40,568 nucleotides of DNA from a virus: positions 1 through 40,568 of IMG/VR virus record IMGVR_UViG_3300022198_000522, one strand, 5' to 3'. The notes below the pieces were generated by a model. The model was not told the DNA's origin. It was given only the letters and a program-made list of their open reading frames with translations, and did not search any database. Below are positions 1-40,568 of the stretch, piece after piece. Position numbers and translations under genes: made by a program. Numbering within the stretch: position 1 is the stretch's first letter; each line of letters starts with the position of its first letter.

Positions 1-16
1 CATTATCTAATCTCCC
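1..16 (-). other. Start codon and ribosome site of a gene leaving the left edge
   Basis: Bases 1-3 read ATG on the minus strand. A GGGAGA ribosome-binding site lies seven bases upstream, immediately after the coat gene's TAA. This is the expected start of the next late gene, which in T7-like gene order would be a head-tail connector or tail-tube protein. Only the initiation codon is inside the window, so the product cannot be named. Confidence 0.6.
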
Positions 17-997
17 TTACGCTACGGTGTCTACGACGCCACGAACGAGTGCTTCTGGGCGAAGGACTTTACGTCCAAACACATGAAGACCACGAACGAT
101 GTCGGAGAAGGTTTCAGTTGACCGAACAACTTCGGTTTTTGCAATGTGAGATGCAGTTGCAACGGCTGACATGTGACCAGCCAAAACAATTGCTTCACCT
201 GCAGCAGAAGTAACACCACTGATGCTAACTGCGTCAGTTCCGCCAGTAGTCAAGGCAGTTGACTTGTAGCAACGGAAGCCAGCAATGTTGCCCTGCATAA
301 CAAGACCGTTACGCAGAGGTGAAGTGCCGTCGCCAGTTACCTGTACTTCTGCAAACTTTGCACCGGCTGCGAACAGCTTAGCATAGAAAGCAGGAGGAGC
401 CACGAACCAACGATTCTCTTCAGGAACAGACTGCTCGTCGAGTTCCTTTGCCATTTCCAGCATCAGGTTAACAGCGTTGTCCTGAGATGTGTGGATGGCA
501 ATTGGAGTACCGGCAGTACCCAGAGCAGTGTTGGTGTTCAACAGACCGCCAGCAAGTGATGCGTCGTCAGCACCGGCAATACCGGCACCGTCAGCGATTG
601 CTTGCAGTACGTTGAAGTCGTATTTGCGCTTCAAAGAGTATGCACCTGATGAGGTAGCAAGGGCTTCGAAGTTAACGTGTGACTGACGCTCTTCGATGTC
701 GTCAATCTTGAACGCAAATGCGTTTGCTTGGTCGACAACCATTGTTGTTTGGTCGTCGGCAAGGTCTTGTGGAGAAACCACTGAGCCACGTGAGTATGCA
801 CTTACTGTGATTGTTGGTTCCTTGATGATACGTACTGTATCGCCAAAGTTCTCAATTTCCCCCGCGTAATCGGTATTTGTGATGTCTTCCGCAACCGAAG
901 CGCGACGGAAAAATTTGAGGACTTTTTGGCTAAAGATTTCCGGTGTAAAGTTACCGGAAGGCAGGTTATTGTAACCTGCAGCGCGATTAAAAGCCAT
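17..997 (-). CDS. Major capsid (coat) protein, HK97-fold type
   Basis: This 326-aa protein is the likely main shell protein of the head. It lies directly downstream of the scaffold-like gene and ends the visible head operon, the usual place for the coat gene. The sequence has the look of P22/HK97-type phage coats: an N-terminal helical segment with PEIFSQKVLKFF, a stretch near residues 45-95 rich in short beta segments, a segment with AYSLKRKYDFNVLQAI near residues 118-135, and a Gly/Ala/Thr-rich C-terminal half. There are no cysteines in the first half. A strong AAGGAA ribosome site precedes the ATG. The call rests on context plus general resemblance, since I could not run a structural search. 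Confidence 0.85.
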   Translation of the reverse strand: MAFNRAAGYNNLPSGNFTPEIFSQKVLKFFRRASVAEDITNTDYAGEIENFGDTVRIIKEPTITVSAYSRGSVVSPQDLADDQTTMVVDQANAFAFKIDDIEERQSHVNFEALATSSGAYSLKRKYDFNVLQAIADGAGIAGADDASLAGGLLNTNTALGTAGTPIAIHTSQDNAVNLMLEMAKELDEQSVPEENRWFVAPPAFYAKLFAAGAKFAEVQVTGDGTSPLRNGLVMQGNIAGFRCYKSTALTTGGTDAVSISGVTSAAGEAIVLAGHMSAVATASHIAKTEVVRSTETFSDIVRGLHVFGRKVLRPEALVRGVVDTVA

Positions 998-1026
998 CTG
1001 CTTTTCCTTCCATTTTGAGGTTTATT

Positions 1027-1944
1027 CTAAGAGTTAAAGTCGATTCGCCCTTCAGACCGTGCCGCGTCCAATTCGCTTTCTAGCTTTTCGAACTCGTGCG
1101 GTTTCATCTTGGCGATTTGTGAAGCTTTCCAGATCTTCCCACCGCTATCTTTCGTAACGATTTCTTTGGGTGCTTGACGGGTTACAGCCGCTGCTGCATC
1201 GTCTTGCCTAGATCGAGTCTGCTTTGGTTTTGTTCTGATATTTTTATCAGCTTTGTAGAGATCAATAACACGTGCCGCTAAACGAGCATTTGTATTGTTC
1301 TTGTAGATGCCATCACTTAGAGATTCTGGCTGTTCGTCTAACCATTCCAAGAACTCTGCGCTACCTTTTAATTCATCAAAGTCTGGGTGCAAGTGAAGAA
1401 GTTCAGCGTATGCCTTTTGCTTCTCCAAGTTCTTTTCCCGTTCTTTGATAACGCCAATCTCTTCTTGCAGTTGTGAAAGTTGAGATTGTGCTTGCATCGC
1501 AGAAACAGTTTGTACGACTTCGAAGATGTCAGGATACTGATCCTTAAAGGCTTGCAACTCTTCCATTGTTTTTGGCATTGGAATACCTCTAGGCATTTCA
1601 ACGTCATTGGAACGTACTGCAGATTTAAGTTCGTCAATTTCCTGTTTGAATTCGTTGACCTTTGCGTCGTAGTGACGTTTCAGATCGTCGTAACGTTTCT
1701 TGTAATCGTGAGATTCTTCCGGCTCTTCTTTTTGCTTTGCTTGTGCAAAACTGTCTCCGGCTTCGCCTTGCTGAGTAGCCGCTTCGATCTCTGCGGGGTC
1801 AGCTTCACTCTGGGCTTCTACGTTTTCATCGTCATCGTCTACGTAAACATCTTCACGATATTTTCCTTTGTAAAGACTGTCGTTGTTAACGGTTCCGAAT
1901 GAATCGTTAGCTTTGTTGGCACGGTGGCCTCTTGCTTTTGCCAT
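1027..1944 (-). CDS. Capsid assembly scaffolding-like protein
   Basis: This 305-aa, highly charged protein has an acidic N-terminal third (a DDDDENVE run near residue 37) and a long predicted coiled coil (about residues 80-180, rich in K, E, Q and L). The C-terminal end is basic then mixed. Its position just upstream of the coat gene and its composition fit an internal scaffold that guides procapsid assembly and is then removed. No protease motif is visible in it. A 93-base gap with two hairpins separates it from the preceding gene, so its expression may be set apart from the upstream genes. Assignment is by position and composition. Confidence 0.75.
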   Translation of the reverse strand: MAKARGHRANKANDSFGTVNNDSLYKGKYREDVYVDDDDENVEAQSEADPAEIEAATQQGEAGDSFAQAKQKEEPEESHDYKKRYDDLKRHYDAKVNEFKQEIDELKSAVRSNDVEMPRGIPMPKTMEELQAFKDQYPDIFEVVQTVSAMQAQSQLSQLQEEIGVIKEREKNLEKQKAYAELLHLHPDFDELKGSAEFLEWLDEQPESLSDGIYKNNTNARLAARVIDLYKADKNIRTKPKQTRSRQDDAAAAVTRQAPKEIVTKDSGGKIWKASQIAKMKPHEFEKLESELDAARSEGRIDFNS

Positions 1945-1960
1945 TTTATTACCTCATGTT

Positions 1961-2030
1961 AGCGGGGCTACTTTGGCTTGTAGGTAGCCGCTTCGGTTGT
2001 GCTGGGGCCGCATGATTGCGGGTAGCCAGC
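1961..2030 (-). promoter_or_regulatory. Two tandem hairpins between the 887-aa gene and the scaffold gene
   Basis: Within the 93-base gap, AGCGGGGCTAC (1961-1971) can pair with GTAGCCGCT (1984-1992), with a two-base bulge. A second imperfect stem pairs GCTGG (2001-2005) with CCAGC (2026-2030), and inner CCGC with GCGG. No T-run follows on the minus strand, so a terminator is unlikely. The hairpins may protect or process the message for the abundant scaffold and coat proteins. This function is an inference. Confidence 0.45.
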
Positions 2031-2037
2031 GAATCTT

Positions 2038-4701
2038 CTATAGACCTAAGAGTCTCATCGCTCTAGTAAAGAAGCCTTCTACTTCTTTTGACTTGGTTCT
2101 AGGCGGAACTTTGCGGTCTTTTAGAACTTCTTCTGCTACGGATTGATACATAGCCATTTCTTTGTTTGCGCTAGGCGACATGTACATGTGTCTCTGCGTA
2201 ATTTCTAAATTCTTTTCTTTAGCTTCTCTTGGTATTGAAGGTTTTACTTTTCTGGCTTGAATCCTGTTTGCGTGATCTTGGGCATCAAATATTGCCTCTT
2301 CGCGGGACAATTCGGGAAGTGGAATTTTGTATTTTTTATTTAGATGGCGCATTGCATGGTGGCGTAATTCGTGCAACAAGGTTAATGTTGCATCGGATCT
2401 TCCGTAGTTTACGTTTTCACCTGTAATGTAATGAACTCCAGCTACCTTCCTGTTTTGTTTGGTTATACCTTGCTTTTCTGCAAAACCTTCGAACTGTCTA
2501 GATACACGTCCCGGATCTCTACGTTCGCTGCGAGGTGTGTAAACTCCTGCGACATTGACTTGTACTTCTTTTTTAGATGGAAGTACGATAGCTTTGATGT
2601 CCAAGTCACCCTTTTCATATAGGTTCCATCCCAGCCTAGCTAAAGGATCAGTCTGTATAAACTCTTCCATGTCGGCTCGTAATTCTACGTCACCCAAAGC
2701 TGCTTGATTTACTCGCTTTGGTTTTGACTTTGGGAGAACTACGTCACCCGCTGCGAACTTTTTTCTATCGATGAAGCCACCCCCTGCGACCTCTTGCCGA
2801 CGGGCAATCTCTTTCTTTCCACGATTGTTAATCTTGTTCAGGCGATCATACCCGATTACCTTTGCAATGTGCGGTGGGATCATAACTTCACCCTTCGACA
2901 CGTTGATAGCAACTTCTTGGGTAACACCCGACTGACCAGTGTCGCCTACCTTTTTGTAGGCATCCCGAATCATCTTTTCGATATCGTCACGTCCGGCAAA
3001 GTCGGCTGCTGCAGCGTTGATTACAAACGTACCCTCTTGTACGTCGCGAGGTTGATCGTCTGCTACGCTAACGCCATCGGGCTGGGTCTGGTTACCACCG
3101 ACGAACTCAGGACGCTGGGCAAAGCCTGCTTCGCCGCCGGGGGCGTATCCGATACGTCCACCTGCTGCCCAATCTACTCCTGCGTCTTCATCTGCCTGTT
3201 GGTCAGAAGACACATCAGAATTGCTGCTGCTGTCTGACGGACTGTCGTTGGTGTTGTCGCTTGCGCTATTGTTATCCCAGCCAAAAGATGAGTCATAATC
3301 GTCTACAGGTGCCGAAGGTGTGCTTGGGGTTGTTGCACTAGGTGTTCCAGCAGTTGGACCTGTATCCGGTGCATCATCCTCTTCTTCGCTGCTTCCCCGG
3401 AAATCAGAGAAGGTAGAGTAACCCTTTGTGTTCGTACCCACAGATGTTCCCGGAGTAAACCTGCCTTGTGGATCATAACTTCCCGATCTAACAATAAAGT
3501 CACCGGCTTTAACCTTATCTAGTTGCGTCCGTGTGAGACCTGTTCTTTGCATAGAGTCTTTAATTGCTGCTTCAGTCAGCAGATCTTGAAACGTAGGAGT
3601 TCCGGGTTTGACATTACCAAAGAAATCTGTTTGTACTTGAGAACGAATCTGAGATACTGTTCCCCAGCCTAACTCGCTTCCATACTTGCTATTAAATGCT
3701 CCTACCGTAGCTTTAGCAGCTTTTTCTGTTCCCATTGCAGATGTTTGTCCAAACGCATTTACAAACTTTCCAGTTGTGGGATCGTAAGTACCCCCAATAG
3801 ATTTCATCGTGTCCGAATCTAACATAGACTTTGTGCCTGTAGCGTAACTCCACGCCTTTTTAGTTTGGTCGTACACTTCCGCTTTTAAGGTTCCGGGCAC
3901 AAAACCTTTACTGATCGCTTCTAGCCCTGCAATCTGTTTGCTGGAGTAGTTTCCTAAATTTCCGACATAATTTAAAGATCCCGGAGCACGGCTAACCATC
4001 ATTCCGTTCACGTCCATAAGTGCGCCTGCACTTGTTGCTTTGAACGCTGCTGCATTTTGTGCCTGTTGTGCCATATTCAGTGCACCGAAACCTGCCGCTA
4101 AACCAGCAAACGAACTCACTCCGGGCATAGCTGCTACTGCGCCGGGAACCATAGTCGATCTAGGACGTGTACCAAAAGGTCCCGTCGTGGATACTCCGCT
4201 CAATATATCTGTGAGACTTGCATCCTTTAGTTTATTTGCTTGTTGCTCAAAAACGTTTCCAGCAACAGAAACCATATCACCTAGTTTATCAAAGAAACCC
4301 TGTTCCCAGCTTTTAGAAAGGTCTTTGCCGCCAGAAATCGAGTTTATTACGTCAGAATTAACGTCGGCTACTCCGTAGTTTGTTACATCGTAGCTGGGCA
4401 TCTGCCCAGACTGTCCAGTAGAACTCAAAGTATAAGATAAGGCTGATTGATAATCATCTCCACCACCACCAATCGGCTCGAAGATGTTTGGGCTGGTATC
4501 TTCTCGCTGTTCTTCTTCTTCTGTTGGATCAGTTACACTAATCCCCGTACCTAGAGTTTGTCTATAAAAATCTACGGGTCCTGCAAAATACTGTTCCGGC
4601 GTAATGACATCGGGGCTATAGAATGGTCGGGTTGGATCACCAGCACCTGTGGTAGATGTGCCGCCAATATTTATAGTTGGTAGGTTGATATTAGTTGCCA
4701 T
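2038..4701 (-). CDS. Large virion-type protein with C-terminal HExxH metallopeptidase-like motif
   Basis: This 887-aa protein lies between portal and scaffold. The N-terminal half is low-complexity and Gly/Ser/Thr rich, with an acidic Ser/Asp/Pro linker at about residues 430-510. Next comes a YAPGG segment and a module ending in GEVMIPPHIAKVIGYDRLN, a pattern seen in marine phage structural proteins. The last 120 residues carry LLHELRHHAMRHL, an HExxH zinc-binding motif (His777, Glu778, His781), with a further His at 786 as a possible third ligand. It could be a virion-associated protease, for example for scaffold removal or entry, but activity is not shown. The AGAGGT ribosome site sits before its ATG, which overlaps the 3' end of the preceding small gene. 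Confidence 0.75.
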   Translation of the reverse strand: MATNINLPTINIGGTSTTGAGDPTRPFYSPDVITPEQYFAGPVDFYRQTLGTGISVTDPTEEEEQREDTSPNIFEPIGGGGDDYQSALSYTLSSTGQSGQMPSYDVTNYGVADVNSDVINSISGGKDLSKSWEQGFFDKLGDMVSVAGNVFEQQANKLKDASLTDILSGVSTTGPFGTRPRSTMVPGAVAAMPGVSSFAGLAAGFGALNMAQQAQNAAAFKATSAGALMDVNGMMVSRAPGSLNYVGNLGNYSSKQIAGLEAISKGFVPGTLKAEVYDQTKKAWSYATGTKSMLDSDTMKSIGGTYDPTTGKFVNAFGQTSAMGTEKAAKATVGAFNSKYGSELGWGTVSQIRSQVQTDFFGNVKPGTPTFQDLLTEAAIKDSMQRTGLTRTQLDKVKAGDFIVRSGSYDPQGRFTPGTSVGTNTKGYSTFSDFRGSSEEEDDAPDTGPTAGTPSATTPSTPSAPVDDYDSSFGWDNNSASDNTNDSPSDSSSNSDVSSDQQADEDAGVDWAAGGRIGYAPGGEAGFAQRPEFVGGNQTQPDGVSVADDQPRDVQEGTFVINAAAADFAGRDDIEKMIRDAYKKVGDTGQSGVTQEVAINVSKGEVMIPPHIAKVIGYDRLNKINNRGKKEIARRQEVAGGGFIDRKKFAAGDVVLPKSKPKRVNQAALGDVELRADMEEFIQTDPLARLGWNLYEKGDLDIKAIVLPSKKEVQVNVAGVYTPRSERRDPGRVSRQFEGFAEKQGITKQNRKVAGVHYITGENVNYGRSDATLTLLHELRHHAMRHLNKKYKIPLPELSREEAIFDAQDHANRIQARKVKPSIPREAKEKNLEITQRHMYMSPSANKEMAMYQSVAEEVLKDRKVPPRTKSKEVEGFFTRAMRLLGL

Positions 4702-4915
4702 TCTTTATTACCTCTTGGTAGCTATCCTTCAACTTGAGGAGCATTTCCACTAAACCCAGCTTCCCCTGCACTTGGCGCAGTTCCGACTCCGATTGTGCCA
4801 TTACCACGCCCCGAATCATCATTTCCCTGTACTCCTTGAGGTACTCCTCCATTAGGGGCCATTCCTTGCTGTTGAGCAGCGGGGCCAGCATCTGCGCTTG
4901 CGGCTTGTTGAGCAT
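4691..4915 (-). CDS. Small helical protein overprinted on the portal 3' end
   Basis: This 74-aa frame lies for 194 bases inside the last part of the portal gene, in a different frame, and ends just past the portal stop. It reads as a real protein: mostly helical and amphipathic, with EEYLKEYREMMIRGV and QVQGKLGLVEMLLKLKDSY. Small proteins of this pattern (a short helix, then LxxLQGKLxxLExL) follow portal genes in other marine podoviruses, from memory. An AAGG ribosome site precedes the ATG inside the portal gene. Its stop overlaps the start of the 887-aa gene, which suggests translational coupling. The portal frame over the same bases is Gly/Pro/Ala/Gln-rich and looks flexible, so it can tolerate the constraint. 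Function unknown. Confidence 0.75.
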   Translation of the reverse strand: MLNKPQAQMLAPLLNSKEWPLMEEYLKEYREMMIRGVVMAQSESELRQVQGKLGLVEMLLKLKDSYQEVIKNGN

Positions 4916-6833
4916 TTTGCATCATCCCTTGTAACATCTGAGCATAGATCTGTGCTTCGTTTTGGTCGTTGACAAGGCTATCAGGGTCGATATCTTGCGA
5001 GATAGCCAGTTCCTTCATCAAGTTTGGTATCTTGATAAACGGTGCAAGCATCGGGTTGGCTACGGTTTGAAGAAGTGCGGTTAAACGCTGGCTGCGTACT
5101 TCTTTTTGCATCACGGCTGCAACACCGCGAGGCTTTATCTCTAGATCGCCTTCGATGTCCTCTACCTTTTCGTTGAACTGCATATTCCACTGGAAGTATG
5201 CCTCTCCTAACGGTTTGAGTAGGTTGTCATCGATGTTTTTAATTACGGTCTTCATTGCAAGACCAGCAGACCCCATCAGCATCGACAAACCTGCTGCTGT
5301 ACGCCCTGTTCCGGTTACACCGGTCTGACCGTGCATAATAGAAGGGATACCCGTCTCTTCATCAGCAAGCTGACGACTGATCTGATACATCTGAATGTTT
5401 TCACCAGCCGTGTTCGGAAACTTGAGTCCGTTGATGGCTGTTCCGGTAACACCGGATTGACGACGGAATATCTTTCCGGGGAAAATATCCATGTTTTGAC
5501 CGGGAACTAAGCTGGCTTCATCCACGTCGAATACCAAGTTGCCAGCCAGAGCAAGGTTATCGATTGCCATCCGAACGTGACCGTTCATCAGTAGCTGGGC
5601 ATCTTCCATGTTTTCTGCTACGCCAACACCCCAGATTTGATAGGGATTGATCTCGAACGGAAATGTCTGGAATGGAATTCGTGCAGGTGTGAACGGATTC
5701 AAGACACAACGGATGATCTGTGTACCGCAAATCCAGACGTTAACCTGAACCTGATCAAACTCACTCAACTCTTCTGCGCCTTCCATGCCAGCTTCTTTAG
5801 CCATCTGAGCATCGAGTGTACCCCAATACTCTAGAACTTCGAATCTGTTTGCTTGATAGTACGGCTCAGTTTCATCTTCACGGATGGTATCTTCGTAGTA
5901 TTTATCTTCGTAGTTTGGTCCCTTTGCAAGAGACTCTTCAATTGCAAGAGCATCGAAATGAGGACGATGAATCAAGCCACGAAGCTGTTGACGATTCATA
6001 CGATGACGCTGGATAACATACTCGCAGTCTTCCATTGTCGTACCAGATGGATCAGGAAACAAATCCCAAATCGAAACCGACTCGATACGAGGTACAATCT
6101 TTTCGTACGGATTGTAGTTTCGATTTCCTTCTTCGTCTCTTTCCCACTTGTGAACTCGTTTGTAAAAGTTAAACGGTCCTTTGACTACACCCGTACCTAG
6201 CAATGCTGCTTCGAAGATTGCTTTACGAAACACGTTGACGGCGTTGGTATCGAGAAGCTGGTCGTGGATACATTTCTCCATCCGACGAGCCTGTTCTTTT
6301 GCAGGTTCGACTTGTGGCTCTCCGACCTTTGCTTTTCCGGGAACGAGAGCATCTCCGAACTCCTCGCCGTACGCACCCATACTTGGTGCGGTGGCTTCTC
6401 TAGCCCCCGGCGGTAAGTCTCGACCATCTCCTTCGTATCCGTACGGATCTTGTTGCTGCATCTGATCGAGCGGAGTCGCCATGTGAGCAAATTCCACAAT
6501 GCCTTCTGGCATCGGGGTAGACTCGACAACAAGCGGAAACTTCTTGTTAGCAAATAGGATGTCTACAATCTGACCGTATGCAGCAAGAACTTTGGTCTTG
6601 GTAATCTTGATGAATACTTTCGACCGTTCACTGTCACGATACTGTGTTGTAGAATCGTAAATGCCTCTGAAGTTTTTATATGCCTGTAGCCAACGCTGCT
6701 CGTGTGCGTATCTTCCGTTCTCTGCATCTTCAAAACGAGCACGTACGTAACCAGCCAACCCCGGCATTTCTCCCAAAGGATCAATTACGGGTACTGCTGT
6801 ATCATCGTCAGGCTGGAGATAATCTTCGGACAT
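4722..6833 (-). CDS. Portal protein
   Basis: This 703-aa protein forms the ring through which DNA enters and leaves the head. Its length and position in the head operon fit, as do typical segments: an N-terminal KNFRGIYD region, RSKVFIKITKTKVLAAYGQ near residue 70, EYWGTLD near residue 345, and PFQTFPFEINPYQIWGVGVAE followed by a helical stretch. The last 65 residues are Gln/Gly/Pro rich and are read in a second frame by a small overlapping gene. An AAGGAAC ribosome site precedes the ATG. A large fraction of the coding sequence resembles other marine podovirus portals, and I am confident of the class. Confidence 0.9.
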   Translation of the reverse strand: MSEDYLQPDDDTAVPVIDPLGEMPGLAGYVRARFEDAENGRYAHEQRWLQAYKNFRGIYDSTTQYRDSERSKVFIKITKTKVLAAYGQIVDILFANKKFPLVVESTPMPEGIVEFAHMATPLDQMQQQDPYGYEGDGRDLPPGAREATAPSMGAYGEEFGDALVPGKAKVGEPQVEPAKEQARRMEKCIHDQLLDTNAVNVFRKAIFEAALLGTGVVKGPFNFYKRVHKWERDEEGNRNYNPYEKIVPRIESVSIWDLFPDPSGTTMEDCEYVIQRHRMNRQQLRGLIHRPHFDALAIEESLAKGPNYEDKYYEDTIREDETEPYYQANRFEVLEYWGTLDAQMAKEAGMEGAEELSEFDQVQVNVWICGTQIIRCVLNPFTPARIPFQTFPFEINPYQIWGVGVAENMEDAQLLMNGHVRMAIDNLALAGNLVFDVDEASLVPGQNMDIFPGKIFRRQSGVTGTAINGLKFPNTAGENIQMYQISRQLADEETGIPSIMHGQTGVTGTGRTAAGLSMLMGSAGLAMKTVIKNIDDNLLKPLGEAYFQWNMQFNEKVEDIEGDLEIKPRGVAAVMQKEVRSQRLTALLQTVANPMLAPFIKIPNLMKELAISQDIDPDSLVNDQNEAQIYAQMLQGMMQNAQQAASADAGPAAQQQGMAPNGGVPQGVQGNDDSGRGNGTIGVGTAPSAGEAGFSGNAPQVEG

Positions 6834-6842
6834 GTCTGTTCC

Positions 6843-7058
6843 TTAGTAGTCGCGTTCTTCAGCCATCTTCATAACTGAAGGATCAACAGCGGTTTTGGTC
6901 ATCTTCTTTGGCATATCTTCGGTGAGTACACCTTGTTTTGCCTTAGTATCGAATTCCAAACCTTCGCGGTATAGCTTGGCTGCACCCATCTGATCTTCTA
7001 CAGATGTCTTATCGGCACCCATGATGTACGCTTCACCCATGTTGAGGTTCATGGTCAT
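6843..7058 (-). CDS. Small hypothetical protein between recombinase-like gene and portal
   Basis: This 71-aa polar protein has many Met and Lys residues (EDMPKKMTKTAVDPSVMKM). A GGGAGA ribosome site sits a few bases upstream of the ATG. It lies in line with its neighbours (12 bases after one stop, 9 before the portal start), so it belongs to the head operon. I recognise no domain. A minor head or packaging accessory role is only a guess from position. Confidence 0.65.
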   Translation of the reverse strand: MTMNLNMGEAYIMGADKTSVEDQMGAAKLYREGLEFDTKAKQGVLTEDMPKKMTKTAVDPSVMKMAEERDY

Positions 7059-7070
7059 TCTCCCAATTAA

Positions 7071-8822
7071 TTAAGGTTGCATTGTTAAGAAGCTATCGCC
7101 TTGTTGCATCGCTGCTTCGGCACGGATGTCACGTTCACGTACAGCAGCTTCTTGGGCTGCACGTTGCTCTACTTGTGTCATCAATTCTTCTTGGGTAGCC
7201 ATACGGTCACCCTCTTGTAATTCACCGGACGCTAACTCTGTCGGAGTCATAATCATCGGAACTGCTGCGGCAGGACCCATACCGAAACCGACGGCTCGTG
7301 CACCTGTCTCCATAGCTATATCGGCTGCAGCTTGGGCAGGTTCCATAAGAGCAGAGTAGATACCTGCGCCGACTAATCCGTACGATCCTAGTTTGATACC
7401 AAACTTTGATAACTTATCTTTTAGTTTATCTGAAAGGTCGTCTGCAGATGAAAACTCTCTTTTCTGAGGCTTTGCTGCTTTTGCTCTTTCGTCTTTACGA
7501 ATTTCAGCTATTTCAAGTTTTTTACGCTCGTTTGCGCGGATCGTTTCTTCATCTACCCTTGCAGCGGCTTGAATTTCTTCTGGGGTGACTGCTGCTTTTG
7601 CTTTGATGGCTGCAGTCTTCTGCTGGGCTATTGTGGCTTCTGCAGTTGCCTGACGAGCCTTCTCTTCTGCAATTAAAGTAGCTTTTTGATCTTCTATGAG
7701 GGCTGCTCTATCTTCATTAGACAACAAGTCAATATTTATTGTCTTTTGGCTGGTGCCAAAATCGCCCACTGCAAAGGTAGAAGGATTTTCAAGCAGCTTT
7801 GGAATGTCGTTTGCAGGGTTCATACCTGCGTAGTTACGACGCAAGATACTATCGTTAACGTGCCCCATCATACCCTGTACCAAGCCTTCTGGCACGTTGT
7901 ATTGATCGAGCATAATCTTGGGAACAATAGACCGTATAGCAGAAGGGGTTGTAACAGGCTTCTGAGCAAGTTCTATACCTGCTGCTCCTTCTACTTTTAC
8001 GTCAGCTATAGGAAGTACATCAGTAAAGTTTTGAAGACGACTGCCGATGTGTTTGTTAAACGCTTCGGTAAACTTTGCGTCTGTCGTATCAAATAGAAAA
8101 TCAGACTTAGATGATTCTAAGTTTCTTTTGAGAAGCTGCCCCGTAGGAGAATCCAAGTCAAAGCTAAGAGGGGGACGACCCTTCTTATCTGTCTTAGTTA
8201 CTTTTTTACCAGCTACTGTAATTTTATCGCCAGAAATAGTAACGTCCGACTTTTTCAAACCTTGAAGCTGCTCTGGACGATTAGCAGTGGTAGCGTGATA
8301 TCTAATTAAGTCTGCCGTTGCTTGTCCGTACTGATCTTCAATCATAGGAGTAGCTTCAGCGTAAATCTTGGTGAAGTCTTCCATAGAAAGAAGACCTCGC
8401 ATAGGACGTTCACCAGCAAGCCCCGTACGCTGCGTTCCAGCCGCTGTACCTGCCCCTGCAAGCTGTGGGTACATAGCAACTTCTAAATCTGTGCCGGGTA
8501 CTTTTTCCATAACACCAGAAATGGCGTACTTCTTGAAGATACCACTCAAATTGTTTTCTAAAGCCTGTAGGTTACCTGCACGGTTAGACTTGTCTGGGCT
8601 ACCTTCTCTGGTAAATAGCTTTAGGGTTGCCTCGTCTTTCAAATCTTTATAAGGCATAGAAAGATCTAAGCCCATCTTAGTAAAGCCAGACTTGAGGGCG
8701 TTGATACGCTGCCGTGCGTTTTTTGTAATGTTAGGCTGTGATGTAGCTACGTCGATAGCATCCTGTACGGTAGCTTCACCCGCTTTTAGCTTCTCGACAA
8801 ATTCTACTTCGGTGAGTGCCAT
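7071..8822 (-). CDS. Tyrosine-recombinase-like domain fused to an alanine-rich virion-type tail
   Basis: This 583-aa protein sits between TerL and portal. Residues about 150-335 resemble the catalytic domain of tyrosine recombinases: Arg182 in TANRPEQLQGLKKSDV (the Arg I box), a Lys-rich hairpin at 199-215, an Arg297 box reading SAIRS, and GHVNDSILRRNYAG with His321 and Tyr331. The His usually found in the HxxR box is Ser294. Residues 365-455 form a long charged Ala/Glu/Lys coiled coil. Residues about 478-525 are hydrophobic and Gly/Ala rich, as in ejected or membrane-active virion proteins. It could be a recombinase carried in the virion, or a structural protein with a retired recombinase fold. 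Both readings are inference. Confidence 0.7.
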   Translation of the reverse strand: MALTEVEFVEKLKAGEATVQDAIDVATSQPNITKNARQRINALKSGFTKMGLDLSMPYKDLKDEATLKLFTREGSPDKSNRAGNLQALENNLSGIFKKYAISGVMEKVPGTDLEVAMYPQLAGAGTAAGTQRTGLAGERPMRGLLSMEDFTKIYAEATPMIEDQYGQATADLIRYHATTANRPEQLQGLKKSDVTISGDKITVAGKKVTKTDKKGRPPLSFDLDSPTGQLLKRNLESSKSDFLFDTTDAKFTEAFNKHIGSRLQNFTDVLPIADVKVEGAAGIELAQKPVTTPSAIRSIVPKIMLDQYNVPEGLVQGMMGHVNDSILRRNYAGMNPANDIPKLLENPSTFAVGDFGTSQKTINIDLLSNEDRAALIEDQKATLIAEEKARQATAEATIAQQKTAAIKAKAAVTPEEIQAAARVDEETIRANERKKLEIAEIRKDERAKAAKPQKREFSSADDLSDKLKDKLSKFGIKLGSYGLVGAGIYSALMEPAQAAADIAMETGARAVGFGMGPAAAVPMIMTPTELASGELQEGDRMATQEELMTQVEQRAAQEAAVRERDIRAEAAMQQGDSFLTMQP

Positions 8823-8825
8823 AGG

Positions 8826-10523
8826 TTAGTATCCGAATACTTCATCTTGAACCTTGTACACGTGGTTCTTGATTGCGCCTAGTTGTTGGTGAATTGAAGC
8901 GTAACCGCTCATGCGTGTCATTACCATGTAGCGGAGTGCGTCGTATGCGTGATCTTCCGCCTTTGTATCTACGTCTTCGCTGTTGGTTTTTGAAAGCGGG
9001 ATACCAGCAAGCTGTTTGATTGTGTGCTGGCACGTAGAGAATACTCTGAGGCGGGGTTCTTCTGTGTACGGATCGTCACCCAAGCGGCGGTGAACTTCCA
9101 TCTTTCCTTGAATGCGGTTGCGATCTGAAGGGGTCCAACGAACGCCTTGCCTCATCATAACTTCCGCAATAGACGGCCCAAAGCCTGTCTTATTCCAGCA
9201 GGAAGAATCGAGTACGGTGTAGTGAGGTAACGGATCAAGCTGCTCTGCTTCTAGTATTTTATCAGCTAATTGCTCTGCTGTCAAGTGTTTTGCATACAAC
9301 TCACGATAAACCCAGATATTGTTATCCCAGTCAATAGCCCCCCAAAGAACGCACGACGGGCTGGCGTAGCCGTAGTCCGCCGCTCTAATGCGAGGCCAAT
9401 TGGTAGGTAAATCGAAAGGTTCGACAACGTGTCTACTCCGTGAAAATTCAGGGAAGGCCGCTCCCTCTGCCACATCCCAATCCCCATCGAGAAGCCTCTT
9501 CCGCTCGACTTCTGGGAGCGATCTCAACATGGCTTCGTATTGACCGTCTGCCATGAGGTGGGGATTATCTGTCAACCGTGCCGGTACGAACTTGCGGTAG
9601 AACAACGGCTGACCTGCCTTTTCGTGACCAGCAGGCCACACAAACGGCTTCATCGTATCTATGTCGTATGCAGGAAAGGCTTCGTTCTCTGTACGAGAAT
9701 CGATGTACATCTTTTTTACCCACCATCCGCCGACACCGCCGGGGTTGGCTGTACAACGCATATATAGATTCTTTTGTAATTCGGGATCGGTAGAGCGTAA
9801 GCGGGAACGTAGGTAGTCCCAGACGTACGGTGTTGGGTATTGAGTTATTTCATCGATGCCTATCCAGTTGAACGCCTGTCCTTGAAAACGGGTAACGTCC
9901 TTGTCTCTGTCGAGATAGGTAAACCAGATGGTTGCCCCAGATGGGAACACCCACGTGGATTTTGATTCACGAAACTTGGCTCCGGGAAACGCCTTCGTAT
10001 AGAGTTGGCGTGATTTATCGATGAGTTCGGTTAGTTCGTCGAGTGTGCGCCGGAGAAGAAGACCTCGATGATTGGGATTGTGACAATAGCGTAGGGGATC
10101 AGCAAGTAGAGCAAACGACTTGCCACCACCAGCGGCTCCGCCGTAGAGCACGTCTTGTTCGCCTGCCGAAAGAAACTCCTCTTGAGGGCCTTCGTTCGGT
10201 TGAAAGACAACTTCAGAATCTCCGACGAGTTCTGAAATGGGTCCGGGTAGAACGGCGAGATCTCCCATGTCGACAACTGCGCTTCCCTTTCCAGAGATTG
10301 CCTTTTCGACTTTTCCAATTGTCTTCTCCAGTTCACGGGCGTAACTTCTCTGGTCTTCAGCTTTCTTTGTTGACTGCGCTGCTTTCTTCTTTGCAGTCCG
10401 TAATCTTTTCTGTGCAGCACGACGAGCACGTTCAGCGGTGGATAGCTGGTACGTTGCTTTTGGTGCGTTGGGGTCCTTTGGGGGACGACCCGCTTTACGC
10501 TTGGGTGCGTTGGTTTCGCTCAA
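8826..10523 (-). CDS. terL: Terminase large subunit (packaging ATPase and nuclease)
   Basis: This 565-aa protein drives DNA into the head and cuts the concatemer. The N-terminal 75 residues are basic and coiled. The ATPase follows, with Walker A GGAAGGGKS at 128-136, Walker B WIGIDE at 220-225, and an arginine-rich region between them. The RNase H-like nuclease half shows Asp383 in AADYGYASPS, Asp439 in VLDSSCW, and a late DHAYDALRYM near residue 531 that supplies the third acid. The length is typical of phage terminases. It follows a 67-aa gene by four bases and precedes the recombinase-like gene by three, so it is co-transcribed with the head genes. Confidence 0.95.
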   Translation of the reverse strand: MSETNAPKRKAGRPPKDPNAPKATYQLSTAERARRAAQKRLRTAKKKAAQSTKKAEDQRSYARELEKTIGKVEKAISGKGSAVVDMGDLAVLPGPISELVGDSEVVFQPNEGPQEEFLSAGEQDVLYGGAAGGGKSFALLADPLRYCHNPNHRGLLLRRTLDELTELIDKSRQLYTKAFPGAKFRESKSTWVFPSGATIWFTYLDRDKDVTRFQGQAFNWIGIDEITQYPTPYVWDYLRSRLRSTDPELQKNLYMRCTANPGGVGGWWVKKMYIDSRTENEAFPAYDIDTMKPFVWPAGHEKAGQPLFYRKFVPARLTDNPHLMADGQYEAMLRSLPEVERKRLLDGDWDVAEGAAFPEFSRSRHVVEPFDLPTNWPRIRAADYGYASPSCVLWGAIDWDNNIWVYRELYAKHLTAEQLADKILEAEQLDPLPHYTVLDSSCWNKTGFGPSIAEVMMRQGVRWTPSDRNRIQGKMEVHRRLGDDPYTEEPRLRVFSTCQHTIKQLAGIPLSKTNSEDVDTKAEDHAYDALRYMVMTRMSGYASIHQQLGAIKNHVYKVQDEVFGY

Positions 10524-10526
10524 AGC

Positions 10527-10730
10527 TTAGTTCTTTTCTGCTGACTTTTCTGCAGAACGACCTTTGCTATTTGGGTTGGCTTCGTTCCACTGCTTCATGC
10601 CGCGTTCGATCATTTCTTTGTCGTCGCCGTAGACACGAACGAGGTGATTGTACGCATCACGCTTGTTCATTTCGGTGAAGTCTGTCATCATGTCTTTAGC
10701 AGACTGGTAGATGTTTCCAAAAAATTCCAT
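10527..10730 (-). CDS. Small hypothetical protein upstream of TerL
   Basis: This 67-aa protein starts at the ATG at 10730, preceded by an AAGGA ribosome site. A longer frame opening is possible but lacks a site and would run into the previous gene. It has an amphipathic start (MEFFGNIYQSAKDMM), a helical middle and a basic Lys/Ser/Glu tail. No family recognised. Packed between TerS-side genes and TerL, it may be a packaging accessory protein. Confidence 0.65.
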   Translation of the reverse strand: MEFFGNIYQSAKDMMTDFTEMNKRDAYNHLVRVYGDDKEMIERGMKQWNEANPNSKGRSAEKSAEKN

Positions 10731-10734
10731 AGGG

Positions 10735-11160
10735 CTATTCCTTGTAGTTTGCTTTGCGTCCGCGACAGACCTTACCACCCGGAGCATAGTTTTCTCTTTT
10801 TGCTTCTTTTGGCTTTGACTTAGGAAGCTTCATTCCTAGTTCTGTGCTGTAGGTCTTATACGCCATACTGACATCTTCTGCTTTACGACGACTACGATCT
10901 CGTGATTTAGGTGTATCTCCGACTGTTCTTGCTACATTTTTATATGTTTCAGAATCGAACTCACGAAGACGAACGTTACTGTTCATCAAAGTATTTCGAG
11001 ATTTATCTTTTGGTACGGCAGCAATGTTTTTATTTGCGACAATTTCGTCATAAATCTTTTTTTGTGCTGGTGTCAAATCTCCAACTTCAGACTTTGTAAT
11101 TTTACGAAAGCCTTCATTGAATTTGGCACGATACTTATCGTATTCGTCGAGTTCAGCCAT
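10735..11160 (-). CDS. Basic hypothetical protein with YAPGGKVCRGRKANYKE end
   Basis: This 141-aa protein is rich in Lys, Arg and Tyr. It is helical at the N terminus (EYDKYRAKFNEGF) and ends with YAPGGKVCRGRKANY, a short tail also seen at the ends of marine phage head proteins. The YAPGG string recurs in the 887-aa protein of the same operon, which hints at a shared binding function. The start ATG overlaps the end of TerS by eight bases. No catalytic motif is visible. Confidence 0.7.
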   Translation of the reverse strand: MAELDEYDKYRAKFNEGFRKITKSEVGDLTPAQKKIYDEIVANKNIAAVPKDKSRNTLMNSNVRLREFDSETYKNVARTVGDTPKSRDRSRRKAEDVSMAYKTYSTELGMKLPKSKPKEAKRENYAPGGKVCRGRKANYKE

Positions 11161-11554
11161 CGATCACGACCTCTTTCTTTGGGGGTAACAGAACTACGCC
11201 GTGAACGGCGGTTACGTTGTGGTTGATTTGTTCTTGTTTAGCTACGCCGACGCGATTGAGGAGCGATTCGGCAGCTTTGAGACGCAAGTCGTCTCCACGT
11301 TCTGGGGCGGGGTTGTCTATCGTTGAAATTACGCGGTTAGCAGCCTTTAAAGCGTTGGTTGCAAGGACTTGCTTGGTACGTTCTATGATTTCATCGGATA
11401 GGGTAGATTTGAGCCACGCTGCTGAACCACGTGAGTAGCCTGCATCGAGGGCTGCAGCGGTGACCTGACCACCGTTTTCAAATAGCAACTCTAGGAATTG
11501 TTCCTGTTGTGGAGTCAATTCCCTTTTCTTGTGTGTCTGGGGTAACAGGTTCAT
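11153..11554 (-). CDS. terS: Terminase small subunit-like DNA-binding protein
   Basis: This 133-aa protein most likely begins at the ATG at 11554. An upstream GTG in the same frame at 11578 is possible. The middle contains a helix-turn-helix-like segment (FENGGQVTAAALDAGYSRGSAAW without a break), of the TerS type that recognises phage DNA for packaging. A helical oligomerisation region follows (EIIERTKQVLATNALKAANRV), then a C-terminal beta stretch with VVLLPPKKEVV. It precedes the TerL gene with two small genes between. It overlaps the upstream 91-aa gene by 77 bases. Confidence 0.8.
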   Translation of the reverse strand: MNLLPQTHKKRELTPQQEQFLELLFENGGQVTAAALDAGYSRGSAAWLKSTLSDEIIERTKQVLATNALKAANRVISTIDNPAPERGDDLRLKAAESLLNRVGVAKQEQINHNVTAVHGVVLLPPKKEVVIDG

Positions 11555-11753
11555 CGTTTTTTTCCGAAACCGACGCACATTTCCACCGAATATTGAGTTC
11601 GAAGAGGTTTGCTTGGGTTACGAAGGATGCCATCTCGTCTACACGAGCCTTACAGGCTTCTTTTGTTTCGTAGGGACCCCTCGTATCGTTGAGTTCGTGG
11701 CACGTGTCGGGCGAAACCGACAGGCAGACAAGTATTGCTGCTTCGTAGAGCAT
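11478..11753 (-). CDS. Small Cys-containing protein, first gene of the head operon
   Basis: This 91-aa protein has a hydrophobic start (MLYEAAILVCLSVSP) and four cysteines (10, 18, 34 and about 59) in a pattern like CLSVSPDTC, DTRGPYETKEAC, RWKCASV. This could be a small secreted or membrane-anchored disulfide protein. Proteins with this Cys-xx-RGPYxTxxxC layout occur in other marine phages as unknowns. An AGGAAA ribosome site precedes the ATG, and the promoter at 11869-11897 lies 115 bases upstream. The last 26 residues are overprinted by the start of TerS. Function unknown. Confidence 0.7.
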   Translation of the reverse strand: MLYEAAILVCLSVSPDTCHELNDTRGPYETKEACKARVDEMASFVTQANLFELNIRWKCASVSEKNDEPVTPDTQEKGIDSTTGTIPRVAI

Positions 11754-11842
11754 GTCGATTTCCTGTGAAAAGAGATGTGGGACCGATAACTTAGCCTACA
11801 CGTCCCTTTTTCAAGGTTAATAATAGGATTTTGTCGGACTGC

Positions 11843-11857
11843 GCTAGATAATCTAGC
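11843..11857. promoter_or_regulatory. 15-bp perfect palindrome next to the late promoter start
   Basis: GCTAGAT-A-ATCTAGC is a perfect inverted repeat with 7-base arms around one base. It begins about five bases downstream of the predicted transcription start of the minus promoter at 11869-11897. This is a classic operator position, and in RNA it would also form a small hairpin. Candidate binders in the window are the ribbon-helix-helix protein (17930-18124) and the winged-helix-like protein (13235-13645). The operator role is inferred. Confidence 0.5.
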
Positions 11858-11868
11858 CCCACAACCCA

Positions 11869-11897
11869 AGTATAGCCCCTAGATGTATGTAAGTCAA
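11869..11897 (-). promoter_or_regulatory. Sigma70-type promoter of the packaging and head operon
   Basis: On the minus strand the -35 box TTGACT (11897-11892) is followed by a 17-base spacer and the -10 box TATACT (11874-11869). Each box is one mismatch from consensus. The predicted start, near 11862, leaves a leader of about 110 bases before the first gene at 11753. No other credible promoter lies upstream of these genes. Confidence 0.75.
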
Positions 11898-11958
11898 CAG
11901 GAAATATGGTATCGGATACTTTTTTTATAAAAAAAATTAAGATGTGGTCGGTTTTTGG

Positions 11959-11987
11959 TTGACAAATGGCGATTTTACCTGTATGAT
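11959..11987 (+). promoter_or_regulatory. Near-consensus sigma70 promoter reading rightward into non-coding DNA
   Basis: TTGACA (11959-11964), a 17-base spacer and TATGAT (11982-11987) on the plus strand form the best promoter in the window. The predicted start is near 11994. No plus-strand gene follows, because the nearest protein genes to the right are on the minus strand. A terminator lies about 100 bases downstream, so the promoter most likely makes a short RNA. It is back-to-back with the minus promoter at 11869-11897, with 61 bases between the two -35 boxes. Confidence 0.75.
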
Positions 11988-11993
11988 GAGGGT

Positions 11994-12095
11994 AAGACCC
12001 GCCGGGAAATAACCCCCATACCTACCGGGACACGTCGGGACACGTAATACGTCGGTTTTGTACCCCATTGGGAGATCCCTTTGGGGTCTTTTTTT
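11994..12095 (+). ncRNA. Predicted ~100-nt small RNA
   Basis: A near-consensus promoter begins transcription around 11994, and an intrinsic terminator ends it at 12089-12095. The span contains no credible reading frame. It includes two direct copies of CGGGACACGT (12027-12036 and 12036-12045, sharing one base) and the GTCGGTTT octamer at 12051-12058. It may be a regulator of phage or host messages, a transcript that acts at replication start, or the product of a decoy promoter. All of these are inference. The existence of the promoter and terminator pair is read directly. Confidence 0.6.
12062..12095 (+). terminator. Intrinsic terminator of the small RNA
   Basis: ACCCCA (12062-12067) pairs with TGGGGT (12082-12087), and inside this GGG pairs with CCC. 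Alternatively GATCCC pairs with GGGGTC around a TTT loop. Seven T residues follow at 12089-12095. On the minus strand no T-run follows the stem, so it works rightward. The left arm is also the exact complement of TCCCAATGGGG at 12115-12125, so a competing structure could form on read-through. Confidence 0.75.
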
Positions 12096-12106
12096 GTCTC
12101 GATCAC

Positions 12107-12131
12107 GGGGGCTATCCCAATGGGGACCCCC
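12107..12131. repeat. G/C hairpin repeating the terminator arm
   Basis: GGGGG (12107-12111) pairs with CCCCC (12127-12131), and TCCC with GGGA inside, around an AATG loop. The 11 bases TCCCAATGGGG at 12115-12125 are the reverse complement of CCCCATTGGGA at 12063-12073 in the terminator. TCCCAATGGGGA also occurs upstream of the minus-strand gene at 18248 (bases 18259-18270). No T-run follows, so it is not a plain terminator. Confidence 0.5.
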
Positions 12132-12488
12132 TACACGTCGGTTTTATTCCCATATCGATAACCCTCAAGGGTAAAATTGCTGTCGACATTGCATAGCAAA
12201 TGCCGGGGGGGTGGGGTGGCTCCTGCGTGCCCGTCAACCAAGCAAATTTATTTATCCCCATCGGTGATGCCCAAGGATGCAACCACACCGGCAACCCCAA
12301 CAAACCAACCCGCCATATATCCCCGCCGAATATCCCGCGCCCGCATATATGCGCGTAAGCTGTTTTGTCATATCGGTTATTTTAAGGGCAAACAATAAGG
12401 GTCAATATAACTAACAACACAGCGGAATAGCCCCGCCCAGATTATCCCGCAATAACAACCCGCAAAGATATTTACTAGGGGTTATCCC
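12132..12488. other. C-rich non-coding tract, possible origin or control region
   Basis: No credible gene is visible in this 357-base stretch. The plus strand is strongly C over G, apart from a G run near 12204-12220. It contains short A/T islands such as ATTTATTTAT near 12247, the perfect 12-base palindrome CGCATATATGCG at 12342-12353, several CCCGCC/CCCCGCC words and a GTCGGTTT octamer at 12137-12144. Two short frames on either strand have poor protein character. Skew, palindrome and A/T islands next to a promoter fit a replication origin, but nothing proves it. Confidence 0.35.
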
Positions 12489-12521
12489 AAAAAGAAACCC
12501 GCCGGACTAGCCAAGCGGGTT
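12489..12521 (-). terminator. Intrinsic terminator of the accessory operon
   Basis: AACCCGC and GCGGGTT (12496-12502 and 12515-12521) form a perfect 7-bp stem. It extends inward by TGG/CCG on the minus strand and is followed there by TTTCTTTTT. It stands about 30 bases past the stop of the last minus gene of the block (12550), so it closes transcription before the non-coding region. Confidence 0.8.
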
Positions 12522-12539
12522 CAAGTGGAGGGAGAATGC

Positions 12540-12560
12540 GTCGGTTTCGTTAGTCGGTTT
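12540..12560 (-). repeat. Two adjacent copies of the over-represented octamer
   Basis: GTCGGTTT occurs at 12540-12547 and 12553-12560. The second copy overlaps the 3' end of the small gene at 12550. By eye the octamer AAACCGAC/GTCGGTTT occurs about 25 times in the window on both strands, against about one expected by chance. Other copies on the minus strand: 11947, 12051, 12137, 15131, 24278, 29976. On the plus strand: 6074, 7285, 11567, 11714, 18383, 18610, 19908, 20131, 20855, 21899, 21921, 26326, 27403, 27635, 28943, 32832, 37252. Confidence 0.65.
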
Positions 12561-12777
12561 TGATGATCTTTAGCTTTTCCTGATACGCTTTAACGGTGTT
12601 TTCTCTATCGAATGAATAGGCCGGAAGTCCTGCCATTTTCATAATCTCGCGCAAACAATCCATCTGGTTATAAATGCTATCGGTCATATTGCGGATAGTA
12701 ACAAGCTGATCTTTATCCAATACAACGAGGTCAGATGCGCGGGTTTCTTCGGTAATATTCAAGACTGATTTACTCAT
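12550..12777 (-). CDS. Small helical hypothetical protein
   Basis: This 75-aa protein starts at the ATG at 12777, directly after the repeated leader of this block (AAAAGGAACTAAACCA). An upstream in-frame Met lacks such a site. It is helical and charged, with an EETRASDLVVLDKDQLVTI segment and a C-terminal KAYQEKLKIIK. It is the last gene of its transcription unit, followed by an intrinsic terminator. I recognise no family. Confidence 0.65.
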   Translation of the reverse strand: MSKSVLNITEETRASDLVVLDKDQLVTIRNMTDSIYNQMDCLREIMKMAGLPAYSFDRENTVKAYQEKLKIIKTD

Positions 12778-12793
12778 TGGTTTAGTTCCTTTT

Positions 12794-13159
12794 CTATTCG
12801 TTGGTTTCAAGAATTGGCAAAACGTGGTTAAAAAGATTGTTTTTCACAATTTCGCCGGTTTCATTATCTTCGATCAAATCATCTTCCTTTACAAGACAAG
12901 AGACGGACAAGGCACCATCAAAGCCGCCATCGGAACATTTGGTTCGCCAGTCGCTGGTATTTCCCAAATGAATAGCGATTTCATAGCCGCGACAGTCAAT
13001 GTAAACGGAGCCAAATTCGGGGTCAAAGGTAAGGTCTACACCTTCGAATAGTTCCCCGCTGATAAGCTTAGAAAGGCCGCAAGCGGTAAAGTCAATACTC
13101 ACCTTTTGATCAGCCGGTGCAAACCTTCTCGCTGTTTCGATCATTTGTAAAACGTTCAT
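12794..13159 (-). CDS. Acidic hypothetical protein
   Basis: This 121-aa acidic protein has an N-terminal helix (MNVLQMIETARRFAP) and then mainly beta-like segments with four cysteines (27, 56, about 75, about 87). Many Asp and Glu residues near the end (EDDLIEDNETGEI) give it the look of small phage proteins that bind or mimic charged partners. That idea is speculative. The standard leader with AAAAGGAAC and CCGATG precedes it. No family recognised. Confidence 0.65.
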   Translation of the reverse strand: MNVLQMIETARRFAPADQKVSIDFTACGLSKLISGELFEGVDLTFDPEFGSVYIDCRGYEIAIHLGNTSDWRTKCSDGGFDGALSVSCLVKEDDLIEDNETGEIVKNNLFNHVLPILETNE

Positions 13160-13185
13160 CGGTTTAGTTCCTTTTCGTTGGTTTC
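13160..13185 (-). repeat. Repeated gene leader (best of six copies)
   Basis: Six minus-strand genes are preceded by versions of the same leader: GAAACCAACGAAAAG, then GAACTAAACCG, then the ATG. Copies lie at 12778-12807, 13160-13185, 13646-13670, 14768-14798, 15706-15733 and 15939-15958, and are progressively less alike. Each includes the AAGGAAC ribosome site about ten bases before the start. Genes to the right of 16,100 do not share it. The leader therefore marks a set of genes with common translation control or a common origin. Confidence 0.75.
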
Positions 13186-13234
13186 GTAGGACGGGACAAC
13201 ATCGCCCCGCCCCAATGTTATAGCCGCCTATCGT

Positions 13235-13645
13235 TTAACTTGCAAGGCGGTATTTAGGCCGCTGGTATCCGATCCGGTTGCATTCGATTTTATAGCCCCG
13301 CTTTCGAAGCTTATAAATCGCTACTTCCACTGCCTTATCGCTCATACCGGTTTCGCGAACTAGGGTCTTTTTATTGATCCCATATTTGCGAATGGCAAGG
13401 CAACGATACACCCGCCCCAGTGATGAATTCGTAAGAAAACCGCGCTTACTTTTACCGCGCTGGCCTACAGTCTTTTCGCCGTTGCGATCCGCAAAGATAG
13501 CCGCAAGGAACCGCTGCGCTGCGGCTTGCTGGCGTTCGTTGATCTCTCGCAAAACAGTCGCCCGCTCATCGTCACGAATAGCCTGTTCCATGCGGTCGGT
13601 AAGGGTTGCAAATTCAGTGATTAGATTTGTTGGAATTTTAGTCAT
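13235..13645 (-). CDS. Winged-helix-like DNA-binding protein
   Basis: This 136-aa basic protein has a helical N-terminal half (DRMEQAIRDDERATVLREI) and a C-terminal half with a plausible winged helix: RVYRCLAIRKYGINKKTLV, then ETGMSDKAVEVAIYKLRKR as the recognition pair, then a short wing GYKIECNRIGYQRPKY. Basic residues cluster in the second helix. It could regulate phage or host promoters, with the palindrome at 11843-11857 as one candidate site, but this is inference. It is preceded by the shared leader of this block. Confidence 0.65.
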   Translation of the reverse strand: MTKIPTNLITEFATLTDRMEQAIRDDERATVLREINERQQAAAQRFLAAIFADRNGEKTVGQRGKSKRGFLTNSSLGRVYRCLAIRKYGINKKTLVRETGMSDKAVEVAIYKLRKRGYKIECNRIGYQRPKYRLAS

Positions 13646-13673
13646 CGGTTTAGTTCCTTTCGTTGGTTGCTGA

Positions 13674-13766
13674 TTAGATCGTGATAAAGAGCGTTACTAG
13701 GGCAATCAGCAAAACCACAAGTAACATTCTATAAACAACATACAAGCCTTCTAGTTTAGGGTTCAT
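13674..13766 (-). CDS. 30-residue single-span membrane peptide
   Basis: This frame starts with an ATG that shares one base with the TAA of the DUF932 gene (TAATG). It encodes MNPKLEGLYVVYRM followed by a hydrophobic stretch LLVVLLIALVTLFITI that ends at the stop. It would sit in the inner membrane with a short basic N-terminal arm. No strong ribosome site of its own is visible, so it would depend on translational coupling. Short hydrophobic phage peptides can be holin-like or act in superinfection exclusion. Here the role is unknown. Confidence 0.5.
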   Translation of the reverse strand: MNPKLEGLYVVYRMLLVVLLIALVTLFITI

Positions 13767-14767
13767 TACGCTGCTACCATTCCTGCATGATTTAACCATG
13801 CGTCAGACTGGACAAGGTTTCGAACAGCCAGCGATTTATCCAAACGTTTCTTTTCATCCCGCCCGCCTTTCTTGGCATCGGGCAGATGCGTTGACCAGTG
13901 GGTAAGGGCATTAAATGCCGCCCACATTGTTTGACCTAATTCGCGGGTTTCTTTCCCGTACAAGTCAAGCAACGTTCCTAGCTTGCGTTGGTTTACCTTC
14001 AATTCGTCATTATTTGCGGCAACCTTTCCAACCTTGTCGATCATGCCGGAATCGATTAACACGTCATTAAACTGCTTTTCAGTCATGCGGATTTCGCGAT
14101 ATGCCTGCATTGTTTCCCGCTGGTTATCCCACATTTCAAGTCCCAAAACGCCTTTGGTGATCAGTGCGCCGCTGCTCATATTGATAGTATGCTTTGCCTT
14201 TTGGTGATATGCCTTTTCGCCACCAAAAACCAACGTATTGCGGCAAAGATCACGATATGCCCCGCTGAACACTTGCAGCGTCCAACTCTTATCAACACTA
14301 TTGAAGATATCCAGACGACACCGGCTAACATCCTCTTGGCCTGTTCTCGTCCTGCTGCGGTCGATTAAATCGTGAAAATAGATTGTCCGGTGAACACGCA
14401 ACCCCTCTTGATATATCCGGTCGCAAACTTCAACATTGCCCAAATAATCCCGAAGCCCGGAGCGGCTTAAAATGTCGGCTTGTTCCCGCATCAAAGCATC
14501 ATGGGGGGTCAGGTTATAGGTCGCACGATTGAACGGTACAACATCAACAACCCGATTTGTGCGGGTATTTTGCAAAGCGTGGTATTTCATACGCTGCATA
14601 TCAACAATGCCATTCGGGTCGGTCGTTACTGCTTCCACCGGCACCGGCTCGAAGCTGGCGAATTCATGGTATAAGCTGCAATCATTTACGTCATGATGAA
14701 CGCTAAAAATATCTTCGCCTTTTGGTCGGGCGTTCTCGACTGCTTTGGTTTGTATTAAATCGAACAT
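13766..14767 (-). CDS. DUF932 family phage/plasmid protein
   Basis: This 333-aa protein starts at the ATG at 14767, behind an AAAGGAAC site. A 15-codon longer frame lacks support. Features match DUF932 proteins of phages and plasmids: an N-terminal segment leading to FNRATYNLTPHDALM, a central SWTLQVFSGAYRDLCRNTLVFG, then a helical tail with ELGQTMWAAFNALTHWSTH. The function of the family is not known. Members are frequent on plasmids and phages near recombination or anti-defence genes. It has its own promoter candidate at 14827-14855, and a terminator just upstream of that isolates it from the gp88-like gene. Confidence 0.8.
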   Translation of the reverse strand: MFDLIQTKAVENARPKGEDIFSVHHDVNDCSLYHEFASFEPVPVEAVTTDPNGIVDMQRMKYHALQNTRTNRVVDVVPFNRATYNLTPHDALMREQADILSRSGLRDYLGNVEVCDRIYQEGLRVHRTIYFHDLIDRSRTRTGQEDVSRCRLDIFNSVDKSWTLQVFSGAYRDLCRNTLVFGGEKAYHQKAKHTINMSSGALITKGVLGLEMWDNQRETMQAYREIRMTEKQFNDVLIDSGMIDKVGKVAANNDELKVNQRKLGTLLDLYGKETRELGQTMWAAFNALTHWSTHLPDAKKGGRDEKKRLDKSLAVRNLVQSDAWLNHAGMVAA

Positions 14768-14826
14768 GGTTAAAAGTTCCTTTCGGTTTGGTTGTTGGCA
14801 CAGTCTTTGCAACCGGCCTTGATTTG

Positions 14827-14855
14827 TTTATGCCAGCCGCTGCCGAATCGGTCAA
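14827..14855 (-). promoter_or_regulatory. Promoter candidate for the DUF932 unit
   Basis: On the minus strand TTGACC (14855-14850), a 17-base spacer and CATAAA (14832-14827) match sigma70 boxes at five and four of six positions. It stands just after a terminator and about 60 bases before the start of the DUF932 gene, where a new promoter is expected. Confidence 0.55.
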
Positions 14856-14866
14856 CAAGAAAAGTT

Positions 14867-14901
14867 AAATAAAAACGGGACGGGAAATCGATCCCGCCCC
14901 G
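14867..14901 (-). terminator. Intrinsic terminator after the gp88-like gene
   Basis: On the minus strand CGGGGCGGGA (14901-14892) pairs with TCCCGTCCCG (14885-14876). The 10-bp stem has one G-T pair and a six-base loop, and TTTTTATTT follows. It ends transcription of the unit that starts at 17526. Confidence 0.85.
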
Positions 14902-15018
14902 CCCCATTTGGACAAGCCCCGCTACTCAACTTGCCCGATGATGCCACCGCCGCCGGAGAACCAACAACCGCTACGGCATGACACCCCAAAAAATAATAGC
15001 GTCGCCTTGTTTGTCACG

Positions 15019-15705
15019 TCAATGTGTCACAAACAAAATCTGTTTATCCGGTGCAGACCAACACAAGGTACAGGTCGCGCACGATTCCGCCGCGCCGGTT
15101 TGTTCAGGACAAACAATAGATTTTCCTTTGGTCGGTTTGTAAAGGTCGGCACTATTCGCGCTGAATTGCCAATCAGGTGCGTTGCTAAAACGGACGTTGA
15201 ACCGGTCGGAAAAGCTGCCCCTAACGGCGCGAAGGGCAAGCCCGATATCGCTGTTTGGCTCATAGCCGGTAAAACCCCAAACCGCCAAGTTATCAAATTT
15301 AGATAGTAGATGCTGCCAGACTGCAACATAATTGACAGAATAAAAGTCGCCCAGAACGTGCAACCGAACCATCACGCCTTTATAGGTGGCACATAGTTCT
15401 TTTATTTCTTCTTTTATGCGCTGCTCTAATTCGCTGCCATGCTGCAACCGGTGTGCCCACATCATATTATTACCATAGCAATTGTCCCAATGGTAACACG
15501 AACGGGGACAGGTGGCACGTTCTTCTAGTGTTAGGGTATAGATAACATAACCGGCAAACTTGCCTTTTTTAATTACCGGTAGTTTATCTTTAGATAGTTT
15601 TGCATTCTTGGATTGTTTTAAAACATCATGCGAATAATCCGCCAGCAGTTTAACTGATTTGGGATACATGGTCGCGGCTGGCTTGTTTATATCTGCTTTT
15701 TTCAT
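15019..15705 (-). CDS. gp88-like Cys-rich phage protein
   Basis: This 228-aa protein resembles the Gene Product 88 family found on phages and plasmids. It has TCPRSCYHWDNCYGNNMMWA near residue 66, then LHVLGDFYSVNYVAVWQHLL, then WGFTGYEPNSDIGLAL, and near the end IVCPEQTGAAESCATCTLCW, a Cys-rich cluster likely to bind a metal or an iron-sulfur centre. The family's function is unknown. Its length is near the family norm. The shared leader of the block precedes the ATG. A terminator follows after about 120 bases. It often occurs near DUF932 genes in mobile DNA, as it does here. Confidence 0.8.
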   Translation of the reverse strand: MKKADINKPAATMYPKSVKLLADYSHDVLKQSKNAKLSKDKLPVIKKGKFAGYVIYTLTLEERATCPRSCYHWDNCYGNNMMWAHRLQHGSELEQRIKEEIKELCATYKGVMVRLHVLGDFYSVNYVAVWQHLLSKFDNLAVWGFTGYEPNSDIGLALRAVRGSFSDRFNVRFSNAPDWQFSANSADLYKPTKGKSIVCPEQTGAAESCATCTLCWSAPDKQILFVTH

Positions 15706-15743
15706 CGGTTCGGTTCCTTTGTTGGTTAGTTAGTTTGGAAACG

Positions 15744-15938
15744 TTACGGATAAAATCCGGTATGGTCAAGTGGTAAAATTCGCTGGCCTTGTCTTTTTAA
15801 ATAACATTCAGGACAAGAAAGCAGCCCGTTCTCGTTGGTCATGGCTGGTTCCCCGCAATCATCACAACGATATGCGGGATTTAGTGTGGTTGGTTTGTCA
15901 GGCTTTTGTCTAGAAGTTTGGCGTGTAAAATTTGCCAT
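15744..15938 (-). CDS. Small zinc-ribbon protein
   Basis: This 64-aa protein has two Cys pairs, CDDCGEP and CPECYLK, spaced 17 residues apart, a plausible zinc ribbon. The N terminus is basic (RQTSRQKPDKP). It may bind nucleic acid or a partner protein. Its start sits behind a diverged copy of the repeated leader, inside the end of the neighbouring gene. Confidence 0.65.
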   Translation of the reverse strand: MANFTRQTSRQKPDKPTTLNPAYRCDDCGEPAMTNENGLLSCPECYLKRQGQRILPLDHTGFYP

Positions 15939-16113
15939 CGTTCAGTTCCCTTTTTAGCGTGGTTAGTTTGTCACGTTCGGCATTTGTCACAGGTTCACCG
16001 TTCCAGTCTTTGTCACTGATTTGTCTGTTTAGTGTCCGCCATTTGTCAGCAACGTTTGTCAGGCGTGGATCGCTTGCCGCGTTGGGGTATCGTGGCGTGA
16101 TTGTGCTTGTCAT
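15910..16113 (-). CDS. Small basic hypothetical protein
   Basis: This 67-aa protein starts at the ATG at 16113, which has GAGG six bases upstream. It is polar and basic, with DKWRTLNRQISDKDWNGEP and a helical ERDKLTTLKRELNDGK segment. The end overlaps the next gene's start by 29 bases. No family recognised. Confidence 0.6.
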   Translation of the reverse strand: MTSTITPRYPNAASDPRLTNVADKWRTLNRQISDKDWNGEPVTNAERDKLTTLKRELNDGKFYTPNF

Positions 16114-16121
16114 CTCTTGCC

Positions 16122-16295
16122 TCAAATATAACTATAATTAAACTCAGCGTCTAAGCCATGCCATGCTTGTTCGTAGGCATAATCCCAGTTGCTATGATAA
16201 CCAGTCTCAACATCGTGGTCTGCTTGTCTCTTAGCCCAGTGGTCTAGGCTAGGTTCGTGGTTGAGGGGCAATTCTTCTTGAAATTCGATTGTCAT
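16122..16295 (-). CDS. 57-residue hypothetical protein
   Basis: This frame starts with an ATG overlapping the TGA of the previous gene (ATGA) and has TGGAG upstream. It encodes a His/Trp/Tyr-rich acidic protein (HEPSLDHWAKRQADHD, then YHSNWDYAYEQAWHG) and stops nine bases before the next start. It lies in an otherwise unexplained 170-base gap in a tightly packed operon. This supports it as a real gene. Function unknown. Confidence 0.65.
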   Translation of the reverse strand: MTIEFQEELPLNHEPSLDHWAKRQADHDVETGYHSNWDYAYEQAWHGLDAEFNYSYI

Positions 16296-16495
16296 ATGTA
16301 CTTACTCCAGTAGTTGTCCCAAGCTTCACGCAACATATCAGCATATTCTCTGTCGTTGTGCAAGCCCAAGAAATCGCGGTGCGGTTCCATCTCTTGCATG
16401 AACTCCCCAAAGAATTCACAATTGCCTATCTTACTGTTGGCAATATGCCAGAAGTCTTCTTCTAGTTGCATTGCCCAAGCTTTGACCTTACCCAT
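16292..16495 (-). CDS. 67-residue hypothetical protein
   Basis: The ATG at 16495 overlaps the previous gene's stop (TGATG). A TTG one codon earlier is also possible. The protein is helical and acidic with several Trp and Phe (QLEEDFWHIANSKIG, EAWDNYWSKYI). The Tyr/Trp-rich look matches its neighbour at 16122. They may have arisen from one another, but I see no clear alignment. Confidence 0.65.
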   Translation of the reverse strand: MGKVKAWAMQLEEDFWHIANSKIGNCEFFGEFMQEMEPHRDFLGLHNDREYADMLREAWDNYWSKYI

Positions 16496-16818
16496 CAAAA
16501 TTCTCCATCATAACCATGAAATTTGATATATTCTTTTATCTTATCTTCTGCGTCTTTAACGTGACCATATATGTCATCTAACGTGCTGTCAACTATGTCT
16601 GCATTTTCTAGAATTGTAGCTGCCTCATGCAAGAACGCCAAGATATCCAAGCTGGTAAATTCAGATAGAACGTGTAGGTCACCTTCACCATCACAAACAT
16701 CACATTTACCATAGGTGCTATCTATCCAGCCACCATTGGCGTGGTCGATGACAGGTTTGTCGTATTCGGCAATGCCGCCACCGTCACAAGCGAGACAGGT
16801 TTTAGTTACTGTTGACAT
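16495..16818 (-). CDS. Small protein with DnaJ-type zinc finger
   Basis: This 107-aa protein begins at the ATG at 16818 behind a GGGAGA site, not at the earlier in-frame Met. Near the N terminus are two CxxCxGxG-type repeats, CLACDGGG (Cys8, Cys11) and CDVCDGEG (Cys39, Cys42). This is half of a DnaJ cysteine-rich zinc domain. The rest is an acidic helical region (LDILAFLHEAATILENADI). No J-domain is present. It may bind unfolded proteins or act as a partner of a replication protein. The same finger type is inserted in the polymerase of this phage. Confidence 0.7.
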   Translation of the reverse strand: MSTVTKTCLACDGGGIAEYDKPVIDHANGGWIDSTYGKCDVCDGEGDLHVLSEFTSLDILAFLHEAATILENADIVDSTLDDIYGHVKDAEDKIKEYIKFHGYDGEF

Positions 16819-17008
16819 TATTCTTCTCCCAATCACTAAGGCTTCCATGCTCCAACACCCAAAGAACTTCGGCATCGTACCCATCGACTAGGGCTACTGC
16901 CTCTCTCAAGGCTTTTGCTTCTGCCTCATCAAAACCATCCGCGTTGACAATTACCTCACGTTCGGTTGTCATGCGAACTCTTACCTTATAGTCACCACGA
17001 TTACTCAC
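16802..17008 (-). CDS. 68-residue hypothetical protein
   Basis: It starts with GTG at 17008, which overlaps the end of the preceding gene by eight bases. The start of the protein (DYKVRVRMTTEREVIVNAD) looks like a beta strand pair, followed by a helix (DEAEAKALREAVALV) and an acidic end. It resembles small phage proteins with one beta-beta-alpha unit. No function assigned. Confidence 0.6.
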   Translation of the reverse strand: MSNRGDYKVRVRMTTEREVIVNADGFDEAEAKALREAVALVDGYDAEVLWVLEHGSLSDWEKNNVNSN

Positions 17009-17255
17009 CGCCCATCTCCAATCCCATCAAACCCATAACTTCAATAGTCAGACCATCAATCAACTCGTAGACATCATTGACATCCCAATATTCGAATGGT
17101 GCCCAGTGGTTATCCCTAAAAAAGTCATCTAACTTTTCTTCGTTCCATGTATCCCAATCGTTGGGCAAACGGTCAGCTAAAAAGTGTGCCGACATACAAG
17201 CAAATATCTCTGTGTGTTTGGCTGCATATTCTGCGTGGGTTAATTTCTTAGCCAT
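17001..17255 (-). CDS. 84-residue acidic hypothetical protein
   Basis: An acidic, Trp-rich, helical protein (DDFFRDNHWAPFEYWDVNDV). It begins MAKKL, the same five residues as its upstream neighbour. The GGAGAAACATC ribosome site lies inside the end of that neighbour. No family recognised. Acidic Trp-rich proteins of this size are common in phage early regions, where some act as inhibitors of host enzymes. That idea is untested here. Confidence 0.65.
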   Translation of the reverse strand: MAKKLTHAEYAAKHTEIFACMSAHFLADRLPNDWDTWNEEKLDDFFRDNHWAPFEYWDVNDVYELIDGLTIEVMGLMGLEMGGE

Positions 17256-17526
17256 GATGTTTCTCCAAGCCTAAAATTCTGCGTGATGTTTCTGCCTCAT
17301 CCCTAAGATGTTGCAAATCAAAAGCTGATAGATACCTGACCCCACCTTCATATAAAGCAGTTTCTATAACAGGGTCAACTGCATTTAATAAATCAATAAT
17401 TGTGTTTTTCATATCCAAAGGCAGGGACTCGAATATCTTGGCACGTTCTAGTTTTTGCTTTGCACGTTCCTTTTCCCAGTGGGCAATACGTTCATCAGTA
17501 GTCATGTTTTCCAGTTTCTTAGCCAT
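17248..17526 (-). CDS. 92-residue helical protein, first gene of its unit
   Basis: A strongly charged helical protein with an EKERAKQKLERAKIFESL stretch. AAGGAG precedes its ATG by seven bases. It is the first gene after a terminator and a promoter candidate at 17559-17587, so it starts the unit that runs to 15019. No family recognised. Confidence 0.65.
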   Translation of the reverse strand: MAKKLENMTTDERIAHWEKERAKQKLERAKIFESLPLDMKNTIIDLLNAVDPVIETALYEGGVRYLSAFDLQHLRDEAETSRRILGLEKHHG

Positions 17527-17558
17527 TGGTTATCTCCTTGTTGGCTGTTGATTAGTAA

Positions 17559-17587
17559 CCAATATCGGAAACAAAAACACCTGTCAA
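17559..17587 (-). promoter_or_regulatory. Promoter candidate for the 17526-15019 unit
   Basis: On the minus strand TTGACA (17587-17582) is a perfect -35, with 17 bases to TATTGG (17564-17559), a weak -10. Plausible because it sits between a terminator and the next gene. The plus promoter at 18326-18354 has a similar -10 (TATTTG), so this variant may be a phage-specific form. Confidence 0.55.
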
Positions 17588-17600
17588 CAAAAAAAATGCA

Positions 17601-17638
17601 GATAAAAAGAAACGAGGCCAGAAATAAATCTGACCTCG
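17601..17638 (-). terminator. Intrinsic terminator of the leftmost early unit
   Basis: On the minus strand CGAGGTCAGA (17638-17629) pairs with TCTGGCCTCG (17622-17613). The 10-bp stem has one G-T pair and a six-base loop, and TTTCTTTTT follows. It ends the three-gene unit 18248-17695. Confidence 0.85.
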
Positions 17639-17694
17639 CTCCCAACCAACCAAAGGAAACAACAAAGGGTAACCAGCCCTTTGCGTACACCGTA

Positions 17695-17940
17695 CTAAGC
17701 TACTTCGTACAGTGTCCCTAGTTTTACCACGATCTTTTCGTGTTCGTCAAGCCACTTTTTGCAATCGAAACGACTTTTTCCAATAAAAATTGCAACGTGC
17801 CGCAGATAATCTACACAATGTTTCTTCTTGACCAGTTCACGGTCAGTCTCTCCGATGCGAACTGACGACACCGGAATACACAACATCCATCTGTAATCTG
17901 CACGTTCGACAATTTCTATCTCAAGTTTATTAGTTTTCAT
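17695..17940 (-). CDS. 81-residue hypothetical protein
   Basis: This small basic and acidic mixed protein has a beta-like N terminus (LEIEIVERADYRWMLCIPV) and a helical end with KKWLDEHEKIVVKL. The ATG overlaps the preceding regulator gene and GAGGAAG lies upstream. It is the last gene of the first early unit. No family recognised. Confidence 0.6.
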   Translation of the reverse strand: MKTNKLEIEIVERADYRWMLCIPVSSVRIGETDRELVKKKHCVDYLRHVAIFIGKSRFDCKKWLDEHEKIVVKLGTLYEVA

Positions 17941-18124
17941 CTTCTTCCTCGTAAGCTTCGATGTAGATATCTACAGACTCCCTGATTAGGTCTGCAACAG
18001 AAACCTGTTGGTAGGCTGACTTTTGCATCTGATGTGCAATGTATGCAAGCTTATCATACTGTTCTTCTTTCATCAAAAGATTGTATGTTTTAGTCGGTTC
18101 CAAAATCTTGTTTGGTCTTGGCAT
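17930..18124 (-). CDS. Ribbon-helix-helix-type regulator
   Basis: This 64-aa protein has the layout of an Arc/MetJ-type DNA-binding protein: a short strand PTKTYNLLMKEEQYDKLAYI, a helix, a turn with QQVSVADLIRESVDIYIEAY (second helix), and an acidic tail. Strand residues would contact DNA in the dimer. It is the second gene transcribed from the divergent promoter region at 18.3 kb and could repress those promoters or the one at 11.87 kb. Function is inferred. Confidence 0.65.
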   Translation of the reverse strand: MPRPNKILEPTKTYNLLMKEEQYDKLAYIAHQMQKSAYQQVSVADLIRESVDIYIEAYEEEDEN

Positions 18125-18248
18125 CTCTGATTTCCTTTTCAGATAGTTTATTTAGTTTCTTTTGTTTTTTATTATCTATAATTTTATAACCATACTTCTT
18201 ATCCCTAAGTAACTTAGCTATAGGATTGATTTTATTATTAATATTCAT
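18090..18248 (-). CDS. 52-residue very basic protein, first early gene
   Basis: It starts at the ATG at 18248 behind GGGAGA. An upstream Met at 18311 would lie before the predicted promoter. The protein is Lys and Asn rich (KLLRDKKYGYKIIDNKKQK), AT-rich in sequence, and likely binds nucleic acid. Because it lies immediately after the minus promoter at 18274-18301, it should be among the first genes expressed. Confidence 0.6.
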   Translation of the reverse strand: MNINNKINPIAKLLRDKKYGYKIIDNKKQKKLNKLSEKEIRDAKTKQDFGTD

Positions 18249-18273
18249 CTTTGGTTTCTCCCAATGGGGATGG

Positions 18274-18301
18274 TTAATAATTAGGTAGCACAGCCTGTCA
18301 A
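18274..18301 (-). promoter_or_regulatory. Early leftward promoter
   Basis: TTGACA (18301-18296), a 16-base spacer and TATTAA (18279-18274) on the minus strand. The predicted start is about 20 bases before the first gene's ATG region. It is divergent from the promoter at 18326-18354. A second minus-strand TTGACA at 18312-18307 lies eleven bases upstream. Confidence 0.6.
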
Positions 18302-18325
18302 GCGTTGTCAATCAAAAAAATGCAG

Positions 18326-18354
18326 TTGACATGATTTTTGTGTGGTGGTATTTG
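18326..18354 (+). promoter_or_regulatory. Promoter of the replication operon
   Basis: TTGACA (18326-18331), a 17-base spacer and TATTTG (18349-18354) on the plus strand, giving a start near 18361, thirty bases before the primase ATG. The -35 is perfect and the -10 weak. An AAAAGGA site and one copy of the over-represented octamer (18383-18390) stand directly before the start codon. Confidence 0.6.
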
Positions 18355-18390
18355 TCAGTCATAGTTTGTAACTAGGAAAAGGAAACCGAC

Positions 18391-19185
18391 ATGAAATCAC
18401 CAAGTTGGTTACAAGGTTATGTTGAATCTCTCGACATACAACCGATGGGTCGGTATCGATCCGACTGTCCGGTGTGCGGCAAGAAGAATACCTTTAGCGT
18501 AAACGACGACGGAATGCAACGTCTTTGGTTTTGTTTTCACGCCGACTGCAACGTGTCGGGTCGAACCGGTATCAAGCTGTCGCGTGACTTTGCTAAACTT
18601 GCAATCAAGAAACCGACGCAAAGGGCAGACATACCGGAAAGTAAGTTTGTTATCCCAGACACATTTGTTAGCCTTTCTCGTAACTTAGACGCTGAACTTT
18701 ATGTAAAGTCTGTAAATGCTTACGATGCGTACTTGTCAGGTCGTGCAGATATAAGGTACGATTTCAAACGTAATAGGGTAGCCTATCTAGTTAAGCAGGG
18801 TAACAACGTTGTCGATGCAGTCGGCAGATCAATTGACGGAAGAGGAGCGAAGTGGTACAGGTATGGAAATAGTAGATATCCTTTTTTATGCGGAGCGGGA
18901 GATACCTGCGTTATTGTGGAAGATTGCGCTTCTGCCTGTTCTATATCAAATATTTCGACCGGACTAGCATTACTAGGAACAAACCTTCTAGATGAACACA
19001 TAGGAGTAGTGTCTAATTACCAGAAGATTTTTGTTGCCCTCGACAAAGACGCAACCGACAAGGCACTAGGCATGGTAAAGATACTATGTAGACACGTCCC
19101 TACAAAACTGATGGTATTACAGCGCGATTTAAAAAACCTAACAAAGGAAGAACGAGATGAATTCTTACGATCCTACATCGATTGA
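18391..19185 (+). CDS. DNA primase (zinc finger plus TOPRIM)
   Basis: This 264-aa protein makes RNA primers for replication. Near the N terminus a zinc-binding motif is visible: CPVCGKKNTFS with Cys26 and Cys29, then CFHADC with Cys48 and Cys53. A TOPRIM domain follows, with Glu177 in CVIVEDCASACSI and Asp218/Asp220 in IFVALDKDA. The length fits the primase half of T7 gp4 without the helicase, which here is a separate gene overlapping the end by 29 bases. It is the first gene of the replication operon and follows a promoter. Confidence 0.9.
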   Translation: MKSPSWLQGYVESLDIQPMGRYRSDCPVCGKKNTFSVNDDGMQRLWFCFHADCNVSGRTGIKLSRDFAKLAIKKPTQRADIPESKFVIPDTFVSLSRNLDAELYVKSVNAYDAYLSGRADIRYDFKRNRVAYLVKQGNNVVDAVGRSIDGRGAKWYRYGNSRYPFLCGAGDTCVIVEDCASACSISNISTGLALLGTNLLDEHIGVVSNYQKIFVALDKDATDKALGMVKILCRHVPTKLMVLQRDLKNLTKEERDEFLRSYID

Positions 19186-20386
19186 CAGACAGATACTTGG
19201 GTTCTGTCTCAACGCCGACTTCTTTGGTCGTGTAAAGAACATTGTTGATCGGACGATGTTTGAAAAAGAGATGCGTGACATATTTGACACGCTGACGTAT
19301 TCGCACACCAAGTACGGAAAAGACCTGACTATTAGCGAATTAGCCAGTCTGTTCAATGATCGTAACCCTGCTATGCCAGAAGCTGCGCGAAACAAGGTAC
19401 ATGAAACCATAGCAAAGCTAGACGTTGGTAACGCTGACAACCACGACTTGCATCTGGATTTGGTACACAACTTCTGGTTGCGTGATCGTGCGCGGGTCAT
19501 AGGTGAGAAGGCAATCGAAATCTTTACTGGTGACAGTGAGGAGTTCGGTGAGTTACGCCGCCTAATCGAAACAGTAGAAGACGGACGCATCAGCGACAAA
19601 ACAACCTACACAAAGGTGGAACACGACTTTGAACAACTCTTAGAGGACGAAGCTGGTGATCCTGATTTCCCTTTTACATACGATCTGATCAGTGAGAATG
19701 TTGGCGGATTAGATCGTGGTAACTTAGGTATCCTGTTTGCCAGACCAGAAGTAGGCAAGACAACCTTCTGTTGTTTCCTTGCAGCATCGTACGTCAAGCA
19801 AGGGTTCAAGGTAACTTACTGGGCTAACGAAGAGCCAGCCCCAAAGATTAAGCTGCGTATCATCCAGTCGTACTTTTCAATGACACGGCAGGGCATGGTC
19901 GATAACAAAACCGACTTGGGTCGACGCTATCAAGAAGAGATAGCCCCGCTGCTTACGATTATGGATTCTGTCGGCACGTCGGTTGAAGAGGTCGACGAAT
20001 ATGCCAAGCTAAACAAACCCGATGTTATGTTCTGTGATCAGCTAGATAAGTTTCGTATCTCCGGTGAGTATAATCGTGGTGATGAACGCCTCAAGGAAAC
20101 GTACGTCGTTGCTCGTGAAATAGCTAAACGAAACCGACTCCTTCTATGGGCAGTTAGTCAGGCAAGCTACGAAGCACACGACAGACAGTGGATTGACTAT
20201 TCGATGCTTGACAACTCGCGGACAGGCAAGGCGGGGGAAGCTGACATCATCATAGGTATCGGCAAGACAGGCTCAAGCGAGGTGGAGAACACTGTGCGTC
20301 ACATCTGCATATCCAAGAACAAGCTGAACGGATGGCACGGTATGATCAACGGACAGATCGATATTGAGAGGGGGGTGTACTATTAA
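19157..20386 (+). CDS. Replicative DNA helicase, DnaB/gp4-like (SF4)
   Basis: This 409-aa helicase would unwind DNA at the fork. The first ~150 residues form a helical N-terminal domain of the DnaB type. The RecA-like core has Walker A ARPEVGKTT (195-203), the acidic residues in ANEEPAPK (Glu225 and Glu226), and Walker B PDVMFCDQLD (288-297). The C-terminal part has GKAGEADIIIGIGKTG with a sensor or hydrolysis segment. The gene overlaps the primase gene, which suggests coupled translation of two separate subunits where T7 has one fused protein. Confidence 0.9.
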   Translation: MNSYDPTSIDRQILGFCLNADFFGRVKNIVDRTMFEKEMRDIFDTLTYSHTKYGKDLTISELASLFNDRNPAMPEAARNKVHETIAKLDVGNADNHDLHLDLVHNFWLRDRARVIGEKAIEIFTGDSEEFGELRRLIETVEDGRISDKTTYTKVEHDFEQLLEDEAGDPDFPFTYDLISENVGGLDRGNLGILFARPEVGKTTFCCFLAASYVKQGFKVTYWANEEPAPKIKLRIIQSYFSMTRQGMVDNKTDLGRRYQEEIAPLLTIMDSVGTSVEEVDEYAKLNKPDVMFCDQLDKFRISGEYNRGDERLKETYVVAREIAKRNRLLLWAVSQASYEAHDRQWIDYSMLDNSRTGKAGEADIIIGIGKTGSSEVENTVRHICISKNKLNGWHGMINGQIDIERGVYY

Positions 20387-20778
20387 TGCCTAAGTATGGA
20401 GATGTTAGAGAAGACGGCAAAGTATACTGGGGCTATGATAGCCATAAAAATAAACACCGCTGGGTAAGTAGTGAGTTGTTAAAAAGAATGGCTAAAAAAA
20501 TAAATAAAAGAAGAAGGGACAAAACAAGGCGTAGAAAATACTGGCTAGGAAAATATAAACAAGCGAAAGGATGTGAGTTTTGTGGATACAAAGAGCATCA
20601 CGCAGCTTTACACTTTGATCACTTAGATATATACCAGAAGATAAAAGATGTATCAAAAATGGCTTCAGGAAATTTGTCTAGGCTCATACAAGAGGTAAGA
20701 AAGTGTAGAGTTTTGTGTGCCAACTGCCACAGTGCTGTATCATACAATCAGTATATCCTTTCTAGGAGAAAGAAATGA
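20386..20778 (+). CDS. HNH endonuclease, free-standing
   Basis: This 130-aa protein has an HNH zinc-type core: CEFCGY (Cys63, Cys66), LHFDHLD (His76, Asp78, His79), then CRVLCANCHSAVSY (Cys111, Cys114, His115). A very basic N-terminal part (KKINKRRRDKTRRRKYW) would contact DNA. The gene is clearly AT-richer than its neighbours. It is wedged between helicase and exonuclease genes, overlapping the helicase stop by one base and the exonuclease start by four. It may be a homing nuclease that has settled in this operon. Confidence 0.85.
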   Translation: MPKYGDVREDGKVYWGYDSHKNKHRWVSSELLKRMAKKINKRRRDKTRRRKYWLGKYKQAKGCEFCGYKEHHAALHFDHLDIYQKIKDVSKMASGNLSRLIQEVRKCRVLCANCHSAVSYNQYILSRRKK

Positions 20779-21356
20779 ACATACTAACCTTCGACGTGGA
20801 AACAACTCACATCCACAAGGATAGCGGCGGCACGACTGCCCTGCCTTATTTTGGAAACCGACTCGTTTCTATTGGCTACAAGTGGCTAGGTAAGACCGTC
20901 CACTATCACTGTTATTACCACAGTGAAAGGCCAGCCTACGACTTTGCTGCCGAAACATTCCAGCGGGAACTTGACACGGCTAACGTTGTTGTGGGACAAA
21001 ACATAAAGTTTGATCTGTCGTGGATCAGAGAATGCGGATTCAAGTATGAAGGACACGTCTATGATACGATGGTTGCAGAATATATTTTATCGAAAGCCCA
21101 GCGTTGGCCTCTTGGACTTGCTGCTCTTGCAGAAAAGTATGACGTTACCCGCAAGGAGAAAGACCTCGTTGCGCCGTATCTTAAAGACGGCAAGACCTTT
21201 TACGACATACCGTGGGAGATAGTAGAAGAGTACGGAAAAGCTGACGTACTTGCTACTGAAGAGATTGCACTTAAACAGCTTGATGCCTTTGGCACTACCT
21301 TTGAGGAACTATTCAATGACCAACAACTTGATACCGACGTTAAAGCTTTCGCTTGA
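20775..21356 (+). CDS. 3'-5' exonuclease domain of the DNA polymerase (separate gene)
   Basis: This 193-aa protein is a DnaQ-like exonuclease that proofreads DNA. Exo I is FDVETT (Asp and Glu near residues 6-8), Exo II VVGQNIKFDLSWI, Exo III YGKADVLAT with the Tyr and Asp of the YxxxD pair. In T7-like phages this domain is fused to the polymerase. Here it ends with a TGA, and the polymerase continues in the +1 frame from an overlapping start. The two proteins probably associate after translation. A frameshift fusion is possible but not needed. Confidence 0.85.
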   Translation: MNILTFDVETTHIHKDSGGTTALPYFGNRLVSIGYKWLGKTVHYHCYYHSERPAYDFAAETFQRELDTANVVVGQNIKFDLSWIRECGFKYEGHVYDTMVAEYILSKAQRWPLGLAALAEKYDVTRKEKDLVAPYLKDGKTFYDIPWEIVEEYGKADVLATEEIALKQLDAFGTTFEELFNDQQLDTDVKAFA

Positions 21357-22857
21357 AATGACAGATACCCTCGCTCGTATTGAGCAGCAGGGACTCAAGA
21401 TAAACCTACAGACTCTCGATGAGATCGAGAAAGAATACCAAGAAGAGATGGACATCCTTGAGGTACGCCTCAACGAACTGGCGCGGGAAGCTATGGGTGA
21501 CACTCCGGTCAACCTGTCTAGCCCTGATGATCGCAGCGTCTTACTGTATTCCCGCAAAGTGAAGGATAAACCCGCGTGGTCTCGTATGTTTAATCTGGGT
21601 CACGAGATGCGTGGCTCCACAATGAAACCCAAGCTGCGTACCCGAATGAAACGCAGTGAGTTCAACTCAACTGTCCGCCGCATGACAGAGGTAGTTCAAA
21701 AGACACGCGGACATCAATGCACCGATTGTCGTGGGGAAGGCCGTGTCAGCCCTCGCAAGAAAGATGGCACACTAGGCAAAGCAATCCGTATCTGTAAGCC
21801 GTGTAGTGGCACAGGAGTTATCTACGTTCCTACCGGCGAGGTTGCTGGCTTCAAGTTGGTTCCGCGTGATCCGATGGATACGGCATCCGCCGGATTCAAA
21901 ACCGACAAGGTTACTTTAGAAAACCGACAGACTGACCTGTCCGGTGATGCCTACGAGTTTGTTGTTGCCTATGTGCGCTACAATGCGCTTCGTACTTACC
22001 TATCAACATTTGTGGAAGGAATGAAGAATAATGTTGACGAGAATGGTTTTATACATCCAGAGTTTATGCAGTGTGTTACTGCGACGGGTCGTCTTTCGAG
22101 TCGAAATCCTAACTTTCAGAATATGCCACGTGGAAATACCTTCGCTATACGGAAGGTGGTCGAGAGCCGCTTCGAGGGTGGCTCGATACTTGAGGGGGAT
22201 TATTCCCAGTTAGAATTTCGGGTAGCCGGATTCTTAGCCAAAGACAGCCAAGCCTACATCGACGTAAATGAGGGTACAGATGTTCACAGCTATACTGCCA
22301 GTATTATCGGATGCAGCCGACAAGAAGCGAAGGCTCACACCTTCAAGCCGTTGTATGGTGGTGTCACCGGAACCGACGCTCAACAACGCTACTACAGAGC
22401 CTTTAAAGAAAAGTATGAGGGTGTCACCGCTTGGCACGAGCAACTCCAGCGAGAGGCCGTCCAGAAGCGATTAATCACCCTTCCAAGCGGCAGGCAATAT
22501 GCCTTCCCTTACGCACGTTGGACTCAGTGGGGTACGGCTACAAATCGGACTGCAATCTGTAACTATCCGGTGCAGGGATTTGCTACCGCTGACCTATTGC
22601 CTATCGCTCTTGTCAAGCTGCAAAATTTGTTCCTTGACAGAAAACTTATTTCTGTGATATGCAACACGGTACACGATTCTATTGTGGTAGATGTACACCC
22701 AGACGAAAAAGATATTTGTATCAAGCTGATGACAGAGGCAATGATGTCGTTACCTGAAGAGACAATCAGAAGATATAATGTGGCCTATGATATGCCTGTC
22801 GGAATAGAATTAAAAATAGGCAAAAATTGGCTTGACTTGACAGAAGTAGACCTGTAG
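21316..22857 (+). CDS. Family A DNA polymerase with inserted DnaJ-type zinc finger
   Basis: This 513-aa polymerase copies phage DNA. The start is the ATG at 21316 behind a GAGGA site. Pol motifs: A EGDYSQLE with Asp295, B RQEAKAHTFKPLYGG with Arg335, Lys339, Phe343 and Tyr347, C VHDSI with His453 and Asp454. Phe343 is at the position of Phe762 in Escherichia coli Pol I and Tyr526 in T7. Between the helical N-terminal part and motif A lies a DnaJ-like finger CTDCRGEG (135-142) and CKPCSGTG (160-167), a feature recalled from phage HMO-2011. Proofreading comes from the separate gene upstream. Confidence 0.9.
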   Translation: MTNNLIPTLKLSLEMTDTLARIEQQGLKINLQTLDEIEKEYQEEMDILEVRLNELAREAMGDTPVNLSSPDDRSVLLYSRKVKDKPAWSRMFNLGHEMRGSTMKPKLRTRMKRSEFNSTVRRMTEVVQKTRGHQCTDCRGEGRVSPRKKDGTLGKAIRICKPCSGTGVIYVPTGEVAGFKLVPRDPMDTASAGFKTDKVTLENRQTDLSGDAYEFVVAYVRYNALRTYLSTFVEGMKNNVDENGFIHPEFMQCVTATGRLSSRNPNFQNMPRGNTFAIRKVVESRFEGGSILEGDYSQLEFRVAGFLAKDSQAYIDVNEGTDVHSYTASIIGCSRQEAKAHTFKPLYGGVTGTDAQQRYYRAFKEKYEGVTAWHEQLQREAVQKRLITLPSGRQYAFPYARWTQWGTATNRTAICNYPVQGFATADLLPIALVKLQNLFLDRKLISVICNTVHDSIVVDVHPDEKDICIKLMTEAMMSLPEETIRRYNVAYDMPVGIELKIGKNWLDLTEVDL

Positions 22858-22896
22858 TATCAGTCTACAACCCTAACAACAGGAGCATGAAAAATC

Positions 22897-23760
22897 ATGG
22901 ATACAGGGACAGACTTAATGAATATGAATGATATGGACGCAATTGTAGCAGCTATGAATGCAGACAACGATGAAGCATTGATGGCAGCAAGTGGTCAGAA
23001 TGTAAAACAGACTGGTCAAAAAGGACTACCAAGAATCAACATCAACTACGATGCAGAGACAGAGGACGGTAAGAGCCTACCTCGTGGATCGTGGAAGATG
23101 TACGTGGATGGTCGCTACATCTTTGCAGAAGAAGTGGTACTCCGCCCAATCCTTCGTACATTCGAGTACAGCGTATGGGATCAGGAAAGCGGTACGTTTG
23201 CATCCAAGTCAGTACAGAAGACCGTACTGTCTGGTATGTTCCCCGATACAAACGGCGGAAACAAATGTGGTCGCTTGACTCGTGATGAGGAAGATCGTCT
23301 ATCTAAGGATGACGTTGCTTACCTCAACTCTCGTGCAGCAAGCTGTAACCAAATCCTTTACTCTAAGGTGTCTGGTACATTTAAGGACGTAGACGGTAAC
23401 GAGGTCGTTTTGGATAACGAACCTGTCGTTGCTTACTTCAAGCGTTCTGGTTTCATTCCGATGAACGACTTCATCAACAACTTGAGCAAGCAGAACAAGG
23501 TTATGCAGAAGTGCGAAATCTTGTTGGGTACGAGCCGCCACAAGAAAGGCAGCGTAACCTACTGGACACCAAACCCTACCTTGAAGGGCGTAGTTCCAGA
23601 GATCAGTGCAGACGACAAGGAGTTGATGGCTAAGTTTGTTGAGACTGTAAAAGGTCACAATGAAACAGTTATGAACCAGCATCGTGACGCAGCAAAGCTT
23701 CTCGCTGACGATGACGACATCGATTTGGCAGCGGACTTTGACAATGCTAACGCTGCTTAA
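22897..23760 (+). CDS. Possible single-stranded DNA-binding protein with acidic tail
   Basis: This 287-aa protein sits between the polymerase and a nuclease gene. It has a low-complexity N terminus with Asn, Asp and Met, a mixed beta-like core (about residues 45-200, with Tyr, Trp and Arg residues), and an end reading LLADDDDIDLAADFD, an acidic tail typical of phage ssDNA-binding proteins such as T7 gp2.5, which use it to contact polymerase and helicase. I do not recognise the core fold. Position and tail make an SSB role plausible. It is not proven. GGAG lies twelve bases before the ATG. Confidence 0.45.
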   Translation: MDTGTDLMNMNDMDAIVAAMNADNDEALMAASGQNVKQTGQKGLPRININYDAETEDGKSLPRGSWKMYVDGRYIFAEEVVLRPILRTFEYSVWDQESGTFASKSVQKTVLSGMFPDTNGGNKCGRLTRDEEDRLSKDDVAYLNSRAASCNQILYSKVSGTFKDVDGNEVVLDNEPVVAYFKRSGFIPMNDFINNLSKQNKVMQKCEILLGTSRHKKGSVTYWTPNPTLKGVVPEISADDKELMAKFVETVKGHNETVMNQHRDAAKLLADDDDIDLAADFDNANAA

Positions 23761-24640
23761 AATTCAAGACTACATGTCTAAGGCTCTCAGGGGGGAAGTT
23801 TCTGTCTCCCCTGAGACTATCGAAACATTTAAAAACGATTGTGCAAACTCTATTGTAAAGCAACTCAGTCCTGATAACAGGGGTGTGTATCGTCTTCGTA
23901 TGTCCGGCTTGGGTCGTCCACTTTGCCAACAGGTATTGGATAAGCACGGCATCAAAGAAGACATGGAATACAACACACTGTTTCGTTTCATGTTTGGTGA
24001 CCTAACTGAATCTATCCTCATGGCAGTTATGCAAGAGGCTGGGGTCGAGATCGTGGACTATCAGCGGCAGGTCGAGTTGGAGATCGGCGGGGAGAAATTG
24101 AAGGGAACCCTCGACGTAATCTTGCGAGATGAAACAGGCCAAGATAAGGTCTGGGATATCAAGTCTGCAAGTGACTGGTCATTCAACTATAAGTTCACTG
24201 GGATGGGTGGTTACGACAAGCTAAAGGAAGAGGACCCATTTGGTTACTTGATGCAGGGGTTCTTGTATAGTGAGGCCGTCGGTTTGCCGTTCGGTGGGTG
24301 GATAGTTGTCAACAAGTCAAATGGTATGGTTGCTGTAGTCGACGTGCCAGACTGGTCACAAAAAGATAAGGCAGACTATCTCAGGGATGCTGCGGAACGA
24401 ATCAAGTTCCTTAACAATCCAGATGTGAAGCCGTTCAAGCCGTACAAGCCAATTCCAGAAACCTACAAGAACAAAGGTGAATTGGTTTCGACAGGCAATA
24501 AGTTGCTTCCACGCGAATGCAATCTGTGTGGATATAGATATCACTGTTGGCCTGATGCTATCTTGCACAGTCGTGTAACATCACGAGCAAAGTCGCCACC
24601 ACAGGTTTGGTATTCGACTCTAAAGAAAAAGGAACTGTGA
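23744..24640 (+). CDS. Cas4/RecB-like PD-(D/E)XK nuclease with Fe-S cysteines
   Basis: This 298-aa protein looks like an exonuclease of the RecB/Cas4 class. The nuclease core shows Asp124 in GTLDVILRD, Asp138 and Lys140 in VWDIKSAS, and a later helix with Gln171 (YLMQGFLY). Cys61 after RLRMSGLGRPLC pairs with C-terminal Cys259, Cys262 and Cys268 (CNLCGYRYHC), the arrangement that holds a 4Fe-4S cluster in Cas4 and AddB. It starts inside the end of the preceding gene at 23744. An earlier in-frame Met at 23684 would overlap more. It could degrade host DNA or act in recombination. Confidence 0.75.
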   Translation: MLTLLKIQDYMSKALRGEVSVSPETIETFKNDCANSIVKQLSPDNRGVYRLRMSGLGRPLCQQVLDKHGIKEDMEYNTLFRFMFGDLTESILMAVMQEAGVEIVDYQRQVELEIGGEKLKGTLDVILRDETGQDKVWDIKSASDWSFNYKFTGMGGYDKLKEEDPFGYLMQGFLYSEAVGLPFGGWIVVNKSNGMVAVVDVPDWSQKDKADYLRDAAERIKFLNNPDVKPFKPYKPIPETYKNKGELVSTGNKLLPRECNLCGYRYHCWPDAILHSRVTSRAKSPPQVWYSTLKKKEL

Positions 24641-25020
24641 TGCCGTACCTGTTTGTAAAGAACTATGAAGTAGATTTGATGCACATGAACAAAAGCTTGT
24701 ATCATATCTACATCGAGTCGACAAAGAAGAGCGGGGGAGAAAGGCGGGTCTGTCAGATGCGTATACATCAGAACGGCCTGCCTCTCACTCTTGTCAATAA
24801 CTACAGCAAAGAAGGATCGCTCCACGCAGATACTGAGGTGCGAGACATAAAGACTGTAGAAGAAGAACTACAAAAGATAAGCAGAATATCTCACGCGGGA
24901 GCGTATGTATGTGTGCCGATGCACCCTTTAACAACAGAACTTACAAATATAGAAAGACTATCCCCCAAACTGGCAGGGTATCTGATAAAAAGATTTCAAT
25001 CGATTGGACTAGAGTTTTGA
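24640..25020 (+). CDS. Hypothetical protein in the replication operon
   Basis: This 126-aa protein starts at the ATG overlapping the previous stop (TGATG). It has a beta-rich start (MPYLFVKNYEVDLMHM), then a helix with EVRDIKTVEEELQKISRIS, and a basic end. I recognise no family. Between two nuclease genes, it is likely a partner or a small recombination protein, but nothing in it shows this. Confidence 0.7.
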   Translation: MPYLFVKNYEVDLMHMNKSLYHIYIESTKKSGGERRVCQMRIHQNGLPLTLVNNYSKEGSLHADTEVRDIKTVEEELQKISRISHAGAYVCVPMHPLTTELTNIERLSPKLAGYLIKRFQSIGLEF

Positions 25021-25394
25021 AAAAATCACGATATAGGTCTCAGTTCGAGTTGAATCTTGCTCGAACGTTGACAGAAAACGAAGTACCATTCCGGTACGAA
25101 GAAACAAAATTCCAATATATACCCGAACCACGCAATTATACACCTGACTTCTACCTAGAAAAGTCAGACATCTACGTTGAAGCAAAGGGTCACTTGACAA
25201 AGGACGACAGAGTTAAGATGCTGCTTGTCAAGAAACAACACCCCAATCTAGATATTCGTTTTGTATTTCTGAGGGCATCGAATAAGATTTACAAGGGTAG
25301 CAAAACAACGTACGCTTCTTGGTGTGAACGACATAATTTTATCTGGGCTGAAGGCTCGATCCCAACAGATTGGTATGAAAAAAATGGCAGATGA
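25017..25394 (+). CDS. Endonuclease I (T7 gp3-like Holliday junction resolvase)
   Basis: This 125-aa enzyme resolves branched DNA during packaging and recombination. From the TTG at 25017 it reads MKKSRYRSQFELNLARTL, and the match to T7 gp3 continues through a YTPDFYL segment (Asp44), VEAKG (Glu55, Lys57) and QHPNLDIRFVFLRASNK, then ASWCERHNFIW. The four catalytic acids and Lys of T7 gp3 (Glu20, Asp55, Glu65, Lys67) correspond to Glu11, Asp44, Glu55 and Lys57 here. A longer frame from 24909 would overlap the previous gene by 112 bases and is less likely. The start is therefore uncertain. Confidence 0.9.
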   Translation: MKKSRYRSQFELNLARTLTENEVPFRYEETKFQYIPEPRNYTPDFYLEKSDIYVEAKGHLTKDDRVKMLLVKKQHPNLDIRFVFLRASNKIYKGSKTTYASWCERHNFIWAEGSIPTDWYEKNGR

Positions 25395-25737
25395 TAACGA
25401 CATCCAACAGAATATGGAAGCCCTGTCTCTTTTACCGGATAGGTACTACATCATTCTTCGTTCTACCGGAGACAATGAGTTCACTCTGTCGGCGTATGAC
25501 ACCACAAGCAAGAAGTACGAAGAAGATGAAGACTTTGATTCGGCTATGATTATCCAAGAGGGTGCACTCGATATGATCCGTATGCACACTGACGAAGTTT
25601 ACGACAGAGGTGTCGCTGCGATACAGTTTAGACTGGTAGGTCAACAGATGATTGAAGAGGCAGAGATCACTGACCCCAAAGCCATCAAAGCAGTTGAAGG
25701 CAACGTAGTTAAAGTAGATTTTGGAACGAAGCAATGA
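25375..25737 (+). CDS. Small acidic hypothetical protein before the MazG gene
   Basis: This 120-aa protein starts at 25375 or at the next Met at 25384. A strong ribosome site is not obvious for either. It has a beta-like centre ([20 protein letters not shown]) followed by a helix with [19 protein letters not shown]. The end overlaps the MazG-like gene by four bases. No family recognised. Confidence 0.65.
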
Positions 25738-26054
25738 AACTAGATGAATACCAAATGAGAGCGGAAGACACCGCGATATACCCCAACGAATACGCTATTG
25801 TGTACCCTGCGCTGGGTTTAGCTGGGGAAGCTGGTGAGGTAGCGGACAAGGTAAAGAAGATTATCCGCGACGGAAAGCCTGACCTTTTTTACAAGGACGA
25901 TATTGCAAAGGAACTAGGAGACGTGTTATGGTACGTTGCAATTCTTGCAAGAGACTTAGGATACAGCTTAGAAGAGGTCGCGCAGCGCAACTTAGACAAG
26001 CTAGAGGATCGCAAGAACCGCGATATGTTGCAGGGCAGCGGAGACAATCGATGA
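25734..26054 (+). CDS. MazG-like nucleotide pyrophosphohydrolase
   Basis: This 106-aa all-alpha protein carries the family signature: [15 protein letters not shown] with the metal-binding Glu residues, and [17 protein letters not shown] with the ExxD pair. MazG-type enzymes hydrolyse NTPs or dNTPs to monophosphates. In phages they may clean the nucleotide pool or alter the host's starvation signal. The size is that of the short single-domain phage versions. It overlaps both its neighbours by four bases. Confidence 0.85.
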
Positions 26055-26347
26055 GACACGAAGCATACATGAAGATGATGGAAGACGAAAACGAACAGGC
26101 TGGTAAAGAAGCGTACGGGGGAGTAGATCTTGTCAATAATCCGCCACACTATAATCAAGCAGGTATTGAGTGCATCGACGCAATCGAGGCGGCGTTGTCT
26201 CCAGAAGAATTACGAGGATACTACAAAGGTAACATCCTCAAGTACACATGGCGAGAAAGATACAAAAACGGAGACCAAGACCTTTCCAAAGCCAGATGGT
26301 ACACAGACAGACTATTAACAATCAAAAACCGACACGAAGAGGAATAA
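26051..26347 (+). CDS. DUF3310 protein
   Basis: This 98-aa protein starts at the ATG overlapping the MazG stop. It has the family pattern [19 protein letters not shown], then [19 protein letters not shown] and [13 protein letters not shown]3310 proteins are common in phages and of unknown function. They often neighbour nucleotide-metabolism genes, as here. Longer frames upstream of 26051 lie inside the MazG gene and are not supported. Confidence 0.85.
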
Positions 26348-26351
26348 GAAC

Positions 26352-28280
26352 ATGAACAACATGTTGCCTACACCATACCAACAATTCATTCACAAGTCGC
26401 GCTATGCACGTTGGATCGAAGACGAGCAGCGCAGGGAGAACTGGGATGAGACTGTATCCCGATATATTTCTTTTATGGATTCTTATGTGCACGACAAGCA
26501 CGGCTATAAGCTGGACAGTTCACTGAGAAACGAACTCGAAGAGGCTATCCTCAATCTGCGTATCATGCCTTCTATGAGAGCAATGATGACTGCTGGTCAA
26601 GCCCTAGACCGTGACGCAGTGTGTGGCTACAATTGTAGCTACATTCCTGTGGACAGCCCTCGTGCATTCGATGAGTGTATGTATATTTTGATGTGTGGTA
26701 CAGGCGTTGGTTTTAGTGTGGAGAGAGAAAATGTCGATAGGCTACCTACTATATCTGATAATTTTAATAAGTCCGATACTGTAATTAAAGTAGGGGATAG
26801 CAAACCGGGATGGGCAAAGGCACTGCGCGAGTTGATTGCGTTGCTCTATGCAGGACAGATTCCTTCGTGGGATGTGTCCGGTGTTCGGGCTGCAGGGGAA
26901 CGCCTGAAGGTTATGGGTGGTCGTGCAAGCGGACCACAACCTCTTGTCGATCTGTTTAACTTTACTGTTGAAATATTCAAGAAGGCACGTGGTCGCCGTC
27001 TGTTTCCAATCGAGTGCCACGATCTCATGTGCAAGATTGGGGAAATCGTAGTCGTAGGGGGTGTTCGTCGCTCTGCTCTGATTAGCCTGTCAAACCTTAA
27101 CGACGATCAGATGGCACACGCCAAGTCTGGCATGTGGTGGGAATCTGAGCCGCAACGTGCGTTGGCAAACAACTCAGTTGCCTACAAGACAAAGCCTGAG
27201 ATGGGTACGTTCATGCGTGAGTGGCTTGCCCTGTACGATAGCAAGTCTGGTGAGCGTGGCATGTTCAACCGTGAAGCAGCCGACAAACACGTTGCTCGTA
27301 ACGGTCGTCGTGAGACAGGTCACATGTGGGGAACAAACCCATGTTCTGAAATCATCTTGCGTGGTTACCAGTTCTGTAATCTGTCTGAGGTAGTTGTTCG
27401 TGAAACCGACTCCCTTCAAGACCTTAAAGATAAGGTACGCTTGGCAACAGTCTTGGGAACCCTGCAGTCTACCCTGACGGACTTCAAGTACCTTCGTAAC
27501 ATCTGGAAGAAGAACACGGAAGATGAGCGTTTGTTGGGTGTGTCCCTGACAGGCATCATGGATCATCCGCTTCTTTCAAAGAACGTGGATAGCAAGCGTT
27601 GGCTAGAAGAGATGCGGGAAACCGCTGTCGAAACAAACCGACGCATTGCAGAGGAGATTGGTATCCCTGTTAGCGCAGCAATCACCTGTGTCAAGCCATC
27701 AGGAACCGTATCGCAATTGGTAGATGCAGCGAGTGGCATCCACGCACGACACAACGACTATTATATCCGCACTGTTCGTGGTGACAACAAAGACCCCCTG
27801 ACGCAGTTCCTGATCGAAACCGGCGTACACAACGAGCGTGATATGATGAAGCCAGACTCTACGACTGTCTTTTCGTTCCCGATGAAGTCGCCTGACGGTG
27901 CAGTTACACGAACTCAGATGACAGCTATCGAGCAGCTAGAGTTGTGGAAGACCTATGCCTTACATTGGTGTGAGCACAAGCCATCTGTTACCATCACGGT
28001 AAAGGAACACGAATGGATGGAAGTCGGTGCGTGGGTATACGAAAACTTTGACGTTGCGTCTGGTGTCTCGTTCCTTCCTCACAGTGACCACACCTATCAA
28101 CAGGCTCCGTATCAGGACATCGATGTGGATGAGTATAACGAGTGGATGCAGACCTATAAAGATGTCAAGATCGATTGGGAAAAGCTGACTGACTTCGAGA
28201 AAGAAGACAACACCAGTGGATCACGTGAGTTGGCTTGTACTGCGGGTGTCTGTGAAGTAGTGGACTTGAACGCAGCATGA
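26352..28280 (+). CDS. Class II (adenosylcobalamin-dependent) ribonucleotide reductase
   Basis: This 642-aa enzyme reduces ribonucleoside triphosphates to deoxy forms for phage DNA. It is of the monomeric Lactobacillus RTPR type: Cys91 and Cys95 in CGYNCSY, the thiyl Cys331 with Glu333 in NPCSEI, Cys342 eleven residues on, and a C-terminal CxxxxC pair (Cys629, Cys634) that feeds electrons. It needs coenzyme B12 and no oxygen, so it suits a host that has or takes up cobalamin. The length is about 100 residues shorter than the Lactobacillus enzyme. It is the largest gene of the replication operon. Confidence 0.9.
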   Translation: MNNMLPTPYQQFIHKSRYARWIEDEQRRENWDETVSRYISFMDSYVHDKHGYKLDSSLRNELEEAILNLRIMPSMRAMMTAGQALDRDAVCGYNCSYIPVDSPRAFDECMYILMCGTGVGFSVERENVDRLPTISDNFNKSDTVIKVGDSKPGWAKALRELIALLYAGQIPSWDVSGVRAAGERLKVMGGRASGPQPLVDLFNFTVEIFKKARGRRLFPIECHDLMCKIGEIVVVGGVRRSALISLSNLNDDQMAHAKSGMWWESEPQRALANNSVAYKTKPEMGTFMREWLALYDSKSGERGMFNREAADKHVARNGRRETGHMWGTNPCSEIILRGYQFCNLSEVVVRETDSLQDLKDKVRLATVLGTLQSTLTDFKYLRNIWKKNTEDERLLGVSLTGIMDHPLLSKNVDSKRWLEEMRETAVETNRRIAEEIGIPVSAAITCVKPSGTVSQLVDAASGIHARHNDYYIRTVRGDNKDPLTQFLIETGVHNERDMMKPDSTTVFSFPMKSPDGAVTRTQMTAIEQLELWKTYALHWCEHKPSVTITVKEHEWMEVGAWVYENFDVASGVSFLPHSDHTYQQAPYQDIDVDEYNEWMQTYKDVKIDWEKLTDFEKEDNTSGSRELACTAGVCEVVDLNAA

Positions 28281-28402
28281 GTAAGTTGGTTTGGAAGCGG
28301 GGTGACGGTTGGGTTCAATACAACCCACCCCGCAGCCATCCCAGCTATGCGGAATGGCAGAAACTAAAAGAGAAAGAAGCCAAAGAAGGAGAAGGCAAGT
28401 GA
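28277..28402 (+). CDS. 41-residue hypothetical protein after the reductase
   Basis: It begins with an ATG overlapping the reductase stop (ATGA) and encodes a basic protein with KLVWKRGDGWVQYNPPR and a helical Lys/Glu end. The position and the lack of a gap favour a real gene. No family recognised. Confidence 0.6.
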   Translation: MSKLVWKRGDGWVQYNPPRSHPSYAEWQKLKEKEAKEGEGK

Positions 28403-28557
28403 GTTGCTGGCATTGTAAAGGTGAAATGATATGGAACAGTGATGTTGACTTAGAAGACAATAATTACTATTCTATGATTACGTTTCTGGAATGCAAAGAC
28501 TGTGGGTCAGAGGCAGAATTTTGGTTACCTAGAGAAAAGGAAGAAAGTAATGTCTGA
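28399..28557 (+). CDS. Small zinc-ribbon protein (GTG start)
   Basis: The GTG at 28399 overlaps the previous stop (GTGA) and has GGAG eight bases upstream, so it is preferred over the ATG of the longer frame at 28309. The 52-aa product has two Cys pairs, CWHCKGEM and CKDCGSEA, about 27 residues apart, a zinc ribbon, around an acidic middle. It may bind nucleic acid or a replication protein. Confidence 0.7.
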   Translation: MSCWHCKGEMIWNSDVDLEDNNYYSMITFLECKDCGSEAEFWLPREKEESNV

Positions 28558-28780
28558 AGAACAAAAAGACATCATCGTTATCGATGGAACAGAATACGAG
28601 TTTGACACCCTAGAGGACAAACAGAAGTACATCGTCAATCAGATTCGTGATTTGAATGTTAAGGTTGCACAGGCGCAGTTTGGTATAGACCAACTACGTA
28701 CGGCACAATCAGCCTTCACAAACATGTTGGTTTCGTCTGTAAAGGAAGAGTCTGTTGATACAAATCAAGATAACGCCTGA
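28550..28780 (+). CDS. DUF6447-like hypothetical protein
   Basis: This 76-aa protein begins at the ATG at 28550 behind AAGGAAG. It has an IVIDGTEYEFDTLEDK start, then a long helix KYIVNQIRDLNVKVAQAQFGIDQLRTAQSAF. This pattern (a beta hairpin with DGxEY, then an IRDLxxKxAxAQF helix) matches a small family I know from marine phages. The role is unknown. Confidence 0.75.
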   Translation: MSEEQKDIIVIDGTEYEFDTLEDKQKYIVNQIRDLNVKVAQAQFGIDQLRTAQSAFTNMLVSSVKEESVDTNQDNA

Positions 28781-29249
28781 TATTATTTCTCGTGCCAAAA
28801 AGAAAGCTGCCTCTGTAGGTAATCTACAGGGCAGCATCACGGGCAGTCTCAGCAATGTGGTTGGGGCAATCGGAGAAATAATCGTTGAGGAGTACGTCGG
28901 CGGTGAGCCTGTCAACAGTAAGGACTTTGACCTGTTGATAGGAAACCGACGTGTCGACGTAAAGACCAAGCGGTGCAATACCACACCATCCCCGAACTAT
29001 GATTGCTCTGTTGCAGCGCACGGATCGAAACAAGACTGCGACAGCTACGTCTTTGTCCGCATCCTTACAGACCACAGCAAGGCTTGGATCTTGGGAGAGA
29101 TATCAAAAGAAACGTTTTATAAAAAGGCTACACGATACAACAGAGGGGATGTCGATCCGGCAAACGGATTCACATTTAGAGCCGACTGTTACAACCTAGC
29201 AATTCAAGAACTAGAGAACGTCAATGGCAAAGAAGCAGCACAAAGCTAA
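28755..29249 (+). CDS. PD-(D/E)XK-type endonuclease-like protein
   Basis: This 164-aa protein has a TTG start behind GGAAG, overlapping the previous gene by 26 bases. Motifs are GAIGEIIVEEY (Glu41), DFDLLIGNRRVDVKTKR with Asp59, Asp68 and Lys70, a nuclease core of the restriction enzyme type. A His and Asp-rich region follows. It could be a small endonuclease acting on host or competing phage DNA, or a recombination nuclease. No methylase partner is visible nearby. Confidence 0.65.
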   Translation: MIQIKITPDIISRAKKKAASVGNLQGSITGSLSNVVGAIGEIIVEEYVGGEPVNSKDFDLLIGNRRVDVKTKRCNTTPSPNYDCSVAAHGSKQDCDSYVFVRILTDHSKAWILGEISKETFYKKATRYNRGDVDPANGFTFRADCYNLAIQELENVNGKEAAQS

Positions 29250-29448
29250 TCTATTTCAATTTACAGCGTACCTAAAACAAGACGGCAATATCGAACTGAA
29301 TATGGATGGCGTTACGCCAGAAGATTTAGAGTCCGTAATGAATTCAGGGATGCCAGAGTATGAAGGTGCACACTCTATAGCATCCCTGCTTAGATATCTC
29401 AGATCGATGGGAAATGAGATGTTGGATAAATCGAGACAGTATATTTAG
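29224..29448 (+). CDS. 74-residue hypothetical protein, last of the replication operon
   Basis: This protein starts MAKKQHKANLFQFTAYLKQ and has a helical end with HSIASLLRYLRSMGNEML. It overlaps the previous gene by 26 bases. Its stop overlaps by four bases the stop of the minus-strand gene at 29445. No terminator is visible between the two converging operons, so their transcripts may overlap. No family recognised. Confidence 0.7.
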   Translation: MAKKQHKANLFQFTAYLKQDGNIELNMDGVTPEDLESVMNSGMPEYEGAHSIASLLRYLRSMGNEMLDKSRQYI

Positions 29449-29612
29449 GCAGCAGCCTTTAGCTTGTCGATTTCAGCATCCACTTTTTCCTTGATTGATT
29501 CGAGGTATTGTAGACGCTTAGTATCCGCATCTTTTTTCATTTCTTTGATTACAGCTTCGCTAACCACATAAACTGGGCTACGGCTGTACATGTCTAACAA
29601 ATCGAACAACAT
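29445..29612 (-). CDS. 55-residue helical protein
   Basis: A short gene with a strong AAGGAGAT site seven bases before the ATG at 29612 and a promoter candidate upstream. It encodes MLFDLLDMYSRSPVYVVSEA, then a charged helix ending in EIDKLKAAA. Its stop overlaps the stop of the plus-strand gene. It is the last gene of the right-hand minus operon, or its own unit. No family recognised. Confidence 0.7.
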   Translation of the reverse strand: MLFDLLDMYSRSPVYVVSEAVIKEMKKDADTKRLQYLESIKEKVDAEIDKLKAAA

Positions 29613-29646
29613 AGTTATCTCCTTTTAGTTGTCGTTGATTACCGGA

Positions 29647-29674
29647 GATATAGTTTGTGTTCACAGAAAGTCAA
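29647..29674 (-). promoter_or_regulatory. Promoter candidate for the 55-residue gene
   Basis: TTGACT (29674-29669), a 16-base spacer and TATATC (29652-29647) on the minus strand, about 30 bases before the gene's start region. It overlaps the end of the 52-residue gene. Both boxes are within two mismatches of consensus. Confidence 0.45.
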
Positions 29675-29829
29675 GACTTCTTGTGTTCCTTAATTACCTC
29701 AAATCGTGCATTCAAGAACGAACCCCGATGACGCTTGTAGCCGTCTTTGGGGTTTTTCATTAGGACAAACTCCTTGCCCTTTTTCATCCAGTGGTAGCCC
29801 TCTGGTGCACGAATAACCTTCCTAGCCAC
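29671..29829 (-). CDS. 52-residue basic protein (GTG start)
   Basis: The GTG at 29829 lies inside the last codons of the 107-aa gene, overlapping its stop. It encodes MARKVIRAPEGYHWMKKGKE and then KNPKDGYKRHRGSF, a short basic protein of a type (K-V-I-xAPxGxHWMK) that I recall from marine phages as unknown. It is not an artefact of the 107-aa gene, which stops nearby. Function unknown. Confidence 0.65.
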   Translation of the reverse strand: MARKVIRAPEGYHWMKKGKEFVLMKNPKDGYKRHRGSFLNARFEVIKEHKKS

Positions 29830-30145
29830 GAGTCTTTGCCTTTCCGCCGTACATCAGTTTAACACCACGACCTTTCAAGATATCCTTCTTGGTAACCTTG
29901 CCATCACCTGTTAGATCAGGGAAAGCTTTACCACCCTCTGCCATATTCATGGACATACCCATAGGTTGCATCTGGGTCGGTTTCTCTTGTTTCTGTGGTT
30001 GCATCATAGGCGCAGACTGCATCATCCCACCCATCTGTGCTTTTTTACGGGGCTTGGTTGCTGTACCACCGTACATCATTGGCTTGCGACGAGACATACC
30101 ACCATACATCATACCCTTGCGTTGTCCGTTGTTATACTGTTTCAT
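29822..30145 (-). CDS. Met/Gly-rich protein with an EF-hand-type loop
   Basis: This 107-aa protein has repeats of MMYGG or LMYGG (residues 12-16, 23-27, 97-101) and a Gln/Pro/Met-rich middle. Near residue 77 is DLTGDGKVTKKD, a twelve-residue calcium-binding loop as in EF-hands and dockerins (Asp77, Thr79, Asp81, Gly82, Thr85, Asp88). The basic ends suggest a nucleic acid or protein-binding adhesive. Proteins with DLTGDGKVT and MYGG repeats occur in other marine phages. A head or tail decoration or internal protein is possible. An AAGGAATT site precedes the ATG. Confidence 0.65.
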   Translation of the reverse strand: MKQYNNGQRKGMMYGGMSRRKPMMYGGTATKPRKKAQMGGMMQSAPMMQPQKQEKPTQMQPMGMSMNMAEGGKAFPDLTGDGKVTKKDILKGRGVKLMYGGKAKTRG

Positions 30146-30161
30146 AGTAAATTCCTTTTAT

Positions 30162-33100
30162 CTATGGCATTACTTTGTATTGTTCAGCCTGTGTCATTTC
30201 CGCTTCCATTGTAGCCGCATACAGTTCTTCTTGAGGTACGAATGCAGGGGCTAAGTCACCAGTCTTTGCAATCTCTCGTGCAACAAAGGCTTTGGCTATT
30301 ATGCCAAAAGTTTTTAATTCTTCCTGCGTTACTTCTCCGGGAGTGTTTAGGACTTTTTGCATTATCCGCGCTGCTTCCTTGTCGGTTGCAGCCAAACTCA
30401 AAGCGTTGACGTTGCTTTGTGACATCAGGCGAACTGCAAATTCTGCCGCCACGTACGTTGGGCTAACCATTCCACGAGCAATGTTGAATGCACGACTGAT
30501 TAGTTCGTTTGGTGAGATACCACGAATTTGCCCCTTCGGTTTGAAAGCGACAGCGGCTGCACCAGAAGCGTACAACATGTACTCACCGATATCCTGCATA
30601 AAAGCAATATGATCGTCGTCCATAAACTCTTCTAGAATTGCAGTTACATTTGGATTGTCTAGATCAGACACAATGGTAGCAGCCTCTGTCATGGTTTCAA
30701 CGGTACGCTTTTGACCATCGAGAGCCTTAAAGGTAATCTGTTGATTTGGTGCTACCCCTGCTCTTGCAATCAAACCATTGGTCATCATGTAGGTCATACC
30801 CTGACCAAATTCTCTGATGGCTTCTTCTTCAGACATTCCGCCGTCCGTCATAGCTTTGACGAAATTTGCTTTTAAGTTTCGAACAAGAGTGATATCATTA
30901 TTCAGGATGTAAGTTTCGTAGAACTTCTTGGGGTCTTTCATCTGAGCAAGTTCTTCAAGTTGATTGACAGTACGTTTTTGTAAACCTACAGCCTCTTGAG
31001 CAATCTGACCCATGTCACCAACCTTACCGTTTACTTCGTCAATAAATTCTCCGTACTGCTTACGAGCACTCTGACTAACAGAAAGAATTTGTGTGATGTC
31101 TTGTTCTGCAGCAATCATATCATCTAAATCAAACAAAAGCTTTGGCTTTGCCGGACCATCTCCGTCCTTGACCATGATTGTTATTGCTGGGGCAACTCTT
31201 TCAGACAAGTTACGAGCCGCCATAAAATTGTAAGTTCCTTTTGGAAGGTCGCCACCTAGAACATTTTGTCTAACGGCTTCAGATAAACCAGCCTCTTTTG
31301 CTTCTGCCCAGTACTCATACAGATTAGCTTTTACAAGATTGGCTACATTCTCTAGCTTTGCCCTGCCCTTTTCAGTGGTTACATCAAATACAATGTTGCC
31401 TGTTTCATCACGATCACCCCAGAAACGAGTAAGATCATCCACTAAAACCTTGACATTATCCGCTGATTTTGCTTTTCCCTCGATGGCATCTTTGATCGCT
31501 ATACCCAAATCTTCGTGCCAGTTCTCAGGCTCCATACCAAGTCTATACGGACGCTTGTATCCACCGGGAAGCTTAGTTACAAATTCTGGACCAGTGGCTG
31601 CTCCAACAATCTGATTTCCTTTACTACCAGAACGAGTAGGATCGAATATTAAATCGCGGTAAGTATCTCGTGCTGTTTGTACGGCTTCCCACACTTCTGG
31701 TATGGCCTTCAAAGAATTTTCCATGTCACTTGCAGCATCGTTAAACGGTTTTGCTGATGCGTCATCCGCTTTTGACATACCCATCTTCTGGAAGTGACGA
31801 CGTACTTCTTCAACCTCAAAAGGTTTGGCAGAAAATGGAGAGAATTCACTGCCCTCTTTCTGGGAGAAATGTAAAGCAATGTCGATGAAAGATACCTGAT
31901 CACCTAAGTAGTCAGGGTTTGCTGCTCCATCTGCAAGGTTCTTTGTCGTAACAAATTCAACCAACTCTGACAGATCATCTTGGTCGAGTCCCATATTTTT
32001 AACAAGAGACCGCTGTGCCATATCATTAAAGGCATTTTGTGCCATCTTACCAGACCGACTAGAAAAGAATTCGCTTCCGGCACTAAACAAACCGCGCAGT
32101 TGAGTCGCATCCATATCCTTCTGTTTGGTTACAAAAGACAGAACTGCACCAGAGATATCTATATCCCTGTCACCAATTGCTTTGTCTGCATCCGCATAAG
32201 CATTTCGTGCGAGAGCATATATCGTTGACATGTGAGAGTCGTATATATCTTCTTGCAACCGACCCAATTCTTTACGATATTCTGGGGTTCCGCGCATGTC
32301 AGAGATAATTCTAGCACGGTCGTTTAGACGTTTAGAAACGTCCGTTGCAGTTTGCATGATAATCTCACGCTGTTGTTCGATGTTTTCCCGCGCACCGGGA
32401 ACCAAAGCAATCTCTAATTCAGCGAGATTATTTACAAGGTCTTTATCGATATCAACCGACGGGTCAGATAAAACGTTGGTTTTGTATTCACGCAGAAGCC
32501 CAAGATATTCAGTCTTCCGTTTTACAATATTCATCCGCTCCTGATCAGCAGCCGCTTGGAAGTTATTTACCCAGCCAGCTAGAAACTTTGTATCCTCTGT
32601 GTCGACACCAGATTTCTGTGCAATCATTTCCCGCAAACGTGTTATGCCAGCTTGGGCAATATCTAAACTTGCTTCACTTTGCAACTGGAAAGAAACAGCA
32701 TCCTTGATAGACTCGCCGGAAACATTCTTTAAAGAACTAAATTCTAGAGCCTGCAAAGGAGCAAGACCAGAGATGTGACCAAAAGATAGGCGGAATATTT
32801 GTTCAGCTTCGTCGCGCATTTCGCCTTCATCAAACCGACTTACGATTCGATCACGAAGTTCGTTGTAATTTTCAATCGAACGGAAGACTGCTTCGCGTTG
32901 CTCGTTCGGCAAACCCTTCATAATCTTGTCGAGCATTTTAAAGGACTGAACTTCTTCTCTTGCTAGTGGACGACCTAAAGTTGCCTCTAGTTCAGCAAGG
33001 CTTCTGTTCACGAGTAAACCTTTCGGAAGCATGGGTAGATTTTCAATCATCTCAACCATGTTCATTCCGATTACACCTGCGTTACCACCCGTAAAAAAGT

Positions 33101-34595
33101 TAACAACTTTAAATGGTGCAGCTACAGTCTTTTTTATAATAGGCCGACCAACAAAAGCAAATGAAAGTGCGCCTAATACTTCTCCCGTACCTTCGTCTAA
33201 ACCGATCTGCGGAAACAGGTTGTAACCAGCCGTTTGACCGATAGCAATGATAGACTCGTCAACAAGCAAGTTGAACATGTACGGATTTTTTGCCCCACCA
33301 AACATAATTCTATTACGCCGACTTTGCAAAGCGTCTAGTTCACCTTGAATAACTTTTATTTTGTTTGGTGCTTTTTCTGCTCGTAAATCCTTTGCTTTTT
33401 CTGCAATTCGTTTGTCTAGATTAAACAGAGCAGAACGTGCGCTTTCGTTAGCTTCTACGGAACCGATAGCACCGCGATTATTAAATGTTGTACCAATTCT
33501 AGCCGTAGCTTTTCTCCACTCACGGGTGAACATGTTAGACTTTTCGGCTATTTCAATTTCGCGAAGGGCCGTAACAGGGTCCATATCAGCATACTTAGGA
33601 TTTTTCTTTGATTCCCTTGCTACTTTAGCTAATTGACTTTTACCTTTTTGTAGGTGCAGGATACCAAATCCAGATGTTACTGGGGCGTTCTGCAAAAGAA
33701 AAGATATGCCTTGTTCTGTTGGGGCGAGTTCGTTGAACCCAAAATCCAACAGTTCCTGTCCCATTCCAGATGGAATGATTGGAGATTCGATTTTGCCAAG
33801 CCCTTCTAACTCAGGCTGATAGTCACGCTCGTATACGTCCTGACCATATCTTTCAATAAATTTTTCTTTTATAAAATCGTTTATAGAGCCTTCGTACGTT
33901 GCACTAACCCCAGCCTCATCTAAGAGGTTACGATATGATGCAAAGGCTCCAGCTACGGCTGGTTGACGCTTTGCCCACGCCTCTGAAAACGAAGGAACCT
34001 CAAAGCCAAACATACTAGGAGTTGATTCAACTACTGCCGGAAGAACATACTGACCCAATACCTGAATGTAGTTTGGGATGTTTCCAGCGAATCTAGCTTG
34101 CTCACCAAGCTGCCGTCCTGTTTCCTTAAAAAACTCGCCTGTACTGTAGTGGTCAATCAGCAGATCACGCACACGTGGATCGACAACTTTGCTGTCCAAA
34201 AATGAAAAGAAAGCCTTGCGATTTTCTACGTAATCACCCATCACATCCCGCTGACTATCCGTCAAGGTTTCAGGAAGATCCGTTTCTAGTTCACCAGTTG
34301 CGGTTCGCTTGACACCAGCAATTGGTTGCGTTTCCTGTGTACTAGGTAGGTTAGCAACATCGATTCGGCTGCGGATAAACTTTTCTGCCTTTTGATCGCC
34401 ACCAATAGCAAGGTCGATAGTTGCTTGGGGTATTTCCAGTTTTCCAATTACGTTGGTTTTACCAGATATAATATCTTCGTAGGAAGGTATTTCTACGGGT
34501 TTAGGCTGAAGCATAGCTGCTGCTTCATCCCGCATACTCACAGGAAGATTAGCTGTTGGAACTCTTGGTTGTGGAAAAGTCTGAAGTTCAGCCAT
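30162..34595 (-). CDS. 1,477-residue internal virion (ejection-type) protein
   Basis: The largest gene of the window. It lies in the virion operon next to two other large, low-complexity, helix-rich proteins, like the internal core proteins of T7-like phages that form the ejection channel. It has long helical and coiled-coil stretches, and a few hydrophobic segments, such as residues near 450-520 (GALSFAFVGRPIIKKTV). I find no lysozyme or transglycosylase active site. Some internal proteins carry peptidoglycan hydrolases, but none is evident here. Identity is by size, position and composition. Confidence 0.7.
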   Translation of the reverse strand: MAELQTFPQPRVPTANLPVSMRDEAAAMLQPKPVEIPSYEDIISGKTNVIGKLEIPQATIDLAIGGDQKAEKFIRSRIDVANLPSTQETQPIAGVKRTATGELETDLPETLTDSQRDVMGDYVENRKAFFSFLDSKVVDPRVRDLLIDHYSTGEFFKETGRQLGEQARFAGNIPNYIQVLGQYVLPAVVESTPSMFGFEVPSFSEAWAKRQPAVAGAFASYRNLLDEAGVSATYEGSINDFIKEKFIERYGQDVYERDYQPELEGLGKIESPIIPSGMGQELLDFGFNELAPTEQGISFLLQNAPVTSGFGILHLQKGKSQLAKVARESKKNPKYADMDPVTALREIEIAEKSNMFTREWRKATARIGTTFNNRGAIGSVEANESARSALFNLDKRIAEKAKDLRAEKAPNKIKVIQGELDALQSRRNRIMFGGAKNPYMFNLLVDESIIAIGQTAGYNLFPQIGLDEGTGEVLGALSFAFVGRPIIKKTVAAPFKVVNFFTGGNAGVIGMNMVEMIENLPMLPKGLLVNRSLAELEATLGRPLAREEVQSFKMLDKIMKGLPNEQREAVFRSIENYNELRDRIVSRFDEGEMRDEAEQIFRLSFGHISGLAPLQALEFSSLKNVSGESIKDAVSFQLQSEASLDIAQAGITRLREMIAQKSGVDTEDTKFLAGWVNNFQAAADQERMNIVKRKTEYLGLLREYKTNVLSDPSVDIDKDLVNNLAELEIALVPGARENIEQQREIIMQTATDVSKRLNDRARIISDMRGTPEYRKELGRLQEDIYDSHMSTIYALARNAYADADKAIGDRDIDISGAVLSFVTKQKDMDATQLRGLFSAGSEFFSSRSGKMAQNAFNDMAQRSLVKNMGLDQDDLSELVEFVTTKNLADGAANPDYLGDQVSFIDIALHFSQKEGSEFSPFSAKPFEVEEVRRHFQKMGMSKADDASAKPFNDAASDMENSLKAIPEVWEAVQTARDTYRDLIFDPTRSGSKGNQIVGAATGPEFVTKLPGGYKRPYRLGMEPENWHEDLGIAIKDAIEGKAKSADNVKVLVDDLTRFWGDRDETGNIVFDVTTEKGRAKLENVANLVKANLYEYWAEAKEAGLSEAVRQNVLGGDLPKGTYNFMAARNLSERVAPAITIMVKDGDGPAKPKLLFDLDDMIAAEQDITQILSVSQSARKQYGEFIDEVNGKVGDMGQIAQEAVGLQKRTVNQLEELAQMKDPKKFYETYILNNDITLVRNLKANFVKAMTDGGMSEEEAIREFGQGMTYMMTNGLIARAGVAPNQQITFKALDGQKRTVETMTEAATIVSDLDNPNVTAILEEFMDDDHIAFMQDIGEYMLYASGAAAVAFKPKGQIRGISPNELISRAFNIARGMVSPTYVAAEFAVRLMSQSNVNALSLAATDKEAARIMQKVLNTPGEVTQEELKTFGIIAKAFVAREIAKTGDLAPAFVPQEELYAATMEAEMTQAEQYKVMP

Positions 34596-34598
34596 AGA

Positions 34599-36968
34599 TT
34601 AAACACCCATTTCAATTAGGACATACCGTCCGTTAACCACTTTGTACGTGCCAGAAAGTACTTCTTTCGTTTCTTTATTCCGAAGAGTAAATCCACTCAT
34701 GGTATTTCCGCCAGTCGGTTCAACCGTCTTAGGGTCGATACTGCCCGTAGGAGCGTTTTGGGGAGCAGGTTGTGGAGATTCTACCACTGGTGCTGCGGTT
34801 GATTCGTTTCTTTGTATATTGGTTTCTGGTAGCGGACCTGTTCCTTGTCCTTGTGGGGCGGCTGATTGAGCCGGAGCAACAGGAGCAGAAGGTTGAACAG
34901 TCTGGCTACTTTGTTGGGCTTTGACTTCTACTGGGTTGCCTTCTACATCAATGTAGATATTTCCACCGTCGTTATCTGTGACAGGAATACCCCCAGACAG
35001 TGCGGGAAACACGGGTCTTCCGTCTATGCTGATATATTGTGTAGATGGTGCTTGGCCTGTTGGTGGATCGTAGGCTGGTGCCATAGTACCATCTGCTGAT
35101 TCTATGTACTGTGCAAAGCTGCCCTGACCACCCAGAGCCTTCTTAGACAACTTATCAATACCGACGATTCCCTTAATTAGTTTCTTGGATGCAACAGTTG
35201 CTTTTCCTGAACCTGTCCCAACGGTTTCTATGATTGCACCGTATCGTGCTTTTTTGGTTTCGAAATCTGAAATAGCAACTCTCAAACGAGCCTTCATTGC
35301 AGCCGGTGTATCAAAATTTTGACCAAGACGAGCAAGTTGGTTTTCAATGTCTTGGTTAGACAGTCTACCTGACGGATCAGCAGCACGTGCCATCTGGAAT
35401 GCAAGAGATATACGAAGAGCTTCAAAGGCTGCGTATCTTGCGCCAGCTTGCTCTAGGGTTTCTCCTTCTTTCCGATTTAGTTTTCCGCGTTCACGAGCCA
35501 TTTCAATTTTATTATTTAAGCCCGATACATAACTGTCTGTCAAGAACCTATAGGGTTCACCGGTTTCAGGATCTATTCTTCCTTTCAAAGCTGCAGCCTC
35601 AGAATCGCTTCTTATGTCCGCAGCCGGAGCAAAAGCACTAACAGTTGATCTTGTTATTTTTGTGGAATTATCGGCAAGGGCTGTAAATATAGCCCCAACA
35701 GATGCAAGCTTGCCTTTAATTGAATCGAGAACAACCGGCGCGTCAAATTCGGTTTCTGCCATGTTGAGCAAACCATATATACCTGTGTCACCGCCTTCTG
35801 TCCCTAAAACTTCAGTTAGTTCCATGTTAGCCGCTTCAATTTTTCCGTAGTCGGATTCTTTAGCGGTTTGTCCAAATAACTCTCGCGCAGAAAACAAACG
35901 GTTTGAAATTGACTCGTCAACATAGTCGAAGTTAGTATCTGGGTCCCAGTTTTCTACTTCTTGAAATGCTCCGAACACATAGGCGGCACCTATTGCGCTA
36001 CCGTTTGTTTTTTCAATGATGGTGTTGAGGAGTGTTGCAGCATTTTCCTGTGTCATGCTAGAGATAGCAAGGGCTTTGGTAGGAAAAACCAACCCTTTAT
36101 CTGAAAAATCTTTTGCAATGTCTCGTGCAGCGTTGAACCACGACTGACGCTCTGCTTTGGTAGCCATACCAGTTTGCTCAGTGTACTTGGCCCAGACATT
36201 TGGTAAATTTTCAAAGTCAGTTCGAAGAGAGTTTCCAAGTGTATTGTAGCCTGCTTCATACTCACCAAAGCCGCTGGCAACAATAACGTCTGTAGGATTA
36301 GTAGGACTTACGTATGCCGGTTTACCGTTGGTTTCACCGTACGCTCGACTTAAAGTACTATAGTTTTCGTCTCCTGTACGCTGACGCATGATTGTGTCAA
36401 ACTCTTGAATACCTCTCAAGATAGATGTGTCAATCTTAATTTCTTTGCCGCCCTGCTTGCTTTTTGCAAAATCGTTGAGGATACGGCTTGCATGAGCAGT
36501 ATATAGGCTTTGAAGTCCAGCTACTTCTGCATCGTCTGCCTCTAGAAGCATGTTTCTATTTTTTGTGTTTCCAAGAAGCTGTGAGTTCATATCTGCAATA
36601 GCACCGTAGCTATCGCCCAAAGAACTAAACTTTCTAACGTCAACATTAAATCCAAATCTGCCCACTTTTGATTCGTATGCGCTGGCTTTGGTTATAGCAC
36701 CTTGCATCTTTGCAAGATCCAAATCTATCCCGTCGGTTGCGCGACCAAACATATCAATAGGCTCACGCTCACTGAATTTTTGACGAGCGGATTTAATCAG
36801 AGGAAATATGCCGCTGGTATCTTTCTTAGGATCAAAGCTTGCTTGAATTGCCAATTCTTCAATTCTGTCAACTTTAGCCTGTTCAGCTAAACGTCTTGCT
36901 TCTTCTTTTTCAATGCTCTGTGTGAAGCCCTTGATAAGGCCAGTAGCGAATGCTGCACCAATACCCAT
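34599..36968 (-). CDS. 789-residue virion protein
   Basis: This protein begins MGIGAAFATGLIKGFTQSIE, a Gly/Ala hydrophobic helix that could insert in a membrane. It continues with helical segments rich in Ala, Glu and Lys, and ends with a Pro/Gln/Ala-rich region (about 655-760) followed by a small beta domain. The pattern of hydrophobic start, helical body and flexible end fits an ejected internal protein. It is packed end to end with its neighbours. No enzyme motif seen. Confidence 0.65.
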   Translation of the reverse strand: MGIGAAFATGLIKGFTQSIEKEEARRLAEQAKVDRIEELAIQASFDPKKDTSGIFPLIKSARQKFSEREPIDMFGRATDGIDLDLAKMQGAITKASAYESKVGRFGFNVDVRKFSSLGDSYGAIADMNSQLLGNTKNRNMLLEADDAEVAGLQSLYTAHASRILNDFAKSKQGGKEIKIDTSILRGIQEFDTIMRQRTGDENYSTLSRAYGETNGKPAYVSPTNPTDVIVASGFGEYEAGYNTLGNSLRTDFENLPNVWAKYTEQTGMATKAERQSWFNAARDIAKDFSDKGLVFPTKALAISSMTQENAATLLNTIIEKTNGSAIGAAYVFGAFQEVENWDPDTNFDYVDESISNRLFSARELFGQTAKESDYGKIEAANMELTEVLGTEGGDTGIYGLLNMAETEFDAPVVLDSIKGKLASVGAIFTALADNSTKITRSTVSAFAPAADIRSDSEAAALKGRIDPETGEPYRFLTDSYVSGLNNKIEMARERGKLNRKEGETLEQAGARYAAFEALRISLAFQMARAADPSGRLSNQDIENQLARLGQNFDTPAAMKARLRVAISDFETKKARYGAIIETVGTGSGKATVASKKLIKGIVGIDKLSKKALGGQGSFAQYIESADGTMAPAYDPPTGQAPSTQYISIDGRPVFPALSGGIPVTDNDGGNIYIDVEGNPVEVKAQQSSQTVQPSAPVAPAQSAAPQGQGTGPLPETNIQRNESTAAPVVESPQPAPQNAPTGSIDPKTVEPTGGNTMSGFTLRNKETKEVLSGTYKVVNGRYVLIEMGV

Positions 36969-36969
36969 C

Positions 36970-37530
36970 TTATTCAGCCTCTTCCATCTGTTTCATGTTC
37001 ATAAAGCTTTCTGGCTCCGGCTCATCCGGTATGTAGCCACGCCGAATTTCCTCGTTAATCTGTTCGCTAACATACGCAAACATGCTAGGATTGTTTTGCT
37101 TCATCATCTGGAAGAATGTATCGTCGTCCATTTCATCACGCTCTAGTTCGTCGTCGTTCTCAAAGAAACGATACGGAATACCTTCCTCTTCTGCCATCCC
37201 AGCGATTACCATTGCAAGAGGACCCTTCATCATCACGCCAACATCAGGGTTAAACCGACCCTCTTGGAACCCCTGCATGATATATCCTTCGACAAGCACC
37301 TCGACAGAGGCACCGACGATTAGCATCTTCATCATTTCGCGTTTGACTTTTTTTACCTTGAGGCTGGCTATAGCTCTGTTCAAGGCCTCTTCTGCATCGA
37401 CGGTTTGAGGGGGCTGACCCCAAGCGTAGTTTTGATTGTCTTGTGTTAGGCTATATCCCGGTGGTACTCGCGAAAAGGGGTCTTTCGCTTCGATGCTTCC
37501 ACGCATAGGCTGATCTTGTGCTATTCTCAT
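36970..37530 (-). CDS. 186-residue conserved marine-phage protein in the virion operon
   Basis: The start (MRIAQDQPMRGSIEAKDPF) and a PPGYSLTQDN segment recall a family of unknown proteins in marine phages. The middle has a hydrophobic helix (MLIVGASVEVLVEGYI) and a segment GPLAMVIAGMAEEEGIPYRF, and the end is acidic with Pro. Its start overlaps the neighbour by four bases. It lies among ejection-type proteins and may be one. Confidence 0.65.
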   Translation of the reverse strand: MRIAQDQPMRGSIEAKDPFSRVPPGYSLTQDNQNYAWGQPPQTVDAEEALNRAIASLKVKKVKREMMKMLIVGASVEVLVEGYIMQGFQEGRFNPDVGVMMKGPLAMVIAGMAEEEGIPYRFFENDDELERDEMDDDTFFQMMKQNNPSMFAYVSEQINEEIRRGYIPDEPEPESFMNMKQMEEAE

Positions 37531-38003
37531 ATGCCTACCTCACCTTTCAATGTCGCTTCTGCAAGGACTTTTGTTTTGCGTCCAGACCGAACAGTAGGGG
37601 TTACCTCTTGTCCTGCTGCTGCACGTAGGTTTTGAAGATGTGGGTTTTGGGAATTGTACAGGGCTTCCCAATATCGTGATACCTCTGGGTTTTGATATAG
37701 ACGCTGTTGCATTTCAGGCATCTGGACCTGACCGACTGCCGTACCGCGAGTCAATTCCTTTACAGTACGAGGTCTTTGGAACTCTGCGCTTTGAAATACT
37801 TGAGCGTCTTTGTCTTGTGCTCCAACCCAAGCTTGTGCACCCTTCTTGATAAATCCCAGAGCGGTTGAGGAATCATACAAATTAGCATCTTCGTCAGCAA
37901 ACATGTCTGCTGGACTGCCGCTTCTTCCGCCACCAAACAACGCACTTCCGAAAGTCCATGCCGTGCTAATGGCATTACCTAAACTAAATATTTTATCAAG
38001 CAT
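37527..38003 (-). CDS. 158-residue virion protein
   Basis: The N terminus has a hydrophobic Gly/Ser/Ala helix (FSLGNAISTAWTFGSALFGGG), followed by an acidic stretch and a helical end rich in Gln and Arg. It is short for a core protein, yet it is placed between two of them. It may fill the position of the small T7 internal protein gp14 in the ejection channel. Inference only. Confidence 0.55.
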   Translation of the reverse strand: MLDKIFSLGNAISTAWTFGSALFGGGRSGSPADMFADEDANLYDSSTALGFIKKGAQAWVGAQDKDAQVFQSAEFQRPRTVKELTRGTAVGQVQMPEMQQRLYQNPEVSRYWEALYNSQNPHLQNLRAAAGQEVTPTVRSGRKTKVLAEATLKGEVGI

Positions 38004-38016
38004 CTATTTTCCTAAC

Positions 38017-39348
38017 TTATGCGTTTGCAATCCACTTGGCAATCCAGTTTCCAACTCCGGCAGCTAGGTTGTCTTTTTGTGTTTGATCGTATATCTTCTG
38101 ACTATTTGCAAATTCCATAGCCATGATTCCGATTTCGTGCTGCCGTTGCAGTTGTGATTCTCCCTTTTGAAAGTTCCACGCTGCATTGTCACGATACTGT
38201 TGCCATAGATTATTCATTGCATTTTGTGTTGCATTAAAAGTGTTCTGTACGTTTTGACGGTTGGCTTCGTTAGCGGCTGCAGTATTTGCCGTGTTTACTT
38301 GTCTGCGCCACTGAACGTTGGATTGGTCTACAGCAAATTGCATGTTTGCATTGAACTTAGCACGGGCATCATTCATTGAGGCATTGAACTGATTCATTGC
38401 GTTGGCTTCACCAGCATTGAACTGGTTCATTGCGGCTACCCGGTTAGCGTTTGCTGTCTCGACCTGACTTCCCAACTCAGCAAAGAATTGTTCAACTTGC
38501 AACTCGTTCTTTGCATTGAACTGCTTACGTGCATTATCTTCAGCCGCATCTTTGAAAATAGCTTGAGTCAGGGCGTTGTACGAAAGGGTATTGGCCTGCT
38601 GCTGTGCATCGAGGTTCTTTGTTTCGATAGCAAGAAGAGCCTGTGCGTTCGTCACTGCAGAGGTCAAACGGGCATTTAAGTTTGCCTTGTCCATTGCCGC
38701 AAAGGTTGCAGCGTTGGACAGAGCCATCTGCTGTTCGTTGTTCAGGTTTGCAAGCTGAATCGTTGCGTACTTCTTTGCGTCGTCGGCTGCAATCGTAATT
38801 CCAGATTCCAAGACAGCTTGGGTCATTGCTGCTGCAGCCATCGAACTGCCACCCAAACCTCGTGCTTGCATAATACCGCCGATTTTACGAACGGCAGGGG
38901 CAGCCCACGGGGGCATCGGTTGACCTTGCTGGATGCTTCCCAACAGTTGACTCATTTGATATTGAGTGGTAGCCCGTTGGTCTAGTTGCTGGGTTGCTGC
39001 TGTGCCGATTGCTCCTGCAGACGGACCTGCCTGTACCCCAGTCATGTCAACCTGAACAGGCTGAGTGATTTGAGCGGCTTGCATCGTTCCTACCTGCGGA
39101 GTTACCTGCGTGGTAGTTGCGACTTGGCCTAAGTTAGGTGTCGTCTGAGTAGGTAGGGGGGCTATTGTTCCGGCAGTTCCCGCCGTTGCAGTAGGAACTG
39201 TAGGTTGTGCAGCAATTTGAGTACCGGTTGTTCCCTGTATTTCGTTGGAAGCAATGGTTTGTGTTACAGGAACTGCAGCAGGAATACCAGCTCCGGCAAG
39301 TGCACCTACTTCTGTTTGTAATTGCTGATCTGTAGTAATTGTTGCCAT
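38017..39348 (-). CDS. Ala/Gln/Asn-rich protein with eleven-residue repeats
   Basis: This 443-aa protein is low-complexity: a Thr/Gln/Pro-rich first quarter, then a helical body. Near residues 312-360 an 11-residue period is visible in MNQFNAGEANA, MNQFNASMNDA, RAKFNANMQFA, which would form a right-handed coiled coil. The end is Trp-bearing (WIAKWIANA). This fits an internal or tail-tube-linked protein. No fibre motif or enzyme motif is seen. It follows the tail fibre region and precedes other internal proteins. Confidence 0.6.
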   Translation of the reverse strand: MATITTDQQLQTEVGALAGAGIPAAVPVTQTIASNEIQGTTGTQIAAQPTVPTATAGTAGTIAPLPTQTTPNLGQVATTTQVTPQVGTMQAAQITQPVQVDMTGVQAGPSAGAIGTAATQQLDQRATTQYQMSQLLGSIQQGQPMPPWAAPAVRKIGGIMQARGLGGSSMAAAAMTQAVLESGITIAADDAKKYATIQLANLNNEQQMALSNAATFAAMDKANLNARLTSAVTNAQALLAIETKNLDAQQQANTLSYNALTQAIFKDAAEDNARKQFNAKNELQVEQFFAELGSQVETANANRVAAMNQFNAGEANAMNQFNASMNDARAKFNANMQFAVDQSNVQWRRQVNTANTAAANEANRQNVQNTFNATQNAMNNLWQQYRDNAAWNFQKGESQLQRQHEIGIMAMEFANSQKIYDQTQKDNLAAGVGNWIAKWIANA

Positions 39349-39351
39349 ACC

Positions 39352-39576
39352 CTAGTCCCTTTGCAAAACCTTATCCAACTTATCCTCGACCCGATGCAAG
39401 GCTTCCATGACCTGCCGCATATCGTTGCGAACATCTTCACGAGTTGCGTACTCTTCGCGTGTCTTGTTAACCAAGATACTCAGCCGTTTCTGTTCGCCGT
39501 TCTGTTCCTTTAGGAACCACGCCAGACCAGCCACGAACAGGCCGATGAGCATATCTATGAGGCTGGTCATTTCCAC
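39352..39576 (-). CDS. Holin-like membrane protein
   Basis: This 74-aa protein has one hydrophobic helix near the N terminus (SLIDMLIGLFVAGLAWFL), then a charged coiled-coil (KQNGEQKRLSILVNKTREEY or similar). This matches small membrane proteins in marine podoviruses that could be holins or membrane-anchored tail or spanin partners. It lacks the two or three spans of class I and II holins. The gene follows the tail fibre and a small unknown gene. No lysin lies next to it. Confidence 0.55.
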   Translation of the reverse strand: MEMTSLIDMLIGLFVAGLAWFLKEQNGEQKRLSILVNKTREEYATREDVRNDMRQVMEALHRVEDKLDKVLQRD

Positions 39577-39586
39577 TGGTCAACCC

Positions 39587-39829
39587 CTACGCTGTGTAGG
39601 AGTTGCCAGCAGAGATAGCGGCATTGGCTGCTGTCATATCCTCTGTAGTCCAGAAGTCTTTAGCAACCATGATTTCCAGATGTTCAACATTCCTGTCTAC
39701 GCAGTCCTGCTTGTCTGCGGCATCATCATCAGCCATAGCCTCGCCAGCAATAATAGCATTGATGAGGTCAACGCTGTGACCCATCGCTGTGTAATGTTGT
39801 GCGATTTGTTCTGCTGTTAGTTCGTCCAT
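39587..39829 (-). CDS. 80-residue hypothetical protein
   Basis: This acidic helical protein begins MDELTAEQIAQHYTAMGHSV and ends with a VAKDFWTTEDMTAANAAI segment. Related short proteins with NVEHLEIMxAKDxWTTEDM occur next to tail fibre genes in marine phages, as here. The function is unknown. It is 12 bases downstream of the fibre stop. Confidence 0.7.
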   Translation of the reverse strand: MDELTAEQIAQHYTAMGHSVDLINAIIAGEAMADDDAADKQDCVDRNVEHLEIMVAKDFWTTEDMTAANAAISAGNSYTA

Positions 39830-39841
39830 TGTACTCTCCTA

Positions 39842-40568
39842 TTAGTTGGACTCAAGTGCGGCTACTTTAGCCTCAAGTGTTTCAATCCTGTCCATTGCTT
39901 CTTGCAATGCCTTGACTGCTTTCATATAGAGGATGCTGTATTTAACCTCTTTAGTTGTTGTGCCTAAATCGTTGTTATCAGCATCTTTGTCAGGGGATTC
40001 TGTGACAAGCCCAGACATACCAGCAGCTTCAACTTCTTGCGCTACAACACCCAGCCTCCACAAATCATCGCTGTCACCTTTTTCTGTGACATCTGACTTC
40101 ATCTTATATTTGCGAATAGTCAGGGCTTTGATATCATCCCACTGGCTAGATGCGTCAGTGATTTGTTCTTTTAGCTTTACATCTGAAATAGCACCATAAC
40201 TGTTGTCGTGGTTGACTACATCGCCGTCCGAATAAATAACAAATCTTCTAGCTACAGAATCATCAAAGGCATAGATATAGTTAGTATTATTGTCAGGCGC
40301 ACAATTTGCAAATTGTTGAAAAATACCGTAAGCACTAGAAGCAGCGAGATTTTTTATGTAAAAACTTGTGTTACCAACGCTACCTACATCAAATTGCCAT
40401 CTTTCAGCCGCTGAAGAATAATGACCTCTAGGATTACCATTGCCATCCGACAGCACGATGTTGTTGCTGGATGTGCGGATGTCCAAGCCGCCTTGATTGC
40501 CGTCAAAGCGACCAAGAATGGTGTTGTTGCTACCTGTTGTAACATAAACACCGCTATCTCTGCCGACA
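39842..40568 (-). CDS. Tail fibre, C-terminal part with S74 chaperone domain (partial)
   Basis: The frame is open to the right edge. The window shows its last 242 residues, including a beta-repeat end (GRDSGVYVTTGSNNTILG, then GLDIRTSSNNIVLSDGNG). A chaperone domain of the S74 type follows, with SDVKLKEQI near base 40186, whose Ser makes the self-cut, LWRLGVVAQEV, a KYSILYMKAVKALQE helix, and a coiled-coil end. This domain folds the fibre trimer and then cleaves itself off. The N terminus that attaches to the virion is missing. No start codon is in the window. Confidence 0.9.
   Translation of the reverse strand, partial: VGRDSGVYVTTGSNNTILGRFDGNQGGLDIRTSSNNIVLSDGNGNPRGHYSSAAERWQFDVGSVGNTSFYIKNLAASSAYGIFQQFANCAPDNNTNYIYAFDDSVARRFVIYSDGDVVNHDNSYGAISDVKLKEQITDASSQWDDIKALTIRKYKMKSDVTEKGDSDDLWRLGVVAQEVEAAGMSGLVTESPDKDADNNDLGTTTKEVKYSILYMKAVKALQEAMDRIETLEAKVAALESN

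Follow-up and report, generated by a model that had tools for sequence, protein, structure and literature searches.

What does a strong promoter do in a phage genome when it points into DNA that holds no gene? The question arises at positions 11959-12095 of a virus record of 40,568 bases, which was analyzed at its full length and is called the window here. The first-pass annotation had seen there a promoter-to-terminator unit for a probable small RNA that might act as a regulator.

The window phage is, judged by its sequence, of the HMO-2011 type. Among the isolates listed, HMO-2011 and CRP and HTVC phages have terminases (TerL) 46-58% identical to that of the window, and the DNA polymerase encoded at 21250-22857 carries two CXXCXGXG motifs (CTDCRGEG and CKPCSGTG), a pair that is used as a signature of HMO-2011-type phages (PMC9038755). 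The survey of these phages describes them as a dominant and widespread group in the ocean, and the words "promoter," "intergenic," and "small RNA" do not occur in its main text (PMC9038755), so that their transcriptional control looks little described. Within the DNA polymerase gene, ARAGORN calls a tRNA-Ser (22141-22230, plus strand) that is likely a false positive. Between the terminase and portal genes, the minus strand encodes a 583-aa protein (7071-8822) with a weak tyrosine-integrase match, and a 616-aa ORF lies at the same place in the relative L299.

A promoter that points into non-coding DNA

The promoter, termed P+, lies on the plus strand and consists of a -35 hexamer TTGACA (11959-11964), 17 bases and a -10 hexamer TATGAT (11982-11987), and hexamers and spacer are also found in relatives. 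From the spacing to the -10 hexamer, transcription would start at A11994, which is the base that the first-pass annotation had proposed. The start site lies in a palindrome GGGTAAGACCC that reaches from the discriminator to about +7 (11990-12000), and the leader element GACCCGCCGGGAAATAAC (11996-12013, plus strand) covers the 5' end of the predicted RNA. Both elements occur once in the window, and for the palindrome this single occurrence counts against the promoter switch proposed below. About 100 bases after the start, the hairpin ACCCCATTGGGAGATCCCTTTGGGGT (12062-12087) and a run of seven T (12089-12095) form an intrinsic terminator (12062-12095, plus strand). As no ATG or GTG and no start of an ORF of at least 50 aa was found within 11994-12095, the predicted transcript of about 100 nt (11994-12095, its end placed at the T run) would be untranslated. 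The unit therefore has its own promoter and terminator and no ORF, as is expected of a small RNA gene, and the first-pass description of its anatomy holds. Its rank as the best sigma70 promoter of the window is shared, since the score of 11/12 is also reached by two sites on the minus strand, at 9284 and 27787, both within genes.

Promoter-like matches in the window genome were not more frequent than in shuffled sequences (30 versus 26.7 and 29 versus 28.5) and the observation of P+ in a single genome thus proves little. The 121-nt P+ region folded no better than its shuffles (z = +0.5), leaving the terminator as the sole structured part of the RNA region. Also, a search of Rfam gave no match to the unit at gathering score, with sub-threshold hits only, on the opposite strand at the hairpin of the T- terminator. 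The conserved 5' element and RNA of the T- terminator have ACCCGCCGG in common, but pairing between them was ruled out by their lack of covariation.

Conservation of the P+ unit among related phages

Comparison of sequences with relatives lifts the unit far beyond chance. A conserved P+ promoter with its start in non-coding DNA was found in the window phage and in about 60 related lineages. At the same place, and with a diverged spacer, TTGACA-17-TAnnnT is present in 88 of 96 small-terminase loci (the window being one of them), and a looser pattern extends this to all. A stricter pattern requires this promoter together with the start-site palindrome and a leader of the CCnGCCGGGAnATA type; each of 18 long genomes, among them the window, contains exactly one copy. 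When promoter spacing was tested with the leader as anchor, a test that was too strict, 14 promoters were found for 16 anchors and all of them had a 17-base spacer.

Downstream of the -10 box, relatives show the palindrome, whose arms covary, and then the leader, either as CCnGCCGGGAnATA or in a closely similar form. Palindrome arms of at least 4 bases were present in 23 of 35 distinct start regions, compared to a mean of 12.4 and a maximum of 20 in 500 rounds with shuffled halves. Beyond promoter and terminator, conservation is limited to the first 20 nt or so of the RNA, and the middle of the unit is C-rich and hypervariable. Indels between relatives within the unit are not multiples of three and break any frame, which, together with the lack of ATG and GTG, rules out a coding leader.

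Of 62 non-redundant units, 39 have a hairpin with a T run downstream of P+, compared to 6-13 after shuffling, and in about a third of the lineages the terminator is unrecognized. The formal pair count in a close clade gave weak covariation for the terminator stem; the recurrence of different terminators at a similar place is the stronger evidence for termination there. According to the first-pass annotation, loss of the promoter or of the stem in related phages would speak against its small RNA, and on this point the outcome is divided, as all long relatives retain the promoter and about two thirds of the lineages a terminator.

Among isolates, Pelagibacter phage HTVC115P has the promoter, a GACCTGCCGGGAGC leader and a terminator; in HTVC033P and HTVC103P, the promoter is followed by part of the leader. 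P+ was not seen in the matching gap of the roseophages CRP-3, CRP-235, and CRP-738, and a search for the unit in bacterial genomes gave only two apparent chance hits. The P+ region is a specific and testable control region that also occurs in cultured pelagiphages.

A second group of HMO-2011-type phages has the leader (GCCGGGAGATACA) ahead of an ATG and an ORF of 212 aa (L211 at 8223, L216 at 4925, L217 at 559, L255 at 6456, L288 at 244, and L299 on the minus strand). By eye, the ORF resembles a 2-oxoglutarate-dependent oxygenase, a putative assignment. Since the same leader serves a protein gene there, it is not specific for a small RNA.

P+ and the head-operon promoter keep a helical phase

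As the first-pass annotation had noted, P+ stands back-to-back with the promoter of the head operon, TTGACT-17-TATACT on the minus strand (11897-11869), which scored at least 9/12 in all of 97 loci. The two -35 hexamers are separated by an A/T-tract spacer of 61 bp (11898-11958). Across relatives, in which the best-scoring site of the stretch was taken as the minus promoter, this gap falls into classes of 8-9, 16-18, 28-30, 38-39, 49-52, 61-62, 71, and 82-84 bp. One unit with a gap of 13 bp is off-class, although the 3-bp rule by which classes were merged joins it to 16-18. The best-fitting period of the classes is about 10.7 bp, which is one helical turn, and random class positions rarely match it (P below 0.001, with relatives that share ancestry and are not independent). 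The divergent layout of the isolates HTVC115P (gap of 17 bp) and HTVC033P (gap of 40 bp) fits the phasing.

Phasing is kept although the sequence between the -35 boxes turns over, an unusual comparative signal of two promoters acting together, and P+ and the head promoter probably act as a coupled divergent pair. Where the gap is at least 61 bp, there is probably room for both polymerases at once, and for this reason a simple exclusion of one by the other cannot hold in every lineage.

Neighboring elements and a dispersed octamer

An alignment of 33 relatives revealed a conserved non-coding block at 12150-12235 (TATCGATAAC..AAAATTGCTGTCG..TTGCATAGC..GGGGTGGCTCCTGCG), a candidate origin or packaging site, and CRP isolates contain a comparable GTATAC..GGTGGC stretch. 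Further downstream, AACCCGC..GCGGGTT and a U run form the terminator of the early minus-strand operon (12489-12521, minus strand), in which hairpin, U run and loop are conserved; both arms show changes among relatives and the CTA(G) loop is near-invariant. A simple scan missed this terminator, probably due to its long loop. Rightward, most genes of the long relatives are on the minus strand for about 5-6 kb, and replication genes on the plus strand follow.

Of all 8-mers in the window, AAACCGAC is the most over-represented (25 copies, 1.8 expected). This octamer is densest at 11946-12560, and the P+ unit lies within the cluster. Five exact copies are present in the control region of 660 bp (0.41 expected), among them minus-strand copies just upstream of P+ (11947-11954), within the transcribed unit (12051-12058) and just downstream of it (12137-12144). 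Other lineages have AAACGTAC, AAACAGTG, or AAACGAAC as leading 8-mer, enriched in their own sequence and again found beside the promoter, and no such match was obtained in 6 of 18 long genomes. Near the unit, many relatives encode a small winged-helix-like protein (13235-13645 on the minus strand in the window) with a highly variable recognition helix. This protein was rejected as reader of AAACCGAC, as its recognition helix varies among phages with the same octamer, and no protein was found that tracks the lineage-wise octamer switch. The switching octamer points to an unrecognized DNA- or RNA-binding system in HMO-2011-type phages.

Possible functions of P+

A short untranslated transcript from P+ very probably exists, as inferred from promoter and terminator. 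If it were a small RNA acting in trans, its roughly 100 nt would base-pair with host or phage mRNAs, with pairing seeded by the conserved 5' end or by C-rich stretches. Besides the promoter-to-terminator anatomy and the conserved 5' end of 20 nt, the CGUCGGUUU sequence in the transcript would favor such a role, being the complement of the dispersed AAACCGAC, which is on the coding strand in most of its early-gene copies. However, the octamer is also found beyond the transcript and is mostly antisense in late genes, the RNA has a hypervariable middle broken by indels, it shows no structure besides the terminator and belongs to no Rfam family, the terminator goes unrecognized in about one lineage out of three and the leader is common to a protein gene. 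A trans-acting RNA is therefore rather unlikely. From the earlier proposal of a probable small RNA, we retain a conserved host-type promoter that is predicted to make a short untranslated transcript and is paired with the head promoter; for a regulator in trans the comparison gave no support.

P+ could also be an early promoter with an attenuated leader, where antitermination would let the polymerase pass the terminator, as it does at lambda PR'. This would explain a start-proximal conserved element followed by a terminator, and in HTVC115P, where P+ faces same-strand genes, promoter and terminator precede these genes by about 540 nt if the record is circularized. In every long relative of the window clade, however, the next 5-6 kb downstream are on the opposite strand, and no antiterminator was found, Q-like hits being located in the zinc-finger region of the DNA polymerase, which makes this explanation quite improbable. 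Alternatively, transcription from P+ might open or activate a replication origin in the block at 12150-12235, much as the lambda promoter pO, which is reported to matter for replication beyond its OOP RNA (PMC12197685). The block is close downstream of P+ in relatives and two or three motif repeats in several lineages resemble iterons, but it could equally be a packaging site beside the terminase genes. GC skew was dismissed as evidence for an origin, as it only reflects the direction of the genes and carries no origin signal of its own. Origin-linked transcription is accordingly a very improbable account.

The features of the unit that are best conserved belong to the DNA level, namely the promoter, the start-site palindrome and the helical phase with the head promoter, and the body of the RNA is not conserved. 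As selection keeps these three features, the main job of P+ is probably in cis, and we favor such a role over that of a trans-acting RNA. We estimate a probability of about 0.5 that P+ forms a coupled divergent pair with the head promoter and acts mainly in cis, for example in an early/late switch. The transcript would then more likely be a by-product or a working part of that switch than a trans-acting RNA. Host RNA polymerase would use P+ as a genuine promoter and make a short RNA, untranslated and in most cases terminated about 100 nt further on by the intrinsic terminator, and the other half of the pair would drive the head (late) operon. On the common A/T-tract region, RNA polymerase together with a regulator might couple the two promoters or let them alternate, and the terminator would keep transcription from P+ out of the convergent early operon. 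In a wider and more speculative form, which we consider possible but doubtful, this helically phased pair of host-type promoters, one of them yielding only a short untranslated RNA, would be the early/late switch of HMO-2011-type phages in general and would lie within a cluster of lineage-specific octamers that are read by a putative phage factor binding also genome-wide.

Comparison with known control regions

The proposed divergent switch resembles the early/late switch of phage phi29, which brings together the early promoters A2c and A2b and the late promoter A3, all served by the polymerase of the host, within a short control region with the proteins p4 and p6 (PMC3100819). A divergent pair is present and conserved here, with P+ presumably as the early promoter. 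Unlike in phi29, P+ would make only a short untranslated RNA, and the evidence is helical phasing across lineages rather than protein binding. The winged-helix-like protein (13235-13645) is only a candidate for a p4-like regulator.

Similar to the lambda OOP RNA made from pO, the predicted P+ RNA is short and comes from a dedicated promoter within a control region. OOP is antisense to cII (PMC12197685), whereas the P+ unit overlaps no gene. In cyanophage S-PM2, CfrI is likewise an intergenic non-coding RNA of a marine phage, but it is antisense and linked to psbA (PMC12197685), and the P+ unit, with its predicted RNA, is antisense to no gene.

The octamer recalls the stoperators of Cluster A mycobacteriophages, which are also short asymmetric sites spread over the genome with a consensus that differs between lineages (PMC6550527). 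Its core has 8 bp instead of 13 (PMC6550527). Stoperators have one predominant orientation relative to transcription, whereas AAACCGAC is mostly sense in early genes and mostly antisense in late genes.
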